From Candidatus Mnemosynella biddleae (lineage in GTDB: Archaea > Halobacteriota > Archaeoglobi > Mnemosynellales > Mnemosynellaceae), in NCBI GenBank assembly GCA_002011165.2, contig MTMI02000001.1, forward strand, positions 1-51,574: a stretch of 51,574 nucleotides of DNA, in the 5' to 3' direction. Of this stretch, positions 1 to 51,574 are shown one piece after another. Below the pieces are notes generated by a model. That model saw only the letters and a program-made list of their open reading frames with translations. It ran no database searches and had not been told where the DNA came from. Each line of letters starts with the position of its first letter. Within the stretch, counting starts at the first letter, position 1. The translations under genes and the position numbers were made by a program.

Positions 1-2
1 AG

Positions 3-617
3 AGGGGATTTCCTAAGGGTTCATCGATTCTTTTTGAAGTTGGAGAGGGTGTGACAAGAGAAATGTATCATAGGTTTGATGGTATGATTACAATGAACTT
101 CTTGAGAAATGGAAGAAAAGTCTACGTTATTCCGACTCTTGGGACTGATAAAGAGAGAAGTTTAAAGGAAATCCAGCCCTTTCTCGGAAAGGATGAATTG
201 AAGAATTTGAGTTTTATAGAGTGTGAGTGGGGCAAAGAAAGGCTCAGGGGAGAGGAGGCTATAGAGGAGGCTGAAAAAGTTTACGAGATCAAGAGTGAGT
301 TAAGAGGGAAAGAGCTGGAGGAGTTAACCGTTGTAGGAATGGATTCCCTATATTCCAGATATGGAGAGGCTACACCCATTGCAGTGGAAGAGGGTGAGAG
401 ATATATAAGAGATACGAAAGGACTAGCTCTCTTCATTGTCAAACCCGGATTTCCGTTTTTGGAGGAGATTTCAAACCTCTGCGACATCCACATAAAAATG
501 GAAAATATCTGCGGAGTTCCTGTGGTAAGAGGAAAGAAGCCGAAGACCCAGTATTATGCGATGATGGTGGACCTCTCTGAGGGATTTCCGAGAGTGGAGT
601 TTGAGAGAATTGAATAA
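3..617 (+). CDS. C-terminal fragment of a RecA/KaiC/GvpD-like protein (cut by window edge)
   Basis: The reading frame is open from the left edge, so the gene begins outside the window. A GTG at 51 is only an internal codon. The first visible residues (GSSILFEVGEG) look like the strand and loop before a Walker A site in KaiC/GvpD-type RecA-fold proteins. A canonical GxxGxGKT is absent from what can be seen, so this may be a degenerate ATPase domain. The rest alternates strands and charged helices and ends with an RVEFERIE tail. No membrane segment or signal is visible. Family assignment is weak; a conserved hypothetical protein is the safe reading. Confidence 0.5.
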   Translation, partial: RGFPKGSSILFEVGEGVTREMYHRFDGMITMNFLRNGRKVYVIPTLGTDKERSLKEIQPFLGKDELKNLSFIECEWGKERLRGEEAIEEAEKVYEIKSELRGKELEELTVVGMDSLYSRYGEATPIAVEEGERYIRDTKGLALFIVKPGFPFLEEISNLCDIHIKMENICGVPVVRGKKPKTQYYAMMVDLSEGFPRVEFERIE

Positions 618-734
618 ATGTGACTGGAAAACAATTTTACTCAAATTTTCATGAATTTTTATATAGAACATTCGGAAAAATCGAGTTGATCGATTTCTTT
701 AAAACATCACAAATCTTAAATTGTGGAAATGACG

Positions 735-742
735 ATAAATTA
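735..742 (+). promoter_or_regulatory. TATA box of the tRNA-Arg gene
   Basis: An AT-only octamer (ATAAATTA) lies about 28 bases upstream of the first base of tRNA-Arg, the usual archaeal TATA-to-start distance. The surrounding 618-766 stretch is AT-rich and shows no other gene. Confidence 0.45.
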
Positions 743-766
743 TGAGCTCACTCCTCAAGATTGCTT

Positions 767-841
767 GGGCCCGTGGCCTAGTCAGGATAGGGCGGCGGCC
801 TTCTAAGCCGCAGGTCGGGGGTTCGAATCCCCCCGGGTCCG
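767..841 (+). tRNA. tRNA-Arg (anticodon UCU)
   Basis: A complete cloverleaf can be folded by eye. The 7-bp acceptor stem pairs GGGCCCG with CGGGTCC (one G-U pair), the anticodon stem pairs GCGGC with GCCGC around the loop CTTCTAA, and the T arm is GGGGG-TTCGAAT-CCCCC. The anticodon TCT reads AGA/AGG, the dominant arginine codons in this window. No intron and no encoded CCA are seen; the discriminator base is G. Confidence 0.97.
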
Positions 842-866
842 TTATTCCATCTCTATGCTATTACAC

Positions 867-872
867 TTTTTT
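867..872 (+). terminator. Oligo-T terminator after tRNA-Arg
   Basis: A run of six T lies 26 bases past the tRNA end, in the short gap before the convergent acetyltransferase gene. Archaeal RNA polymerase commonly stops at such tracts without needing a hairpin. Position and composition are the only evidence. Confidence 0.35.
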
Positions 873-898
873 GGTCTTAAAGAGCGGATGCAGAAATC

Positions 899-1330
899 TT
901 AGCGTAATTTAATTCTCATGCACACTGCCGTTGATGGACATAAATCTCTGAACTCAGCTGTTTCCTGAATTTCTGATGGAACCTCACATCGATTAATTTC
1001 CTCAAAACCAAGTTTCTTAAAGAAGTCTCTTGCGGTTAGCGTTAAAAGATAGATTTCTTCCACTCCCCTATTCCTCGCATACTCTATGAGCCTATTACAT
1101 AACGCCTTTCCGTATCCCTTTCCCCTAAACGAATCCATTATGAGAATCGATCGCAATAAACCAAAATTACCGTAAATTTCAACTCCTCCTATGCCGACGA
1201 ATTCATTTTTTGTTTCCACAATGAAAAAATGAGAAGTATCCAGAGATATGTCCTCATGAGGAAGACAATTTTCTTTTAGAAGTTTCTTTATATACGGTAG
1301 ATCTTCTTTACCTGCTTTTTTTATCCTCAT
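899..1330 (-). CDS. GNAT N-acetyltransferase, ArsN2-like
   Basis: A 143-residue GNAT-fold protein. The acetyl-CoA loop is visible in the middle as a Q/RxxGxG-type motif (FRGKGYGKAL), preceded by a hydrophobic strand (LLRSILI). The C-terminal part, with LGFEEINRCEVPSEIQ and then FRDLCPSTAVCM, closely resembles the tail typical of ArsN2 proteins, which occur in bacterial arsenic-resistance clusters. No other ars gene is in the window, so an arsenic link rests on family resemblance alone. The true substrate could be any small amine or an N-terminus. It is a single gene, divergent from the aminotransferase at 1458. Confidence 0.8.
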   Translation of the reverse strand: MRIKKAGKEDLPYIKKLLKENCLPHEDISLDTSHFFIVETKNEFVGIGGVEIYGNFGLLRSILIMDSFRGKGYGKALCNRLIEYARNRGVEEIYLLTLTARDFFKKLGFEEINRCEVPSEIQETAEFRDLCPSTAVCMRIKLR

Positions 1331-1423
1331 CTATTTCACACTTCAGAGGATACATTTGTTTTCGCATATTAAACTATTTTAGCTTTGAGTTTCAATAACT
1401 TTTGGTAATTATTCATTTGGAAA

Positions 1424-1433
1424 ATATTATAAA
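1424..1433 (+). promoter_or_regulatory. BRE/TATA promoter of the aminotransferase gene
   Basis: A TATA box (ATATTATAAA), preceded by a purine-rich TTGGAAA element that could serve as BRE, lies about 29 bases before the ATG at 1458. That spacing predicts a leaderless or nearly leaderless mRNA. Confidence 0.55.
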
Positions 1434-1457
1434 CTGGAATAACCTGAGAGAGTTTTC

Positions 1458-2621
1458 ATGGGAAAAAACCGACTGTCCGAGAGGGTGAATTGCTTCACAG
1501 AATCAGTAATCAGAGATATGACAAGAGTTGCACTAAGATATGGAGCGATAAATCTGGCTCAAGGATTTCCAGATTTTGAGGCACCAATGGAATTAAAAGA
1601 AGCAGCTTCAAAAGCTGTATTCGATGATTACAACCAATATACCATAACATGGGGACTTCCTGAGTTGAGAGAAGCGATAAGTGAGAAGGTGAAAAAATAC
1701 AACGGAATAGAGTGCGATCCAGAGAGTGAAATAACTGTGACATGTGGAACCACGGAAGCGATGATGGCGACAATGCTTGCAATAATAAATCCGGGAGATG
1801 AAGTTGTTGTTTTCGAACCTTTTTATGAAAATTACGGCCCAGACGCTATAGTTTCTGGTGCCAAACCCAGATACGTTGCTCTCAAAGGAGAGAAATTCGA
1901 ATTTGATGAAGAAGAGTTGAAGAATGCTATCTCGGATAGAACGAAGGCGATAATAGTGAATACTCCACACAACCCCACAGGAAAAGTCTTCAAAAAACAC
2001 GAGCTCAAATTGATTGCTGATCTCTGTGAGGATTACGATGTTATAGCAGTGACAGACGAAGTTTACGAGCATCTCATCTATGATGGAAAGAAACACATAA
2101 GCATCGCAACAATCGGAAACATGGCAGAAAGAACGGTTACGATTAGCGGAGTCTCCAAGACTTATAGTGTCACGGGATGGAGAATTGGATATGCGATAGC
2201 TCCTAAAGACATAACTCTTGGAATAAGAAGGGCTCACGACTTTTTAACAGTTGGAGCTCCTGCACCGCTTCAGAAAGCTTCTGTAACAGCTCTTCAACTT
2301 CCGGAAAGTTACTATAGAGAGCTTGTGGAAATATACGACAGAAAGAGGAGGATGTTGTATGAGGCTCTCAAAAACTCGAATTTCGATTGCCATCTTCCTG
2401 AAGGAGCCTATTACATTCTCGCTGATTTCGGAGGTAAAATGGAGATGGATGATCTAGAGTTCTCGCTTTATTTAACCAGAGAAGTGGGAGTGGCACCTGT
2501 GCCAGGAAGTGCTTTCTACCACACCAGAGAACTTGGAAGAACTAAGGTTAGATTCACATTCTCCAAAAAAGATGAAACTCTCGAAGAGGCAACGAGAAGA
2601 TTGAGACAATTCAGCCTATAA
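1458..2621 (+). CDS. PLP-dependent aminotransferase, class I/II
   Basis: A 387-residue fold-type I aminotransferase of normal length. Visible landmarks are the N-terminal substrate-site segment INLAQGFPDF, the NTPHNPTGKVF motif (Asn that orients PLP), the TDEVYEHL segment (Asp/Tyr contacts to PLP), and the Schiff-base lysine in SGVSKTYSVTGWRIGY. The LAQGFPDF signature is typical of the kynurenine/methionine/glutamine transaminase-like branch rather than classic aspartate aminotransferase. The exact amino donor cannot be read from sequence. The ATG follows a good TATA box at leaderless distance. Its 3' end overlaps the convergent gene at 2611 by 11 bases. Confidence 0.92.
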   Translation: MGKNRLSERVNCFTESVIRDMTRVALRYGAINLAQGFPDFEAPMELKEAASKAVFDDYNQYTITWGLPELREAISEKVKKYNGIECDPESEITVTCGTTEAMMATMLAIINPGDEVVVFEPFYENYGPDAIVSGAKPRYVALKGEKFEFDEEELKNAISDRTKAIIVNTPHNPTGKVFKKHELKLIADLCEDYDVIAVTDEVYEHLIYDGKKHISIATIGNMAERTVTISGVSKTYSVTGWRIGYAIAPKDITLGIRRAHDFLTVGAPAPLQKASVTALQLPESYYRELVEIYDRKRRMLYEALKNSNFDCHLPEGAYYILADFGGKMEMDDLEFSLYLTREVGVAPVPGSAFYHTRELGRTKVRFTFSKKDETLEEATRRLRQFSL

Positions 2622-3063
2622 TTCTTTTATTTACTTCTCTGAGAATTTCGGTAAGAATTCTCTGAATGTCCTCTTCAACATTTTCAGCACCTCTCTCTTC
2701 AAACTTCAGAAGCGTTTCGATGTTTTCTATGACCTCCCCTATGATCTCCAGCATCTCCTCCCTTGTGATCATTCCAGAGTAATAAGGATAGAGGAATGTC
2801 GTTCCAGATCGGATGATCTTCTTCTTGAAAAGTGCATAGACATTTGATACTTCCTGGCGTGAATATGGTTCTTTAACAAAAGAGTTCATCTCAGGAAGTC
2901 TTTCTCCAACCTCTTTCATCGCAATTCTTCCCCTTTCATCCCTCATTCTCGAACAGACTCGAGCAATGATCCACTCTCTTGCTGTGAAGTGCGTGTAACT
3001 CTTCAAAAATTCCGTGATTTTTGAGCTCTCTTTCTTCCCGAATTTCTTGAACTTCTTCTTCAT
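2611..3063 (-). CDS. Conserved archaeal protein of unknown function (DUF5806-like?)
   Basis: A 150-residue soluble basic protein with a Lys-rich start (MKKKFKKFGKKES), a central segment with REWIIARVCSRMRDERG and MKEVGERLPEM, then FLYPYYSGMIT and an acidic helical tail. The pattern recalls a conserved archaeal family that I associate with DUF5806, but this is from memory and uncertain. No catalytic motif, metal site or membrane helix is visible. It follows the IorA-like gene by 24 bases and probably shares its transcript. The stop overlaps the convergent aminotransferase gene. Confidence 0.7.
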   Translation of the reverse strand: MKKKFKKFGKKESSKITEFLKSYTHFTAREWIIARVCSRMRDERGRIAMKEVGERLPEMNSFVKEPYSRQEVSNVYALFKKKIIRSGTTFLYPYYSGMITREEMLEIIGEVIENIETLLKFEERGAENVEEDIQRILTEILREVNKRIIG

Positions 3064-3087
3064 TGTATTTATCTGGTTGAAATACCT

Positions 3088-4578
3088 CTACTTATATTTA
3101 TCTTCAGGGCATCTTCTGTGATAAACCAAGATGTCAAATCCCCTTCTTCCGAGAGACTCTTCAAAAATCTTCTCGAGCTCCTCCTTTTCCTCAGAAGTTG
3201 AAACCCTCTTCACTCCGAGAGCTCTTAGAAGTTCTTCAATGCTAACTCCTCTAACATTCGGGGTCTTCTGAAAACCAGACATTGCCGCAGCTTCATTATC
3301 CACGATGACGAGGAGGACATTTGAGTCATTTAGAGATGCATCGAGAATTCCGTAAATTCCAGAGTGGAAGAAAGCGCTATCACCCATTATTGCGATTGTT
3401 TTCTCTTCTTTTAGCGAGAATCCTCTTGCAATTCCGGCTGATGAGCCCATATTAAGTTTGACATCAAGAAGCTCATAAGGAGGTGCTCTCAACCTCACAG
3501 AGCATCCGCTGTCACCTGCAATAAAGATCTTCCTTTCTCCCGCAACTTTCAGAATCGCTTCTGCAACATCCTCATAGGGGCATTGCTCACATAATCCAGA
3601 AGGTTTTCTGATTTCTTCCGGATATTTTGGCATTTCTCCTCTCCTAAACGCCTCTATTGTCCTTTTAACATCTTCTTCTGTCAATCTACCGAGCTTCACG
3701 TTTCCCGTTTCCTTTCCAAAAACCTGAGATGATATCCCCCTGAGATGCATTTCCGATCTCAGATGTCTTTCCACGAATGCCTCAACTTCTTCGAGTACGA
3801 GAATTTTTTTGAATTTTGCTAGCTTTTCAGGAAGTGTGGACGGAAGAGGATAGATTGTTTCGAGTGCGATAAGATTTTTCTCTCTTACTTTGCTCGCCAC
3901 AAACCCAGATGCAAGAATAACTTCTTCCCCTTCATCGGGGAGTCTCAACCATTCGTCAAAAATTTTTGAGATGACTTTCAATTTTTCATGAAGTTTTCTG
4001 TGATTCCCTTCAACGTTTTCCATTGTAGAGATCCACTTTTTCCGTTCTCTCAAAAGATTCTTTTCTGGTTTCTTGATTTCATGGTATTTGCCCTCGGTAT
4101 AACAGAAATCTGCGGTGAATCTCACAACCACAGGGAGTCTGAGATCCTCTGAGAGTGTGAGTGCACTTTTCAGAACTTCAGGAGCTCTTTCATGAGATGA
4201 AGGTTCAAGAACCGGTAGTTCCATGAAAGAAGCGAGAACTCTGCTATCCTGCTCGTTTTGGGACCTCGTTGCACCCGGATCATCTCCGACTATGATAAGA
4301 AGAGCTGAATTAACTCCAGTAAGATTAGCGCACATGATCGGATCGACAATATGATTCATTCCAACGTGCTTAATTACAACTGCACTCCTTATACCAGCAA
4401 AAGAGGCTCCCAGCGCAGTTTCAATAGCTGAAAGCTCATTGACAGCCCATTCAGCATTAAGACCTCTTTCCATCAGAATTTCGGCAACTCTCGTGACCGG
4501 AGACCCTGGGTGACCTGTAATAAATTCTATTCCCAATTCTTCGAGTGCTCTTGCAATTATCTCATCACCACGTGACAT
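3088..4578 (-). CDS. IorA-like thiamine-diphosphate 2-oxoacid oxidoreductase subunit lacking the ferredoxin domain
   Basis: A 496-residue relative of indolepyruvate:ferredoxin oxidoreductase alpha (IorA). The N-terminal pyrimidine-binding domain has GHPGSPVTRV, the conserved NELSAIETALGAS glutamate region and VKHVG-type and NEQDSR motifs. After a linker the PP-binding domain has LCEQCPY, GDSGCSVRL and the GDSAFFHSG-to-VDNEAAAM pair typical of TPP/Mg binding. Standard IorA is about 600 residues and ends with two [4Fe-4S] clusters; here the chain stops after the TPP domain with HRRCPEDKYK. No iorB is nearby. It may be a decarboxylase-like variant or use separate electron carriers. Confidence 0.85.
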   Translation of the reverse strand: MSRGDEIIARALEELGIEFITGHPGSPVTRVAEILMERGLNAEWAVNELSAIETALGASFAGIRSAVVIKHVGMNHIVDPIMCANLTGVNSALLIIVGDDPGATRSQNEQDSRVLASFMELPVLEPSSHERAPEVLKSALTLSEDLRLPVVVRFTADFCYTEGKYHEIKKPEKNLLRERKKWISTMENVEGNHRKLHEKLKVISKIFDEWLRLPDEGEEVILASGFVASKVREKNLIALETIYPLPSTLPEKLAKFKKILVLEEVEAFVERHLRSEMHLRGISSQVFGKETGNVKLGRLTEEDVKRTIEAFRRGEMPKYPEEIRKPSGLCEQCPYEDVAEAILKVAGERKIFIAGDSGCSVRLRAPPYELLDVKLNMGSSAGIARGFSLKEEKTIAIMGDSAFFHSGIYGILDASLNDSNVLLVIVDNEAAAMSGFQKTPNVRGVSIEELLRALGVKRVSTSEEKEELEKIFEESLGRRGFDILVYHRRCPEDKYK

Positions 4579-4615
4579 ATAAAAAGAAAGGAATTTTGGA
4601 GAATAAAAAAGTAAG

Positions 4616-5857
4616 TCAGAGACAGTTTACAATTATCTCCTCCACGTCTTTCTTCTCAACTCTTCTGGGATTTCCAACCAGAAGTCTCTGCTGTCTCTCA
4701 ATCACTAGCTCTGCAAGCTCAGGAATATCCTCCTCTCTAACTCCGAGCTCTGAAAGACCTCTCGGGATATTCACATCCTTAGAGAGTTCTCTCACCGCTT
4801 CAGCAGACTTCTTCGCCACCTCTAAAACATCAAGACCTTCAGTTTTTATTCCCATGAGTTCTGCTATTTCAGCGAATCTCTTTGGATTGCTCGAAGCATT
4901 AAATTCCATAACAGCTGGAAGAATGATTGCCATCGTAACTCCATGAGCACTATGATACCTTCCTCCAACTACCATTCCAATTGCATGAGTTGCACCAAGC
5001 CCAGCATTTGTAAATGCAATTCCAGCAAGCAGACTTGCCAAAGCCATCTTCTTTCTCGCTTCCAGATCCTCTCCATTGTTGTAAGCTCTTCTAAGACTCT
5101 CCGCGATGAGTTCTATGGCCTTCTTTGCGTAGAGATCTGTAATCGGATTTCCTCCGTTGTAATCAGGTCTCGTCATTGCACTTGCTTTGGCTTTCCTTTC
5201 ATATCTTCTTGTTGTATAAGCCTCGATGGCATGAGAGAGAGCATCCATCCCAGAAGATGCGGTGGGAGCAGGAGGAAGAGAAACAGTGAGCAGAGGATCT
5301 ACAAGCGCAATATCCGGTCTCATGTATCTACTTGAAATTCCTACTTTGATCTCCTTATCCGGAATCGAGACGACTGAGACTGGAGAGACTTCAGATCCGG
5401 TTCCAGAGGTCGTTGGAACAGCTATTATTGGAAGACCTTTTCCAGGGACTCTTTTACCTTTGCCAGTTGGAGGTGCTATGTAATCGAGAACTTCTCCTCC
5501 GTGTTTGTATATCACATTCACCGCCTTTGCAACATCTATAGAACTTCCTCCACCAATTGCGACAAGTATTTCTGGTTTAAATCTCCTGAGAGCCTCTAGT
5601 GCATCTTCGAAGACGTTGAGAGATGGCTCGGGTTCAACTCTGTCATAAATCTCATACTCAAGATCTTTATCAAGTGTTTCGACAACCTCATCTACAATTC
5701 CAGCCTTTCTCACACCTTCATCAGTCAGGAAGAGAATTCTGGATGCTCCAAACATTTTTGCTTCTTCTGAGAGCTCTAAAATTGCTTCCTCACCGAATTT
5801 GATCTTAGAAGGTGTACTAAAGTCCCAAACAGTCTCTGCTTTGAACAATTTCATCAC
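4616..5857 (-). CDS. Iron-containing alcohol dehydrogenase
   Basis: A 413-residue group III (Fe-ADH) dehydrogenase. The NAD(P) loop GGGSSIDVAKAVN and the following PTTSGTGSEVSP are clear. The metal ligands are recognisable as Asp in ALVDPLLT, His in MDALSHAIEAYT, His in GATHAIGM and His in YHSAHGVTM. An insertion between the first two histidine helices (around MTRPDYNGGNPI) is often seen in archaeal and anaerobe members. It would oxidise an alcohol or reduce an aldehyde with NAD(P); the substrate is unknown. It lies 37 bases upstream of the IorA-like gene, so a linked aldehyde/2-oxoacid step is possible. Confidence 0.92.
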   Translation of the reverse strand: MMKLFKAETVWDFSTPSKIKFGEEAILELSEEAKMFGASRILFLTDEGVRKAGIVDEVVETLDKDLEYEIYDRVEPEPSLNVFEDALEALRRFKPEILVAIGGGSSIDVAKAVNVIYKHGGEVLDYIAPPTGKGKRVPGKGLPIIAVPTTSGTGSEVSPVSVVSIPDKEIKVGISSRYMRPDIALVDPLLTVSLPPAPTASSGMDALSHAIEAYTTRRYERKAKASAMTRPDYNGGNPITDLYAKKAIELIAESLRRAYNNGEDLEARKKMALASLLAGIAFTNAGLGATHAIGMVVGGRYHSAHGVTMAIILPAVMEFNASSNPKRFAEIAELMGIKTEGLDVLEVAKKSAEAVRELSKDVNIPRGLSELGVREEDIPELAELVIERQQRLLVGNPRRVEKKDVEEIIVNCL

Positions 5858-5969
5858 CCTCTGGCTAGTTCTCTTATTTATTCATTAAAAAATTTCCGAG
5901 ATTAGAGTGTTGAAGATGTCCCTATAGATTAGATGATAATACTGTGAAGGGATGTTGAATTGTGGAATC

Positions 5970-6863
5970 TCATGAAGTTATCCTCAGATAAGTTTCATAC
6001 AGTTTTTCTGCAATCTCTATGATTTTTTCACTTTCCTTCACATTTCTCATTCTCTCGGGAATTTTCTCCATTCCGAGCTCGGCTCCTTTCATCGCTCCGG
6101 TAATTGATGCAATAGTATCCGTGTCTCCTCCGCAGTTCACGGCCTTTAAAACTGCTTCTTCGAATGACTCGGAAGAGAAATAACAGTAGAAAGAGAAGGG
6201 AATTGCTTCAAAGCTCATAAAGCTGTTTCCAATCTCTTTAATCGCTTCTTCTGGTGCTTCATCTCTCATCTCGTAAGCAAACTGAATCTTTTCAGCAGTG
6301 AGGTCATCATAATTGGCACATCTTCTTAGAACTTCTTCTATAGGTTTTTCTCCCCTGAGAATACATGCTATTGCAATTGCAATCGCGACTGAGGAAGCAA
6401 CTGCTGACTCCCCTCTGTGAGTTATGATGGATGAAATTACTGCGTAATTCTCGACGAGGTCCAAACTGAAATGATAGAGAAGTCCGATTGGTGCCACTCT
6501 CATTGCAGAACCATCTGTATTAGAATGAGTTCCAGAGTTCTTCCAATGAATGCCATTTTTTATGAGTTCTATTGCTCTTTTTGAAGTTGGGCCGTATCTT
6601 CTGAAGCTCTCAAGAGTTTTCAATCTCTCTGCAAAGTCCTCAGGAGAGAAATAAAGAGTTGAAGAGAGAGATTCTGCGAGAATAAGAGTTAATTCAGTAT
6701 CATCAGTCCACTCCCCTGCCTGAAATCCATCTTGAGATGGTAGAAAGTCATTAATCCATCCATAGAGCTTCTTTACTTCTTCATAGCTCATACCTTCTAC
6801 TGGCATTCCGAGAGAGTCACCTATGGCAACTCCAAGCAGACATCCAATAAATTTCGACTTCAT
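5970..6863 (-). CDS. ADP-ribosylglycohydrolase family protein (DraG/ARH-like)
   Basis: A 297-residue all-helical hydrolase. The opening GCLLGVAIGDSLGMPVEGM is the standard ARH start, followed by the metal site EWTDDTELTL (Thr-Asp-Asp) and, near the end, NCGGDTDTIASITGAM, which supplies the second set of Mg-binding aspartates. All catalytic positions look intact. The family removes ADP-ribose from proteins or small molecules. It sits only 4 bases after the tautomerase gene and is the last member of a hydratase-tautomerase-hydrolase operon. The reason for that pairing is not evident. Confidence 0.93.
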   Translation of the reverse strand: MKSKFIGCLLGVAIGDSLGMPVEGMSYEEVKKLYGWINDFLPSQDGFQAGEWTDDTELTLILAESLSSTLYFSPEDFAERLKTLESFRRYGPTSKRAIELIKNGIHWKNSGTHSNTDGSAMRVAPIGLLYHFSLDLVENYAVISSIITHRGESAVASSVAIAIAIACILRGEKPIEEVLRRCANYDDLTAEKIQFAYEMRDEAPEEAIKEIGNSFMSFEAIPFSFYCYFSSESFEEAVLKAVNCGGDTDTIASITGAMKGAELGMEKIPERMRNVKESEKIIEIAEKLYETYLRITS

Positions 6864-6867
6864 AACT

Positions 6868-7059
6868 TTACATTCCTAGTTCTTCTGCGGTTTTTCCACC
6901 GATAGCAAAGCTTTTCTTTGGGACATCGAAGATTAGAACTCTTACTCTCTCCGGAGCTACTCCAAGTGCTTCTTCTATAGCTTTTGTTACCTTTTCCATT
7001 AGGATTTTCTTCTGTTCTTCTGTCCTTCCTTCAAGCATGTAAACCATAACTATTGGCAT
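6868..7059 (-). CDS. 4-oxalocrotonate tautomerase family protein
   Basis: A tiny beta-alpha-beta tautomerase of 63 residues. Members need Pro as the processed N-terminal residue, acting as general base. The ATG at 7059 gives Met-Pro-Ile-Val, so I chose it over the GTG at 7071. A GAGGTG ribosome site lies 9 bases upstream of this ATG. The chain then has a long helix (TEEQKKILMEKVTKAIEEALG) and a second strand, PERVRVLIFDVP. In the meta-cleavage pathway this enzyme isomerises 2-hydroxymuconate. The gene upstream encodes a matching hydratase/decarboxylase. Confidence 0.9.
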   Translation of the reverse strand: MPIVMVYMLEGRTEEQKKILMEKVTKAIEEALGVAPERVRVLIFDVPKKSFAIGGKTAEELGM

Positions 7060-7077
7060 TTTCCTTTTCACCTCTCC

Positions 7078-7860
7078 TTATACAATTTTAACAGATGCAC
7101 ATCCTATGGAGGAGATGACCCTAAAACTATCTCCTTTCCTCGCTCTTATAGCCTCACTCAGAGCTCCGCTAAGCACAATGCTTCCTCTCGGGAGGATTTC
7201 AAAGCGATTATAAAGATGATTCACAAGCATCGCAACCGAATTGGCTGGATTTCCAAGAACTGCTGAGCCAGATGAGGTTTTGAGAATCTCACCGTTCTTT
7301 TCAAAGATTACACCAATATTTCTAAGATCCAAGGATTCAGGAGGAGTTCCACATCCCACAATGAATCGAGATGAGGAGCAGTTGTCTGCTACCACACTTG
7401 GAAGATCGAATTTGAAATCTCTATATCTACTATCGATTACCTCGATTGCAGGTGCAATAAGTTCTGTTGACGCTAAAACATCTAAAGGAGTGCAACAAGG
7501 TCCCTCAAGATCTTTCTTAATAATGAAAGCGATTTCGGGTTCAATCTTTGGATGAATGAGCTCATCTAGGGAGATCTTACCACCATTTGGAATCATAAAA
7601 TAATCTGCAAGAAATCCAAAAATCGGAGTTCCAACACCCATCTGACGCATTTTCGCTCTTGAAGTCAATCCAATCTTGTAACCTATGATCTTGTGGCCTC
7701 TAGAAATTTTCCTTCTCTTTAACTCATCCTGAATAACATAAGCCTCTTCAAGAGTTATCTCATATTCATCGGTGATTTTATCAGTTTCTCTTCTCTCAAG
7801 CTCACATCTATCCAGATGTTCTGCAATCTCCTTTATTTTTCTCTCGTCAATTCCCATCAA
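7078..7860 (-). CDS. 2-keto-4-pentenoate hydratase / 4-oxalocrotonate decarboxylase family protein
   Basis: A 260-residue member of the fumarylacetoacetase-like hydratase/decarboxylase family. Typical motifs are EEAYVIQDEL, GYKIGLTSRA, GVGTPIFGFLADYF, the metal-binding IEPEIAF (Glu-x-Glu) and the second acidic site PAIEVIDSRYRDF. The C-terminus ends with VLSGALSEAIRARKGD, as in DmpE/DmpH-type enzymes. It either hydrates 2-oxopent-4-enoate or decarboxylates 4-oxalocrotonate; the sequence alone does not decide. It is the first gene of the operon with the tautomerase, which supports a ring-cleavage or similar 2-oxo-diacid route. Confidence 0.9.
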   Translation of the reverse strand: MMGIDERKIKEIAEHLDRCELERRETDKITDEYEITLEEAYVIQDELKRRKISRGHKIIGYKIGLTSRAKMRQMGVGTPIFGFLADYFMIPNGGKISLDELIHPKIEPEIAFIIKKDLEGPCCTPLDVLASTELIAPAIEVIDSRYRDFKFDLPSVVADNCSSSRFIVGCGTPPESLDLRNIGVIFEKNGEILKTSSGSAVLGNPANSVAMLVNHLYNRFEILPRGSIVLSGALSEAIRARKGDSFRVISSIGCASVKIV

Positions 7861-7994
7861 AAATTTGATTTTGTTCCATTATATTTAATTATGGTGATTT
7901 TTCGGTTTGTCTTAATTTTCAAATTTAACTTCCCTCCAAGCGTCTTGAGAACAGAGACATAAAGAGAGTTTTTTTTTTTGGGAGTATGAAAGTA

Positions 7995-8066
7995 TGCGCC
8001 GACCGGGATTCGAACCCGGGCTGGCGGCTTGGAAGGCCGCAGTCATAACCACTAGACCATCGGCGC
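7995..8066 (-). tRNA. tRNA-Gly (anticodon UCC)
   Basis: On the minus strand the acceptor stem GCGCCGA pairs with TCGGCGC, the anticodon stem GCGGC/GCCGC encloses CTTCCAA, and the T arm is CCGGG-TTCGAAT-CCCGG. The anticodon TCC reads GGA/GGG. There is no intron and no encoded CCA; the discriminator base is A. A T-rich tract (read on the minus strand as A-rich) and no other gene fill the flanks at 7861-8105. Confidence 0.97.
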
Positions 8067-8105
8067 ACTTCGAGGATTATGATTATGGAGTGGAAGTATT
8101 AAATT

Positions 8106-9638
8106 TTACCCTTTCTGCTCTCCTCTCATATTTCTCCATTCCTCTAAGGGGACACTGAACTTTCTCTCTATCTCTTCCCTGTAAGTTGGACCAGAGTTGT
8201 ATGAGCAGAATGGCACTATCCTCCTCTTCTCGTCTGGGGTTGCATAGTGAATGACGCATCTTCTTACGCGCTCAACATCATAGTTATAGATATCTTGAAA
8301 ATGCATCGTTCCGACGAAGAGCGCTTTATAGTGGAATTCTCCAAGAGAGCGATAGTCCATGTCTCTGAGCACTCTCTTTATCATTTCTCCGAGATTTACA
8401 GATTTAGGAGCTTTCTCCTCATCTATATATTTTGGTAGTTCTGAAAGGGCTTTCAGAAGTATCACGGGCTTGGCGATCTTTTTCATTGGAGCATTTTTTA
8501 TACTCTGCGCAGTTCTGACGATGAACTCGAAGAATCTATCAACATCCACAAATCGATTTATCGGAATGGCGTTATCTCCTTCCACGAATAGATAAGTTGC
8601 TCCACCACAGTGAGGATGAGATGTGAATTCAACCTGAGGACTCTCGGCATAAGCTTCCACGAGCTTAGAGATCGGAACAACACATGGAACGGGATAAAAG
8701 TCCTCCTTCTTAATCATACCATTTGTTTGTCTCTCAATTTCTTCGTAAAGCCCTGAAATTGTTATTCTTCCCTCAAGTTCCTTTGCTGAAGCTGCTCCTG
8801 TAAATGCAACTGGTTGAAAATTCACCCCTCTGATCACATCAACATTCTTTATCGCAAATCTGATGATGTCACCTATCTGATGATCATTGAAACCTCTGAT
8901 GATTGTTGGAACTAAAACTATTCCCTGATTAACTTCTCTGCAGTTATCAAGTAGTCTTTTCTTTGCCTCTATATGCGGATCGACATCTTCGCTCACTCCA
9001 TCGAAATGAAGATAGATTGTGCTTAAACCGGCTTCTCTGAGCTCTTTCAAAAGCTCTTTGTTCTTCGCAAGAATTATTCCATTTGTCGCAAGCTGAATTT
9101 GTTTGAATCCCATTTCCTTAGCCATTTTAACAATCTCAACAATATCATCCCTTACTGTTGGCTCTCCTCCAGAAAACTGAACTGCAGGAGTTGGGACAGG
9201 TCTCTCTTCTCTGAGATATCTCAGCATCTCTCTTATCTGCTCAAGAGTTGGTTCATAAACATATCCTCTGACATTCGCATTCGCAAAACAGAACTCACAC
9301 GAAAGATTGCATCTGTTTGTCACATCTATATTCGCGAGAACGGTTGAGCTCATGTGATTCTCGCATAGACCGCAATTCGAAGGACACTCTCTGGTTGCTT
9401 TTGTATTTGGATTCTCAACACCTCTCCCATCATAAGCGTACTCTTCTGCTTTGAGATAAAGATTGACGTCCTCCCAATAAACGTGCTCAAACTTCCCGTG
9501 TTCAGGACATTCTTTAGAGATGAGGACCTTTCCATCTTTCTCAAAAATGAGGGCATCAATAATTCTCCTACATTCGGGGCACAACGATTTGGTTTCTTTT
9601 GGTAACCCCTTTTTGAGCTTGCTTGCATATCCCCTCAT
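8106..9638 (-). CDS. tes: Radical SAM tetraether lipid synthase (Tes/GDGT synthase)
   Basis: A 510-residue radical SAM protein matching the MJ0619-type family shown to join archaeol chains into tetraether (GDGT) lipids. An N-terminal rubredoxin-like metal site is seen as LCPECRRI plus ECPEHGKF, then a Cys cluster CPSNCGLCENH. The radical SAM site is CNLSCEFCF (CxxxCxxC), followed by the GGEPT SAM-contact motif. The C-terminal third has further Cys/His residues (HPHCGGATYLF). Length and domain order fit Tes. It is divergent from carS, which makes the CDP-archaeol precursor of its substrates. Function is assigned by family resemblance. Confidence 0.88.
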   Translation of the reverse strand: MRGYASKLKKGLPKETKSLCPECRRIIDALIFEKDGKVLISKECPEHGKFEHVYWEDVNLYLKAEEYAYDGRGVENPNTKATRECPSNCGLCENHMSSTVLANIDVTNRCNLSCEFCFANANVRGYVYEPTLEQIREMLRYLREERPVPTPAVQFSGGEPTVRDDIVEIVKMAKEMGFKQIQLATNGIILAKNKELLKELREAGLSTIYLHFDGVSEDVDPHIEAKKRLLDNCREVNQGIVLVPTIIRGFNDHQIGDIIRFAIKNVDVIRGVNFQPVAFTGAASAKELEGRITISGLYEEIERQTNGMIKKEDFYPVPCVVPISKLVEAYAESPQVEFTSHPHCGGATYLFVEGDNAIPINRFVDVDRFFEFIVRTAQSIKNAPMKKIAKPVILLKALSELPKYIDEEKAPKSVNLGEMIKRVLRDMDYRSLGEFHYKALFVGTMHFQDIYNYDVERVRRCVIHYATPDEKRRIVPFCSYNSGPTYREEIERKFSVPLEEWRNMRGEQKG

Positions 9639-9730
9639 GAGCTTGACCCCGCATCGAACTTTTTTACCTTAATCACTCTAATCCCCGCACTAAATAAATA
9701 TTTTTAATGAGTTCCAAAAGATTGAAGTTG

Positions 9731-10270
9731 ATGCTTGAAGTGATCTTGAAATCAATATGGCTCATGCTTCCGGCTTATCTCCCAAATCCAGTCGCCGTTC
9801 TGACTGGAGGAGGGACTCCAATAGACTTCGGAAAGAGGTTTTTTGATGGAAAACGAATACTGGGAGATGGAAAAACCTTCCGAGGTTTGTTCTTCGGAAC
9901 TCTTTCTGGAATTCTCATTGGACTCTTTGAAAATTTTGTAGCACCTTTTGCAAAGATGCCTTCTTTTGGAAGCGGAGCAGAGTCATTTCTCATCCTCCTC
10001 TCACTCTCCTTAGGTGCAATGCTTGGAGATATAACCAAAAGTTTCTTCAAGAGAAGACTTGGATTTGAGAGAGGTTCAATGCTTCCTCTTGCAGATCAAT
10101 TGGACTTCGTTGCTGGAGCTCTTCTTCTTTGCTATTTCACCTCTACTTCATGGTTTTCTTCGAATTTCACAAAAGAGGTTATCATTACGGTTTTGATAAT
10201 TTCGCCAATCCTTCATTTGACTGTCAACTTCATAGGATATAAGATGGGGAGGAAACCTGTTCCGTGGTAG
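9731..10270 (+). CDS. carS: CDP-archaeol synthase
   Basis: A small integral membrane protein (179 residues from the ATG at 9731) of the CarS/DUF46 family. It activates 2,3-di-O-geranylgeranylglyceryl phosphate with CTP to CDP-archaeol. Diagnostic are LPAYLPNPVAVL, the GGGTPIDFGKRFFDGKRI segment, GDGKTFRGLFFGT and the downstream LADQLDFVAGALL, all cytosolic loops of the active site. Four to five hydrophobic helices are visible. An ATG at 9707 is also in frame, but the TATA-like stretch at 9691-9700 would place the transcript start after it, so 9731 is preferred. The tes gene diverges from the same region. Confidence 0.92.
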   Translation: MLEVILKSIWLMLPAYLPNPVAVLTGGGTPIDFGKRFFDGKRILGDGKTFRGLFFGTLSGILIGLFENFVAPFAKMPSFGSGAESFLILLSLSLGAMLGDITKSFFKRRLGFERGSMLPLADQLDFVAGALLLCYFTSTSWFSSNFTKEVIITVLIISPILHLTVNFIGYKMGRKPVPW

Positions 10271-10284
10271 ATGCCACCGAAATC

Positions 10285-10294
10285 CATATATTTT
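10285..10294 (+). promoter_or_regulatory. TATA box for argF
   Basis: A CATATATTTT element preceded by CCGAAAT (BRE-like) lies just after the carS stop and about 30 bases before the chosen argF start. A second AT stretch (TATTTAAAG, 10301-10309) is an alternative. Confidence 0.45.
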
Positions 10295-10321
10295 GAGAGG
10301 TATTTAAAGAGGAGAAGAGGG

Positions 10322-11227
10322 ATGAAAATGAATTTTCTCTCTGTTCGAGACGTTACCGCAGAGGAATTCGCTGAGCTGATTAAAGAAGCGCTGAAGATAA
10401 AAAAGAGTAGAAAAAGAGAGAGAGTACTGAGCGATAAGATACTTGCCTTGATTTTTGAGAAGCCATCCACGAGAACTAGGACTTCTTTTGAAGTAGCTAT
10501 AAAAGAACTTGGAGGTGACTGTATTTATCTCGGTCTTTCAGAGACCCAAATGGCGAGAGGAGAGCCCATCAAGGATACTGCGAGAGTTCTCTCAAGATAC
10601 ATCCATGGAATCGTCATGAGGACTGATTCTCATGAAAAACTGGTTGAGATGGCAAGATACTCATCAGTTCCTGTCATCAATGCTCTATCCGATTTAGAGC
10701 ATCCCTGTCAGGTTCTTGCAGACTTTGTGACAATTAAAGAGTTTAAAGGCGAATTAGAGACTTTAAAATATGGATGGATTGGAGATGGAAACAACGTGTG
10801 CAATTCAACGATCCTAGCATGTGCGATGATGAAAATAGAGCTCACAGTTGCTTGTCCAGAGGGATTTGAACCTGATAGATCTATTCTAAGATATGCGGAG
10901 AAAATAGGAGGAAAAGTGAAGATAACTCATGATCCAAAAATCGCTGCGAAAGATGCGGACGTTCTCGCTACGGATGTCTGGGTTTCAATGGGAAGCGAGC
11001 ATGAACGGGCAATGAGACTCGTTAGTTTCGAGGGCTTCCAAATAAACAGCGAGATTTTGGAGCTCGCCAAAGAGGATGTGATAGTGCTTCACTGCCTTCC
11101 TGCCCATAGAGGAGAGGAGATAACTGAAGATGTTATTGAAGGAGAGCATTCTGTCGTTTTCGAACAAGCAGAGAACAGATTGCATGCTCAGAAAGCTTTA
11201 CTCAAGAAGATTTATTCTAGAGAGTGA
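10322..11227 (+). CDS. argF: Ornithine carbamoyltransferase
   Basis: Transfers carbamoyl from carbamoyl phosphate to ornithine, giving citrulline in arginine synthesis. All signature motifs are present: the carbamoyl-phosphate loop KPSTRTRTSFE, the HPCQVLADF segment, and the ornithine-binding DVWVSMG and HCLPAHRG. The length of 301 residues from the ATG at 10322 is normal. Another start at 10271 would add 17 residues but lies on or before the likely TATA box, so it is rejected. A purine-rich stretch precedes the chosen ATG. The small coiled-coil gene at 11234 follows by 6 bases. Confidence 0.96.
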   Translation: MKMNFLSVRDVTAEEFAELIKEALKIKKSRKRERVLSDKILALIFEKPSTRTRTSFEVAIKELGGDCIYLGLSETQMARGEPIKDTARVLSRYIHGIVMRTDSHEKLVEMARYSSVPVINALSDLEHPCQVLADFVTIKEFKGELETLKYGWIGDGNNVCNSTILACAMMKIELTVACPEGFEPDRSILRYAEKIGGKVKITHDPKIAAKDADVLATDVWVSMGSEHERAMRLVSFEGFQINSEILELAKEDVIVLHCLPAHRGEEITEDVIEGEHSVVFEQAENRLHAQKALLKKIYSRE

Positions 11228-11233
11228 TTTTTA

Positions 11234-11479
11234 ATGAAATCGGAAGAAGAACTTAAAGATTTGAGTGACGAAGAGTTGATGAACGATTTGCATTACTGGA
11301 AAGTTGAGCTAGAGAAAATGAAGCTTCTCGTTGAGCGTGAAGTTGATGATTATAGAGCAGAGCTTGCGAAAAAGGAAATTGAACTCATAGAAAGACAAAT
11401 CGAGAAGATAAACAAGGAGCTGGAGAGGAGAAAAGTGGAAAGAGAGAGGGAGAAGCAAGAGAGAAGAGAGGAGAGCTAA
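11234..11479 (+). CDS. Small coiled-coil protein of unknown function
   Basis: An 81-residue, highly charged protein that is almost entirely helical. A short opening (SEEELKDLSDEELMNDLHYW) is followed by heptad-like Glu/Lys/Arg-rich sequence to the end (about residues 22-78), consistent with a coiled coil. There are no Cys, no membrane segment and no catalytic motif. It starts 6 bases after argF and is probably co-transcribed. Codon use matches its neighbours, which favours a real gene. Its role is not known. Confidence 0.72.
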   Translation: MKSEEELKDLSDEELMNDLHYWKVELEKMKLLVEREVDDYRAELAKKEIELIERQIEKINKELERRKVEREREKQERREES

Positions 11480-11564
11480 ATCGCCCATCTTTCATTTTAT
11501 CGCAATATTAATAACTTAATAGGGAAGATAACTCCTCAGGTTATTTGATGGTTGCTCCTTCATT

Positions 11565-11649
<85 letters not shown>

Positions 11650-11725
11650 TGATTTTCCCGTTTTTCCAACTTATTTTTCCTCTTAGCACAATCATTAAAG
11701 TCTTCTAAAGATACTGAGAGATACG

Positions 11726-11744
11726 TTTTATATGTATAATACAT
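11726..11744 (+). promoter_or_regulatory. Promoter with overlapping inverted repeat upstream of tctC
   Basis: A TATA-like TTTTATATG is overlapped by the perfect inverted repeat ATGTAT-A-ATACAT (11732-11744). A repeat lying over or next to the TATA box is a plausible repressor site. It leaves a leader of roughly 40 bases before the tctC ATG. The AT-rich composition means chance is a real alternative. Confidence 0.4.
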
Positions 11745-11794
11745 CCAGAAAAATTGAAATATAACGAAAAAAAATTGTAAATCGGGGATAGACT

Positions 11795-12802
11795 ATGAAA
11801 AATAATGAAAAAAAGATATTTGTTTTTCTGACTGTTACCGTGGTTTCGCTGATGCTTCTCTCCTCTTTCAGTGGCTGCGTCTCTCAAGAAGCTCAGCCGC
11901 AGCAACCAGAGTATCCAACAAAACCAATAACTCTCATCTGTCCCTGGGCTGCTGGAGGAGGTACAGATAGAACTTCAAGAATGATTGCTACGCTCCTTGA
12001 ACAAGAATTGGGAGTCCCCGTAAATGTGATTAACAAAGTTGGTGGTGGCGGGACCATAGGACACTCTGCAGCTGCGACTGCTTCCCCAGATGGATACACT
12101 ATAGGCGTGATAACATTTGAGTTATCCACCTTTAAGCATCTTGGTGTAGCAGATGTATCTTACGAGGATTTTGAACCAATTTGTCAATATAATTTTGATC
12201 CAGCTGCAGTAATTGTTCGTGCTGATGCGCCTTGGAATTCACTACAAGAGCTCTTGGACTACATAAAAGCCCATCCTGGAGAACTTAAAGCTTCTGGTAC
12301 TGCCAGAGGAGGAGTTTGGGATCTCGCGAGAATTGGTTTACTTAATGCTGCGGGAATTCCACCTGATGCGCTTCCCTGGATTCCAAGCACTGGTGCAGCA
12401 CCAGCTCTTCAAGAGCTCATTGCAGGTGGTATAGATGTGACGACCTGTAGTTTACCAGAGGCCGGTCCACTTATCGATGCTGGAAAAGTGAAAGCATTAG
12501 CCGTTATGGCCCCAGAGAGGAATCCAGCATATCCTGATGTTCCAACGCTCAGAGAAGCTGGAATAGACTGGGATGGAATGGGAGCTTGGAGAGGACTTGC
12601 AGCACCTAAAGGAACTCCGGATTATGTTATAGAAACTATAGCAAGTGCTATGGAGAAAATAGTCCAAAGTGATGAGTGGAAGGACTTCATGGAGAAGAAT
12701 GGATTCGGAATGGAGTGGAAAGGCCCAGAAGAATTTGCTAAGTTCCTTGAAAATGACTATCAGGTTGTAGGAGAACTGATAAAGTCGGCAGGATATGCCT
12801 AA
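11795..12802 (+). CDS. Tripartite tricarboxylate transporter substrate-binding lipoprotein (TctC-like)
   Basis: A 335-residue extracytoplasmic binding protein. The N-terminus is a lipoprotein signal: Lys-rich start, hydrophobic core FVFLTVTVVSLML, and a lipobox-like Phe-Ser-Gly-Cys at about residues 25-28. The mature part begins with a linker and then YPTKPITLICPWAAGGGTDRTSR, the hallmark TctC opening in which a Gly-rich loop holds the carboxylate ligand. NKVGGGGTIGHSA and a C-terminal PDVPTLREAG also fit. It binds a di- or tricarboxylate outside the cell and delivers it to TctA/TctB, encoded directly downstream. The substrate cannot be read from sequence. These systems are mostly bacterial. 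Confidence 0.93.
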   Translation: MKNNEKKIFVFLTVTVVSLMLLSSFSGCVSQEAQPQQPEYPTKPITLICPWAAGGGTDRTSRMIATLLEQELGVPVNVINKVGGGGTIGHSAAATASPDGYTIGVITFELSTFKHLGVADVSYEDFEPICQYNFDPAAVIVRADAPWNSLQELLDYIKAHPGELKASGTARGGVWDLARIGLLNAAGIPPDALPWIPSTGAAPALQELIAGGIDVTTCSLPEAGPLIDAGKVKALAVMAPERNPAYPDVPTLREAGIDWDGMGAWRGLAAPKGTPDYVIETIASAMEKIVQSDEWKDFMEKNGFGMEWKGPEEFAKFLENDYQVVGELIKSAGYA

Positions 12803-12862
12803 TTAATTTCCAAAACCCCTTTATAATTTTTTATTTTAAATTCCTCGAAAGAGGTGGAAAAT

Positions 12863-13396
12863 GTGAATATAAAGGAGTTTATTGGGGGATGTGGAATTAT
12901 TGCAGTAGGGAGTTTTTTTCTATATGCTTCATTAACTTCCAATCTTCCAATATTTATGGCAGCAAATATTCCAGGACCTATGTTTTTTCCCGTTATTTTA
13001 AGTTCTCTTTTAATTATCTTGGGTTTTACCTCTTTACTTCAAACAGCTAAAAACATGAAAGAAATGGGAAAAGAACTACCCAGAATAAAGATAAGATATT
13101 TAACTCTTCACAACCATATCAAATATCCTTCAATTTTTCTAATTTTAAGTGGTATCTATATTTATTCTTTCCCCACCATAGGATGCATATTATCCACCTT
13201 TCTTTATTCAGTAATCCTCCAGCGGATTTTTGGAAGAAAGTGGAGAGATGCAGTATTAATTTCTCTGGGGATTATAGTAATAATCTATATACTTTTCATC
13301 AGAGTATTGCGTGTAGTTTTTCCAGAGCCAATCATAGGAGATATCATATACCTCTATTATTTCTCACCTCTTCTACTACTGAAGTGGGGGATCTGA
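12863..13396 (+). CDS. Tripartite tricarboxylate transporter small membrane subunit (TctB-like)
   Basis: A poorly conserved hydrophobic protein with about four transmembrane helices (near residues 10-25, 45-60, 85-105 and a long double stretch at 110-150). TctB is recognised chiefly by size and position between tctC and tctA. A GAGGTG ribosome site at 12851-12856 is 6 bases before the GTG at 12863; the GTG at 12854 lies inside that site, so the later start is chosen. The many Ile/Leu ATA and TTA codons are more AT-rich than in the flanking biosynthetic genes. Confidence 0.8.
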   Translation: MNIKEFIGGCGIIAVGSFFLYASLTSNLPIFMAANIPGPMFFPVILSSLLIILGFTSLLQTAKNMKEMGKELPRIKIRYLTLHNHIKYPSIFLILSGIYIYSFPTIGCILSTFLYSVILQRIFGRKWRDAVLISLGIIVIIYILFIRVLRVVFPEPIIGDIIYLYYFSPLLLLKWGI

Positions 13397-13399
13397 AAT

Positions 13400-14902
13400 A
13401 TGCTGGAATTTATCTTTGAAGCGTTAAAAATGTTTCAAAACCCGGTAGTGATAATTGTTATAATAATAGCCCAACTCTTTGGAGTTTTCATAGGTTTGAC
13501 TCCAGGTTTAACAGCAACATTAGCAGTTGCTTTATTGGTCCCATTTTCCTACTTCATGGATCCGCTTAGCGGAATTGGAATGATTATAGCTTTGGAAGCA
13601 GTTGCAATTTTTGCTGGAGATATTCCTGCTGTACTTTTCAGAATCCCTGGAACTCCATCTTCAGCTGCCCAGACAATAGATGCATATCTCTTGGGTAGGA
13701 AAAAATCTCCTTCAGAAGTTCTCTATGTTGATCTAGCTTTCAGTACACTCGGAGGAATAGTGGGAAGCCTAATACTAATATTTGCTGCCTCATTAATAGC
13801 GGAATTTGCTTCAAAATTCTCAACTGTGGAATATTTCTGGCTTGTAGTATGGGGACTTTCCATGGCAATAATAATTTCAAGCGAAGATCCAAAAAAAGGA
13901 TTTATTGGAGTTTTGATAGGTTTCCTAGCTGCAACAATAGGAATCGATTATGTTTACGGATTTCCTAGATTCACATTTGGAATTATAGAGGTTCAGAAAG
14001 GTATCAGCTTTATACCTGCAATGATAGGTCTATTCGCAATACCCGAACTCGTAAATCTCTCTAAAGCGGTTGTCGAAAGGAAATACATAATGGAATTAAA
14101 AGAAGGAATTGGTAAGACTTCATTTTCTCTGATCAGAGAATCATTAGGTAAATACAAAAGTGTATTTGCAAGATCTTCTCTTCTTGGCACCTTTGTAGGA
14201 GCTTTACCAGGAGCTGGAGCTGATATAGCTGCGTGGATAGCGTATGGGCTGGGTAAAAGATTGAGCAAGAAGCCTGAAGAATATGGAAAGGGAAGTTTAG
14301 AAGGTGTTGTAGCAGCTACATCTGCTAATAACGCAGGTTTAGGTGGAGCATGGATTCCAGCATTAGTTTTTGGAATCCCCGGCGACTCCATTACCGCAAT
14401 AGCAATTGGTGCACTAATGGCGCAAGGTTTACGTCCCGGACCTCTTCTTTTCCAAGAAAACCGAGTCTTAATTACGGCACTTTTTATAACTTTCATAATT
14501 GCGAATATATTTCTCATTTTCATAGGCTATCTTGCAATTAGAGCAAGTTCCAAACTTTTAAAAGTGCCGAGAAATGTATTAATTCCTTTAATTTTTGTTT
14601 TCTGTGTTGTAGGAGCATATTCTGTTAATAATAGCCTCTTTGACGTTTGGATCATGTTTCTCTTTGGTGTAATTGGAGTTCTTCTATCTAAATGGGGCGT
14701 ACCTCTCCAGACTGTGGTATTAGCCATAATACTTGGTCCGATGATAGAATACAACTTCACAACATCTCTTATGAAATCAGGAATGAATATAGGTGTCTTC
14801 TTCTCTAGACCTATTGCAGTACTACTTTCAATAATGGTTATTTTCTCGTGGATTTTACCGAGTATTTTGAAAAGAATGAAGAAAGTAAAGGAGCTTAAAT
14901 AA
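13400..14902 (+). CDS. Tripartite tricarboxylate transporter large permease (TctA-like)
   Basis: A 500-residue permease with about 11-12 hydrophobic helices. Family motifs include GVFIGLTPGLTATLAVALL near the start, AVLFRIPGTPSSAAQTID (the PGTP motif), GALPGAGADIAAWIAYG and the mirrored WIPALVFGIPGDSITAIAIGALM, which reflect the internal two-fold repeat of TctA. Uptake is driven by an ion gradient, with TctC presenting the ligand. It starts 3 bases after tctB and ends the operon; no TctDE sensor pair is present. A T-rich stretch follows the stop. Confidence 0.93.
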   Translation: MLEFIFEALKMFQNPVVIIVIIIAQLFGVFIGLTPGLTATLAVALLVPFSYFMDPLSGIGMIIALEAVAIFAGDIPAVLFRIPGTPSSAAQTIDAYLLGRKKSPSEVLYVDLAFSTLGGIVGSLILIFAASLIAEFASKFSTVEYFWLVVWGLSMAIIISSEDPKKGFIGVLIGFLAATIGIDYVYGFPRFTFGIIEVQKGISFIPAMIGLFAIPELVNLSKAVVERKYIMELKEGIGKTSFSLIRESLGKYKSVFARSSLLGTFVGALPGAGADIAAWIAYGLGKRLSKKPEEYGKGSLEGVVAATSANNAGLGGAWIPALVFGIPGDSITAIAIGALMAQGLRPGPLLFQENRVLITALFITFIIANIFLIFIGYLAIRASSKLLKVPRNVLIPLIFVFCVVGAYSVNNSLFDVWIMFLFGVIGVLLSKWGVPLQTVVLAIILGPMIEYNFTTSLMKSGMNIGVFFSRPIAVLLSIMVIFSWILPSILKRMKKVKELK

Positions 14903-15232
14903 TCGAGGAGGTTTGTGAAATTTCCTTTTTCTCCAAATCTTTAATAATTCATAATTAAAATTTCTCTGAAAATTAATCATCAACCATTAAGTATTACTCC
15001 TGACTCACCTCAATAATAATTATAAAAAATATTCATGCTAAATGCCCTAAAGACTCTTTTGCCATATGATCTATCTTCTTTTTGCCCTAACATCTACCAA
15101 ATCATCTTTGAAGATCAAAGTGTTCATTTAACGCCTTAAATTGAACAATTTCGACGAATGTCGAAAGAAAGGTTTTTATGAGGACTGAAAAGTGAGAGAC
15201 AATGCCAAATAAAATGAAAAGGAGGGAAAATA
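14903..15232 (+). other. AT-rich intergenic region with promoter of the Nramp-like gene
   Basis: This 330-base gap has no convincing long gene. Its left part has T-rich tracts suited to ending the tct transcript. Its right end holds two adjacent inverted repeats, a BRE-like CGAAAGAAA and a TATA-like GGTTTTTATG (15171-15180). A 14-codon reading frame (15202-15246) starts where transcription is expected to begin and runs over the next gene's start. Confidence 0.6.
15139..15165 (+). promoter_or_regulatory. Tandem inverted repeats upstream of the Nramp-like gene (candidate operator)
   Basis: Two perfect inverted repeats abut: AATTG-AA-CAATT at 15139-15150 and TTCGAC-GAAT-GTCGAA at 15150-15165. 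The second ends immediately before the TATA-like box of the transporter gene. Such placement suits a dimeric regulator acting at the promoter. The GC-containing second repeat is unlikely to be a mere AT-rich artefact. Confidence 0.5.
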
Positions 15233-16903
15233 TTGGCAGAATATAAAGACGAGGACGTTTTTGCGCCGGATGAAGAGGGACGGCAATATATGGGTTCAGT
15301 CTACATAGAGACTGACTACGATGCGCTTCCAGTGGCTCCTGATGATGGAAAGTACCCGAGAAGAGGTTACTACAAGGATCTTGGTTACAAGCTCGTTGAA
15401 ATTCCAAGAGCTCCTAAGCTCAGACACATTATAGGGCCTTCTGCTATAGGAGCTGGAATGTCACTTGGTTCTGGAGAGACTCTGTTCTGGCCTAATATCA
15501 CAGCTGCTTCTGGAGGATATCTCTTCTGGATGTTCTGGCTCGGAGTTCTCACTCAGTGGGTCATTGATATGGAGATTGAGAGACCAGCTGCTGTGACTGG
15601 AGAAGGCTGGCCGAGAACATTCGCAAGAGTTCATCCAGGATTGGCTGCACTGTTCATGATAATGGGATTCTTCCAGTGGTCTTGGCCTGGCTGGGCATCT
15701 GGAGCAGGGAAATTCGCAGCTTATATTGTTGGTATTGATCCGACTACTGGCTGGCAAATAGTAGCTGCAGGCTTGATGATTTTGATTTTCCTGATAGAAA
15801 TTGGTGGTCCGGTCATCTATAACATGGTTGAAAAAGCAGAGCTGATAATGGTCGTAGCAATAATGCTTGTGTTCCTTGTTGCACTCTTCATTTCCGGTGC
15901 TACTGGAACTTATGTTGAAATGTGGGGTGCATCGTTCACTGGCTTCGGTAGAATGGATCCAAGAATTGATCTGATGACTCTCTTAGGAGGTCTGGCCTAC
16001 GCAGGTAACGGAGGAGTAGGAAATCTGATGCAGGCAATTTGGATCAAAGAGAAAGGATTTGCAATGGGAGCATATCAGGGAAGAATTGAAAATCCTGTGC
16101 GAGTAAAAGAAGAAGAAATGGAGCCACTCTATCCAGCTGGTTTCGTGTTTGATGTGGATGATGAGCTTCAGATGGCAAGATGGAACGCATGGTGGAATGT
16201 TATTAACTGGGAGCACTTCATAACCTTCGTGATTCCACTGTTCTTTGCAACTTCTGTGACGTCAGCAGTTGCTATCCACTATGCACACGGAACTAAACTC
16301 GGCGCAATAGACATGTGGCTTCAGGAGGTCTTCCCACAGGTTGGCCATGGATTCGCTATAGCTCTTGCGATTGGTATCTTCTTCGCACTGTTCACGACAC
16401 AGCTCGCCATTGTCGACTCCTTCCCAAGATTCATAGCTGAGGGTCTATATGATCTCTGGCTCAGAGAGAGTAAGAGTTGGAACATCAGCAAGCTGTTCTT
16501 CCTGTTCCTAGTGATCTTCGTTGTCTACGGAATTGCTGTGATCCTCTCCGGAATTAAACAGCCATGGTTCCTGCTTGTTCTCGGTGCAGGTATTGCAGGA
16601 CTCATGATGTGGCTCTACAACCTGTTCTACACATGGTACAACACCAACAGACTACCCAGCTACTTCCAGCCGAACTGGGGCAGAATACTGGCAATGTGGT
16701 GGGCCACCCTGTTCTTCGGATACTTCTCCATACTGACGCTCGGTAACAAGTTCGGACTCCCGAGAGAAGTGACCTATGAGTTCCCACCGAGCCATCCAGT
16801 GATGGTTACGCTCTGGGCAATCTACATACTCTCGTTCGTGGCAGTGGCAATAGCCTCCATCAGAGGAAAGCTCAATCCGATTGACAAGAGGGCGAAGCAC
16901 TGA
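15233..16903 (+). CDS. Divergent Nramp-like (LeuT-fold) transporter
   Basis: A 556-residue membrane protein with about 11 transmembrane helices after a hydrophilic N-terminus of roughly 65 residues. The first helix region, IIGPSAIGAGMSLGSGETLFW, resembles the opening of Nramp-type metal transporters, but the DPGN metal motif of true Nramps is not there. Transport of a metal ion is therefore likely but not certain. The start is a TTG preceded by GGAGGG at 6 bases; no ATG is available nearby in frame. The 3' half uses many C-ending codons (TAC, AAC, TTC, CTG), unlike its neighbours, which suggests high expression or a different origin. Confidence 0.75.
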   Translation: MAEYKDEDVFAPDEEGRQYMGSVYIETDYDALPVAPDDGKYPRRGYYKDLGYKLVEIPRAPKLRHIIGPSAIGAGMSLGSGETLFWPNITAASGGYLFWMFWLGVLTQWVIDMEIERPAAVTGEGWPRTFARVHPGLAALFMIMGFFQWSWPGWASGAGKFAAYIVGIDPTTGWQIVAAGLMILIFLIEIGGPVIYNMVEKAELIMVVAIMLVFLVALFISGATGTYVEMWGASFTGFGRMDPRIDLMTLLGGLAYAGNGGVGNLMQAIWIKEKGFAMGAYQGRIENPVRVKEEEMEPLYPAGFVFDVDDELQMARWNAWWNVINWEHFITFVIPLFFATSVTSAVAIHYAHGTKLGAIDMWLQEVFPQVGHGFAIALAIGIFFALFTTQLAIVDSFPRFIAEGLYDLWLRESKSWNISKLFFLFLVIFVVYGIAVILSGIKQPWFLLVLGAGIAGLMMWLYNLFYTWYNTNRLPSYFQPNWGRILAMWWATLFFGYFSILTLGNKFGLPREVTYEFPPSHPVMVTLWAIYILSFVAVAIASIRGKLNPIDKRAKH

Positions 16904-16936
16904 AAAGATCACAAACTCCCATATTTTTAAATTTTT

Positions 16937-17605
16937 TTATTTCAAAAATTTCCTGAGCCATTCTACTGAGAGCGAAATGACTTTTTCCCTATCCACAGGC
17001 TTGCTGAATCTGTGATCCCCGTTTTCCATAATTGTCAGCTTTTTTGGTTCACGGGATGCCTCATAAAGTAGGAGAGCATCCTCTACGGGAACGACCTCAT
17101 CTTTTCTTCCATGAATCACGTGAATTCTCGAAACAGAAGATGCAACTCTCAGCAGATTATATCTCCTGAGGTCTTCTCTATAGAGCTCGTTGAAACCTTC
17201 TATTCTTTCACTCTGAAATCTTATCGGAGTTGCGAGAGTGACAAGAGCTTCAACCGGATGAAAAGATGCAACAACAAGAGAGATGGAGCCTCCGAAACTA
17301 CTTCCAACAAGAGCGAATTTTTTCATACCCTCTTCCTCTTTAAGATGCTGCATTACTGCAAGAAGATCGCTGACCCTTTCTGAGAGGGTGCTTTTACTTT
17401 CATCTCCTTCGCTCTCTCCACAACCCCTGAAATCGAATCTGAAGAAAGACATCCCCTCTGAAGATAGAGCTTCTCCGAGCATCTTCATCTTCTCACTTTC
17501 CTTGGATGATTGAAGCCCATGAGCTCCTATAACGCATCTTTCATCTCCTTCGTGGAGAATTCCAACAATTTTCTCCCCTTTGTTCTCAAGCGTGAGTTTC
17601 CTCAT
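16937..17605 (-). CDS. Alpha/beta hydrolase (serine esterase/peptidase-like)
   Basis: A 222-residue single-domain hydrolase. The triad is visible: Ser in VGSSFGGS (nucleophile elbow), Asp in HGRKDEVVPVED and His in NGDHRFSKP. The oxyanion-hole region IGAHGLQSSKE and the RFDFRGCGESEG strand-turn follow the usual order for small cytosolic esterases. Substrate unknown. The open frame reaches back to 17704, but the minus-strand TATA block at 17630-17643 puts the transcript start close to the ATG at 17605, so that start is used. It is divergent from purL. Confidence 0.88.
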   Translation of the reverse strand: MRKLTLENKGEKIVGILHEGDERCVIGAHGLQSSKESEKMKMLGEALSSEGMSFFRFDFRGCGESEGDESKSTLSERVSDLLAVMQHLKEEEGMKKFALVGSSFGGSISLVVASFHPVEALVTLATPIRFQSERIEGFNELYREDLRRYNLLRVASSVSRIHVIHGRKDEVVPVEDALLLYEASREPKKLTIMENGDHRFSKPVDREKVISLSVEWLRKFLK

Positions 17606-17629
17606 GTCCACTAGATTCAGACGAAAACC

Positions 17630-17643
17630 TTTAAAAATTTTAA
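17630..17643. promoter_or_regulatory. Shared divergent AT box between the hydrolase gene and purL
   Basis: The near-palindromic TTTAAAAATTTTAA can act as a TATA box in both directions. On the minus strand it sits about 30 bases from the ATG at 17605. On the plus strand it is preceded by CGAAAAC (BRE-like) and lies about 35 bases before the ATG at 17674. Confidence 0.5.
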
Positions 17644-17673
17644 CACCTTCGATGACCCTCATTCTTTTATCCC

Positions 17674-20631
17674 ATGAGCGTCCATCACTCCTTGATGCTA
17701 ACAAGAATAGAAGTGGGATTCAAAGAGAGAATAATAGATGCAAGAGGCGAGAAGACTAAGAGAAGAATTATCGAAGATCTCGGAATTAGGATTGAAAAAG
17801 TTAAAACTGCAGACGTTTACACAATTCTCGGAGAGCTTGAAGAAGAAGAGATCAGAAAAATCTGCGAGGAGCTTTTCTGCGATCCCTTAATTCAAGAGTA
17901 TTCGATTAATGAGCCTTTGAATAGAGAGCATGACTGGATTGTGGAAATAGGATTTAAGCCTGGAGTTACCGATAACGTCGGGAAAACTTCAGAAGAAGGA
18001 ATAAAGGATCTTATCGGAAAGAGTGTAAGAGTTTTCACCTCCACTCTCTACTTCCTGAAAGGTGTCTCAAGAGATGAGGCTGAAAGGATTGCGAAGGAAC
18101 TTCTCGCAAATGAATTGATAAACAGGATTCACATCATGAGAGATGGAAGAGTTTTGGAAACACCGCTTGTAAAAGAGGAGCACAAACCCAGAGTTCAGAC
18201 CTTCAAGCTGAAGGAGATGAGCGATGAGGAACTTATGAAGCTAAGCGGAGAAAGAACTCTGGCGTTGAGTCTAGAGGAACTTCACGCAATAAGAGACTAC
18301 TTCTACAGCGAGAGGGTTCGAAGAGAGAGGATGGAGAGAGGTCTTCCAGAAGATCCCACGGATGTGGAGCTCGAAGCTCTCGCTCAAACATGGTCGGAAC
18401 ACTGTAAACACAAGATATTCAATGCTCTGATAGAATACGAGGACGAAGACACGGGAGAGAAGCTTGTGATTGACTCACTCTTCAAAACATTCATAAAAAG
18501 GAGCACAGAGGAGATCAGGGAGGAGATGGGAGAGAGAGATTTTTGCGTCTCGGTTTTCTCTGATAACGCGGGAATCATGAAGTTCAATGATGAATACAAT
18601 ATAGCTCTAAAAGTTGAAACCCACAATACCCCTTCTGCTCTTGACCCATATGGAGGAGCTCTAACTGGTATTCTCGGAGTAAACAGAGACGTTCTTGGAG
18701 CAGGAAAGGGTGCAAAACCGATTTTTAATACCGATGTTTTCTGCTTTGCCTCTCCATTTTACTCAGGAGAACTTCCTCCCAGAATCCTCCATCCAAAAAG
18801 AATATTTGAAGGTGTGAGACTTGGAGTCGAGCACGGCGGAAACAAAAGTGGAATTCCTACGATAAACGGGTGTATAGTATTTGATGACAGATATCTCGGA
18901 AAACCTCTCGTCTACTGTGGAACTGGTGGAATCATGCCCTCCGAGATAAACGGAGAGTTCTCTCATGAAAAGAAGACTGAAGATGGAGATCTCGCTGTAA
19001 TGGTTGGGGGAAGAGTTGGAAAAGATGGAATTCATGGAGCTACTTTCTCTTCTGAAGAACTTCACATCGCATCTCCGACGAGTGCAGTCCAAATAGGAGA
19101 TCCAATAACTCAGAAGAAAATGATGGATTTTCTTCTCGAAGCAAGGGATAGAGGCCTTATAAAATGCATTACAGACAATGGAGCAGGAGGACTTTCCTCC
19201 TCAATCGGAGAGACTGCTCAGTTCTCTAATGGATGTGAAATCTATCTTGAGAGGGTTCCCTTGAAATATCACGGTCTCGATCCATGGGAGATTCTCCTCT
19301 CTGAATCTCAGGAAAGGATGACGGTTGCAGTCTCTCCTTCAAAGATAGATGAATTTCTTGAACTTGCAAAGAAGAGAGATGTTGAAGCAACGATTGTTGG
19401 GAAGTATACAAGCACTGGAAAATTCCACGTCCTTTACGAAGGTAGAACTGTGGCGTATATAGATATGGAGTTTCTTCACCACGGTGTCCCTCAGATGAAG
19501 TTGAAAGCAAGATGGAGAAGAAGAAGACATGAAGAGCCAGAATTTGAACCAGATGATCTTAATGAAGAGCTTCTGAAACTTCTTTCTCGCCTGAATATCT
19601 GCAGTAAAGAATACGTCATTCGTCAGTATGATCACGAAGTGCAAGGAGGTAGTGTTGTGAAACCACTTGTAGGCGTGATGAACGATGGACCGAGTGATGC
19701 TTCGATCATAAGACCTATTCTTGAATCCTTCGAGGGTCTCGTTGTTTCAAACGGAATAATTCCGAGATATGGTGACATAGACACTTATCACATGGTTGCC
19801 TGTTCTCTCGATGAAGCTATAAGAAATAATGTTGCAGTAGGCGGAAATATAGACCACATGGCAGCTCTCGACAATTTCTGCTGGTGCGATCCTATAAAAT
19901 CCGAGAATAATCCTGATGGAGATTTCAAACTAGCTCAGCTCGTAAGAGCCAATATGGCTCTTTACGATTACACGAAAGCTTTCAGAGTTCCCTGCATCTC
20001 GGGAAAGGACAGTATGAAAAATGATTACGTATATGAGAACATAAGAATTTCAATTCCTCCGACCGTTCTCTTTACAGTTGTGAGCAAGATTGAAGACGTG
20101 AGAAAAGCGGTTACGATGGATGTGAAGAGGGAGGGAGATCTCGTTTACATTCTTGGATTCACGAGAGATGAACTTGGAGGTTCTGAATACTATGCCATGC
20201 ACGGCTACATCGGAAACAACGTTCCCAAAGTTAATGCCAAGGAGGCGAGGGAAAGATATCTGAAGCTGAGAAATGCGATTTACGAGGGAGTTGTAGCCTC
20301 CTGTCACGACTGTTCTGACGGAGGTCTCGCTGTTGCCCTTGCGGAATCAGCTTTCTCAGGAAGAATGGGCATGGAAATTCGTGCTGAAAGAATACCATCA
20401 GAAAAAATGCCTGTGGATCATCTTCTCTTCTCGGAGACTCAAAGCAGATTTATTGTCACAGTTCATCCAGAGCATCAAGAAAGATTTGAGGAGATCATGA
20501 GTGGAACGTGCTTTGCAGAGATAGGGGTTGTTAAGGGCGACTCTCTTATTGTGAAACACGAGGGAAGAGTTCTCATAAACACACCTATCGAAGCTCTTGA
20601 AGAAGCCTGGAAGAGAACTCTGAGGTGGTAA
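17674..20631 (+). CDS. purL: Phosphoribosylformylglycinamidine synthase, long PurL with N-terminal PurS-like repeats
   Basis: A 985-residue ATP-dependent synthase for step 4 of purine synthesis (FGAR to FGAM). Residues about 8-165 contain two PurS-like alpha/beta units (LTRIEVGFKERIID, then DWIVEIGFKPGVTD); the remainder is the PurL core. Core motifs include AQTWSEHCKHK, the ATP-site VETHNTPSALDPYGGA, TDNGAGGLSSSIGE and CHDCSDGGLAVAL in the second half-repeat. Small PurL proteins are about 700-750 residues with a separate PurS; this is the fused 980-residue type that still needs a separate glutaminase. PurQ follows immediately. The ATG at 17695 is an alternative start. Confidence 0.95.
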   Translation: MSVHHSLMLTRIEVGFKERIIDARGEKTKRRIIEDLGIRIEKVKTADVYTILGELEEEEIRKICEELFCDPLIQEYSINEPLNREHDWIVEIGFKPGVTDNVGKTSEEGIKDLIGKSVRVFTSTLYFLKGVSRDEAERIAKELLANELINRIHIMRDGRVLETPLVKEEHKPRVQTFKLKEMSDEELMKLSGERTLALSLEELHAIRDYFYSERVRRERMERGLPEDPTDVELEALAQTWSEHCKHKIFNALIEYEDEDTGEKLVIDSLFKTFIKRSTEEIREEMGERDFCVSVFSDNAGIMKFNDEYNIALKVETHNTPSALDPYGGALTGILGVNRDVLGAGKGAKPIFNTDVFCFASPFYSGELPPRILHPKRIFEGVRLGVEHGGNKSGIPTINGCIVFDDRYLGKPLVYCGTGGIMPSEINGEFSHEKKTEDGDLAVMVGGRVGKDGIHGATFSSEELHIASPTSAVQIGDPITQKKMMDFLLEARDRGLIKCITDNGAGGLSSSIGETAQFSNGCEIYLERVPLKYHGLDPWEILLSESQERMTVAVSPSKIDEFLELAKKRDVEATIVGKYTSTGKFHVLYEGRTVAYIDMEFLHHGVPQMKLKARWRRRRHEEPEFEPDDLNEELLKLLSRLNICSKEYVIRQYDHEVQGGSVVKPLVGVMNDGPSDASIIRPILESFEGLVVSNGIIPRYGDIDTYHMVACSLDEAIRNNVAVGGNIDHMAALDNFCWCDPIKSENNPDGDFKLAQLVRANMALYDYTKAFRVPCISGKDSMKNDYVYENIRISIPPTVLFTVVSKIEDVRKAVTMDVKREGDLVYILGFTRDELGGSEYYAMHGYIGNNVPKVNAKEARERYLKLRNAIYEGVVASCHDCSDGGLAVALAESAFSGRMGMEIRAERIPSEKMPVDHLLFSETQSRFIVTVHPEHQERFEEIMSGTCFAEIGVVKGDSLIVKHEGRVLINTPIEALEEAWKRTLRW

Positions 20632-20633
20632 GA

Positions 20634-21407
20634 TTGGAAGTCAAAGCTCTCATCCTTGCGGGATACGGAATAAATTGCGAGAACGAGACTGCTTATTGCT
20701 TCAGAAAAGCTGGTGCCCAGGCTGAAATTGTTCATTTAAGAGATCTTTTGAGTATGGAGAGAGGGCTTTTAGATTATCACATTCTTGCTTTTCCTGGAGG
20801 ATTCTCCTTTGGAGATGATATCGCTTCGGGAAAGGTTCTCGCAAACAAGTTCAAAGTGAGCCTCTTCGACGATCTTGTAGAGCTTGTGAGATCCGGAGGT
20901 CTCGTTATAGGAATCTGCAATGGATTTCAGGTGCTCGTAAAGATGGGACTCCTTCCGGGATTTCACGGAGATTATGGAGCCCAAAAAGTTACTCTGACCT
21001 TTAACGACTCTGGGAAATTCGAAGATCGCTGGGTACACTTGAGAGTGGAGAACTCAAAATGTATCTTTACGAAAGGAATAAAAAGAATGTACTTACCTGT
21101 AAGACACGCTGAAGGAAAATTCTTCACCTCTCAGAACGTTCTGGAGAAATTGAATAAAAATCATCAGGTTGTTATGAGATACATTTCTCCAGAGGGTGGA
21201 AAGGCAATTTATCCTTGGAATCCCAATGGATCTCTTGAAGATATAGCAGGAATTTGTGACGAGACTGGGAGGGTCTTTGGATTGATGCCCCATCCTGAGG
21301 CTTTCAATCACTACACCAATCACCCGAGATGGAGAAGAGAGAAAATAAGAGAGAGTGGAATGAAGATATTCGAAAATGCGGTGAAATACATAAAGGAGAA
21401 CTTCTAA
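20634..21407 (+). CDS. purQ: FGAM synthase glutaminase subunit PurQ
   Basis: A class I glutamine amidotransferase of 257 residues that supplies ammonia to PurL. The nucleophile Cys is in [10 protein letters not shown], the catalytic His/Glu pair in [10 protein letters not shown], and the oxyanion turn in [12 protein letters not shown] chose the TTG at 20634 because GAGGTG lies 6 bases upstream, inside the end of purL; a GTG at 20625 overlaps that site. The coding end of purL and this start are nearly contiguous, which fits translational coupling and equal subunit supply. Confidence 0.95.
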
Positions 21408-21415
21408 AGGTGGGG

Positions 21416-22240
21416 ATGATGAACGGTTTAACCAGAAGAATCATTCCATGCTTGGATGTAACTCTTCAGGAGGGAAAGGGTCTTGTTGTTAAAGGAGTGG
21501 AGTTTGTGAATCTAAGAGAGGCTGGAGATCCAGTCGAACTTGCGAAAAGATATGATGAAGAGGGTGCAGATGAACTCGTGTTTCTTGATATCACTGCATC
21601 TTATGAGGGGAGAAAAACAATGATAGATGTTGTTTCTAGAACCTCCGATGAGGTTTTCATTCCAATGACGGTGGGGGGTGGGATTTCGTCGCTTCAGCAG
21701 ATAAAGGAGATTTTGAGAGCAGGAGCAGATAAAGTTTCTATAAACACCGCTGCGGTGAAGAGTCCCGAATTTGTAAAAGATGCTTCAAGGATCTTCGGAT
21801 CTCAGTGTATCGTTGTTGCGATAGACTGCAGAAAGAATAGAGAACTTAAAGAGGGTGTTACCCCAGTAAGGATAGAGGATGATTCTGAAGTATGGTATGA
21901 AGTTGTGATTTATGGAGGAAGAAAACCAACAGGAATTGATGCGGTAAAGTGGGCGAAGAAAGTTGAGGAGCTTGGAGCGGGAGAGATCCTCTTGACGAGC
22001 ATGGATAGAGATGGAACAAAGGACGGTTATGACATTCCGATCACAAGGAAGATCTCAGAAGAAGTGAGTATTCCTGTAATTGCCTCAGGAGGTGCTGGCT
22101 CTCCAGAGCATTTTCTCGAAGGATTCAAAGAAGGAAAGGCAGATGCCTGTTTAGCTGCAAGTATTTTCCATTTCGGAGAGTATTCAATAAGAGAAGTTAA
22201 AGAATACCTGAAAAGATATGGAGTGAGTGTGAGGTTATGA
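21416..22240 (+). CDS. hisF: Imidazole glycerol phosphate synthase cyclase subunit HisF
   Basis: A (beta/alpha)8 barrel that makes IGP and AICAR from PRFAR with ammonia from HisH. The start [10 protein letters not shown] carries the catalytic Asp of strand 1, and [13 protein letters not shown] carries the second catalytic Asp. Phosphate-binding glycine loops appear in TVGGGISSL and [12 protein letters not shown]. The frame extends upstream to 21329 inside purQ, but homologs begin at this GLTRR segment, and an AAGGTGGGG ribosome site precedes the paired ATGs at 21416/21419. No other his gene is in the window. The product AICAR links it to the purine genes before it. Confidence 0.95.
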
Positions 22241-22521
22241 GAATAAGAGAATTTCAGAAACTCATGAAAGAGCTCTACTTTGAAAATGATTCCAAAAGAG
22301 GAGTTGAAAAGACGATGCTCTGGCTGATAGAAGAAGTTGGAGAACTTGCCTCAGCGGTGAAAGATGGGGATAAAGATAGAGCAAGAGAGGAGCTCGCAGA
22401 TGTCATAGCTTGGAGTGCATCTCTCGCAAATCTCCTCGGAATAGAAATTGAAGAGGCTTTGAAAGAAAAGTATCCCGGATTCTGCAAGAAATGTGGGAGC
22501 TATCCCTGTAGATGTTCTTGA
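22237..22521 (+). CDS. MazG-type nucleotide pyrophosphohydrolase with C-terminal Cys motif
   Basis: A 94-residue all-alpha NTP pyrophosphohydrolase. The MazG Mg site is seen as [10 protein letters not shown] and, one helix later, [10 protein letters not shown], giving the ExxE...ExxD ligand set. The C-terminal tail [11 protein letters not shown] carries four cysteines and probably binds zinc, a feature of the archaeal short form. It hydrolyses (d)NTPs to monophosphates and may act as a house-cleaning enzyme; a role like HisE is less likely. It overlaps hisF by ATGA, and its 3' end overlaps the convergent gene by 22 bases. Confidence 0.9.
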
Positions 22522-23015
22522 AGTTTTTTGTGTTCCTTTGCAAGTTCAACATAGATCAGAGCGTTCCTTCTGATGGCTTCAATCTCTTCTTTTGTGACTT
22601 CTCTTCTCACTTTCGCTGGAATTCCGAGGACGAGCGAGTTATCAGGGATTTTCGTTTCCTCTGTGACGACTGCTCCAGCTCCGATTATACAGTTCCTCCC
22701 TATTTCTGCACCATTCAATATGATGGCTCCAATCCCTATGAGCGAGTTATCACCTATTTTGCATCCATGGAGGACTGCAGAGTGTCCAACGGTCACAAAA
22801 TCACCAAGAATAGTTGGATATTCAGGATTGCAGTGAACAACTGAACAATCCTGAATATTTGTATTCTTCCCTATCACTATTGTGCTTCTGTCTCCCCTCA
22901 GGACTGTATTATACCAGATACTGCTTCCCTCATCTATCTCAACGTTTCCGATCACAGTAGCATTTGGGGCTATGAAAACATCTCCCTTTACCCTTACTCT
23001 CTTATCGACAGGCAT
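22500..23015 (-). CDS. Gamma-carbonic-anhydrase-like left-handed beta-helix protein
   Basis: A 171-residue hexapeptide-repeat protein. Repeats of the I/V-x-x-x-x type run from about residue 10 to 140 (FIAPNATVIGNVEIDEGSSI), then a C-terminal helix packs on the prism. Three metal-ligand histidines of gamma carbonic anhydrases are in place: SVVHCNPE, and HSAVLHGC with two. The RGDRSTIVIG and NIQDCSVVH segments also fit the YrdA/CaiE branch, whose members are often inactive as carbonic anhydrases. It is divergent from coaD across a 36-base gap. Confidence 0.9.
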   Translation of the reverse strand: MPVDKRVRVKGDVFIAPNATVIGNVEIDEGSSIWYNTVLRGDRSTIVIGKNTNIQDCSVVHCNPEYPTILGDFVTVGHSAVLHGCKIGDNSLIGIGAIILNGAEIGRNCIIGAGAVVTEETKIPDNSLVLGIPAKVRREVTKEEIEAIRRNALIYVELAKEHKKLQEHLQG

Positions 23016-23051
23016 AAATACACCGCCTCAGTTTTTAATTCGAGGGATAAT

Positions 23052-23495
23052 ATGAAGGTTGCGGTTGGAGGGACTTTCGAACCGCTTCATGATGGACACA
23101 AGGCTCTTCTGGATAAGGCTTTTTCCATTGGAGATGAAATAGTCATTGGCGTTACCTCAGACGAAATGGCGAGAAAAAGAATTAGATCGGTTCTTCCATT
23201 TGAGATAAGAGCAGAGAACCTGAGGAGATATATAAAGAGAAAATACGGAATAGAACCGAAGATAATTAAGCTTGAAGATAAATACGGAGATGTAGTTGAG
23301 GAGGATTATGATTGTATTGTTGTCTCTCCAGAGACTCATAGAGTGGCACTTGAAATAAACGAGAAAAGAAGAGAGATTGGAAGAGCACCTTTAAGAATTG
23401 TTCTTGTTCCACATGTTCTTGCTGAGGATGGAAAACCGATTTCCTCCACAAGAATAAAAAGTGGAGAAATAGATGTTCACGGGAGATTACTTTAG
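23052..23495 (+). CDS. coaD: Archaeal phosphopantetheine adenylyltransferase
   Basis: A 147-residue nucleotidyltransferase of the archaeal PPAT type. It attaches AMP to 4'-phosphopantetheine in CoA synthesis. The N-terminal VGGTFEPLHDGHKALL holds the T/HxGH-like nucleotide motif, and the end has ISSTRIKSGEID, matching the ISSTxI signature. The strand IVIGVTSDEMARK fits the substrate loop. Its 3' end overlaps the convergent thiamine-binding-type gene by 9 bases. Confidence 0.93.
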   Translation: MKVAVGGTFEPLHDGHKALLDKAFSIGDEIVIGVTSDEMARKRIRSVLPFEIRAENLRRYIKRKYGIEPKIIKLEDKYGDVVEEDYDCIVVSPETHRVALEINEKRREIGRAPLRIVLVPHVLAEDGKPISSTRIKSGEIDVHGRLL

Positions 23496-23819
23496 TTTCT
23501 CTTCCACCGAGGCTATTTTGTCCTTTCCAAGTCTCTTTTTGTCCCTTCTATCATCTATCGAAATTGTCGTTGAGACTCTCTTTGCTCCAGCCTTTATCTG
23601 AGCTTCATGAGCTGCTTTTACCGCTTTGAAAAGCTCATCAAGATCATTTGCATAAATCAGAGATGCATTTGGGGTTAATTCATGCCTCACTCCACTCTCT
23701 TTTATCGCTTTAACAGACTCAGCAACGAATTTGCTGATGCTAGAAGAACCGGTACCAATAGGAATGCAGGTTACTGTCGCCAAAATATAATATCCTTCCT
23801 CTTTTTTCTCTTCGCCCAT
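23487..23819 (-). CDS. MTH1187/YqgV (DUF77) family thiamine-binding-type protein
   Basis: A 110-residue ferredoxin-fold protein with LATVTCIPIGTGSSSISKFVAES near the start and a downstream YANDLDELFKAVKAAHEAQIKAGAKRV, as in the MTH1187 family, some of which bind thiamine. I use the ATG at 23819, which follows GAGGTG at 6-base spacing. Frames from 23825 or 23855 are possible but put the start in or before that site. No thiamine biosynthesis gene is adjacent, so the ligand here is an inference from the family. Confidence 0.88.
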   Translation of the reverse strand: MGEEKKEEGYYILATVTCIPIGTGSSSISKFVAESVKAIKESGVRHELTPNASLIYANDLDELFKAVKAAHEAQIKAGAKRVSTTISIDDRRDKKRLGKDKIASVEEKLK

Positions 23820-23936
23820 CACCATCACCTCTATCGATGTTTCAACGCAGAACAACTTAAATTTGCTGTTTCCGCTCCAAGAGAGGAAAATTTATTTTTG
23901 AGTGAGAGTTAATATGGATATTCACGAGGTGAGATC

Positions 23937-24482
23937 ATGATACTCAAAGGAAAGGATGCTGAAGAGGAAGGAATAATTACCGTGGCAAAGTTGATGGCGA
24001 ACTCAGCAAGAACTGCTCCAAAAACAGCGGGAATTGATGATGTCGAAATTGTCATTCTAACTGGTGAGGAGATGAGCCAGGTAATAAAAGAGATGGAAAG
24101 AATGGCAGAAGAAAGAGGTGCGAATTTCATTAGAGATGCGAAAAGCTGCACTCACGCGACGGCAATGATTCTCATAGGAGTTAAGGGCGGAAATCCAGCT
24201 GGATTGGATTGCGGAGCTTGTGGATTCAACTGTGCAGAATTCAGAGAACAGAAAAGAAGGGAGGGAAGAGACTATGTAGGCCCTTCCTGCGCATTTAAGC
24301 TAGTGGATCTTGGAATAGCACTGGGTTCAGCAGTTAAAACTGCCCAGATTCACAATATAGATAACAGAATCATGTTCAGAATAGGAACTGCTGCCAAGAG
24401 ACTTGGATATGTCTCTTCAGATATTGTTTTAGGAATTCCTCTTGCAAGCACAGGGAAGAATCCATTCTTTGACAGGAGGTGA
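23937..24482 (+). CDS. DUF2148 ferredoxin-like domain protein
   Basis: A 181-residue conserved protein of the DUF2148 family. It has a helical N-terminal half, then AGLDCGACGFNCAEF, a CxxCxxxC cluster probably binding an Fe-S centre, and a later Cys in VGPSCAFKLVDLGIALGSA. Function in the family is unknown. The ATG follows GAGGTGAG closely. The stop codon is 4 bases before the rpS17e start, and the ribosome site for rpS17e lies in its last codons, so the two are almost certainly co-transcribed. Confidence 0.87.
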   Translation: MILKGKDAEEEGIITVAKLMANSARTAPKTAGIDDVEIVILTGEEMSQVIKEMERMAEERGANFIRDAKSCTHATAMILIGVKGGNPAGLDCGACGFNCAEFREQKRREGRDYVGPSCAFKLVDLGIALGSAVKTAQIHNIDNRIMFRIGTAAKRLGYVSSDIVLGIPLASTGKNPFFDRR

Positions 24483-24486
24483 TGAG

Positions 24487-24678
24487 ATGGGAAGTGTGAA
24501 GCAAGCTTATATAAAAGCAATTGCAAATAAAATTCTTGAACTTCACGGGGATAAGTTCACAGATGATTTTGAGACGAATAAAAGGATTATCGCAGAGTAT
24601 ACAGACATTGAGAGTAAGACTTTAAGGAATCGTGTTGCGGGATATATAACAAGAAAGATGAGGAGGAAAAATGTCTGA
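24487..24678 (+). CDS. rps17e: Archaeal 30S ribosomal protein S17e
   Basis: A 63-residue ribosomal protein unique to archaea and eukaryotes, matched across its length: VKQAYIKAIANKIL, then FTDDFETNKRIIAEYTDI, SKTLRNRVAGYITR and a basic C-terminus. The frame is open back to 24442, but AGGAGGTGATGAG directly precedes the ATG at 24487 and family members begin at this point. It overlaps dapA by 8 bases; rpS17e next to dapA/dapB is, from memory, a recurring archaeal arrangement. Confidence 0.95.
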   Translation: MGSVKQAYIKAIANKILELHGDKFTDDFETNKRIIAEYTDIESKTLRNRVAGYITRKMRRKNV

Positions 24679-25558
24679 GAGAGATTTTGAAGGAGTTATG
24701 GTTGCAACCGTAACCCCCTTCACTGAGAGTGGAGAGGTGGATGAGGAGGGGGTTCTCAGAATTATAGAATTTCTTGAGAGGAGCGGTGTGGATGCTCTCG
24801 TTCCATGTGGAACAACCGGAGAGTCAGCAACGCTGAGTCATGAAGAACATAAGAGAGTTGTTGAGCTTTATGTGGAGAACTCAAAAATTCCGGTGATTGC
24901 GGGAACGGGAAGCAATAGTACAGCTGAAGCTATAGATCTGACGAAACACGCAAAAGAGGTAGGAGCCACTGCAGCAATGCTTGTAACACCATATTACAAC
25001 AAACCAACTCAAAGAGGTTTGATAAAGCACTTTTCCACGATAGCTCGAGAAGTTGAGGGGTTTCCACTGATTCTCTACAACATACCCTCGAGAACAGGTG
25101 TTAACATGAGTCCCGAGACGATAGCAGAATTGGCGAAGATTGAGAATATTATAGGAGTTAAGGATTCCACGGGTGATATGAAACACATTTCTGCAGTCTT
25201 CGAACTCACCGAAAATCTTGATTTCAGAATTTATTCTGGTGATGACCATTTGACTCTTCCAATCCTCGCCTTAGGAGGTTCAGGGGTTATTTCAGTTGCT
25301 GCAAATATTGTTCCGAAGAAGATGGTTGAGCTTTATAGATCTTTCAAAGAAGGGAACCTGAAAAAGGCTAGAGAAATTCATTACGAACTTCTTCCACTAT
25401 TCAACGCACTTTTCGTGGAAACTAATCCAATACCAGTTAAAAAGGCTGTGGAACTCATAGGACTAGCATCTTCAAGGATGAGACTTCCGATGTGCGAGAT
25501 GAGTGAAGAGAATGAGAGAATTCTGAGAGATGTTATGAAGGAATTGGGATTGATATGA
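24671..25558 (+). CDS. dapA: 4-hydroxy-tetrahydrodipicolinate synthase
   Basis: A 295-residue class I aldolase-type barrel. It condenses pyruvate with aspartate semialdehyde for lysine synthesis. Key sites are VPCGTTGESATLSHEEH (pyruvate binding), the catalytic Tyr in PYYNKPTQRG, YNIPSRTGVNM, and the Schiff-base Lys in GVKDSTGDM. Length and spacing are standard. It lies between rpS17e and dapB with overlaps at both ends (ATGA with dapB), indicating one operon. Confidence 0.96.
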   Translation: MSERDFEGVMVATVTPFTESGEVDEEGVLRIIEFLERSGVDALVPCGTTGESATLSHEEHKRVVELYVENSKIPVIAGTGSNSTAEAIDLTKHAKEVGATAAMLVTPYYNKPTQRGLIKHFSTIAREVEGFPLILYNIPSRTGVNMSPETIAELAKIENIIGVKDSTGDMKHISAVFELTENLDFRIYSGDDHLTLPILALGGSGVISVAANIVPKKMVELYRSFKEGNLKKAREIHYELLPLFNALFVETNPIPVKKAVELIGLASSRMRLPMCEMSEENERILRDVMKELGLI

Positions 25559-26250
25559 TCCGAGTTGCTGTAAATGGAGCTCTTGGAAGAATGGGAAGGT
25601 TGGTGGCAGAGAGAATTCAGGAAGAGGAGGACCTGGAACTTGTTGCAGCTTTTGACGTTCTTGAGGGAGAGGTCTGTGGAGTTAGAGTGAGCAATCCCAG
25701 CGAAGCTAAGGATGTTCTTTATACGAGCGCAGTAGATGTTATTGTTGATTTCAGCGTTCCAGAAGCTTCGAGAAAGATGACTAAAATTGCCTCCGAAAAG
25801 AGAATAGCAATGGTTATAGGAACTACGGGATTTTCAGAAGAAGATCTCAGAGAAATAAAGAGATGTTCCGAAAATATACCGATTGTCCTCTCTCCAAATT
25901 TTGCTCTCGGTGTAAATGTCTTCTGGCACCTCATAGAGGAGTTGGAGAAATACTTGGAATCTTGGGACAAAGCAGTTTTGGAAATTCATCACAAACATAA
26001 AAAAGATGCACCAAGCGGAACTGCGAAAAAAATTCTGGAGATTGCGGGGATTTCAGAAGCCCATTCTCTGAGAATTGGTGATATTGTCGGAGATCACATT
26101 GTAATTTATGCAGGAGAGGGAGAGAGGATAGAAATAGTGCATAGAGCACAGAGCAGAATGGCTTTCGTTTCTGGTGCTCTTAAAGCACTCAGATGGATTG
26201 TAGCCAAACCTCCGGGTTTATATGATATGAGAGATGTTCTCGGACTTTGA
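25555..26250 (+). CDS. dapB: 4-hydroxy-tetrahydrodipicolinate reductase
   Basis: A 231-residue NAD(P)H-dependent reductase acting on the DapA product. The dinucleotide loop is NGALGRMGRLV, followed by the GTTGFSEEDL segment and SPNFALGVNVFW. The catalytic HHKHKKDAPSGTA contains the His-His and Lys pair and the substrate-binding Ser-Gly-Thr. It is somewhat shorter than the usual 240-270 residues but no motif is lost. The C-terminal RWIVAKPPGLYDMRDVLGL closes the domain normally. Confidence 0.95.
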   Translation: MIRVAVNGALGRMGRLVAERIQEEEDLELVAAFDVLEGEVCGVRVSNPSEAKDVLYTSAVDVIVDFSVPEASRKMTKIASEKRIAMVIGTTGFSEEDLREIKRCSENIPIVLSPNFALGVNVFWHLIEELEKYLESWDKAVLEIHHKHKKDAPSGTAKKILEIAGISEAHSLRIGDIVGDHIVIYAGEGERIEIVHRAQSRMAFVSGALKALRWIVAKPPGLYDMRDVLGL

Positions 26251-26255
26251 GAGAG

Positions 26256-26765
26256 ATGATCTGCATTACAGGAACTCCAGGGACAGGAAAGAGTACAGTA
26301 GCTGAGATCTTGAAAAGAAGGGGTAGAAAAATAATTCATTTAAATGAATACATAGACCGGGAGAGTCTTTTCGAAGAATGGGACGAAGAGAGAGAAAGTT
26401 TAATAGTTGATGAAGAGAAATTGAAATTACACTTTCTTTCTCTTGAGCTCTCTGATGTTATTGTCGAGGGGCATCTCTCCCATTTTCTTCCGTGCGAGAA
26501 GGTTATTGTCTTAAGAGCTCATCCGAGAGAGTTAGAGAGAAGACTCAGAAAAAAAGGTTACAGTGAGAAGAAGATAAAAGAGAATGTTGAAGCTGAAGCA
26601 CTTGACGTGATTCTCATAGAAGCTCTTGAGAATTGCAAAGAGGTTCATGAAATTGACACAACTTCGAAATTACCAGAAGAAATTGCGGAGATGATTGAAG
26701 ATGTTATAAAGGGTCGAGCGTCCTTTCCTCCGGGAAGCATAGACTGGAGTGAGGAGGTATTCTGA
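26256..26765 (+). CDS. AK6/Fap7-type adenylate kinase
   Basis: A P-loop kinase of 169 residues with CITGTPGTGKSTVAEIL at the very start, DEEKLKLHFL and VEGHLSHFLPC in the NMP-binding part, a LRAHPRELERRLRKKGYSEKKIKEN lid region, and a C-terminal acidic tail. This order matches AK6/Fap7 homologs, which have adenylate kinase activity and assist small-subunit ribosome maturation in eukaryotes and archaea. Proximity to rpS17e agrees. The ATG at 26256 puts the P-loop in its usual place; a TTG at 26247 would overlap dapB. Confidence 0.88.
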   Translation: MICITGTPGTGKSTVAEILKRRGRKIIHLNEYIDRESLFEEWDEERESLIVDEEKLKLHFLSLELSDVIVEGHLSHFLPCEKVIVLRAHPRELERRLRKKGYSEKKIKENVEAEALDVILIEALENCKEVHEIDTTSKLPEEIAEMIEDVIKGRASFPPGSIDWSEEVF

Positions 26766-27361
26766 TGGCTCTAAGCGGATTCAGAGATCTCGCAGAGAGA
26801 ATTTGCAACCCTTTTGTTTCGTATCTTGAGAGAAGAGGTGTTAGTCCAGATGTTCTTTCCTATTCCTCCTTCCTATTCGCACTTCTCGCCTTTCTATCCT
26901 ATTCAACTTCCTCACTTTTTATTGCAGCACTTTCAGTTGGAATGAATGGATTCCTTGATTTATCAGATGGAGCTTTAGCAAGGAGGAGAAATCTTCAGAG
27001 TCCAAGAGGAGATTTCGTTGATCATGTAATAGACCGCTACTCAGATATCCTGATTTTAACTGGAATAATCTTGGGAGGGTACATCAGTCCTCTCTGGGGG
27101 CTTGCAGCAATCATAGGAACGTTGATGACATCATATATTGGAACTCAAGCTCAAGCTATTGGAATTGGAAGAATTTACTCTGGAATTATGGGAAGAGCAG
27201 ATAGAATGGCTTTGATAACCTTTGCAACTCTCGGCCAGTTGATTTATCCTTATGATATTATTTGGGGGGCCACTATTCTTGAGCTTGCAGTTGTTTTCAT
27301 AGCAATTCTCGGAAACTTTACTGCAATTCAGCGGATACATTACGTGATGAGATCTCTCTAA
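26765..27361 (+). CDS. CDP-alcohol phosphatidyltransferase (archaetidylinositol phosphate synthase-like)
   Basis: A 198-residue membrane enzyme with about six helices. The active-site motif of the CDP-alcohol transferase family is complete: [12 protein letters not shown] then [13 protein letters not shown], giving D-x2-DG-x2-AR with the later G-x3-D-x3-D. It replaces CMP in CDP-archaeol with an alcohol phosphate. Archaeal homologs of this length make archaetidylinositol phosphate; another head group is possible. The start overlaps the kinase stop (TGATG). It joins carS, GGGP synthase and DGGGP synthase among the lipid genes of this window. Confidence 0.9.
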
Positions 27362-28590
27362 CCAAACATCACTCCGGGTTCTACTTCAAACATCCTGTCT
27401 ACCGGAGTTCTTACCTTCCTTATTGCTTTGAGGAAGTCCTCCTGGATCACGTAGTCTCTTCCTTCTCTTATTGCGAACATTCCTGCCTCTGTCGCTATAG
27501 CTTTAAGATCTGCTCCAGTGGCACCTTCAGTCTCCTCCGCAATCCTATTGAGATCGACATCCCTGAGATTCATTTTCCTAGTGTGAATCCTTAGGATTTC
27601 AACTCTGCCTTCAAAATCTGGAAGAGGAATCTCGATCAATCTATCAAACCTACCTGGTCTTAGGAGAGCTGGATCAAGAATATCCGGTCTGTTAGTAGCT
27701 CCTATGATCTTCACATCTCCTCTGGGATCAAATCCATCCATCTCAGCCAAAAGTTGCATGAGTGTTCTTTGAACCTCTCGATCACCCGAAGTAGAGTTGT
27801 CAAGTCTCTTGGCTCCTATGGCATCGAGCTCATCTATGAAGACTATGGATGGTGCCTTCTCTCTAGCAAGCTGGAACAGCTCTCTCACCAGTCTTGCTCC
27901 CTCACCTATGTATTTCTGAACGAGTTCTGACCCGACGACCCGTATAAAAGTTGCATTAGTTCTTTTGGCAACCGCTTTAGCTAAGAGGGTCTTCCCGGTC
28001 CCAGGAGGACCATAGAGAAGGACTCCCTTTGGAGGGTCGATTCCAACTTTTTCAAAAATATCAGGATTTGTAAGTGGAAGTTCAACAGTTTCGTATATTT
28101 CATTTATCTGTTCCTTTAAACCCCCTATGTCATCGTAATCCACATCAGGGGATTCTATAACTTCCATTCCATAAACCATCGGATCTTTTTCTTTAGGAAG
28201 AATACTTACAACTGCCAGAGTCTGTTGATTCAAACCCACAGGTGTTCCGGGGATAAGTTCTTTTTTATCTATCAAGCTTGAGACGGTAACAAGATATTTC
28301 GGGCCATTGCTCGTGCGAACAACTACTCTTTCGTCATCTATAATCTCGCTTATAACACCAACTAGGAGTGGAGGAGATCTCAATCTCTCAAGCTCACTTC
28401 TCAGACGCCTTATTTCTCTTTCCTGCTTTATCTTCTGACTCTCAACAATTCTCCTCTCAGTCTCTATTTTTCTGTTCTCTTCAATCAACCTGAGGTTGCT
28501 TTCCTCAAGCTGTCTGAGACGATCGAGTAAATACTTCGTAAACTCTTCATCTGTCATTTTTTTCTGCTGATCGCTTGAAAACTCTGGCAT
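27358..28590 (-). CDS. pan: Proteasome-activating nucleotidase (PAN)
   Basis: An AAA+ unfoldase of 410 residues that feeds the archaeal 20S proteasome. It has an N-terminal coiled coil (about 15-70), an OB domain, then Walker [14 protein letters not shown], the pore loop [17 protein letters not shown], Walker [15 protein letters not shown] and arginine fingers in [12 protein letters not shown]. The C-terminus ends VMFG, so the gate-opening HbYX motif has Phe in place of Tyr. The ATG at 28590 is used; an upstream TTG (28605) adds five residues but sits within the likely ribosome-binding G run. It is convergent with the previous gene by 4 bases. Confidence 0.95.
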
Positions 28591-28627
28591 TTTTCTGCCC
28601 CCCAACCTTAAAATATGTTTGAAATAC

Positions 28628-28637
28628 CATATATATG
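28628..28637 (+). promoter_or_regulatory. TATA box of the aMBF1 operon
   Basis: CATATATATG preceded by a GAAATAC BRE-like stretch lies about 30 bases before the ATG at 28662, giving a short or absent leader. It would drive the whole aMBF1-to-DGGGP-synthase gene run, which has no obvious later promoter. Confidence 0.5.
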
Positions 28638-28661
28638 CTTTGTCAAACAGGATGTGGTAGG

Positions 28662-29117
28662 ATGCAGTGCGAAATATGTGGAAAAGAGGTTCCAGTTCTC
28701 AAAAAAATAAGACTCGGGACTGCTCTTCTGAATGTCTGTGGAAGATGTGCCTCGCTTGGTGAGGAAGTGCATGAAGTGAAAAAGGAGATCTCGCAGAGAA
28801 GAGTTGTTAGAAGTCCTCCACAGCAGCTTTTTATCGAGGAGCTTATTCCGAATTATCCTGAAGTTATAAAGAGAGCAAGAGAGAAGAGAGGACTAAGCCA
28901 AGAAGATCTTGCAAAGAAGATAAAAGAGAAGGTCTCGCTGATAAAGAAGATTGAGAAGGGGGACCTCACACCTGAAGACAAAGTAATAAAGAAATTAGAA
29001 AAGGAGTTAGAAATAAAACTAACCGAAAAGGTGGAGATGCCGATAATTGAGAGGAAGGAAGTAAAGGAGAGTTTAACTCTCGGAGATGTGGTGGTGGTAA
29101 GGAGAAAGAGTAAATGA
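28662..29117 (+). CDS. Archaeal multiprotein bridging factor 1 (aMBF1)
   Basis: A 151-residue DNA-binding protein with an N-terminal zinc ribbon (CEICGKEVP and CGRCASLG), a flexible linker, a helix-turn-helix domain of the Cro/C1 type ([36 protein letters not shown], split by the turn) and a C-terminal charged tail. This is the standard aMBF1 layout. The frame is open to 28635 but that overlaps the TATA box, so the ATG at 28662 is used. It overlaps the next gene by ATGA and leads a six-gene run. Confidence 0.92.
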
Positions 29118-29638
29118 AAAGATTAAAAAAAGCAGTAGAAGTCGTAAAAGAGGGAGGATTAATCGCTTATCCAACTGAGACTGTATATGGTATTGGAGCA
29201 GATATATTCAATGAAGATGCTGTGAAAAGGGTTTTTGAAATAAAAGGAAGGGATTTCAAAAAACCAGTTTCAGTTGCAGTTTCAAACTATTCGATGATCT
29301 CTGAGATAGCTGAGGTAGAGGACTGGAGCATCGTGAAGAGATACCTGCCGGGACCTTACACTTTGGTGATGAAAAAGAAGAATGTTGTCTCAGATCTCCT
29401 AACAGCTGGAAGCAAGTTCGTGGGAATAAGATTTCCGGCTCATCCAGTTGCGAGAGCCTTAGTTGATCTCGCAGGAATGATAACCTCTACGAGTGCAAAT
29501 TTGAGTGGAGAGGGTCCTCCCTGCAGACCAGAGGAAATAGAAGTGGAAGTGGATTTCATCCTTGATGCTGGAGAGACACAGCTTAAGAGACCTTCAAAGG
29601 TCATAAGGATTTCTGATTTTAGAGTGTTGAGAGAATGA
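29114..29638 (+). CDS. Threonylcarbamoyl-AMP synthase (Sua5/YrdC)
   Basis: A 174-residue YrdC-domain enzyme that makes threonylcarbamoyl-AMP for the tRNA modification t6A. Signature parts are GLIAYPTETVYGIGADI, then EIKGRDFKKPVSVAV (basic ATP-binding stretch) and MITSTSANLSGEGPP. The extra C-terminal Sua5 domain is missing, so it is the short YrdC-only form. Start and stop overlap the neighbouring genes by 4 bases each, so it is certainly in the operon. Confidence 0.93.
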   Translation: MKRLKKAVEVVKEGGLIAYPTETVYGIGADIFNEDAVKRVFEIKGRDFKKPVSVAVSNYSMISEIAEVEDWSIVKRYLPGPYTLVMKKKNVVSDLLTAGSKFVGIRFPAHPVARALVDLAGMITSTSANLSGEGPPCRPEEIEVEVDFILDAGETQLKRPSKVIRISDFRVLRE

Positions 29639-30498
29639 ATGAAGAATATCTCATAAGTGGAGAGATAGCCTCGAAAGTCAGAGATTATGCAGTAAGACTT
29701 GTTAAGAGAGGGTTGAGTCCTTTAGAGATTGCGGAGAGGGTTGAAAAGAAAATTGTTTCTCTCGGTGGCTTTCCCGCTTTTCCATGCAATATTTGTATTA
29801 ATGAGATTGCAGCTCATTTCACACCGAATAAAGGTGAATTCCGGAAACTGAAAAAGGGAGATCTCGTGAAGATAGATCTCGGAGTTCATGTAGATGGTTA
29901 TATTGCAGATACCGCAACAACAATAAGGGTTGGAGGGGGGGATGAGGAAATTATAAAAGTTGCTGAAGAAGCGCTTCAAAGTGCAATAGAGATTATAAGA
30001 AGCGGTGTTGAGACTAGAGAAATTGGAAAGAGGATCGAACAAGTAATCATTTCTTCCGGATACAGAGTTTTGAAGGGTCTGAATGGACACAATATAGAGA
30101 GATATAAACTTCATGCTGGTTTAATGATTCCAAATGAGAGGAGTAAAAAGAGTTTCAAGCTTCGTTCCGGAGATGTGATAACGGTAGAACCCTTTGTAAC
30201 AGAGGGTTCTGGAGAAATAAAAAGAATTGGTGGAAGAATTTATAGAGTTCTGAGAGATGATCCGAGAAGAGTGAGAGGAGATGATGCAAAAAATCTTTTG
30301 AAGAGACTCTCCAGCAATTTCGGAGCTCTTCCGTTCTCTTTGAGATGGATTGAAGATTCCAGGGGAATTGAAGAGCTTTTAGAGAAGCTATGTATCTTTG
30401 AATATCCTGTTGTTTTGACCAAGGATGGAACGCCTGTGTCTCAGATGGAACACACAATTCTCGTCGGTGATAACTCATGCGAGATTATAACCCTGTGA
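29635..30498 (+). CDS. map: Methionine aminopeptidase, type II
   Basis: A 287-residue archaeal MetAP2. The five metal ligands can be placed: Asp in VKIDLGVHVDGY, Asp in IADTATT, His in LNGHNIERYKLH, Glu in TVEPFVTEG and Glu in SQMEHTI near the end. The roughly 60-residue helical insert between the last two ligands (VRGDDAKNLLKRL to ELLEKL) is diagnostic for type II. It removes initiator Met from nascent proteins. Its end overlaps the following gene by 22 bases. Confidence 0.95.
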   Translation: MNEEYLISGEIASKVRDYAVRLVKRGLSPLEIAERVEKKIVSLGGFPAFPCNICINEIAAHFTPNKGEFRKLKKGDLVKIDLGVHVDGYIADTATTIRVGGGDEEIIKVAEEALQSAIEIIRSGVETREIGKRIEQVIISSGYRVLKGLNGHNIERYKLHAGLMIPNERSKKSFKLRSGDVITVEPFVTEGSGEIKRIGGRIYRVLRDDPRRVRGDDAKNLLKRLSSNFGALPFSLRWIEDSRGIEELLEKLCIFEYPVVLTKDGTPVSQMEHTILVGDNSCEIITL

Positions 30499-31403
30499 TA
30501 AGAGACTTTGTGATTACTAAGGATCTTTGCATTTTCTCGGTGGTGGATTACAGACATCCGAAAGATAGAATTAGGGCACTTCTGAGATACCTGCCTGATG
30601 AAGGTGGAGAGAGGAGGAGAAGAGATATTCGATATAGAAAGGTTGAGTTTGAAGAGTCCTTCAGAGTAATAAACAGAGAGAAGTATTTAGTAACCGATGT
30701 GCATGAAGTACCAAGAGAAGAGACCAAGGAGATTTTGAGACCAGTAGAAGGATTGAAAAGAGCTTTGAAGAGAAGTGAGAGAGTAAGAAGAATTGTAAGA
30801 GTTTTAAAGAGAGTTCCCAGAAATAAAATTGGAATTACCGGCTCATATCTTTGTGAGCTGGAAGAAGATGACTCAGATATAGACATGGTGATTTATGGAG
30901 ATTGGTGGAGAATTGCGAGAGAAGAGATTAAGAGAGCTAAGGAGAGAGGCGAAATTGAGGAGCTTTCTGAGGATATGTGGAGAGAGGTTTACAGAAAGAG
31001 AGATCCGGAAATTTCCTTTGAAGAATTTTTAATTCACGAAAAAAGAAAAGATAACAGAGGAATGATAAACGGAGTATATTTTGATCTACTCTACGTCTCA
31101 GAGGTGCCTCCCCCATGGTATCCTAGAGGGAGGAGAATAAAAATTGATAAGATTGTAACGAAAGTTATCGACGCAACTCATGCTTTCAACTCACCTGCAA
31201 TATACAGAATTGATAACTCAGAGATTGAAGCGGTGCTTTCATACACCCATACTTATGCAGGACAGGCATTCGAGGGAGAGATAATAGAGGCAAGGGGATG
31301 GATAGAGGAGTTGAGAAGTGGAAGAAGAATTTTAGTAGTTGGAAGTTCAAGAAAAGCGAAAGGAGAGTATATTAAATCGCTCACACTCATGGGAGAGGTT
31401 TGA
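30477..31403 (+). CDS. Predicted archaeal nucleotidyltransferase (COG1665-like)
   Basis: A 308-residue protein with a minimal nucleotidyltransferase core in the middle: GITGSYLCELEEDDSDIDMVIYG gives the GS-x-DxD active-site pattern of the DNA polymerase beta superfamily. A basic N-terminal segment (GGERRRRDIRYRKVEF) and a C-terminal beta-rich part (VLSYTHTYAGQAFEGEIIEARG) flank it. From memory this layout is COG1665, an uncharacterised archaeal family; RNA or nucleotide substrates are possible. The ATG lies inside the end of map, with GGTGA upstream. Confidence 0.8.
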   Translation: MRDYNPVIRDFVITKDLCIFSVVDYRHPKDRIRALLRYLPDEGGERRRRDIRYRKVEFEESFRVINREKYLVTDVHEVPREETKEILRPVEGLKRALKRSERVRRIVRVLKRVPRNKIGITGSYLCELEEDDSDIDMVIYGDWWRIAREEIKRAKERGEIEELSEDMWREVYRKRDPEISFEEFLIHEKRKDNRGMINGVYFDLLYVSEVPPPWYPRGRRIKIDKIVTKVIDATHAFNSPAIYRIDNSEIEAVLSYTHTYAGQAFEGEIIEARGWIEELRSGRRILVVGSSRKAKGEYIKSLTLMGEV

Positions 31404-32069
31404 ATGAACTGGAAAAAATGGAGACACATAACCAAACTCGATCCAGATAGAGAGAATCCTCCGGAGATGATAAAGAGTGTTCTGGAGAGTGGAACCGATG
31501 CCATCATGATTTCGGGTACTCAGGGGGTTACAAAAGAAAAGATTGCCAAGCTCCTAACAATGCTCAGCAATTGTGATGTCGATGTCGTTCTCGAACCCTC
31601 TCATCCAGAGGCAGTTATCGAAGAACTTCCTCTTTTCATTCCCTCTGTTCTGAATTCTTCTGATCCTCTCTGGATACTAGGCCATCATGTGAACTGGATC
31701 AAAAGTCACAAGGTAAACTGGGAGAGAGTTGTTCCAGAGGCATATATAGTTTTGAATCCTTCTTCTGCAGTTGGAAAAGTTACCAGAGCGATGACTGAGC
31801 TCAAAGTTGAAGAAATTTGCGCATACGCTGAAATTGCTGAGAACTACTTCGGATTTCCAATTGTTTACATAGAATATAGTGGAACTTTTGGTAATCCAGA
31901 AATTGTGAAAAGTGTTAAAAAGAGATTGAAAAGAGCCACTCTCTTCTATGGAGGAGGTATTGATTCAGAGGAGAAAGCAAAGATCATGAATGAGTGTGCA
32001 GACGCTATAGTTGTGGGTAATGTGCTCTACGAGAAGGGTATAGAGGTTTACAAGAAGACGATAGTATGA
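31404..32069 (+). CDS. Geranylgeranylglyceryl phosphate synthase
   Basis: A 221-residue TIM-barrel prenyltransferase (GGGPS/PcrB family). It forms the first ether bond of archaeal lipids from sn-glycerol-1-phosphate and GGPP. Visible sites are HITKLDPDR at strand 1, MISGTQGVT, YIEYSGTFGNP (substrate strand) and the phosphate-binding ATLFYGGGIDSEEKA and DAIVVGNVLYE. It is immediately followed by the gene for the next enzyme of the pathway, DGGGP synthase. Confidence 0.95.
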   Translation: MNWKKWRHITKLDPDRENPPEMIKSVLESGTDAIMISGTQGVTKEKIAKLLTMLSNCDVDVVLEPSHPEAVIEELPLFIPSVLNSSDPLWILGHHVNWIKSHKVNWERVVPEAYIVLNPSSAVGKVTRAMTELKVEEICAYAEIAENYFGFPIVYIEYSGTFGNPEIVKSVKKRLKRATLFYGGGIDSEEKAKIMNECADAIVVGNVLYEKGIEVYKKTIV

Positions 32070-32073
32070 TACC

Positions 32074-32922
32074 ATGAACTACAGAGCATTTTGGGAGTTA
32101 ACGAGATTTGAACACGCTTTGATGTATGGTCTTGCAGTCCTAATTGGTGTTATTGTCTCAGGAGGGGAACTCCACAGAGTTCCCGTAATCTCAGGAATGC
32201 TTACCGCCATCTTTGTAGAAATGGGAACTTTCGCCCTGAACGATTACTTCGATCTTGAAGTAGATAGAAAAAATAAGAGGTATGATCGTCCCTTAGTAAG
32301 AGGAGATCTGAAACCTGAGATTGCACTCTATATTGGAATCATCACAATTCCACTTGGAATCCTCTTTTCTGCCTTCATAAACATCTATTGCTTTATTATA
32401 GCGCTTTTCGTAGCACTTCTCGGTATTTACTACGATGTAAAGATGAAGGATTTTGGGATTCCTGGAAATATTTACATAGCATTCAGCATGGCTATTCCTT
32501 TCCTTTTTGGAGGTTTCATCACACTTTCCATTACAAAACCTCTTCTCGTTCTCTTTGGGATGTCCTTTGTAGCAGGATTTGGAAGAGAGGTTATGAAAGG
32601 AGTTATGGACGTTGAAGGAGATGCATTGAGAGACGTGAAGTCAATCGCAAGAATTTTTGGAATTGAAAAAGCAAAAAAGATTGCTTCTATTTCCTATCTC
32701 ACTGCAATTGCCTTGAGTCCAATACCATTTTTCATTCAGGGTGCATACGAGAGGGATTTTCTTTATGCATTTTTTGTAATCATAGCGGACTTGATGTTTA
32801 TACACATAAGCTGGAAACTGATAAAAGAAGAAGGAATTGAAATAGTAAGAAAAATGAGGAAAAAATCACTTAAAGCAATTCTATCAGGATTGATTGGATT
32901 TCTGCTTGGAGCTTTAGTTTAG
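32074..32922 (+). CDS. Digeranylgeranylglyceryl phosphate synthase (UbiA family)
   Basis: A 282-residue polytopic prenyltransferase with eight or nine helices. It adds the second geranylgeranyl chain. The first Asp-rich motif is ALNDYFDLEVDRKNKRYDRPL and the second is VMKGVMDVEGDALRDVKSIA, the DxxxD sites that bind Mg-diphosphate. The position 4 bases after GGGP synthase strongly favours this reaction over other UbiA roles. It is the last gene of the aMBF1 run and overlaps the convergent gene by 4 bases. Confidence 0.93.
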   Translation: MNYRAFWELTRFEHALMYGLAVLIGVIVSGGELHRVPVISGMLTAIFVEMGTFALNDYFDLEVDRKNKRYDRPLVRGDLKPEIALYIGIITIPLGILFSAFINIYCFIIALFVALLGIYYDVKMKDFGIPGNIYIAFSMAIPFLFGGFITLSITKPLLVLFGMSFVAGFGREVMKGVMDVEGDALRDVKSIARIFGIEKAKKIASISYLTAIALSPIPFFIQGAYERDFLYAFFVIIADLMFIHISWKLIKEEGIEIVRKMRKKSLKAILSGLIGFLLGALV

Positions 32923-33776
32923 AGTCTCTGAAATCCTCCCCTCTGCCTCAGGATGAGAGCTATCACTACGACGACAGCTATAGCACCGATCGCTCCGTAG
33001 ATGATCATTTTGCTTCTCCAAGCTGAGGCCTCAGCTTTTTCTTTGGCTTCTACTGCATATTCATAAGCTCTTTTCGCAGAATCTATTGCATTTTTCGCAG
33101 CAAGATAAGCCGATCCAGAAGTGCCCGCATTGTATAGACTCTTCGCATTCTCCAAAAATTGCTCCGCATTCTGAAGTTCAGCCTCTGCTAATGAGGTGTC
33201 TCCTCCTGCTTTCTCCGCATCATTTATTGCATCTTTTGCTTTCTCTATTTCCATTTCTGCTGTTTGAATGGCTGTAAGAGCATCTGAAATATCACTACTA
33301 GTCACATAGCTTTTGATATCTACTACCTTGAGAGTTTCGTAATTTCCTCCATCATTAACAGTCTGAAGGATTTTAACAACAGTCACTTGAGTTCTCTTCG
33401 TCACAACAGGAGCCTTACCGCTGAGAACTACTGAAATCTTCTCGAATTCCTGATGGTCCACTTCTATTGTGAAGTCTTTCGAGCTTCTCGAGATGGTGTC
33501 CACTGGATTGTCCTCTTTATCCAGAAGCTGAACGGTCCAAGAAATTGGAGTTGCTAACCCAGTTTCAAAGGAAAGAGTGGAAGTACCCAGAGAGTCTGCT
33601 CCAGGACCTTCTTCAAGAGTTATTTTGATTGTAACATCCTGATCCATCTGAAGTTCTCCGATACTTGGGATGTTCTGCGGAATTAGAAACGGACTCTGAT
33701 CATAATCCTCAGCAATTGCGAAGAACGGTAAAAGCAAAAAAGAGAAAACAACTAAAATCGGTAGAAGTTTTTTCAT
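32919..33776 (-). CDS. Secreted coiled-coil protein with C-terminal membrane anchor
   Basis: A 285-residue protein with a signal peptide (LPILVVFSFLLLPFFAIAED), a beta-rich outer domain (about 25-160), an Ala/Glu/Lys-rich helical stalk (about 165-245, with repeats of the EIEKAKDAINDAEKAG type), and a single transmembrane helix (IIYGAIGAIAVVVVIALIL) followed by a short basic tail. It would stand outside the membrane on a coiled-coil stem. The start overlaps cetZ by 4 bases, so it is translated together with CetZ. No known family recognised; an envelope or cell-shape role is inferred from context only. Confidence 0.85.
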   Translation of the reverse strand: MKKLLPILVVFSFLLLPFFAIAEDYDQSPFLIPQNIPSIGELQMDQDVTIKITLEEGPGADSLGTSTLSFETGLATPISWTVQLLDKEDNPVDTISRSSKDFTIEVDHQEFEKISVVLSGKAPVVTKRTQVTVVKILQTVNDGGNYETLKVVDIKSYVTSSDISDALTAIQTAEMEIEKAKDAINDAEKAGGDTSLAEAELQNAEQFLENAKSLYNAGTSGSAYLAAKNAIDSAKRAYEYAVEAKEKAEASAWRSKMIIYGAIGAIAVVVVIALILRQRGGFQRL

Positions 33777-34969
33777 AGATCCTCACCCTCATCAATCAAA
33801 GGCTTCAGCTTGTCATCATCAAAAATGTCAACCAACTTCTCCTCTGTAGAGGTAGAAAGACTCTTTATGCTCTCCTGAGCTTCTATGGCTATTCTCTGCA
33901 ACTCTTTCAACCTTGGAATATCAGTAACTCCAGAAAATAGGACAACTGCAGCCACTGAATTTGCTCTTGGTATTGGATGATCTCCTCCTCTTACCTCCGT
34001 TCCTCTTATCAAGCTCTCAACCCAGAGTTTAGCTTTCTCTATACCCTTCCTATCAAGCTCCTCAGGAGGTCCAGCAAGAAGGACGAGAGCTCTTTCTGCA
34101 GTCCTCACATCACACTGAATAGTTAATCTTCCCATCACCGCTCTTCTAACGAGAGAGGTTACCCTTGTTGTTGTATCAAGAGACTCAAGGGAAGATCTCT
34201 CCTTCTTCCTTCCGAAAAGACCTCCAAATCCCAAACCTTTCTTTCTTCTCACTTCTTCAGACGCATAGCCAACTGCTGTTATTCCGCCACCTCTCAGAGT
34301 GTTTATTATCTCAGCACTGTCAACAACCATCTCTCCAACTTCAGAACTTCCAGAACTTCCAGCCTCTCCTGCGCCGATTAGAACAGAGAATCGCTTCACT
34401 ATTTCCTCATTCATGTATCTGTAAGCATCCTGAAGCGTTTCTCCTTCTCTCTTCCAAAGATCGTTATCAAAGAGGAATAGATTGTCCACCTCATTTATCA
34501 GAGTCTTAAGACTTCTTGCAGCATTTAGAGAATAGAGAGCACCCTCATCCTTTGCAGGAAGAATTCCAAGAGCATAAACCGGCTCTATGTAGAGCCTTCT
34601 CAATCTTCTTGCCAAAACAGGAGCCCCACCGGATCCTGTTCCCCCTCCGAGACCTGCTACTATAAGAAAAGCGTCAACCTCGTGGGTTCCTCTTTTATCG
34701 ATGGCACTTTGAATTGTGTAAATGTCCTCTGCAGCTACTTTGGCTCCAAGCTCATTATCAGCTCCAACTCCGTGGCCTTTCACGATGGATTGACCTATGA
34801 GCAATCGATCTTCCATCGGTATGTGCTTTAATCCAAGAAGATCAGACTTTGCAGTGTTTATGGCCAGTGCTCTTACTATGGCATTCTGCTTCGTCCTCTT
34901 GTCATATTCGACGAAAAGATCAACTATCTTGCCACCTGCTTGCCCAAAGCCAATCATAAATAACTTCAT
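33773..34969 (-). CDS. cetZ: CetZ tubulin-superfamily cytoskeletal protein
   Basis: A 398-residue tubulin/FtsZ-fold GTPase clearly of the CetZ group. MIGFGQAGGKIVD is the CetZ N-terminus, VKGHGVGADNELG follows, and AGLGGGTGSGGAPVLAR is the tubulin signature loop that binds GTP. The T7-like EGALYSLNAARSL helix and the C-terminal domain are complete, with an acidic tail. In haloarchaea CetZ governs cell shape and motility. It has its own promoter (35001-35010) and a GAGGAGTGG ribosome site, and it is preceded by a PRC-barrel gene and followed by a membrane-anchored secreted protein. Confidence 0.95.
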   Translation of the reverse strand: MKLFMIGFGQAGGKIVDLFVEYDKRTKQNAIVRALAINTAKSDLLGLKHIPMEDRLLIGQSIVKGHGVGADNELGAKVAAEDIYTIQSAIDKRGTHEVDAFLIVAGLGGGTGSGGAPVLARRLRRLYIEPVYALGILPAKDEGALYSLNAARSLKTLINEVDNLFLFDNDLWKREGETLQDAYRYMNEEIVKRFSVLIGAGEAGSSGSSEVGEMVVDSAEIINTLRGGGITAVGYASEEVRRKKGLGFGGLFGRKKERSSLESLDTTTRVTSLVRRAVMGRLTIQCDVRTAERALVLLAGPPEELDRKGIEKAKLWVESLIRGTEVRGGDHPIPRANSVAAVVLFSGVTDIPRLKELQRIAIEAQESIKSLSTSTEEKLVDIFDDDKLKPLIDEGEDL

Positions 34970-35000
34970 TCCACTCCTCCTCGAGCTTTTGCGTGACCGC

Positions 35001-35010
35001 TTTTATACTT
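35001..35010 (-). promoter_or_regulatory. Internal TATA box for cetZ
   Basis: On the minus strand AAGTATAAAA lies 32-41 bases before the cetZ ATG, within the 66-base gap after the PRC-barrel gene. It could give cetZ and its partner an independent or boosted transcript. Confidence 0.5.
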
Positions 35011-35035
35011 CATTTTCACCCAGCAGTATATTAAT

Positions 35036-35875
35036 CTATTCCTCATCCTCTATGATGATAGAATCAACATCCGGTAACTCCACATCTATAAATTCATAAA
35101 CTATCAAGTCACTGAAAACGTTCGAGAGGTGAAGCTTAGAAGGTTCTATTATAACTTTGTTTCCTACCCTCGTTAAAGCTGAAAGATCTGCATTCTCATA
35201 AGGCTTTACAACAATGTGATCAATTTTACCAGTTTTTTCATCGAAAACTACTTGTTGACATCTTCCGATAAGGCTTCCATCCTCATACACGATTTTCTTT
35301 CCCATCAACCACTTTCCAGAGATTGTGACATTCCAAAAATTCGTCTTCCTTTTTACTTCATGAAAGAGTTGATGAAGGAGGTATTCCTTTCTTGCAACCT
35401 GAGTGAGATCGTATCCTAAAAGTTTAGCAACTTCCTTGAAATCAACAACATCAGAAAGCAAAATGCGTTCACCTTCAATTGAGAAATCCTCAAAGATTGA
35501 GAAAATAAGACATTGGAGATATGCGAAAGGATAGTAAACGTAGTGTTTTCCATGTTCTTTTTTAGCAAATTCGTTTTCTGGATCAAGAAGAAAATCTCTA
35601 ACAGCCTTTCTCGAGACTTCAACAAGATGTTTTTTAATGAGAGAATTATCAACACTCGATAATACTTCAATTCCTGAGCCATGGGAATTCAGATCATCTA
35701 GAAAAACTCTTTGGAAAAGATAGGAAAGTCTTCTTTTTATTCTCTCGCTCATCGGAATCGCATATTTCATATAGTGTCTTAGAGTCTCTGTACTCATCGG
35801 CTCAACAAGGAAATTCCAAGGAAAAAGCGAACTTCCGTAATAGCTAAACGCCTTTTCGATGATCGGATTTACCAT
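35036..35875 (-). CDS. PRC-barrel domain protein of the cetZ operon
   Basis: A 279-residue protein with a helical N-terminal part (to about 185) without a recognised fold. It ends in a PRC-barrel (about 190-260), read from LMGKKIVYEDGSLIGRC through the VVFDEKTGKIDHIVVKP hairpin to the IIEPSKLHL strand. The last residues are acidic (DVDSIIIEDEE). PRC-barrel proteins such as CdpB bind SepF and anchor FtsZ in haloarchaeal division, so a link to a tubulin homolog is attractive. The ATG at 35875 is chosen for its AGGTGAG ribosome site; a frame from 35905 would overlap the preceding gene. Confidence 0.82.
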   Translation of the reverse strand: MVNPIIEKAFSYYGSSLFPWNFLVEPMSTETLRHYMKYAIPMSERIKRRLSYLFQRVFLDDLNSHGSGIEVLSSVDNSLIKKHLVEVSRKAVRDFLLDPENEFAKKEHGKHYVYYPFAYLQCLIFSIFEDFSIEGERILLSDVVDFKEVAKLLGYDLTQVARKEYLLHQLFHEVKRKTNFWNVTISGKWLMGKKIVYEDGSLIGRCQQVVFDEKTGKIDHIVVKPYENADLSALTRVGNKVIIEPSKLHLSNVFSDLIVYEFIDVELPDVDSIIIEDEE

Positions 35876-35879
35876 CGTC

Positions 35880-36788
35880 TCACCTTTTCTTCTTTCTAAG
35901 TTCAAAGGCTCTTCTCAATAAACTCCTTATAATAACTGCTTCTTCCTTTTCTTCCTCTTTGACTTTCTCCATCTCTGACTTGCATAACTTCCACGTCCAT
36001 AACCCAAAATCCGTGATAATATATCTATTTCCTTCCTTTTTTATCAGAGGGCATCTGTCCCTTATTACTGCCTCAAGTTCTCTCTGGAGCTGTTCATTGT
36101 AAGTCTGAGGCATGAGTTTCTTGTATTCTCTATCTTGGATATCACAAATGTTTTGTATCTCTTCAATGGTCAGAGAATTGTATTCCACAAGAATATTGTA
36201 TGCTATGAACGCGTATTCTTTGCTTCTTATATGACTCCAGCATTTATCCATCAAATTCTCAAGTCCGAGATGTTTTTTAGCAGCCTCTTGTATTACCATG
36301 AACATGTTGTTGATGATCTTGAAAGCTTCAAAATCCGAAGAGACGGGGACTTTTAAAATTACTCCTTCCGGTGAGATTCTTCCCTCTGAGAAATCAATGA
36401 AGGATGATGGCTCTCCAAAAAGAATATCGGTTATTGCCTCGAAGTACTTCTCAGAGAGAGGCTCATGCTCACTGTCATAAGGAAAAATATTATCCTTTCT
36501 TAAATCAAGATCTGGAGCAAAATTTGCAGTTAATTCGAGGAGTTCTCTTTTGATTTCATCTATCTCTGTGGTGGCTTTATCTATCTTCTCTTTCATAGCC
36601 TGAAGCTTTCTGTATTCCCCTTCTAGCTGTAATCTGAGTTTACCGCTTACACCTCGATTTAAAAGTTCCTCTATTTCCCTGAGCTGTTCATCAATATTAT
36701 TTCTACTAACACCCTTTCGATTCCAAAATAGCCAGTATTTCTCTGCATATAAGTTGGCTTTCTCGTTGAACGATGTCTCGTACATCAT
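35880..36788 (-). CDS. Unknown protein with N-terminal coiled coil, first gene of the cetZ operon
   Basis: A 302-residue soluble protein. Residues about 28-95 form a long charged helix pair (DEQLREIEELLNRG, then LQAMKEKIDKATTEIDEIKREL), the middle is mixed alpha/beta, and residues about 200-270 (NSLTIEEIQNICDI, then RYIITDFGLWTWKL) look like a winged-helix fold. The C-terminus is very basic (RRAFELRKKKR). No family recognised. It precedes the PRC-barrel gene by 4 bases. A minus-strand TATA-like block (36815-36830) lies near its paired ATGs at 36788/36785, so it heads the operon. Confidence 0.78.
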   Translation of the reverse strand: MMYETSFNEKANLYAEKYWLFWNRKGVSRNNIDEQLREIEELLNRGVSGKLRLQLEGEYRKLQAMKEKIDKATTEIDEIKRELLELTANFAPDLDLRKDNIFPYDSEHEPLSEKYFEAITDILFGEPSSFIDFSEGRISPEGVILKVPVSSDFEAFKIINNMFMVIQEAAKKHLGLENLMDKCWSHIRSKEYAFIAYNILVEYNSLTIEEIQNICDIQDREYKKLMPQTYNEQLQRELEAVIRDRCPLIKKEGNRYIITDFGLWTWKLCKSEMEKVKEEEKEEAVIIRSLLRRAFELRKKKR

Positions 36789-36860
36789 CTCTCACAGAAA
36801 TTGTTGCCTCAGTTTAATATATTTTATCCACCGTACTCCGCTCTCTTATCCTCCAAGCAA

Positions 36861-36870
36861 TATATTTATA
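36861..36870 (+). promoter_or_regulatory. TATA box of the small secreted protein gene
   Basis: TATATTTATA lies about 30 bases before the ATG at 36896, predicting a leaderless mRNA. It is back to back with the minus-strand promoter of the cetZ operon (36815-36830). Confidence 0.5.
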
Positions 36871-36895
36871 GGGAGATTATTCAATGATATTAACC

Positions 36896-37300
36896 ATGAG
36901 AAAAGTACTCGTCATGCTCATAATATTATCCTTTATGACATCTTTCGTGAGTGCTCAGGAGGAATATAGGATATCGATCAACTCCATTACCTTTTACATA
37001 AGCTCTCAGGAAATAAGCGTTGAAGTGAACTACAAAATGGAGAGCCTTACAGAGCTCTCCGTTCTGATGTTTGGAGATGCTCCAATAAAGAGAGATATTC
37101 AGAAGTTTTTTGGAATAGGGAATTTAACTTTCACAGAAGTAAATGAGACGAGTGCGAAATTCAATTTAGAACTGAGTGAGAAGGGAGTTCTTAAACCATT
37201 TGAGTTCAGCAAGGAGATCTCAGAGATTTCATTTGTCTTTGAAGATGGAACGAAGATAACTCTCCGTGACAGGAACGATACACCAACTGTTTTATTTTAA
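36896..37300 (+). CDS. Small secreted protein of unknown function
   Basis: A 134-residue protein with a signal peptide (RKVLVMLIILSFMTSFVSAQ) and a beta-rich mature domain of about 110 residues (strands such as SINSITFYI, ISVEVNYKM, AKFNLEL and ISEISFVF). There are no Cys and no second membrane helix, so it may be released or held by partners. The ATG at 36896 fits the TATA distance better than the one at 36884. It is divergent from the cetZ operon and overlaps the convergent Zn-ribbon gene by 9 bases. No family recognised. Confidence 0.75.
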   Translation: MRKVLVMLIILSFMTSFVSAQEEYRISINSITFYISSQEISVEVNYKMESLTELSVLMFGDAPIKRDIQKFFGIGNLTFTEVNETSAKFNLELSEKGVLKPFEFSKEISEISFVFEDGTKITLRDRNDTPTVLF

Positions 37301-37723
37301 CGAATTTTCTCCTTCAAGCTTCTTTTTAAAGATTGAAGGGAGATGTATGATGTAAGTTCCGTTTCCTCTAAGTGCCATTATAATCTCTTCTCTCTCAAAA
37401 AGAGCATTAAGATTGAGTTCGTATCTTCCCGGTTCCACTATGCGAATCGACTCCACATCATCGGGAGAGAGACCTTTTAGCTCCACCACCTTACCTTCTG
37501 GAGGGATCTCTTCTCCCTTTTTCATCTCTTCCTCAACTTTTGTTCTCCATTCTTTTTCCTTCTTCTTCACATATTCTGCAACCGTAACTTTCTCTGCCTC
37601 TTCTTTGCTTCTGAGATATAGGAATTTATTCCACCCGCACTCCGGACATCCGTGGAGAAGGACCTCAGAAGCTTCTTCATACACCTTTCCGCATTTAGTG
37701 CACATATGGGGCATATCACTCAT
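37292..37723 (-). CDS. oapC: OapC-like zinc-ribbon protein
   Basis: A 143-residue protein starting with a zinc ribbon, CTKCGKVYEEASEVLLHGCPECGW, split by the ribbon loop. A basic/acidic coiled stretch (about 45-75) and a beta-rich end (GRYELNLNALFEREEIIMALRG) follow. This is the layout of the archaeal Zn-ribbon proteins called OapC (origin-associated protein) in haloarchaea. It overlaps the DUF2073 gene by 8 bases. The function of the group is unknown. The symbol rests on family resemblance and the conserved gene order. Confidence 0.82.
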   Translation of the reverse strand: MSDMPHMCTKCGKVYEEASEVLLHGCPECGWNKFLYLRSKEEAEKVTVAEYVKKKEKEWRTKVEEEMKKGEEIPPEGKVVELKGLSPDDVESIRIVEPGRYELNLNALFEREEIIMALRGNGTYIIHLPSIFKKKLEGENSLK

Positions 37724-38081
37724 CCGCTTTACTCATTATTATAGCACTTATCAGCTTGTGATCCTTCTTTATCGTCTTCATTTTATTTGCAGGCCCTATA
37801 ATCGTCAATCTTGAGCGAGGGGTTTTCTTAAATATTTTTCCGAGAACACCACTCTTCTCGTGAGAGGGAGGATAACTCTCTATCTCTATTCCAGTGAAAT
37901 CTCCAGTTGCAATCTCCAGCATTGTTGTCTCTATGAGCTTTGCTTCTTCATCGGGAGAGAGACCGGATTCCAAAATCACGATCTTTCCCTTCTGAACCTC
38001 ATCGAGAATGAATCTAATCTTTTCCATTGTCGTCATTTCTCTCATGTGCTCTTGAGATATCATGTCTATCTGGATATCCAA
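37716..38081 (-). CDS. oapB: OapB-like DUF2073 protein
   Basis: A 121-residue protein of the DUF2073 type: MEKIRFILDEVQKGKIVILESGLSPDEEAKLIE at about 18-50, split by the turn, then FTGIEIESYPP and a C-terminal strand RLTIIGPANKMKTI. No enzyme motif is seen. It stands 12 bases after the Era-like GTPase and overlaps the Zn-ribbon gene, giving the three-gene order known from haloarchaeal origin regions. No Orc1/Cdc6 gene is in this window. Confidence 0.85.
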   Translation of the reverse strand: MDIQIDMISQEHMREMTTMEKIRFILDEVQKGKIVILESGLSPDEEAKLIETTMLEIATGDFTGIEIESYPPSHEKSGVLGKIFKKTPRSRLTIIGPANKMKTIKKDHKLISAIIMSKADE

Positions 38082-38093
38082 TCTTCTCCCTCC

Positions 38094-38738
38094 CTAACCG
38101 AAGTATTTTGCCATCGCCTCATATAACTTTTCCATATTCTCTCCCTTAAGTGCTGAAACGGGAACGACTGGATGCTGAGGAAAAGCACTTTTTATTCTCG
38201 TGGGAGACGCTCCAGGAAGATCGATCTTATTGGCCACTATGATAAGAGGGAGGCCTCTTGCTTCCATATTTCCAACTACGGTAACATTCACCTGAGTAAA
38301 TGGATTTTCTGTTGCATCCATAACTAGAAGAACTCCATCGAGATCATTCAACCACTTTATGGCTTCTATGACGCCCTCAGTTGCTTCTTTTGCCCTTTTC
38401 CTCGCCTCTTCCTCAGAGAGACCATGATGAAGAAAATCGTGAAAATCAATCTTCGTTGCTAAACCCGGCATATCAACGATATCAAGAGTTAAAGATCCTC
38501 CATTTATTTTTATTTTCACCTTTCCTTTCCTCTTCGCCCTTCTGGTCTCATGAGGTATCTCCGAGACCCCATTTAAAAGATCTCTGACGCTCCACTCTGC
38601 TTCAGCTCCCCAGTCCACAATGATTCTGTTGGCGAGAGTTGTCTTTCCCGCATTGGGTGGACCATAGATCCCTATTTTTACGTTGCCCTTTTTCAGCAGT
38701 CTTCTGAACCATCTCTTTATGCCATCTATGAAACTCAT
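38094..38738 (-). CDS. oapA: OapA-like Era-type GTPase
   Basis: A 214-residue small GTPase. G1 is IYGPPNAGKTTLANR, G3 is IVDMPGLATK, G4 is VANKIDLPG and G5 is VSALKGEN, all intact. The N-terminus is basic and amphipathic (FIDGIKRWFRRLLKKG), which could touch membrane or RNA. The Era KH domain is absent, as in archaeal OapA. First gene of the three-gene operon, divergent from the CBS gene array. A role in ribosome assembly or replication has been proposed for such proteins, but nothing here decides it. Confidence 0.88.
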   Translation of the reverse strand: MSFIDGIKRWFRRLLKKGNVKIGIYGPPNAGKTTLANRIIVDWGAEAEWSVRDLLNGVSEIPHETRRAKRKGKVKIKINGGSLTLDIVDMPGLATKIDFHDFLHHGLSEEEARKRAKEATEGVIEAIKWLNDLDGVLLVMDATENPFTQVNVTVVGNMEARGLPLIIVANKIDLPGASPTRIKSAFPQHPVVPVSALKGENMEKLYEAMAKYFG

Positions 38739-38818
38739 TCACATCTCTCCGTTCTTCTCCTCATCATTAAAATTTCCAGAATTTTAGTATATAAATGTGA
38801 GACCCCCTTGCAGTTGAA

Positions 38819-38827
38819 TTTTTATAT
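38819..38827 (+). promoter_or_regulatory. Candidate TATA box of the CBS-RNA ligase operon
   Basis: An ATTTTTATAT-type element preceded by GCAGTTGAA lies about 40 bases before the first ATG of the array. A second AT stretch (AGTATATAAATG, near 38785-38797) may serve one of the divergent transcripts. The six genes downstream have gaps of 13 bases or less and no other obvious promoter. Confidence 0.4.
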
Positions 38828-38863
38828 CAATACTCCCAACCTATCTCTCGCCCGGTGAGGGAG

Positions 38864-39424
38864 ATGGAAGGAAGAGTTCCAATCCGTGAGGTCATGACGA
38901 GAACTGTAGTCAGTGCCCCTCCAGAGATGGATCTTGTTAGCGCTGCCAGAGAGATGACAAAGAGAAAAGTAGGAAGCATAGTGATAACCGAAAACGGAAG
39001 TCCTGTAGGAATTGTTACTGAAAGAGATATCGTAACCAAAGTCATTGCTACTGGAAAAAATCCTTCTGAGGTGAGGTTAAAGGATATCATGAGTTCTCCG
39101 CTCATTACAATTTCTCCAAATGAAGATGTACTGGAAGCTGCAAAGCTTATGGTGAGAAATGATATCAGGAGACTTCCAGTTGTAGAACGTGGAGAACTTG
39201 TTGGTATAATTACAGACACAGATATCATAGCGATTTCAGCAGAAATGGGAGAAATAATATCCTCACTTATGGAGATTAATAGAGAGCCTCCCCTCATAGA
39301 AGGAGAGGAACTTCAACAAGGTATTTGCGAATCCTGTGGAAGTTTTTCAGAAAAACTGAAGTTTGTTTCTGGTATGCTTCTCTGCGAGAGTTGCAGAGAG
39401 GAGAAGGAGGAGGAAGAGGAGTAA
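38864..39424 (+). CDS. CBS-pair protein with C-terminal zinc ribbon (array member 1)
   Basis: A 186-residue protein: CBS1 (VMTRTVVSAPPEMDLVSAAREM to GIVTERDIVTKV) and CBS2 (IMSSPLITISPNEDVLEAAKLM, split at its loop, to GIITDTDIIAIS), then a zinc ribbon CESCGSFSEKLKFVSGMLLC and an all-acidic tail. CBS pairs bind adenosine nucleotides such as AMP, ATP or SAM; the ribbon suggests binding to nucleic acid or protein. The ATG at 38864 follows GGTGAGG; a GTG at 38855 falls inside that site. First gene of a five-gene CBS run ending in an RNA ligase. Confidence 0.88.
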   Translation: MEGRVPIREVMTRTVVSAPPEMDLVSAAREMTKRKVGSIVITENGSPVGIVTERDIVTKVIATGKNPSEVRLKDIMSSPLITISPNEDVLEAAKLMVRNDIRRLPVVERGELVGIITDTDIIAISAEMGEIISSLMEINREPPLIEGEELQQGICESCGSFSEKLKFVSGMLLCESCREEKEEEEE

Positions 39425-39437
39425 ACTGGTGATTTTT

Positions 39438-40217
39438 ATGAGAGTCGAAGAGATAATGTCCCGAGAATTTACGGTGATAAAGGAAGATGAATACGTGACG
39501 AAAGTGAGAAAAATAATGAGAGAGAGTGAGGCGAGAGCTCTCCCAGTGGTGAACGAAAAGGGGCATCTTCTTGGAATCATCACTGAATCCGATGTTCTTA
39601 GGGTTACTTCAACGAAATCCAACGTGACAGTTGATGGTTTCATAAAAGAGGTTCCTCCAATTTATCCTTTTACCGAGATTAGAGACTCAGCTTTAAAAAT
39701 TGTGGAGAGTGGAGAGGTGGAACTTCCGGTAACAAAATCAGAGGAGGATCCAGAAGTTGTTGGAGTTATATCAGTGAAAGATATCTTCAACGCTCTGGAA
39801 GAGAGAGAATTAAATAAAAGGATTTCCGAGATTATGACAGAAGATGTTGTCACGTGTTCTCCAGAGGATCCAATTTCAAAAGTCTGGAACAATATAATCG
39901 AATATGGATACACAGGATTTCCGGTAGTGAGAGACAAAAAGGTTGTTGGAATCATCACGAGAAGAGATCTTCTGAAATACGGGAGTATTAGAATAGGAAG
40001 AGAGGATGAGAGGGGTGGAAGATTGGCACACTCCCCAAAGGTTGAGAGAGCCATGACGTCTCCCGTTCAAACTATATCTCCTGAGAGTTCAGTTAAAGAC
40101 GCTCTCAAAATAATGAGAAAGTTGAACATAGGAAGGCTCCCGGTGGTTGATAAAAAAAAGAGTCTTCTCGGAATTGTAGACAGGTATGATATCATAAAAT
40201 CCTATTTCGAGGTGTGA
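39438..40217 (+). CDS. Four-CBS-domain protein (array member 2)
   Basis: A 259-residue protein built only of CBS motifs: about residues 1-60 (EIMSREFTVIKEDEYVTKV), 62-125 (a degenerate motif with IYPFTEIRDSALKI), 128-185 (IMTEDVVTCSPEDPISKV) and 200-258 (AMTSPVQTISPESSVKDALK). Each ends in the GIxT/VxxxD ligand-loop pattern. No enzyme domain is attached. The frame is open to 39363, but the ATG at 39438 with GGTGA upstream is where the first CBS motif begins. Likely a nucleotide-sensing scaffold. Confidence 0.88.
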   Translation: MRVEEIMSREFTVIKEDEYVTKVRKIMRESEARALPVVNEKGHLLGIITESDVLRVTSTKSNVTVDGFIKEVPPIYPFTEIRDSALKIVESGEVELPVTKSEEDPEVVGVISVKDIFNALEERELNKRISEIMTEDVVTCSPEDPISKVWNNIIEYGYTGFPVVRDKKVVGIITRRDLLKYGSIRIGREDERGGRLAHSPKVERAMTSPVQTISPESSVKDALKIMRKLNIGRLPVVDKKKSLLGIVDRYDIIKSYFEV

Positions 40218-40219
40218 AA

Positions 40220-41155
40220 ATGAAGAGATACTTCCCGGGAGAGAGGAAAGTAGATCCCTCAAGCACTGCACCGATGGATAGAGGCCCGGTGGAATTCAAA
40301 TCGAGAATCTCAGAGCATCCCGGAGACATTATGAAAATTGCAACGAAGAACGTCGTGAGCGTTCCTCCCACAACAACCATTATGGGTGCGGCTAAAACAA
40401 TGACGAAATACGGCTTCAGAAGGCTCCCGATAGTGGATGCAGGTTCTAGAAGACTTATGGGAATGGTAACCTCAATGGACATAATAGACTTTTTCGGAGG
40501 AGGAAATAGATACAATCTAGTGAAAAACAAATACGGAGGAAATCTTTTAGCTGCGATAAACGAAGAGGTTCGCGAAATTATGGAAGAGAATGTAATTTAC
40601 ATAACAGAGGATTATTCCATAAAAGAGGCGTTGAAGACTCTGAAAGAAAGAAACATCGGTGCTCTTCCTATAGTGAATGATGAGGAACAGCTTACAGGGA
40701 TCGTTTCTGAAAAGGATTTCGTTTTCATGGTGTCAGAAGAAGAGAAGCTCGATATTTTCGTTCATGAGTGTATGACAAAAGGGGTGAGAACTGCACCTCC
40801 TTCAATGACAATAGAGAGAGCTTCGAAGGAGATGATCTCGAAAGGTTTCAGAAGACTTCCTGTAGTTGAAGATAATATTCTCATAGGAATTGTTACTGCA
40901 TCAGATATAGTCAGATATCTCAGCACGGGAGAGGCTTTCTCGAAACTCGTAACAGGTAACGTGCAGGAAGCTCTTAATGTTCCCATCTCACACATAATGT
41001 CGAGAAATGTTGTTTTCACATCTTCTGACGTTGATCTTGCGAAAGTAGCGAGAATAATGATAAAAAACGACCTTGGAGCCCTTCCGGTAATAGATGGAGA
41101 TGATCTCGTGGGAATAATCACGGAGAGAGATTTCATAAAGGCGATGAAGGTGTGA
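40220..41155 (+). CDS. Four-CBS-domain protein (array member 3)
   Basis: A 311-residue protein. A basic N-terminal extension (KRYFPGERKVDPSSTAPMDRG) is followed by four CBS motifs, recognisable by GFRRLPIVDAG, NIGALPIVNDE, GFRRLPVVEDN and DLGALPVIDGD, each followed by a G(I/M)VxxxD turn. The first pair carries an insertion (FFGGGNRYNLVKNKYGG). The ATG at 40220 follows GAGGTG, which overlaps the stop of the previous gene. No catalytic domain. Similarity between the four motifs suggests internal duplication. Confidence 0.88.
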   Translation: MKRYFPGERKVDPSSTAPMDRGPVEFKSRISEHPGDIMKIATKNVVSVPPTTTIMGAAKTMTKYGFRRLPIVDAGSRRLMGMVTSMDIIDFFGGGNRYNLVKNKYGGNLLAAINEEVREIMEENVIYITEDYSIKEALKTLKERNIGALPIVNDEEQLTGIVSEKDFVFMVSEEEKLDIFVHECMTKGVRTAPPSMTIERASKEMISKGFRRLPVVEDNILIGIVTASDIVRYLSTGEAFSKLVTGNVQEALNVPISHIMSRNVVFTSSDVDLAKVARIMIKNDLGALPVIDGDDLVGIITERDFIKAMKV

Positions 41156-41161
41156 GATGAG

Positions 41162-42004
41162 ATGAGAGTTGAAGAGCTCATGAGCTCTCCTGTTTTCTGC
41201 GTAAATCCGGAAGATTCGGTTGCTCATGCGAGAAATCTACTCCTGAGCAAAAAAGTTGGGAGACTTGTTGTTGTGAGAGAAGAGGAGCCGGTGGGAATAG
41301 TCACAAAAACAGATTTAGCAAGACGACTCAGAGAATCGGCTCCAGAATGGAGAAGGAGACCAATTGATAGAATTCCAGTAAAGCTCGTGATGAGTGAAAG
41401 ACTAATTACGATAAGAAGTGATGCAGACGTTGAAGAGGCGATTAAACTTATGAGAGAACATGAAATAGAGGGTCTTCCTGTTCTCGAGGATGAGAGACTT
41501 GTTGGTATCATCACCTCAACTGATATTCTCTCATATTATATCTCAAAAGGTTATGACGAGAGAGTGAGAGACATAATGAAGAGTGAAGTTCCCGTAGTTC
41601 ACCGCTATCACTCGTTGAACAGTGTGATAGAAGAAATGGAAGAGAAAGATGCGAAAAGAGTTATTGTTGTAGACGCGGGCAACGTTCCTATAGGGATTAT
41701 TACAACTTCTTCCTTGGCTTATCTCACAGTGATAAAAACGTCAGGAGAGGTTCCTGAAAAAGAGGTAAAGTTTGTTAGAAAGAGCGAGAGTGGAGGAAGA
41801 AGAATTTACAGAGATGTTCATAGATTCATCCTCGTAGCTGAAGATGTTATGAGTTCTCCACTCATCACTATCTCACCTGAAGAAAAAGCATCAAAAGCTG
41901 CTTCTATCATGCTGAAAGAGAGGATCGGAGGATTGCCCGTGATTGAAGATAGAGAACTGGTGGGTTTGATAGAGAAGAGGTGCTTCCTCGAAAGATTGGG
42001 GTGA
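41162..42004 (+). CDS. Four-CBS-domain protein (array member 4)
   Basis: A 280-residue protein with CBS motifs at about 1-60 (LMSSPVFCVNPEDSVAHARNL), 70-135 (VMSERLITIRSDADVEEAIKLM, split by its loop), 140-195 (IMKSEVPVVHRYHSLNSVIEEM) and 220-280 (VMSSPLITISPEEKASKAAS). The third lacks the usual D in its final turn (GIITTSSLAY), so one ligand site may be lost. It starts 6 bases after member 3. Similar length and architecture to its neighbours point to tandem gene duplication. Confidence 0.88.
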   Translation: MRVEELMSSPVFCVNPEDSVAHARNLLLSKKVGRLVVVREEEPVGIVTKTDLARRLRESAPEWRRRPIDRIPVKLVMSERLITIRSDADVEEAIKLMREHEIEGLPVLEDERLVGIITSTDILSYYISKGYDERVRDIMKSEVPVVHRYHSLNSVIEEMEEKDAKRVIVVDAGNVPIGIITTSSLAYLTVIKTSGEVPEKEVKFVRKSESGGRRIYRDVHRFILVAEDVMSSPLITISPEEKASKAASIMLKERIGGLPVIEDRELVGLIEKRCFLERLG

Positions 42005-42008
42005 AATT

Positions 42009-42794
42009 ATGAAACTTGAAGATGTGATGAGTGATCCAATTTTCATAGACAAATCGGAGAGCCTTTCCTACGCTCTTGATGTGATGGAAAAGGAGGATAC
42101 AAGAAGGCTTCTTGTAGTGAGAGATGGGGTGGTTGAGGGAGTTCTGACTCTGAGGAACATAATGAGAGAGCTCGGGAGTAGAAAACATGGTTCTCTCTCG
42201 GCTTCCTCACTTAGAGTAGCTACCGCGGTTAGTCCCTCTGTTGAGCTTAGAGACCCCGAGACAGAGCTGAAAGACGTTCTCGGGAGGTTTGATGAAATCT
42301 CTATTATCATAGTTGGAAGTTCAATGGAAAAAGAAGATATAGATGGTTGGATTCGTCCGGTAGATGTAATTCCGCATCTCTCCATAGAGAGCTATGCAGG
42401 GAACATAATGAAGCCGAATCCTCTGACTTTTTCACCTCATGAAAGGATCGCTCATGCAAGAAGACTCATGCTTGAAAGAGATGTCGGAAGAGCTCCTGTG
42501 GTTGAAGATGAGAGACTCGTAGGAATAATCACTGAAAGAGAGATTGCAAGAGCTGAAAGGGATATCAGAGAAGATTTAACTGGAAGTCAGCAGGAGACAA
42601 GATTCAGAACAATGATCGTAGAGGATGTCATGACGGTGAATCCAAAATTTGTTTACACGAATGATGGTGCTGAGAGGGTTCTAGAACTCATGACGAAGGG
42701 GGGTGTAGGAGGGCTTCCCGTTCTCAATCTAGAAGAGAGAGTTGTGGGAATGATTGCAAGAAGAGATGTTATAAGGGCTGCATTGAATGATTGA
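42009..42794 (+). CDS. Four-CBS-domain protein (array member 5)
   Basis: A 261-residue protein with CBS motifs at about 1-60 (VMSDPIFIDKSESLSYAL), a strongly degenerate second one (60-125, ELRDPETELKDVLGRFDEIS), a third (about 130-185, IMKPNPLTFSPHERIAHARR) and a fourth (200-258, VMTVNPKFVYTNDGAERV). Its stop codon lies 8 bases inside the RNA ligase gene, so the two are translationally coupled. This physical link is the best clue that the CBS array acts with the ligase. Confidence 0.87.
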   Translation: MKLEDVMSDPIFIDKSESLSYALDVMEKEDTRRLLVVRDGVVEGVLTLRNIMRELGSRKHGSLSASSLRVATAVSPSVELRDPETELKDVLGRFDEISIIIVGSSMEKEDIDGWIRPVDVIPHLSIESYAGNIMKPNPLTFSPHERIAHARRLMLERDVGRAPVVEDERLVGIITEREIARAERDIREDLTGSQQETRFRTMIVEDVMTVNPKFVYTNDGAERVLELMTKGGVGGLPVLNLEERVVGMIARRDVIRAALND

Positions 42795-43923
42795 AGAGAA
42801 GTTAAGTGAGATATTAAAGATAGAGGAATTTAGAATAAGAGGATTCCTAAAGAGGAGAGTTATTTCCAAAGCAGGAAAAGTCGGAAAAGCGGAGCTTTAT
42901 AGATTAGAAAGAGATGCAGGAGGATATGAACAAGGGACCGTGATTGTTATAGGTGAGGAGCCAAAACTCATCAGAGGCTATCCGAAAATAAAAAGAGTTC
43001 TTGTTTTAACTCCTACGATTGAGAAGCACTTTCATTCGATTCCCAAAGTTGGAATTGAGGAGAAAATGAACGGATACAACGTGAGAATTTGTTTAATTGA
43101 AGATGAGCTAGTGGCTCTGACCAGAGGAGGGTTAGTATGTCCCTATACAACGCACAAAGCTGAAGAGGTGATTGACAGAGCTTTCTTCGTTGATAATCCT
43201 GAAATGATACTCTGCGCCGAAGCAGTGGGACCAGAAAATCCTTATGTTCCCAAGGATGTTTATGATGTGAGATCACTGGGTTTTTTCGTTTTTGACATCA
43301 TGAGAGATAACAGAAGAGTCCCAATAAAAGAAAAACTGGAGATCTGCGATAGCTACGGAATAAAAACAACCACATTCTTTGGTTTCTTCTCTAAGAATGA
43401 GGCTCCAAAAGAGATTATGAAAATTGTAAAAAGGCTTGGAGAGAGAGGAAGGGAGGGAGTTGTTGTGAAAGATCCTGAAATGAGAATAGAGCCTCTGAAA
43501 TACACAAGTTCAGAGAGTAATTGCGGTGATCTGAAATACGCTTTTAGGTTCTACAATGACTACGGAGTTCATTTTTTCCTTTCGAGAGTTGTCAGAGAAG
43601 CTTTCCAATCTTTTGAATGGGGAGAGAACGAAGAGGAGAGATCGAAAAGAATAGAGAGAGTTGGCAAAAACATACTTGAGCCGATGATTGAGACTATAGA
43701 GAGAGTTTCCAGAGGAGAGAAAATTGGAGAAAGAGTTACACTGAGAGTTAGAGACCTGAACGTGATTCACAAATTCCAGAGACATCTGAGAAGACTTGGA
43801 ATAGATGCATCTTTCGGAGAGATAAAAGAAGAGAATGGTGAATTTGTAGTGGAGATGACAAGATACTATACGAGCACAAATGACAAAACTAAATCCATTC
43901 TTGAAGGAGGGACATGGAGTTAA
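42787..43923 (+). CDS. Archaeal ATP-dependent RNA ligase (Rnl3/Pab1020 family)
   Basis: A 378-residue homodimer-type RNA ligase. Motif I is EKMNGYNVR with Lys93 as the expected AMP acceptor. Motif III-like sequence is seen in YDVRSLGFFVFDIM, motif IV in GREGVVVKDPE and motif V in EPLKYTS. The N-terminal region (to about 75) and the helical C-terminal dimer domain (240-378) fit Pab1020/MthRnl, which seal or circularise RNA. Lengths match. It overlaps the last CBS gene and ends tail-to-tail with the aminotransferase gene. The in vivo RNA substrates of this family are not well defined. Confidence 0.92.
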   Translation: MIEEKLSEILKIEEFRIRGFLKRRVISKAGKVGKAELYRLERDAGGYEQGTVIVIGEEPKLIRGYPKIKRVLVLTPTIEKHFHSIPKVGIEEKMNGYNVRICLIEDELVALTRGGLVCPYTTHKAEEVIDRAFFVDNPEMILCAEAVGPENPYVPKDVYDVRSLGFFVFDIMRDNRRVPIKEKLEICDSYGIKTTTFFGFFSKNEAPKEIMKIVKRLGERGREGVVVKDPEMRIEPLKYTSSESNCGDLKYAFRFYNDYGVHFFLSRVVREAFQSFEWGENEEERSKRIERVGKNILEPMIETIERVSRGEKIGERVTLRVRDLNVIHKFQRHLRRLGIDASFGEIKEENGEFVVEMTRYYTSTNDKTKSILEGGTWS

Positions 43924-45065
43924 AGAGAATTAACAAAATCCTCCATTCTTTCTAAGGCTAATTTTATTTTCTCTCTTGAAACTGCGTATGAGCATCTCAC
44001 GTATCCCTCTCCGCTCTCTCCGAAGACATCTCCAGGGATGACGGCAACTCCTTTTTCTTTAAGTAACCTCTCTGCAAACTCCTGAGAGCTTAAACCTGTT
44101 TCTTTGATTGAAGGGAATGTGTAAAAAGCACCTTTAGGTTCAAAACAGCTCAACCCAATTTTCCTCAATCCACTTACCATAATCCTTCTTCTTCTGTTGT
44201 ATTCGTTTATCATTCCTTTCATATCTCCATCGCTATTCAGCGCTTCCAGAGCTGCCATCTGAGCGGTTATCGGAGCACAGAGCATAGTGTATTGATGAAT
44301 TTTCATCATTGCTTTTATTATATTGGAGGGACCGAGAGCGAACCCTATTCTCCATCCAGTCATCGCATGAGATTTCGAGAAACCGTCAACGACGATCGTT
44401 CTTTCCTTCATTCCCTCAAGAGAGGAGAAAGTTGCATGTTTTCCAACATAAGTAAGCTTACTGTAAATCTCGTCGGAAAGAACCAGAAGATCGTGCTCCA
44501 CAACAACATCCGCAATTTCTTCAAGATCTTTTTTTCTCATCGTTGCCCCTGTCGGATTGTTTGGATAGTTTAATATGAGCATCTTTGTCTTCTCGGTAAT
44601 TCTTTCCTCTATATCTTCAGGAAGGACCCTAAATTCGTTTTCTTCACGAGTTGGAATTGGAATTGGAAGTCCATGAGATAGAATAACACAGGGGCGATAA
44701 GAAACATAAGATGGTTCAACAATAAGTACTTCATCTCCGGGATCTATCAGAGCTCTTATTGCTAAATCAATTGCTTCCGAAGCTCCTGTAGTGACAAGAA
44801 TTTCGTCCTCTGGAGAGTAGAAAATTGATTGATCTCTAAGATAAACCTTTGAGATTCTTTCTCTTAATTCATAAATCCCCCAGTTAGAAGTGTATGATGT
44901 GTATCCTTCTTCAAGAGCGTATATACATGCTTCTCTTATCCTCCAAGGAGTTACAAAATCAGGTTCTCCAACTCCTAGGGATATCACATCCTCCATTTCG
45001 AGGAGGAGATCAAAGAATTTTCTTATTCCTGAAGGTGGAATTTTATTAACTTTCTCCGAGATCAT
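43920..45065 (-). CDS. PLP-dependent aminotransferase, class I, paired with an Lrp regulator
   Basis: A 381-residue fold-type I aminotransferase. Motifs: ISLGVGEPDFVTPWRIREA, YPNNPTGATM (PLP-orienting Asn), LSDEIYSKLTYVG, and Schiff-base Lys in VDGFSKSHAMTGWRIGF. The C-terminal Arg that binds the substrate carboxylate is in EGYVRCSYAVSRE. Substrate is likely an aspartate/aromatic/branched amino acid; it cannot be narrowed from sequence. The start overlaps the Lrp gene by ATGA, so the regulator and enzyme are made together. Confidence 0.93.
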   Translation of the reverse strand: MISEKVNKIPPSGIRKFFDLLLEMEDVISLGVGEPDFVTPWRIREACIYALEEGYTSYTSNWGIYELRERISKVYLRDQSIFYSPEDEILVTTGASEAIDLAIRALIDPGDEVLIVEPSYVSYRPCVILSHGLPIPIPTREENEFRVLPEDIEERITEKTKMLILNYPNNPTGATMRKKDLEEIADVVVEHDLLVLSDEIYSKLTYVGKHATFSSLEGMKERTIVVDGFSKSHAMTGWRIGFALGPSNIIKAMMKIHQYTMLCAPITAQMAALEALNSDGDMKGMINEYNRRRRIMVSGLRKIGLSCFEPKGAFYTFPSIKETGLSSQEFAERLLKEKGVAVIPGDVFGESGEGYVRCSYAVSREKIKLALERMEDFVNSL

Positions 45066-45541
45066 GGTGAGATCGCCAGTCTCTTATCTTTCTCCTTTTC
45101 ATAAAGGATGTCTCCATCCTCCTTGTAAGTCTTCAAGATGAAGTGCGTGACAGTATCTTTCACCTGATCAAGTGTCGCTATTTTATCCGAAATGAAAAAA
45201 GCGACTTCTTTCATACTTTTTCCTCTGACCAAAAGAGAGAGATCGTAATCTCCTGAGACCAGACGAACATCAAGCACTTCTGGGAATCTCGCAATTCTAT
45301 CTGCTATTGCATCGTAGCCAATTCCTCTCTCCAAATGTATCTTCAAATCAACAAGAGCATAGACATATTCCTCTCCAATTCTCTCCCAGTTTATCACTGT
45401 TTTGTATTTTCTTATAACTCCTCTCTCCTCCATTTCCCTTATTATCTCCTTCACTTTTTCTTCTGGAATCCCTGTCATCTCCGAGAGTTCTTTAGGAGAG
45501 AGTCTTGCATCCTTTTCGAGAATTTCCAGTATTTCCTTCAT
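45062..45541 (-). CDS. Lrp/AsnC family transcriptional regulator
   Basis: A 159-residue regulator with an N-terminal winged helix-turn-helix (LEKDARLSPKELSEMTGIPEEKVKEIIREMEERGVI, continuous across the two helices) and a C-terminal RAM/effector domain (YALVDLKIHLERGIG to SGDYDLSLLVRGKS). Such proteins sense amino acids and often control an adjacent amino-acid gene, here the aminotransferase it overlaps. The ATG at 45541 is used; a GTG at 45544 is equivalent. A minus-strand ATTAAAATAC TATA-like box lies about 30 bases upstream. Confidence 0.92.
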   Translation of the reverse strand: MKEILEILEKDARLSPKELSEMTGIPEEKVKEIIREMEERGVIRKYKTVINWERIGEEYVYALVDLKIHLERGIGYDAIADRIARFPEVLDVRLVSGDYDLSLLVRGKSMKEVAFFISDKIATLDQVKDTVTHFILKTYKEDGDILYEKEKDKRLAISP

Positions 45542-45680
45542 CACGAAATGATAGAACAGAGACGTATTTTAATTTTTTCTCGATATGAAGAAATTCTAAA
45601 AACATAGAAGAATTTTCTCTAAAAATTTCGGAAGATGGAAAGTTGATACGAAATTCGAACTAAAAAATATTAATTAGCTC

Positions 45681-45698
45681 CGAAAGAGTTTTATAATG
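45681..45698 (+). promoter_or_regulatory. Strong BRE/TATA promoter of rubrerythrin
   Basis: CGAAAGAG (BRE) directly followed by TTTTATAATG (TATA) lies about 25 bases before the ATG at 45719. It is one of the best promoter matches in the window and predicts a leaderless mRNA for the rubrerythrin-superoxide reductase pair. Confidence 0.65.
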
Positions 45699-45718
45699 TG
45701 AAACACATAGTATGAATT

Positions 45719-46231
45719 ATGACTGTGAAAAGAGAGATGATCAAAAAGTTTCTTGAAGAGGCTTATTCGGGTGAGAGTCAGGCACATATGAAATACATGA
45801 TCTTTTCCGAAGTGGCGGAAAAAGAGGGATATCCAAATGTAGCGAGGCTCTTCAGAGCAATAGCGTTTGCTGAGCTTGTGCATGCGAGAAATCACTATAG
45901 AGCTTTGGGATACATTTCAACAACTGTAGAGAATCTGGAAAGTGCGAGAAAGGGAGAGGAATTCGAGATAGAAGAAATGTATCCAGCCTATCACAATTTG
46001 GCAATATTCCAAGAAGAGAGAGAGGCAGAGATTTCAACGAGATATGCTCTGGAAGCAGAGAAAATACACGAGGAGCTTTACAAAAAAGCTAGAGAATCGG
46101 TGGAGCAGAAGATGGACATAGAGGTAAAGAGGGTGTTCATCTGTCCCGTCTGTGGACACACTGTAATTGATGAAGCTCCAGAAGTCTGTCCAGTTTGTGG
46201 AGCGAAGAAGGATATGTTTGTTGAATTTTGA
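45719..46231 (+). CDS. rbr: Rubrerythrin
   Basis: A 170-residue non-haem diiron peroxidase. The four-helix bundle carries the ligands EEAYSGESQAHMKY (Glu), AFAELVHARNH (ExxH), FQEEREAEIS and ALEAEKIHEEL (ExxH). The rubredoxin domain at the end has CPVCGHTVIDEAPEVCPVCG, giving the Cys4 iron site. It reduces hydrogen peroxide with electrons from small redox proteins. Superoxide reductase follows by 11 bases, so the pair forms an anaerobe-type oxygen defence unit. Confidence 0.95.
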   Translation: MTVKREMIKKFLEEAYSGESQAHMKYMIFSEVAEKEGYPNVARLFRAIAFAELVHARNHYRALGYISTTVENLESARKGEEFEIEEMYPAYHNLAIFQEEREAEISTRYALEAEKIHEELYKKARESVEQKMDIEVKRVFICPVCGHTVIDEAPEVCPVCGAKKDMFVEF

Positions 46232-46242
46232 GGTGAACTTAA

Positions 46243-46617
46243 ATGAAAAAGTTTGGAGAGTTAATATACACCCCGGAAATTGAAAATGAGCTTGCTATTT
46301 CAAAACGTGAAACACACACTCCAAAAATCGAATCACCGGATTCAGTGAGGGCTGGAGAGGTTTTCACAGTGAGAATTTCAATAGAGAAACATCCTAATAC
46401 CGTCCAGCACTCATTCAGATGGATTGAGCTCTATTTTTATGAGGAAGGCAGAGATTTCAACCCCATTTTCATCGCAAAGGCGGAGCTCACCCCGGAGATA
46501 GCTGAGCAGGAAGTAACTTTTAAATTAAAACTGCAAAAAAGTGGAATCATTCACGCTTTAGCGTACTGCAATCTTCACGGTCTCTGGGAGAACAGGAGAG
46601 AGATAAAAGTTGAATAA
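46243..46617 (+). CDS. Superoxide reductase (desulfoferrodoxin/neelaredoxin family)
   Basis: A 124-residue SOR domain. The iron-site ligands are His25 in ETHTPKIE, two His in KHPNTVQHSFRW, and Cys plus His in YCNLHGLW. It lacks the N-terminal desulforedoxin domain (1Fe type). Two features depart from the textbook form: the E-K-H loop reads E-T-H, so the lysine thought to attract superoxide is Thr, and the loop normally found between the second and third ligand pairs is shorter. It should still reduce superoxide to peroxide, which rubrerythrin then removes. Confidence 0.92.
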   Translation: MKKFGELIYTPEIENELAISKRETHTPKIESPDSVRAGEVFTVRISIEKHPNTVQHSFRWIELYFYEEGRDFNPIFIAKAELTPEIAEQEVTFKLKLQKSGIIHALAYCNLHGLWENRREIKVE

Positions 46618-46645
46618 TGTGATTTTTCTCTCTTTCCTTCTTCAT

Positions 46646-46987
46646 TTACTCCAAATAATATTTTAGGTGTTTATCTGGAATCGGTTTTTTCAAAATATTC
46701 TCATCTGCACTATTTCTGAGATAAAGACCACAGTAACATTTTCCGTATCTGTTTATGTCATCTTCGGCATAGGAACAAGGACAGGTTATTAGGAGGTCTA
46801 TTTCTCTCTTTCCAGTTGCAAGTCTGCATGGACAAATAGCCAAACCGTATCTCCTTCGATTCTCAATCAGACCTCTCGCAAATTCCAGAAGCATTTCTCG
46901 ATCTTCGTTCACTTTCCAACCTTTCTTTTCAGCTATTCGCTGAAAAATTTCCAAATAATCCTCTGGTTTCGTTCTCTCAACCCCCAA
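46646..46987 (-). CDS. Ferredoxin-thioredoxin reductase catalytic chain-like protein
   Basis: A 113-residue FTR-beta-type protein. It holds the three paired-Cys motifs of this enzyme: CPC, CPC and CYC, with 14 and 12 residues between them. These bind a [4Fe-4S] cluster next to an active disulfide, allowing one-electron ferredoxin reduction of a thioredoxin/glutaredoxin disulfide. The start is a TTG that overlaps the glutaredoxin-like gene by 11 bases. The two thus form a reductase-redoxin pair at the end of the radical SAM operon. Confidence 0.9.
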   Translation of the reverse strand: MGVERTKPEDYLEIFQRIAEKKGWKVNEDREMLLEFARGLIENRRRYGLAICPCRLATGKREIDLLITCPCSYAEDDINRYGKCYCGLYLRNSADENILKKPIPDKHLKYYLE

Positions 46988-47225
46988 TTAATTCTCTCAA
47001 AGCCTCCTCGTCATATCCCACAACATATTTGCTTCCTTTAACAACCAGAGGGACGGAAAAACTTCCGGAAATTCTATGTATCTCTTCTACAACTCTCTTT
47101 CTTTCTTCCCCTTCAAGCTCGTCCAACCAGATGATCTCGAAATCAGTTCCAGAATTCTTGAGAAACTCAAGGGTCTTCTTGCAGTGAGGGCACGTTGTTA
47201 ATCCGTACACTCTTAGTTCACTCAG
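46977..47225 (-). CDS. Glutaredoxin/thioredoxin-like small redox protein (possible CTG start)
   Basis: A thioredoxin-fold protein with active site TTCPHCKKTLEF, cis-Pro in SFSVPLVVKG and a final helix YDEEALRELIGG. Starting at the GTG (47210) gives 77 residues and loses the first strand. The perfect ribosome site AGGAGGTGA (47240-47232) lies 6 bases before an in-frame CTG at 47225, which would restore the strand SELRVYGL; I therefore place the start there with moderate confidence. It overlaps the radical SAM stop codon. It probably passes electrons from the FTR-like protein encoded next. Confidence 0.8.
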   Translation of the reverse strand: MSELRVYGLTTCPHCKKTLEFLKNSGTDFEIIWLDELEGEERKRVVEEIHRISGSFSVPLVVKGSKYVVGYDEEALRELIGG

Positions 47226-48355
47226 CGTATCTCACCTCCTGACTTTAAATTTTCATAAAGCGAGCACATTACGGGATCGCAGGAAAAAAGATCACCAGAA
47301 TATATTAGAGCTCTGTATCTACACCCTCCTTTGCACTTTTCAAGGTTCTCACATCTGCACTTCAGTTCACTGAGCTTCCATAGGAACCTCTCCTTTAATC
47401 TCTTCCAACAAACTCTCAGACCTTCCTGGATGTTTCCTACTCTCTCTTCAAAAAATCCGCATTTAGTTACATCTCCTTCAGGAGTTACTGAGCAAAAGTG
47501 AGCTCCGCAAGCAAAACCAGCTTCACTGAAATGTCCAAGTTCTCCAAATCCATATTTTCTCATAATTTCCGAGACTTTTTCCATTGGGGGAATTATATCC
47601 TTCTCGACCGTTGGGACATCTATCATCCATTTTTTAATTCCAATGTCCTCCAAGAGTTGTTTCATATCCTCGAATTCATCAGAATTGTATTTGGTGATCA
47701 TTGTGGAGACCGAGACTTCAACAAAGTCGGAAAGGATCTCAATGGCTCTGAGCACTTCTTTCCAGTCCCTCTTCCTGAGAATTCTATGACCTTCTAGACC
47801 ATCAAAACTTATCTGAACTTCATCCACATATTTGGAGATATTCTCTGCTATTTCCTTATTAATGAGATAGCCGTTCGTCAGTAAGATAATTCTGAAAGGA
47901 AATTTTCTGGCAATCTCAAGAAAATTCCGAATCTGTGGATGCAAAAGTGGTTCTCCCCCAGATATCATGATTTTAAGCCCACCCATTTCGCTGAAGTCTC
48001 TGAGAACTCTCAGAAAAATTTGTTTATCCATAAAAGATTCTTTCTGCTTTACGTAACAATGTTCGCAACTCAAATTGCACTTCCATGTAATGTTCAGCAA
48101 CAGATATCTTAAAGATGGCTCTTCCTGCTCAATAAAACTATTTTTAACCATCTTGTCAGATATCTCAACTAATCCCTCAGAAAGAAGGAGATTTAGGAGA
48201 TCTTCCTCTATTTTCAGAGCTCTCCCATCACACCTAAGCAAAAACTCAAGAGCTTCTTTGTCAAGCTCATAAAGCTCGTCGGTTTTTGCGTTATAAGCAT
48301 AATATTTACCGAACTTCCTCAGGAGAACTCTTTCTGCAAGCCTGACGTGAGGCAA
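47222..48355 (-). CDS. Radical SAM/SPASM protein with N-terminal PqqD-like region
   Basis: A 377-residue radical SAM protein. The N-terminal ~75 residues (HVRLAERVLLRKFGKYYAYN and KEALEFLLRCDG) resemble a PqqD/RRE-type peptide-binding domain. The cluster motif is CNLSCEHCY, then ISGGEPLLHP. A C-terminal SPASM domain is rich in Cys (FACGAHFCS, KCGFFEERVGN, CRCENLEKCKGGC, CDPVMC) for auxiliary clusters. This architecture is that of peptide or protein maturases. The TTG at 48355 follows GAGGAGG; a TTG at 48370 overlaps that site. The short Cys protein upstream overlaps by 50 bases. Confidence 0.88.
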   Translation of the reverse strand: MPHVRLAERVLLRKFGKYYAYNAKTDELYELDKEALEFLLRCDGRALKIEEDLLNLLLSEGLVEISDKMVKNSFIEQEEPSLRYLLLNITWKCNLSCEHCYVKQKESFMDKQIFLRVLRDFSEMGGLKIMISGGEPLLHPQIRNFLEIARKFPFRIILLTNGYLINKEIAENISKYVDEVQISFDGLEGHRILRKRDWKEVLRAIEILSDFVEVSVSTMITKYNSDEFEDMKQLLEDIGIKKWMIDVPTVEKDIIPPMEKVSEIMRKYGFGELGHFSEAGFACGAHFCSVTPEGDVTKCGFFEERVGNIQEGLRVCWKRLKERFLWKLSELKCRCENLEKCKGGCRYRALIYSGDLFSCDPVMCSLYENLKSGGEIR

Positions 48356-48530
48356 ACCTAACCTCCTCAAAAGTGAGGCTTCCCATCTGAATTAAAAAAT
48401 TAAGAATTTTAAACCCTGCACACTCCAGCACTTCACCCGGTTTATAGAACTCACAGGCCTCACAGACTATTCCTCTAAGCCTCTCAGCAGGAAAGACTAC
48501 ACTTGCAGACTCCAATTTTTCTTCTCTCAA
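48306..48530 (-). CDS. Small four-Cys protein upstream of the radical SAM gene (possible substrate or partner)
   Basis: A 74-residue protein with Cys at 23, 26, 37 and 65 (IVCEACEFYKPGEVLECAG and later RQACRKSS) and a hydrophobic helix FKILNFLIQMG between. Its start is a TTG with AAGGTGA upstream. It is translated into the ribosome site of the radical SAM gene, so the two are coupled. Size, Cys content and position fit a modification substrate or a metal-binding accessory; no family is recognised. The coding case rests on frame length, the ribosome site and overlap, so it could be spurious. Confidence 0.6.
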   Translation of the reverse strand: MREEKLESASVVFPAERLRGIVCEACEFYKPGEVLECAGFKILNFLIQMGSLTFEEVRFASRQACRKSSPEEVR

Positions 48531-48696
48531 CTTTTTTCACCTTCATTTTTTCCACCAAGTAAAATCTTATTTTTCCAATTATATAATCTTTTTTATTAAA
48601 TTTTTTAACACTGTTAACATAAAGTAATAAGAGACTAAATTATCGTGGCAAAAAATCTACCTTCCTACTCGACCATTTGAGAGCAGTTTTAGCCAA

Positions 48697-48710
48697 ACCG
48701 AAAACTTTAT
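48697..48710 (+). promoter_or_regulatory. BRE/TATA promoter of the iron permease gene
   Basis: A clear archaeal promoter: BRE CCGAAAA then TATA CTTTATAA, about 40 bases before the chosen ATG. The predicted transcript start falls at or just beyond the adjacent palindrome (48714-48729). Confidence 0.65.
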
Positions 48711-48713
48711 AAG

Positions 48714-48729
48714 TTTAGGAGATCCTAAA
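48714..48729 (+). promoter_or_regulatory. Palindromic operator (TTTAGGA-GA-TCCTAAA) for the iron permease
   Basis: A perfect 7+7 inverted repeat with a 2-base centre sits between the TATA box and the predicted start point. Its TTAGG/CCTAA half-sites resemble the DtxR/IdeR/MDR1 metal-repressor box. Binding there would block transcription initiation. With an FTR1 iron permease downstream, iron-dependent repression is the natural reading. The regulator gene is not in the window. Confidence 0.65.
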
Positions 48730-48746
48730 AATTAACGGTGTTTAAT

Positions 48747-49571
48747 ATGATGGCTCAGATGATTATCTCCTTAAGAGAGGCCTTTGAGGCTTTGCTTCTA
48801 GTAGCAATCCTTGTCGTCTATCTGGAGAAGACAGGGAGATTTGGGGAGAAAAAATACGTGTATTCCGGAGGATTTTTTGCCTTGACAATAGGAGCAATAG
48901 CTGCATTAACAGTTTATGCGATCTACGGTGGTCTAGAAGAGCTACAAAAACAGATTTTTGAGGCCATTACTGCATTCCTTGCAGTCATCGTTCTTACTTA
49001 TATGATCCTCTGGATGGCCGGAAGAAAGGTAAGTTCCGAAATAGAGAGCAAGGCTACAAAAAGCTTTGGATGGGGAATTGCGGTTATCTCCTTTATCTTC
49101 GTTGTAAGAGAGGTAATTGAAACGGTGCTTTTCCTAACCCCGTTTGCAATATCCGATACATCCTCAACCATAATTGGAGTGTTCCTTGGCGTCATCGGAG
49201 CCTTATTCTTGGTTGCTTTAATCATTAAAGCCGAGATGAAACTGGATATAAAGAAATTCTTTTACGTTACGAGCATAATTCTAGCGTTCGTAGCTTCAGG
49301 ACTTGTCGGCTATGGTGCCCATGAAATTATAGAGGTTCTGGAAGAACAAGGAGTTGAGAGTCCACTTTTCGAAAAGCTCTACGATCTCGGAATAGATACC
49401 AGTAATCCTCTGCACCACAAAGGAGTTGTTGGAGGTATTCTAGCGGTTCTTTTCGGATATTCTACAAGTATGGAGATTTTAAGAGCTTTGCTCCAATTTT
49501 CATACCTTGTGGCATCCCTATTACTCATATTCAAAGCATACAGAAGAAGAGATTTAGAGGGAGTGGAGTGA
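48747..49571 (+). CDS. FTR1/EfeU-type iron permease
   Basis: A 274-residue membrane protein with seven hydrophobic helices. Both REXXE iron-binding motifs are present, in SLREAFEALLL (helix 1) and VVREVIETVLFL (helix 4), the hallmark of FTR1-type permeases. The loop VESPLFEKLYDLGIDTSNPLHHKG lies outside the last helices. Two in-frame ATGs (48747, 48750) follow GGTG; a GTG at 48738 lies within that stretch. It has its own promoter and operator and precedes the sulfur-transfer/Fe-S genes. Confidence 0.92.
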   Translation: MMAQMIISLREAFEALLLVAILVVYLEKTGRFGEKKYVYSGGFFALTIGAIAALTVYAIYGGLEELQKQIFEAITAFLAVIVLTYMILWMAGRKVSSEIESKATKSFGWGIAVISFIFVVREVIETVLFLTPFAISDTSSTIIGVFLGVIGALFLVALIIKAEMKLDIKKFFYVTSIILAFVASGLVGYGAHEIIEVLEEQGVESPLFEKLYDLGIDTSNPLHHKGVVGGILAVLFGYSTSMEILRALLQFSYLVASLLLIFKAYRRRDLEGVE

Positions 49572-49623
49572 CTCGTGAGTGGAACTAAAGTTTTAAATAA
49601 AGAGAGATAAACAATGTTAAGTT

Positions 49624-49851
49624 ATGAGAGTCGATTGTATCGGGCTTTACTGCCCAGAACCAGTTTTTAGGACGAGAAAAGCCATCGAAAGTGCCAAAAT
49701 GGGAGAGATCATAGAAGTTTATGCTGATGATCCTGCTTCGGAATCCGATATCCCCATACTCGTGAGAAAACTTGGTCAAGAGCTTTTAGAGGTAAAAAAA
49801 GAAGGAGAAGTTTTCAAATTTGTGATAAAAGTTGTAAAGGAGGTAGAATAA
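49624..49851 (+). CDS. TusA-family sulfur carrier protein
   Basis: A 75-residue protein of the TusA/SirA fold. It has VDCIGLYCPEPVFRTRKAI with the sulfur-carrying Cys in the C-P-x-P motif, a DDPASESDIPILVRKLG helix and strand pair, and a Lys/Val-rich end. It accepts persulfide sulfur and hands it to acceptors. A TTTTAAATAA promoter element about 30 bases upstream and no ribosome site suggest a leaderless mRNA. DsrE follows by 1 base, IscS-like and IscU after that. Confidence 0.92.
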   Translation: MRVDCIGLYCPEPVFRTRKAIESAKMGEIIEVYADDPASESDIPILVRKLGQELLEVKKEGEVFKFVIKVVKEVE

Positions 49852-49852
49852 G

Positions 49853-50212
49853 ATGACAAAAATAGTTTATGTTCAAACAAGTGGTGTGGATACGCCTGAG
49901 AGACTCTATGCTCCTTTCATTCTCGCGATGACCGCCAAAGCGATGGGAATTGACTCCACTATCTATTTCGTGATAAATGGATGTACTGTTGTAAAAAGAG
50001 GAGAGGCAGAAAAAATCAGACTCGGAAACTTTCCGAGCCTTAAAGAAGTGATGGATCAAGCTCTTAAAGCAGGAGTAGAAATGATGGTTTGTGACAGAAG
50101 TTCGGAACTCTTGGGAATTTCAAAGGGAGAAATAGTTGAGGGTGTCAAGATTGTAGGTGCTGCAACACTTAACAATCTCGTTTTGGAGGCAGATGCCACG
50201 ATGTTCTTTTAA
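49853..50212 (+). CDS. DsrE-family sulfur relay protein
   Basis: A 119-residue alpha/beta protein. It starts KIVYVQTSGVDTPERLYAPF, and has FVINGCTVVKRGEAEK and EMMVCDRSSELLGISKGEI with a conserved Cys in the middle position of DsrE/TusD-like proteins (about residue 81), followed by AATLNNLVLEADATMFF at the end. It likely forms a hexamer and exchanges sulfur with TusA. It is followed by an AAAGGAGGTG ribosome site leading to the IscS-like gene. Confidence 0.9.
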   Translation: MTKIVYVQTSGVDTPERLYAPFILAMTAKAMGIDSTIYFVINGCTVVKRGEAEKIRLGNFPSLKEVMDQALKAGVEMMVCDRSSELLGISKGEIVEGVKIVGAATLNNLVLEADATMFF

Positions 50213-50227
50213 AAGGAGGTGGGTCTC

Positions 50228-51376
50228 ATGAAAGGTTACTTCGATTACGCCTCGGGATGCCCTGTAGATGAGAGGGTGCTTGAAGCCATGCTCCCGTATT
50301 TCAAAATTCCCGGAAATCCCTCATCGGTTCATTCCCAAGGATACCAGGCGAGAGAGGCAATAGAAAAAGCCAGAGAATCTGTAGCAGAGTTAATAGAAGC
50401 TGAACCGAATGAAATAATTTTCACATCTGGAGCCACAGAATCGAACAATTTGGCTCTTATTGGATTTGCGTTGAGAAATAAGGATAAAGGAAGGCATATA
50501 ATAACTTCAAAAATCGAGCATATGTCTATATTAAATCCATGTAAATTCCTTCAAAAGAACGGATTCGAAATTAGCTATGTTCCAGTGGACAAAGATGGAA
50601 TTGTAGACCTTTCATTCATCGAGAACTCCATTCGAGAGGATACAATACTAATTTCAATCCAACATGCAAATAATGAGATAGGTACAATCCAACCTATTGA
50701 AGAGATAAAGGAGATCTCTGGAAATATTCCGCTACATGTAGATGCAACCGCTTCGCTAGGAAAGATAGAGGTTGATATTCAGACTCTCAAAGCTGATCTG
50801 GTAACACTTTCCTCAAACGACATCTACGGACCGAGAGGAGTTGGAGCTCTTTTCGTGAGAAAGGGTGTAAAACTGCATCCCCTAATTCTTGGAGGAGGTC
50901 AGGAAAGAGGTTTAAGAAGTGGAACTGAAAATGTCGCTGGAATTGTTGGCTTTGGAGTAGCTGCAGAAATAACGAAAAAAGAGTATAAAGAAGAGTCAGA
51001 AAGATTGAAAAGATTCAGAGATAGGATAATAGAGAATGTGTTGAAAATTGAGAATAGCTATCTTAATGGACATAGAGAAAGAAGACTACCTAATAACGTG
51101 AACGTGAGGTTTAGCTATATAGAAGGTGAGTCTCTCGTTTTGAGTCTCGATATGGAAGGTATCCAAGCATCTACCGGATCTGCCTGTAGCTCTAAGACCC
51201 TTCAACCAAGCCATGTTCTTACAGCGATAGGCCTGAAGCATGAGGAAGCTCACGGATCTCTTCTGATTACTCTCGGAAGATACAACACTGAAGATGATGT
51301 GAACAAACTCATTGAGGTTCTTCCAAGTGCAGTTGAAAGATTGAGGATGATGTCCCCACTCTACAGGAGGAGGTGA
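50228..51376 (+). CDS. iscS: IscS/NifS-like protein with PLP lysine replaced by Asp
   Basis: A 382-residue class V aminotransferase fold of the cysteine desulfurase family. TSGATESNN (phosphate loop), [10 protein letters not shown] and the mobile loop [15 protein letters not shown] with Cys320 are present. The normally invariant lysine that binds PLP is Asp198 ([12 protein letters not shown], where desulfurases read SGHKIYGP). A functional desulfurase is therefore unlikely. From memory, A. fulgidus IscS has the same change and its Cys and Asp serve cluster assembly with IscU. The ATG at 50228 follows AAAGGAGGTG; a GTG at 50219 overlaps it. IscU follows. Confidence 0.93.
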
Positions 51377-51381
51377 AAAGT

Positions 51382-51574
51382 ATGTATTCTGAAAAACTAT
51401 TCGAGCATTTCAGAAATCCTAGAAACGTTGGAGAAATTGAGAATCCAGATGGTGTGGGAACTGTTGGAAATCCGGTTTGCGGTGATCTCATGACCTTTAT
51501 GATAAAGGTTAAGGATGATGTGATAGAAGATATTAAATTCAAAACCTTTGGTTGTGGTGCAGCTATAGCTACGA
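51382..51574 (+). CDS. iscU: IscU Fe-S scaffold protein (cut by window edge)
   Basis: The first 64 codons of a NifU-N/IscU scaffold, continuing past the window. The start YSEKLFEHFRNPRNVGEIEN, the ligand Cys in NPVCGDLM and the second in TFGCGAAIAT are clear. The ATG follows AGGAGGAGGTGA at good spacing and sits 5 bases after the IscS-like stop. It receives iron and sulfur to build [2Fe-2S] clusters on the dimer with IscS. The third Cys lies outside the window. Confidence 0.95.
   Translation, partial: MYSEKLFEHFRNPRNVGEIENPDGVGTVGNPVCGDLMTFMIKVKDDVIEDIKFKTFGCGAAIAT

Follow-up and report, generated by a model that had tools for sequence, protein, structure and literature searches.

Candidate trans-envelope receptors of CetZ1-type tubulins, with a conserved aromatic-D-x-L tail, encoded behind cetZ across the phylum Halobacteriota

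Background

CetZ1, a tubulin-superfamily GTPase, controls rod formation and motility in haloarchaea. For other cytoskeletal polymers, single-pass membrane proteins act as tethers that are each dedicated to one polymer, as in the RodZ-MreB and ZipA-FtsZ pairs. The CetZ1 of Haloferax volcanii has been described as envelope-associated, by an association termed 'loose', and as the vesicle protein of highest abundance (PMC10927574); a CetZ1 membrane partner is not named in the literature that we searched, most of which was open-access. A study of cetZ neighborhoods places nolA upstream of cetZ1 and describes few similarities among the cetZ regions of Archaeoglobales, Methanomicrobiales and Methanosarcinales, and the accessible part of its text holds no mention of a membrane protein downstream of cetZ (PMC9856176). 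Our literature search recovered no description of the gene pair analyzed below, although the coverage, being mostly open-access, does not prove its novelty.

The pair consists of cetZ and a gene for an exported membrane protein, hereafter the partner, which resembles RodZ and ZipA in being a single-pass membrane protein genetically tied to one polymer. It differs from them in that its topology is predicted to be type I, with a folded domain outside and just about 9 residues in the cytosol, and profile searches detected no sequence relation between them. The role that we propose for it, linking a tubulin-family polymer to the membrane, is likewise that of SepF, the archaeal FtsZ anchor, a distinct protein whose gene lies elsewhere in the same genome. 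On balance, we think that the partners constitute a phylum-wide and hitherto undescribed group of trans-envelope CetZ receptors with an aromatic-D-x-L tail, to which ANME-1-type archaea add a PRC-barrel/coiled-coil pair, and that they connect CetZ with the envelope. As such, the partner may be the missing link between the CetZ cytoskeleton and the cell envelope.

Results and discussion

Organization of the cetZ locus

The window, i.e. the whole stretch of DNA that was analyzed (51,574 nucleotides of Candidatus Mnemosynella biddleae, contig MTMI02000001.1), contains a minus-strand run of four genes, which the list of open reading frames and their translations gives as 302, 279, 398 and 285 aa. 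The first two genes are 4 nt apart, 66 nt separate the second from cetZ, and cetZ and the partner gene share 4 nt (ATGA). Both the four-gene run and the overlap of its last start with cetZ had been claimed in the original prediction and are present in the DNA. The features of the locus are:

35880..36788, minus strand: 302 aa coiled-coil protein with a C-terminal winged-helix-like part (P0004), first gene of the operon (ORF; homologues in the same position at 17 other loci)
35036..35875, minus strand: 279 aa protein (P0003) with a novel N-terminal domain (FPWNF and PFAxxQC motifs) and a C-terminal PRC barrel (PF05239 and PDB profile matches)
34999..35007, minus strand: TATA-box-like tataaaagc within the 66-nt gap preceding cetZ (reading of the sequence)
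33773..34969, minus strand: cetZ, CetZ1-type tubulin-superfamily GTPase, 398 aa (PF21011/PF00091, PDB 4b46)
33773..33776, minus strand: ATGA, the cetZ stop (TGA) overlapping the partner start (ATG) (sequence)
32919..33776, minus strand: exported single-pass membrane protein, the CetZ partner, 285 aa (ORF, AF2 model m5ff983625f80, orthologues behind cetZ)
33711..33776, minus strand: partner signal peptide, residues 1-22, approximate (hydrophobic N-terminus)
33300..33686, minus strand: partner beta-sandwich domain, predicted to lie outside the cell, residues 31-159 (secondary structure and confidence of the AF2 model)
32949..33014, minus strand: partner C-terminal membrane helix, about residues 255-276 (hydropathy and AF2 helix 223-280)
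32922..32948, minus strand: partner cytosolic tail RQRGGFQRL, a variant of [WFY]D[EKR]L[GKR] (alignments and tail statistics)

Judging from its sequence, the tataaaagc element could be a separate promoter for cetZ and the partner gene. A link of the locus to the oapABC/GTPase cluster was rejected: only the window and its congener have this cluster beside cetZ, and in one other locus it lies about 6 kb off.

The 398 aa protein matches both domains of the CetZ family, PF21011 (CetZ_C, E=1.5e-68) and PF00091 (E=2e-33), and its best PDB match is 4b46 (E=1e-146), confirming its earlier assignment as CetZ. It is nearer to 4b46 (492 bits) than to 4b45 (275 bits), which we take to be CetZ1 and CetZ2 of H. 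volcanii, respectively, and is hence of the CetZ1 type, in the same family as the haloferacal protein whose orthologue forms the haloarchaeal version of the pair. The 1.5-Mb genome carries three tubulin-superfamily genes including cetZ; the other two, FtsZ1 and FtsZ2, are of the FtsZ type and neither gene has a partner-like neighbor.

Architecture and fold of the partner

The 285 aa partner starts with a hydrophobic segment and ends with a single hydrophobic helix followed by a basic tail of nine residues, an arrangement from which a type-I topology, with the folded domain outside and the short tail in the cytosol, is predicted. An AF2 model based on a 40-row alignment (mean pLDDT 89.9) consists of a beta-sandwich (about residues 31-159) followed by a three-helix bundle, the last helix of which becomes the membrane helix. 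The signal peptide and C-terminal anchor of the original prediction are in keeping with this architecture, whereas its 'helical stalk' is only partly apt for a beta-sandwich and a three-helix bundle, which do not make up a long stalk. The helical part is longer in homologues from Archaeoglobaceae and Methanomicrobia than in the window protein. Searches of Pfam, NCBIfam and PDB profiles with the partner drew in only coiled-coil look-alikes, and a fold search returned only generic beta-sandwich matches, with TM-scores of at most 0.31 on the query.

Conservation of the cetZ-partner pair

We surveyed 59 genomes of the window's class, a phylum sample of 394 genomes and 80 named CetZ loci, the last covering ANME-1/Methanophagales, Methanoculleus, Methanoregula, Methanocalculus, Methanocorpusculum, Archaeoglobales and haloarchaea (among them Haloferax denitrificans, H. 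profundi, Haloarcula and Halorussus). Within the class, a CetZ-family match is found in 58 of the 59 genomes and the partner profile, unlinked copies included, matches in 54. All three families, and several genera, have the partner gene directly behind cetZ; other genera carry it relocated away from cetZ, the linkage having been lost in several Archaeoglobi. There is usually one copy per genome, and it is retained even where it is unlinked. The profile matches 158 genomes of the phylum sample, and comparison of coordinates places the strong matches outside the class next to a cetZ 3' end. At the loci that were read, the partner architecture follows cetZ at -56 to +19 nt, and the two genes are adjacent across most of the phylum, in Archaeoglobi, Methanomicrobia, ANME-1-type lineages and many haloarchaea.

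In the named sample, a filter for a signal peptide plus a C-terminal TM segment was passed by 49 of the 80 genes behind cetZ, versus 1 of 511 other genes of at least 180 aa from the same loci. The profile added seven partners whose ORFs are longer, fused or cut (L215, L238, L241, L242, L262, L269 and L276). As two contigs end at cetZ, the usable loci number 78, and the partner is found behind cetZ in 56 of these. One of the seven, from a haloarchaeal MAG (L241), was considered as a natural CetZ-partner fusion and rejected: its junction lacks both the CetZ tail and the signal-peptide start, so that an indel or an assembly error is likelier than a real fusion.

The core unit is smaller than the four genes of the window and comprises cetZ and the exported protein. 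Adjacency by chance or by gene-order inertia, with no function behind it, would agree with the broken gene order of some genera; we nevertheless hold it to be very improbable, given a partner that is constant across many families in which the other neighbors mostly change, and that persists, usually as a single copy, after linkage is lost.

Haloarchaeal pairs and lineages with CetZ1 alone

The haloarchaeal pairs involve orthologues of CetZ1 (713 bits to 4b46). In a Haloferax-like genus, CetZ1 is 96-99% identical to 4b46, and all 10 loci read encode a 264 aa partner that ends in YDKLG and overlaps cetZ by 32 nt; the loci of Haloferax denitrificans and H. profundi agree with this arrangement. 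With the partner directly behind the cetZ1 of Haloferax, the envelope question becomes testable with existing genetics.

When 26 haloarchaeal genomes were searched specifically for the partner, 12 had exactly one copy, and no copy was detectable in the remaining 14, namely six f20 genomes, six g47 genomes and two others. By our own matching, we take f20 to be Natrialbaceae-like and g47 Halorubrum-like; all twelve of these genomes carry CetZ. Correspondingly, the named loci without a partner include Natrialbales (e.g. Natrinema and Natronorubrum) and Halorubrum. Because these lineages keep CetZ1 alone, the partner is not obligatory and CetZ1 can work without it, and they provide a natural comparison to the lineages with the pair. 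At several partner-less loci the gene directly behind cetZ1 is one that we designate cofC-like. Most other cetZ neighbors vary among families while the partner stays.

The CetZ C-terminus (..PLF(E), ..SLF) is conserved in 100 of 102 paired loci. This acidic terminus is unchanged in named relatives without a partner neighbor, and is therefore not explained by the partner alone.

The cytosolic tail and its possible contact with CetZ

The partner family is typified by the signature [WFY]D[EKR]L[GKR], which forms the C-terminal end of 91 out of 120 distinct homologues. Only two of 1385 other ORFs share it, both of them missed partners behind cetZ (L238 and L276); once these are removed, it is found in 0 of 1383. 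The full-length primary copies listed for the window's class all end in [WF]DEL[KR], even when unlinked, with WDELK as the form in Archaeoglobus, and whole-protein identity of the class partners to the reference row is mostly only 20-41%. The variants GGFQRL of the window and GSFRRL of its congener align with RWERL/RWGRL of other lineages, and the partners of the ANME-1 type end in RGIF/RGIY, i.e. without the motif.

We consider it fairly probable that the partner is a dedicated trans-envelope receptor or anchor of CetZ1-type filaments and that its CetZ-facing tail is a direct tether. The tail, basic and with an aromatic-acidic-leucine end, would bind the filaments or a filament-bound factor and so tether the putative CetZ polymer to the membrane, and the outer domain might contact the S-layer or another surface structure. 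As regards the trans-envelope cytoskeletal module that had been predicted, the linkage, the co-occurrence of the two genes, the architecture and the conservation of the tail are observed and fit it, and from them we infer physical contact between CetZ and the partner and tethering at the membrane. An AF2 model of a CetZ/partner read-through weighs against contact, though weakly: it was built for locus L227 from a shallow alignment, the in-frame TGA being translated as G purely as a computational device, and it had a pTM of 0.46 and a tail pLDDT below 50, and the tail did not dock on CetZ. The motif-less tails of the ANME-1-type partners and the lineages that keep CetZ1 alone also count against the proposal.

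The undocked tail would be compatible with a partner that merely shared an envelope or cell-shape process and co-transcription with cetZ, making no contact with CetZ, and whose tail bound another cytosolic factor, for example a MinD, a PRC protein or a glycosylation enzyme. The lineages that keep CetZ1 alone, as well as the Archaeoglobi that have lost the linkage, are similarly compatible with such an indirect relationship. Nevertheless, the partner is linked to CetZ1-type genes in many families and not to the FtsZ genes of this genome, and its tail motif is nearly unique to the family; we accordingly regard an indirect partner as unlikely, though deserving of attention.

A short basic stretch after a membrane helix often serves as a topology signal. 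The partner has this layout, and its outer domain is like generic beta-sandwich adhesins, if at low TM-scores, so that the partner might be an adhesin-like surface protein whose tail signals its membrane insertion, sorting or processing; the linkage to cetZ would then arise because CetZ guides where this protein is made or secreted. A general signal should not be confined in the way that the motif is, with no occurrence among the other ORFs, and the partner is linked to cetZ rather than to secretion genes; this explanation appears improbable to us.

The four-gene version with PRC-barrel and coiled-coil proteins

The direct tether that we favor would, in the window's family and the ANME-1-type archaea, be accompanied by an extra layer on the filament, in which the PRC and 302 aa cytosolic proteins may serve as adaptor or regulator. 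The PRC barrel predicted at the C-terminus of the 279 aa protein is borderline in the window protein itself (PF05239, E=4e-4; 20.7 bits, just below the cut-off of 21.2), but PF05239 is matched by 15 of 15 aligned homologues, and the profile of the family matches the solved PRC-barrel proteins 8qzo (9e-14) and 8onw. The PRC-barrel domain is common to this protein and the division proteins CdpB1 and CdpB2. Unlike CdpB, which is a small stand-alone PRC protein, the window protein is 279 aa long with an extra N-terminal domain, and it is linked to cetZ rather than to ftsZ/sepF. The genome, which also encodes SepF, has two further PRC proteins, both small, in frames of 87 and 95 aa. The 302 aa protein matched no Pfam, NCBIfam or PDB family; it is real, as proposed, but its winged-helix likeness is weak. 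Alignments of homologues reveal conserved motifs in both the 279 aa and the 302 aa proteins.

Outside the class, full-length relatives of the PRC protein are the products of genes immediately preceding cetZ, a placement seen in many genomes. Profile searches place a 302 aa-like gene and then a PRC gene ahead of cetZ not only in the window and its congener but also in 16 ANME-1-type loci, six of which are named ANME-1/Methanophagales contigs (L204, L206-L210); besides these named contigs, the four-gene order recurs in several other families. The partner follows cetZ in 15 of these 16 loci, and none was found behind cetZ in the sole exception, L171. The four genes thus stay together in relatives, and the original prediction is not refuted on this count. 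The view that the PRC and coiled-coil genes are private to the window's family was overturned by these loci.

Among the Archaeoglobaceae, Methanomicrobia and haloarchaea examined, neither gene lies beside cetZ; the two proteins have been added to the pair in particular lineages only. Since most lineages keep the pair without a PRC gene, the PRC protein, which the original prediction proposed as adaptor, cannot be a required one. The four-gene version offers a defined candidate cell-shape module for ANME-1-type archaea, which are genetically hard to study.

The cetZ of the window lineage may have been acquired by transfer or left by differential loss, both being possible. A single clade of all four-gene lineages was merely not rejected in the CetZ tree (p=0.08). 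A tree joining the window lineage to the rest of its class was rejected (AU p=0.0007), and its CetZ is placed among those of the ANME-1-type lineages.

Relationships of the CetZ protein

The CetZ encoded in the window (33773-34969) shares 68-71% identity with several CetZs of ANME-1-type lineages, as against about 59-60% with CetZs of its own class, the Archaeoglobi, and a clade uniting it with the CetZs from the rest of that class was rejected.

Genomic neighborhood of the CetZ operon

Three features were delineated beside the operon in the window:

36884-37300, plus strand, small protein with a signal peptide, not assigned to a family, in the interval that separates the CetZ operon from the oap genes
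37292-38738, minus strand, OapC, OapB and an Era-like GTPase of the OapA/ArvA type, a short way upstream of the CetZ operon
38855-41155, plus strand, three genes in tandem, CBS-domain-like by eye

The same placement of the OapC, OapB and GTPase genes was seen in the congener (L039), and among the loci compared the cluster was found adjoining cetZ in no lineage other than these two. In haloarchaea vesicle formation is driven by ArvA, and the most abundant protein of these vesicles is CetZ1 (PMC10927574). The small signal-peptide protein, encoded on the strand opposite to both the flanking oap genes and the CetZ operon, likewise has a homologue in the congener. By visual inspection of their sequences, the products of the tandem trio read like candidate CBS-domain proteins.

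Variant arrangements of the operon genes

Since relatives of the PRC-barrel protein in three genomes (G129:C10, G182:C18 and G306:C114, as genome:contig) are encoded on contigs separate from that of the CetZ1-type gene, the PRC-barrel and 302 aa coiled-coil genes may also occur unlinked to cetZ. A locus from a haloarchaeal metagenome-assembled genome (L241) joins CetZ and its exported partner in a single frame:

4764-6572, CetZ and partner, 602 aa

This fused frame, which has neither the CetZ tail nor the signal-peptide start, is probably the product of an indel or assembly error. In several Archaeoglobi in which the partner gene is unlinked from cetZ (loci L109-L114, L120 and L124), a divergent second paralogue comes after it, with a C-terminal end that is mostly DKW, DVW or EKW.

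Follow-up and report, generated by a model that had tools for sequence, protein, structure and literature searches.

The six genes at positions 38864-43923 of the window (the whole 51,574-nucleotide stretch of Candidatus Mnemosynella biddleae DNA that was analyzed) probably form a ribosome-dormancy operon that ends in a co-acting RNA-sealing enzyme. Judged from its sequence, the array of five CBS genes is a ribosome-hibernation operon and not primarily a ligase regulator, since CBS2 to CBS5 are orthologous to the ribosome-bound proteins SriA to SriD and match the cluster CM-5/4/1/2. The arrangement recurs in most of the ligase-carrying related archaea examined, which suggests that ribosome shutdown and RNA mending are linked. 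Rnl3 ligases have no settled natural role, and the first descriptions of ribosome hibernation in archaea are very recent; a hibernation operon containing both a ligase and a CBS protein with a zinc ribbon would join these two questions and can be studied in the genetically tractable Methanosarcina. No report was found of Rnl3 and the two-CBS zinc-ribbon protein CBS1 as regular members of hibernation clusters, no paper in the literature on CBS proteins together with an archaeal RNA ligase, none in the open literature on Sri, and none on MTH1221.

Organization of the CBS-ligase locus

The genes are arranged head-to-tail on the plus strand, five CBS genes (2+4+4+4+4 motifs) being followed by the Rnl3 RNA ligase gene. 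CBS1 (38864-39424, 186 aa) consists of one Bateman pair (2 CBS motifs) and a C-terminal Cys4 zinc ribbon. The next four genes encode tetra-CBS modules, namely CBS2 (39438-40217, 259 aa; SriA ortholog), CBS3 (40220-41155, 311 aa; SriB ortholog, MJ1225-like), CBS4 (41162-42004, 280 aa; SriC ortholog) and CBS5 (42009-42794, 261 aa; SriD ortholog). The last gene (42787-43923, 378 aa) encodes an ATP-dependent RNA ligase of the Rnl3 family. The intergenic gaps from CBS1 to CBS5 are 13, 2, 6 and 4 bases long, and CBS5 and the ligase gene overlap by 8 bases, the ligase start codon overlapping the CBS5 stop. GGTG-type ribosome binding sites were read upstream of all five CBS starts. A TATA-like element TATATAAATG (38788..38797, plus strand), read from the sequence as a putative promoter, is located about 70 bases 5' of CBS1, between this gene and the divergent arvA. 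The six genes look like one operon.

These coordinates agree with the initial annotation, which had described five adjacent CBS genes with gaps of 2-13 bases and the 8-base overlap. The Pfam search (PF00571) returned 2+4+4+4+3 motifs for CBS1 to CBS5; the eighteenth motif, the second of CBS5, is degenerate, yet the alignment of orthologs shows it as a CBS motif. Genome-wide, 36 CBS motifs were found, 17 of them in this array (Pfam). With about 14 CBS genes among about 1600, five consecutive ones were obtained in 0 of 200,000 random draws; conservation across archaea is the stronger case against chance.

The divergent operon arvA-arvB-arvC (oapABC; 37292..38738, minus strand) encodes a GTPase, OapB and the OapC zinc ribbon (PF09846, PF09845). 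It adjoins the array in 23 of the fetched loci, a count in which some genomes appear twice. Besides tRNAs, no RNA families were detected in the window. A toxin-antitoxin reading was dropped, as the operon is without a nuclease, and a relationship to IMP dehydrogenase was rejected, as IMPDH models match only via the CBS motifs and far under the cut-offs.

CBS2 to CBS5 and ribosome hibernation factors

SriA to SriD are CBS proteins solved on the Methanosarcina acetivorans 70S ribosome (PDB 9znf, 9zng and 9zni, released January 2026). The entry titles name this ribosome with SriA/SriB (9znf), SriD (9zng) and SriC/SriD (9zni), and Methanosarcina uL14 is present in the same entries. The best PDB chain was a different Sri protein for each of CBS2 to CBS5, with phmmer E-values of 3e-59 to 2.4e-85. 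CBS2 matched SriA over the full length (9znf chain 4; 3e-59), CBS3 matched SriB (9znf chain 5; 2.4e-85), CBS4 matched SriC (9zni chain 6; 1.9e-63, and rank 1 in Foldseek with E 4.5e-31) and CBS5 matched SriD (9zng and 9zni chain 7; 4.3e-62). In the tree, every array position forms one clade with 99-100% support (CBS2 99/97, CBS3 100/100). By these sequence comparisons, CBS2 to CBS5 are full-length, one-to-one orthologs of SriA to SriD. Ribosome binding is known from the Methanosarcina orthologs only and is attributed to this organism by orthology.

CBS2 to CBS5 also match the CM-5/4/1/2 hibernation cluster, of which CM-1, CM-4 and CM-5 were described in dormant ribosomes (Madru et al., 2026; PMC13324472). 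The tetra-CBS architecture of the Sri/CM factors is present in CBS2 to CBS4 with four motifs each and in CBS5 with three plus the degenerate one. Genomes with Sri/CM factors are expected to lack HibA. Judged by CBS motif count and length, no HibA-like four-CBS gene (~390 aa) was found in this genome; the sole other four-CBS gene encodes ~286 aa and is HhpR-like.

The segment between CBS motifs 3 and 4 is conserved in CBS2, CBS4 and CBS5. The loop of CBS2 in this segment (39981..40037, plus strand; consensus GxARIxxEDE, G182 and R185 with 90% conservation or more) lies at the same place as the ribosome-contact loops of Dri and HibA (PMC13324472). For CBS4, a beta-hairpin with invariant R206, G212 and R217 was predicted here (41756..41830, plus strand; AlphaFold2, local pLDDT ~55). 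An N-terminal extension of CBS3, DRGPVEFKSRISEH (40220..40327, plus strand), is kept in full arrays and absent from the CBS3 of Archaeoglobaceae.

Adenylate motifs were scored as [ST]xx[DN] within the CBS motifs (AMPK gamma type). They are kept in 2/2 cases in CBS1, 4/4 in CBS3, strictly in 2/4 in CBS4 and in 1/4 in CBS5, where they are mostly lost. Across full arrays, both sites of CBS1 are 100% conserved, and each of the four in CBS3 reaches 98% or more. As far as motifs can tell, intact adenylate sites are concentrated in CBS1 and SriB (CBS3), which are likely AMP/ATP sensors, and the partly degenerate CBS4 and largely degenerate CBS5 would serve mainly as plugs. The HibA CBS module prefers AMP, which counts for the dormancy model; binding of HibA to the ribosome showed no clear change with AMP or ATP, which counts against it (PMC13324472). 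In this model, SriA to SriD would sit on idle 70S ribosomes, their tetra-CBS modules blocking the mRNA channel and the peptidyl-transferase centre by analogy with Dri and HibA.

The RNA ligase, CBS1 and their genomic neighbourhood

The ligase reached 402.6 bits against TIGR01209 (cut-off 136.9) and passed the curated cut-off of PF18330 (Lig_C; 1.1e-44); it also matched PF09414. Its PDB matches include 5d1o (7.2e-95) and 2vug (PAB1020; 8.7e-56); entries 9znf, 9zng and 9zni were not among the matches of this search. The adenylation motif EEKMNGYN (KxNG; 43057..43080, plus strand) contains the nucleophile K93, and E91, E92, K93, N95, G96, Y97 and N98 are invariant in 17 diverse homologs.

The zinc ribbon of CBS1 (39320..39397, plus strand) is formed by C155, C158, C174 and C177, which are invariant alignment columns in 22 and in 43 orthologs. 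The early assignments of an Rnl3-type ligase and of a zinc ribbon on the first member are thereby confirmed. The AlphaFold2 model of CBS1 has a pLDDT of 84, and its nearest whole-length fold analogue is Ta0289 (Foldseek, 1pvm/2qh1). No close solved relative was found among PDB chains, those of 9znf, 9zng and 9zni included; CBS1 as a ribosome-bound protein was dropped on this search.

Neighbourhoods were surveyed in a set of 295 genomes, with Methanobacteria outside the set. Of 121 Rnl3 loci, 108 have CBS genes immediately upstream of the ligase, their order being constant, and this neighbourhood is kept in Methanosarcinia and Archaeoglobi. The conserved link supposed in the initial annotation is therefore present, and CBS genes are not generally missing beside Rnl3 in the genomes surveyed. 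Where Rnl3 and CBS5 co-occur, they are adjacent in 55 of 59 cases and at most 12 kb apart in 3 more; Rnl3 and CBS1 are at most 12 kb apart in all 98 genomes listed. The ligase is the optional last gene of the array. In many families its last position is fixed and often overlapping; in several lineages complete arrays occur without it, which counts against the dormancy model. In some lineages, a GTPase of the EF-Tu-like or the 50S-binding type is encoded directly after the ligase, which counts for the model.

In the initial annotation, the CBS proteins were proposed to form a nucleotide-sensing complex, which would tune RNA ligation through contact with the ligase. This fits the co-directional, conserved neighbours in most Rnl3 loci, the intact adenylate motifs of CBS1 and CBS3, and the Archaeoglobaceae, which of the array retain only CBS1 and CBS3 beside the ligase. 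SriA, SriC and SriD were not found in any Archaeoglobaceae genome searched, which also weakens the dormancy model. However, the orthologs of CBS2 to CBS5 bind the ribosome and complete arrays exist without a ligase, so that the whole array is not just a ligase regulator. In addition, CBS1 is present in 234 of the 295 genomes and Rnl3 in only 119, and in two Archaeoglobaceae (G014 and G229), which retain CBS1 and CBS3 as a pair, no Rnl3 match exceeded the cut-off. The proposal is supported in part; in its original extent it is rather improbable, and a narrower link of CBS1 and CBS3 to the ligase is possible, because in Archaeoglobaceae these two are kept with it.

In the dormancy model, the co-translated ligase would work in the same low-energy state and seal or circularise RNA ends. 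RNA circularisation with ATP is known for MthRnl (PMC5599603) and is assumed for this ligase by analogy. Ligation by MthRnl is inhibited in vitro by ATP in excess and not by AMP (PMC5599603), so that sealing would be favoured at low ATP. As the most likely substrates we infer C/D-box sRNAs or the broken rRNA in idle ribosomes; any contact between CBS proteins and ligase is inferred as well. In Thermococcus, deletion of rnl led to a loss of C/D-box circles and to a build-up of rRNA fragments around the sarcin-ricin loop and close to the 5' end of the 16S rRNA (PMC9014305), which counts for the model. The effect on rRNA is possibly indirect and was seen in a single replicate (PMC9014305), which counts against it.

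CBS1, SriB and the ligase may form a smaller unit, because Archaeoglobaceae keep this trio without SriA, SriC and SriD. Tentatively, this unit could repair rRNA on dormant ribosomes under the control of the energy state, with adenylate-loaded CBS1 and SriB recruiting or licensing the ligase and nicks, e.g. near the sarcin-ricin loop, being resealed before the ribosomes wake. If true, hibernation would be coupled to a repair step dedicated to ribosomes.

Another explanation is shared regulation only, with stress co-expression of array and ligase, circularisation of C/D-box sRNAs by the ligase (with HARP elsewhere) and idle ribosomes left untouched. In this genome, HARP is present and unlinked (HARP on contig C11, ligase on C1), i.e. 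not within 5 kb of the ligase. In five loci Rnl3 lies near HARP, and none of these has the array; HARP and the CBS array never occur together beside Rnl3 in the loci examined. These findings, the published co-occurrence of HARP and Rnl3 (Seshadri and Gopalan, 2025; PMC12153264) and the separability of array and ligase agree with shared regulation, but the fixed last position of the ligase and the rRNA fragments in Thermococcus do not, and we regard this explanation as unlikely. HARP and the CBS array are alternative genomic partners of Rnl3 in these loci.

A signal route, in which the ligase-AMP intermediate yields diadenosine polyphosphates by side reactions and hibernation is controlled through their binding to the CBS modules, is highly improbable. 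Adenylating ligases can produce such dinucleotides and CBS modules can bind Ap4A (AcuB with Ap4A, 9s4y), but there is no evidence for the reaction in Rnl3, and arrays are also present where the genome lacks the ligase.

Comparison with known systems

The ligase shares family, catalytic motif and C-terminal domain with the Rnl3 ligases PAB1020, MthRnl and TkoRnl. The context differs, since a CBS array is found here rather than HARP. Compared to the HARP-Rnl3 pairs, the ligase is the same and HARP is also encoded in the genome, whereas linked HARP is found only where the array is absent.

Like CBS1, the CBS-rubredoxin-like protein Ta0289 combines a CBS pair with a metal ribbon. With ~24% identity over a loose whole-chain superposition, this is a likeness of fold. 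CBS3 resembles MJ1225 and the AMPK gamma subunits in its four kept adenylate motifs, but it is without a kinase partner and its ortholog is ribosome-bound.

The closest parallels are the hibernation factors. The CM-5/4/1/2 cluster consists of the same clustered tetra-CBS families, although the text of the paper names neither a ligase nor zinc (PMC13324472). Dri of Pyrobaculum calidifontis is similar to CBS2 in its N-terminal half (CM-5; phmmer 9e-16) and to CBS4 in its C-terminal half (CM-1; 4.6e-11), which fits the assignment of CM-5 to CBS2 and CM-1 to CBS4, and it likewise has loops between motifs 3 and 4. Dri is a single fused protein, whereas four separate genes are found here.

Layout and conservation of the CBS-ligase locus

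The six genes described in the initial annotation, five consecutive CBS-domain genes (CBS1 to CBS5) followed by a gene for an Rnl3-family ATP-dependent RNA ligase, were reproduced exactly in their positions (38864-43923, + strand), gaps (13, 2, 6 and 4 bases) and 8-base overlap. Of the 18 CBS motifs claimed, 17 were matched by Pfam, out of 36 in the whole genome (1.5 Mb, 11 contigs), and the 18th, the second of CBS5, is degenerate. The block looks like one transcription unit: each of the five CBS genes has a GGTG-type ribosome-binding site before its start, the start of the ligase and the stop of CBS5 overlap, and a single TATA-like element lies upstream of CBS1.

Of the 295 genomes in the phylum sample, 119 contain a match to the Rnl3 model TIGR01209 above its cut-off. 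A total of 121 loci was analyzed, comprising 40 fetched Rnl3 loci, 80 named ones (a few genomes are common to both sets) and the window. In 108 of these, CBS genes are located immediately upstream of the ligase in the same direction; the pattern noticed initially, and its presumed conservation, were right. Assigned by best match, the order 1-2-3-4-5-ligase was found in 63 loci and 1-3-ligase in 18 Archaeoglobaceae-type loci. In two further loci, L070 and L144, one gene separates array and ligase, and locus L146 is interrupted by a contig end. In the phylum sample, 59 genomes carry both Rnl3 and CBS5, which are adjacent in 55, within 12 kb of each other in 3 and on different contigs in 1. The distance between Rnl3 and CBS1 is within 12 kb in all 98 genomes listed with both. 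In a tree of the four-CBS proteins, each array position forms one clade with 99-100% support, so the gene order is ancestral in these lineages. The closest named relative in the scan was Candidatus Mnemosynella bozhongmuii (Archaeoglobi; 69% ligase identity).

The Methanosarcina locus L144 (2430-3698) carries a fused tandem duplication of CBS1 with 4 CBS motifs and two zinc ribbons. The contig of L135 (PWFU01000072.1), filed as Candidatus Dojkabacteria, is probably mis-binned archaeal DNA, since its array layout and coordinates are identical to those of Methanosalsum natronophilum (L128).

The divergent neighbor of the array is arvABC (oapABC; 37292-38738, - strand), known as an extracellular-vesicle GTPase operon in Haloferax (PMC10927574). 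Besides the window, it adjoins the array in L045, L046, L056-L058, L073, L155-L164, L167, L173 and L174. The count of fetched loci with this arrangement is 23, in which some genomes appear twice and most of the fetched ligase-less arrays are included. Directly after the ligase, an EF-Tu-like GTPase was found in a 22-locus cluster, mostly Methanosarcinaceae (L052, L053, L107, L140 and others), a small GTPase of the 50S-binding type in a cluster of nine loci with several ANME-2 (L063, L078, L098), and DUF1464 in Archaeoglobaceae. A CetZ tubulin-like gene (33773-34969, - strand) lies a few genes upstream, and the window also encodes a 985-aa protein with PurS and PurL-type domains in a single chain (17674-20631, + strand).

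Orthology to ribosome-bound proteins

The best solved relatives of CBS2 to CBS5 are separate chains of three cryo-EM entries, matched over the full length with E-values between 3e-59 and 2.4e-85: 9znf_4 (CBS2), 9znf_5 (CBS3), 9zni_6 (CBS4) and 9zni_7/9zng_7 (CBS5). A Methanosarcina uL14 query matches the same entries, which identifies them as ribosomes. Their titles, obtained by Foldseek with the predicted CBS4 structure, name the 70S ribosome of M. acetivorans together with SriA/SriB, with SriD or with SriC/SriD. By sequence, CBS2 to CBS5 are therefore orthologous to ribosome-bound proteins. CBS2 to CBS5 would correspond to SriA, SriB, SriC and SriD, respectively, the names within each pair being judged by entry titles, the numbering of the chains and gene order. 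They may bind the ribosome in this organism as well. In CBS2, CBS4 and CBS5, CBS motifs 3 and 4 are separated by a conserved non-core segment, at the same place as the ribosome-contact loops of the hibernation factors Dri and HibA; by analogy, these segments would contact the ribosome. In CBS3 the conserved segment is an N-terminal extension. The only other four-CBS gene of the genome (L177 311-1171; about 138910-139770 on the ligase contig) falls outside the Sri clades, on a long branch, and may encode a module of the HhpR type (CM-3).

CBS1 is the only array member without a ribosome-bound ortholog. It consists of one CBS pair and a C-terminal ribbon whose four cysteines are invariant (predicted model, pLDDT 84); its closest whole-length analog, in a loose superposition, is the CBS-rubredoxin-like Ta0289. 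CBS1 was found in 234 of 295 genomes, compared to 125 for CBS5 and 119 for Rnl3.

Separability and nucleotide motifs

Complete 1-2-3-4-5 arrays lacking the ligase are present in several families, and the array therefore works on its own. Among the 59 genomes of the class sample, orthologs of SriA and SriC are limited to the genus of the window and the f3 genomes; neither was found in any of the 55 f2 (Archaeoglobaceae-type) genomes, nor was SriD in those covered by the CBS5 search. Since these genomes keep CBS1 and SriB (the latter in 53 of 55) despite these absences, CBS1, SriB and the ligase persist as a trio. Two of them (G014 and G229) retain CBS1 and SriB with no ligase match above the cut-off. 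CBS1, and SriB of full arrays, retain the nucleotide motif [ST]xx[DN] in full; SriC retains less of it, and most of it is gone from SriD. The presumed adenylate sensors would thus be the two proteins that stay with the ligase, and either might contact it. The nucleotide sensing proposed initially is reasonable, but what the array is mainly known to target is the ribosome.

Ligase and comparison with known systems

The residues of the ligase adenylation motif are invariant, so the enzyme should be active. Ligation by the Rnl3 ligase MthRnl is inhibited by ATP and not by AMP (PMC5599603). Ligase deletion in Thermococcus kodakarensis abolished C/D-box sRNA circles and yielded fragments of rRNA, located near the sarcin-ricin loop and at the 16S 5′ end, which may be indirect according to the authors (PMC9014305). 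The ligase could act on rRNA or sRNA in dormancy. HARP, the published Rnl3 partner (PMC12153264), is unlinked to the ligase in this genome. Five loci, all array-less, have HARP close to Rnl3, as against none of the 108 array-bearing loci, an alternation that is a pattern and not an independent-sample statistic because the lineages are clumped.

Regular membership of Rnl3 and CBS1 in the array was not reported in the literature searched, which excluded the Sri publication, and its novelty is claimed within that limit. The CBS array itself is of an already known kind. CBS2 and CBS4 match the N- and C-terminal halves of Dri, respectively, which fits their being CM-5 and CM-1. A CM-5/4/1/2 gene cluster was described independently in archaea by Madru et al. 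(2026; PMC13324472), together with clustering of CM genes in 10% of archaeal genomes and dormant ribosomes that contain CM-1, CM-4 and CM-5.
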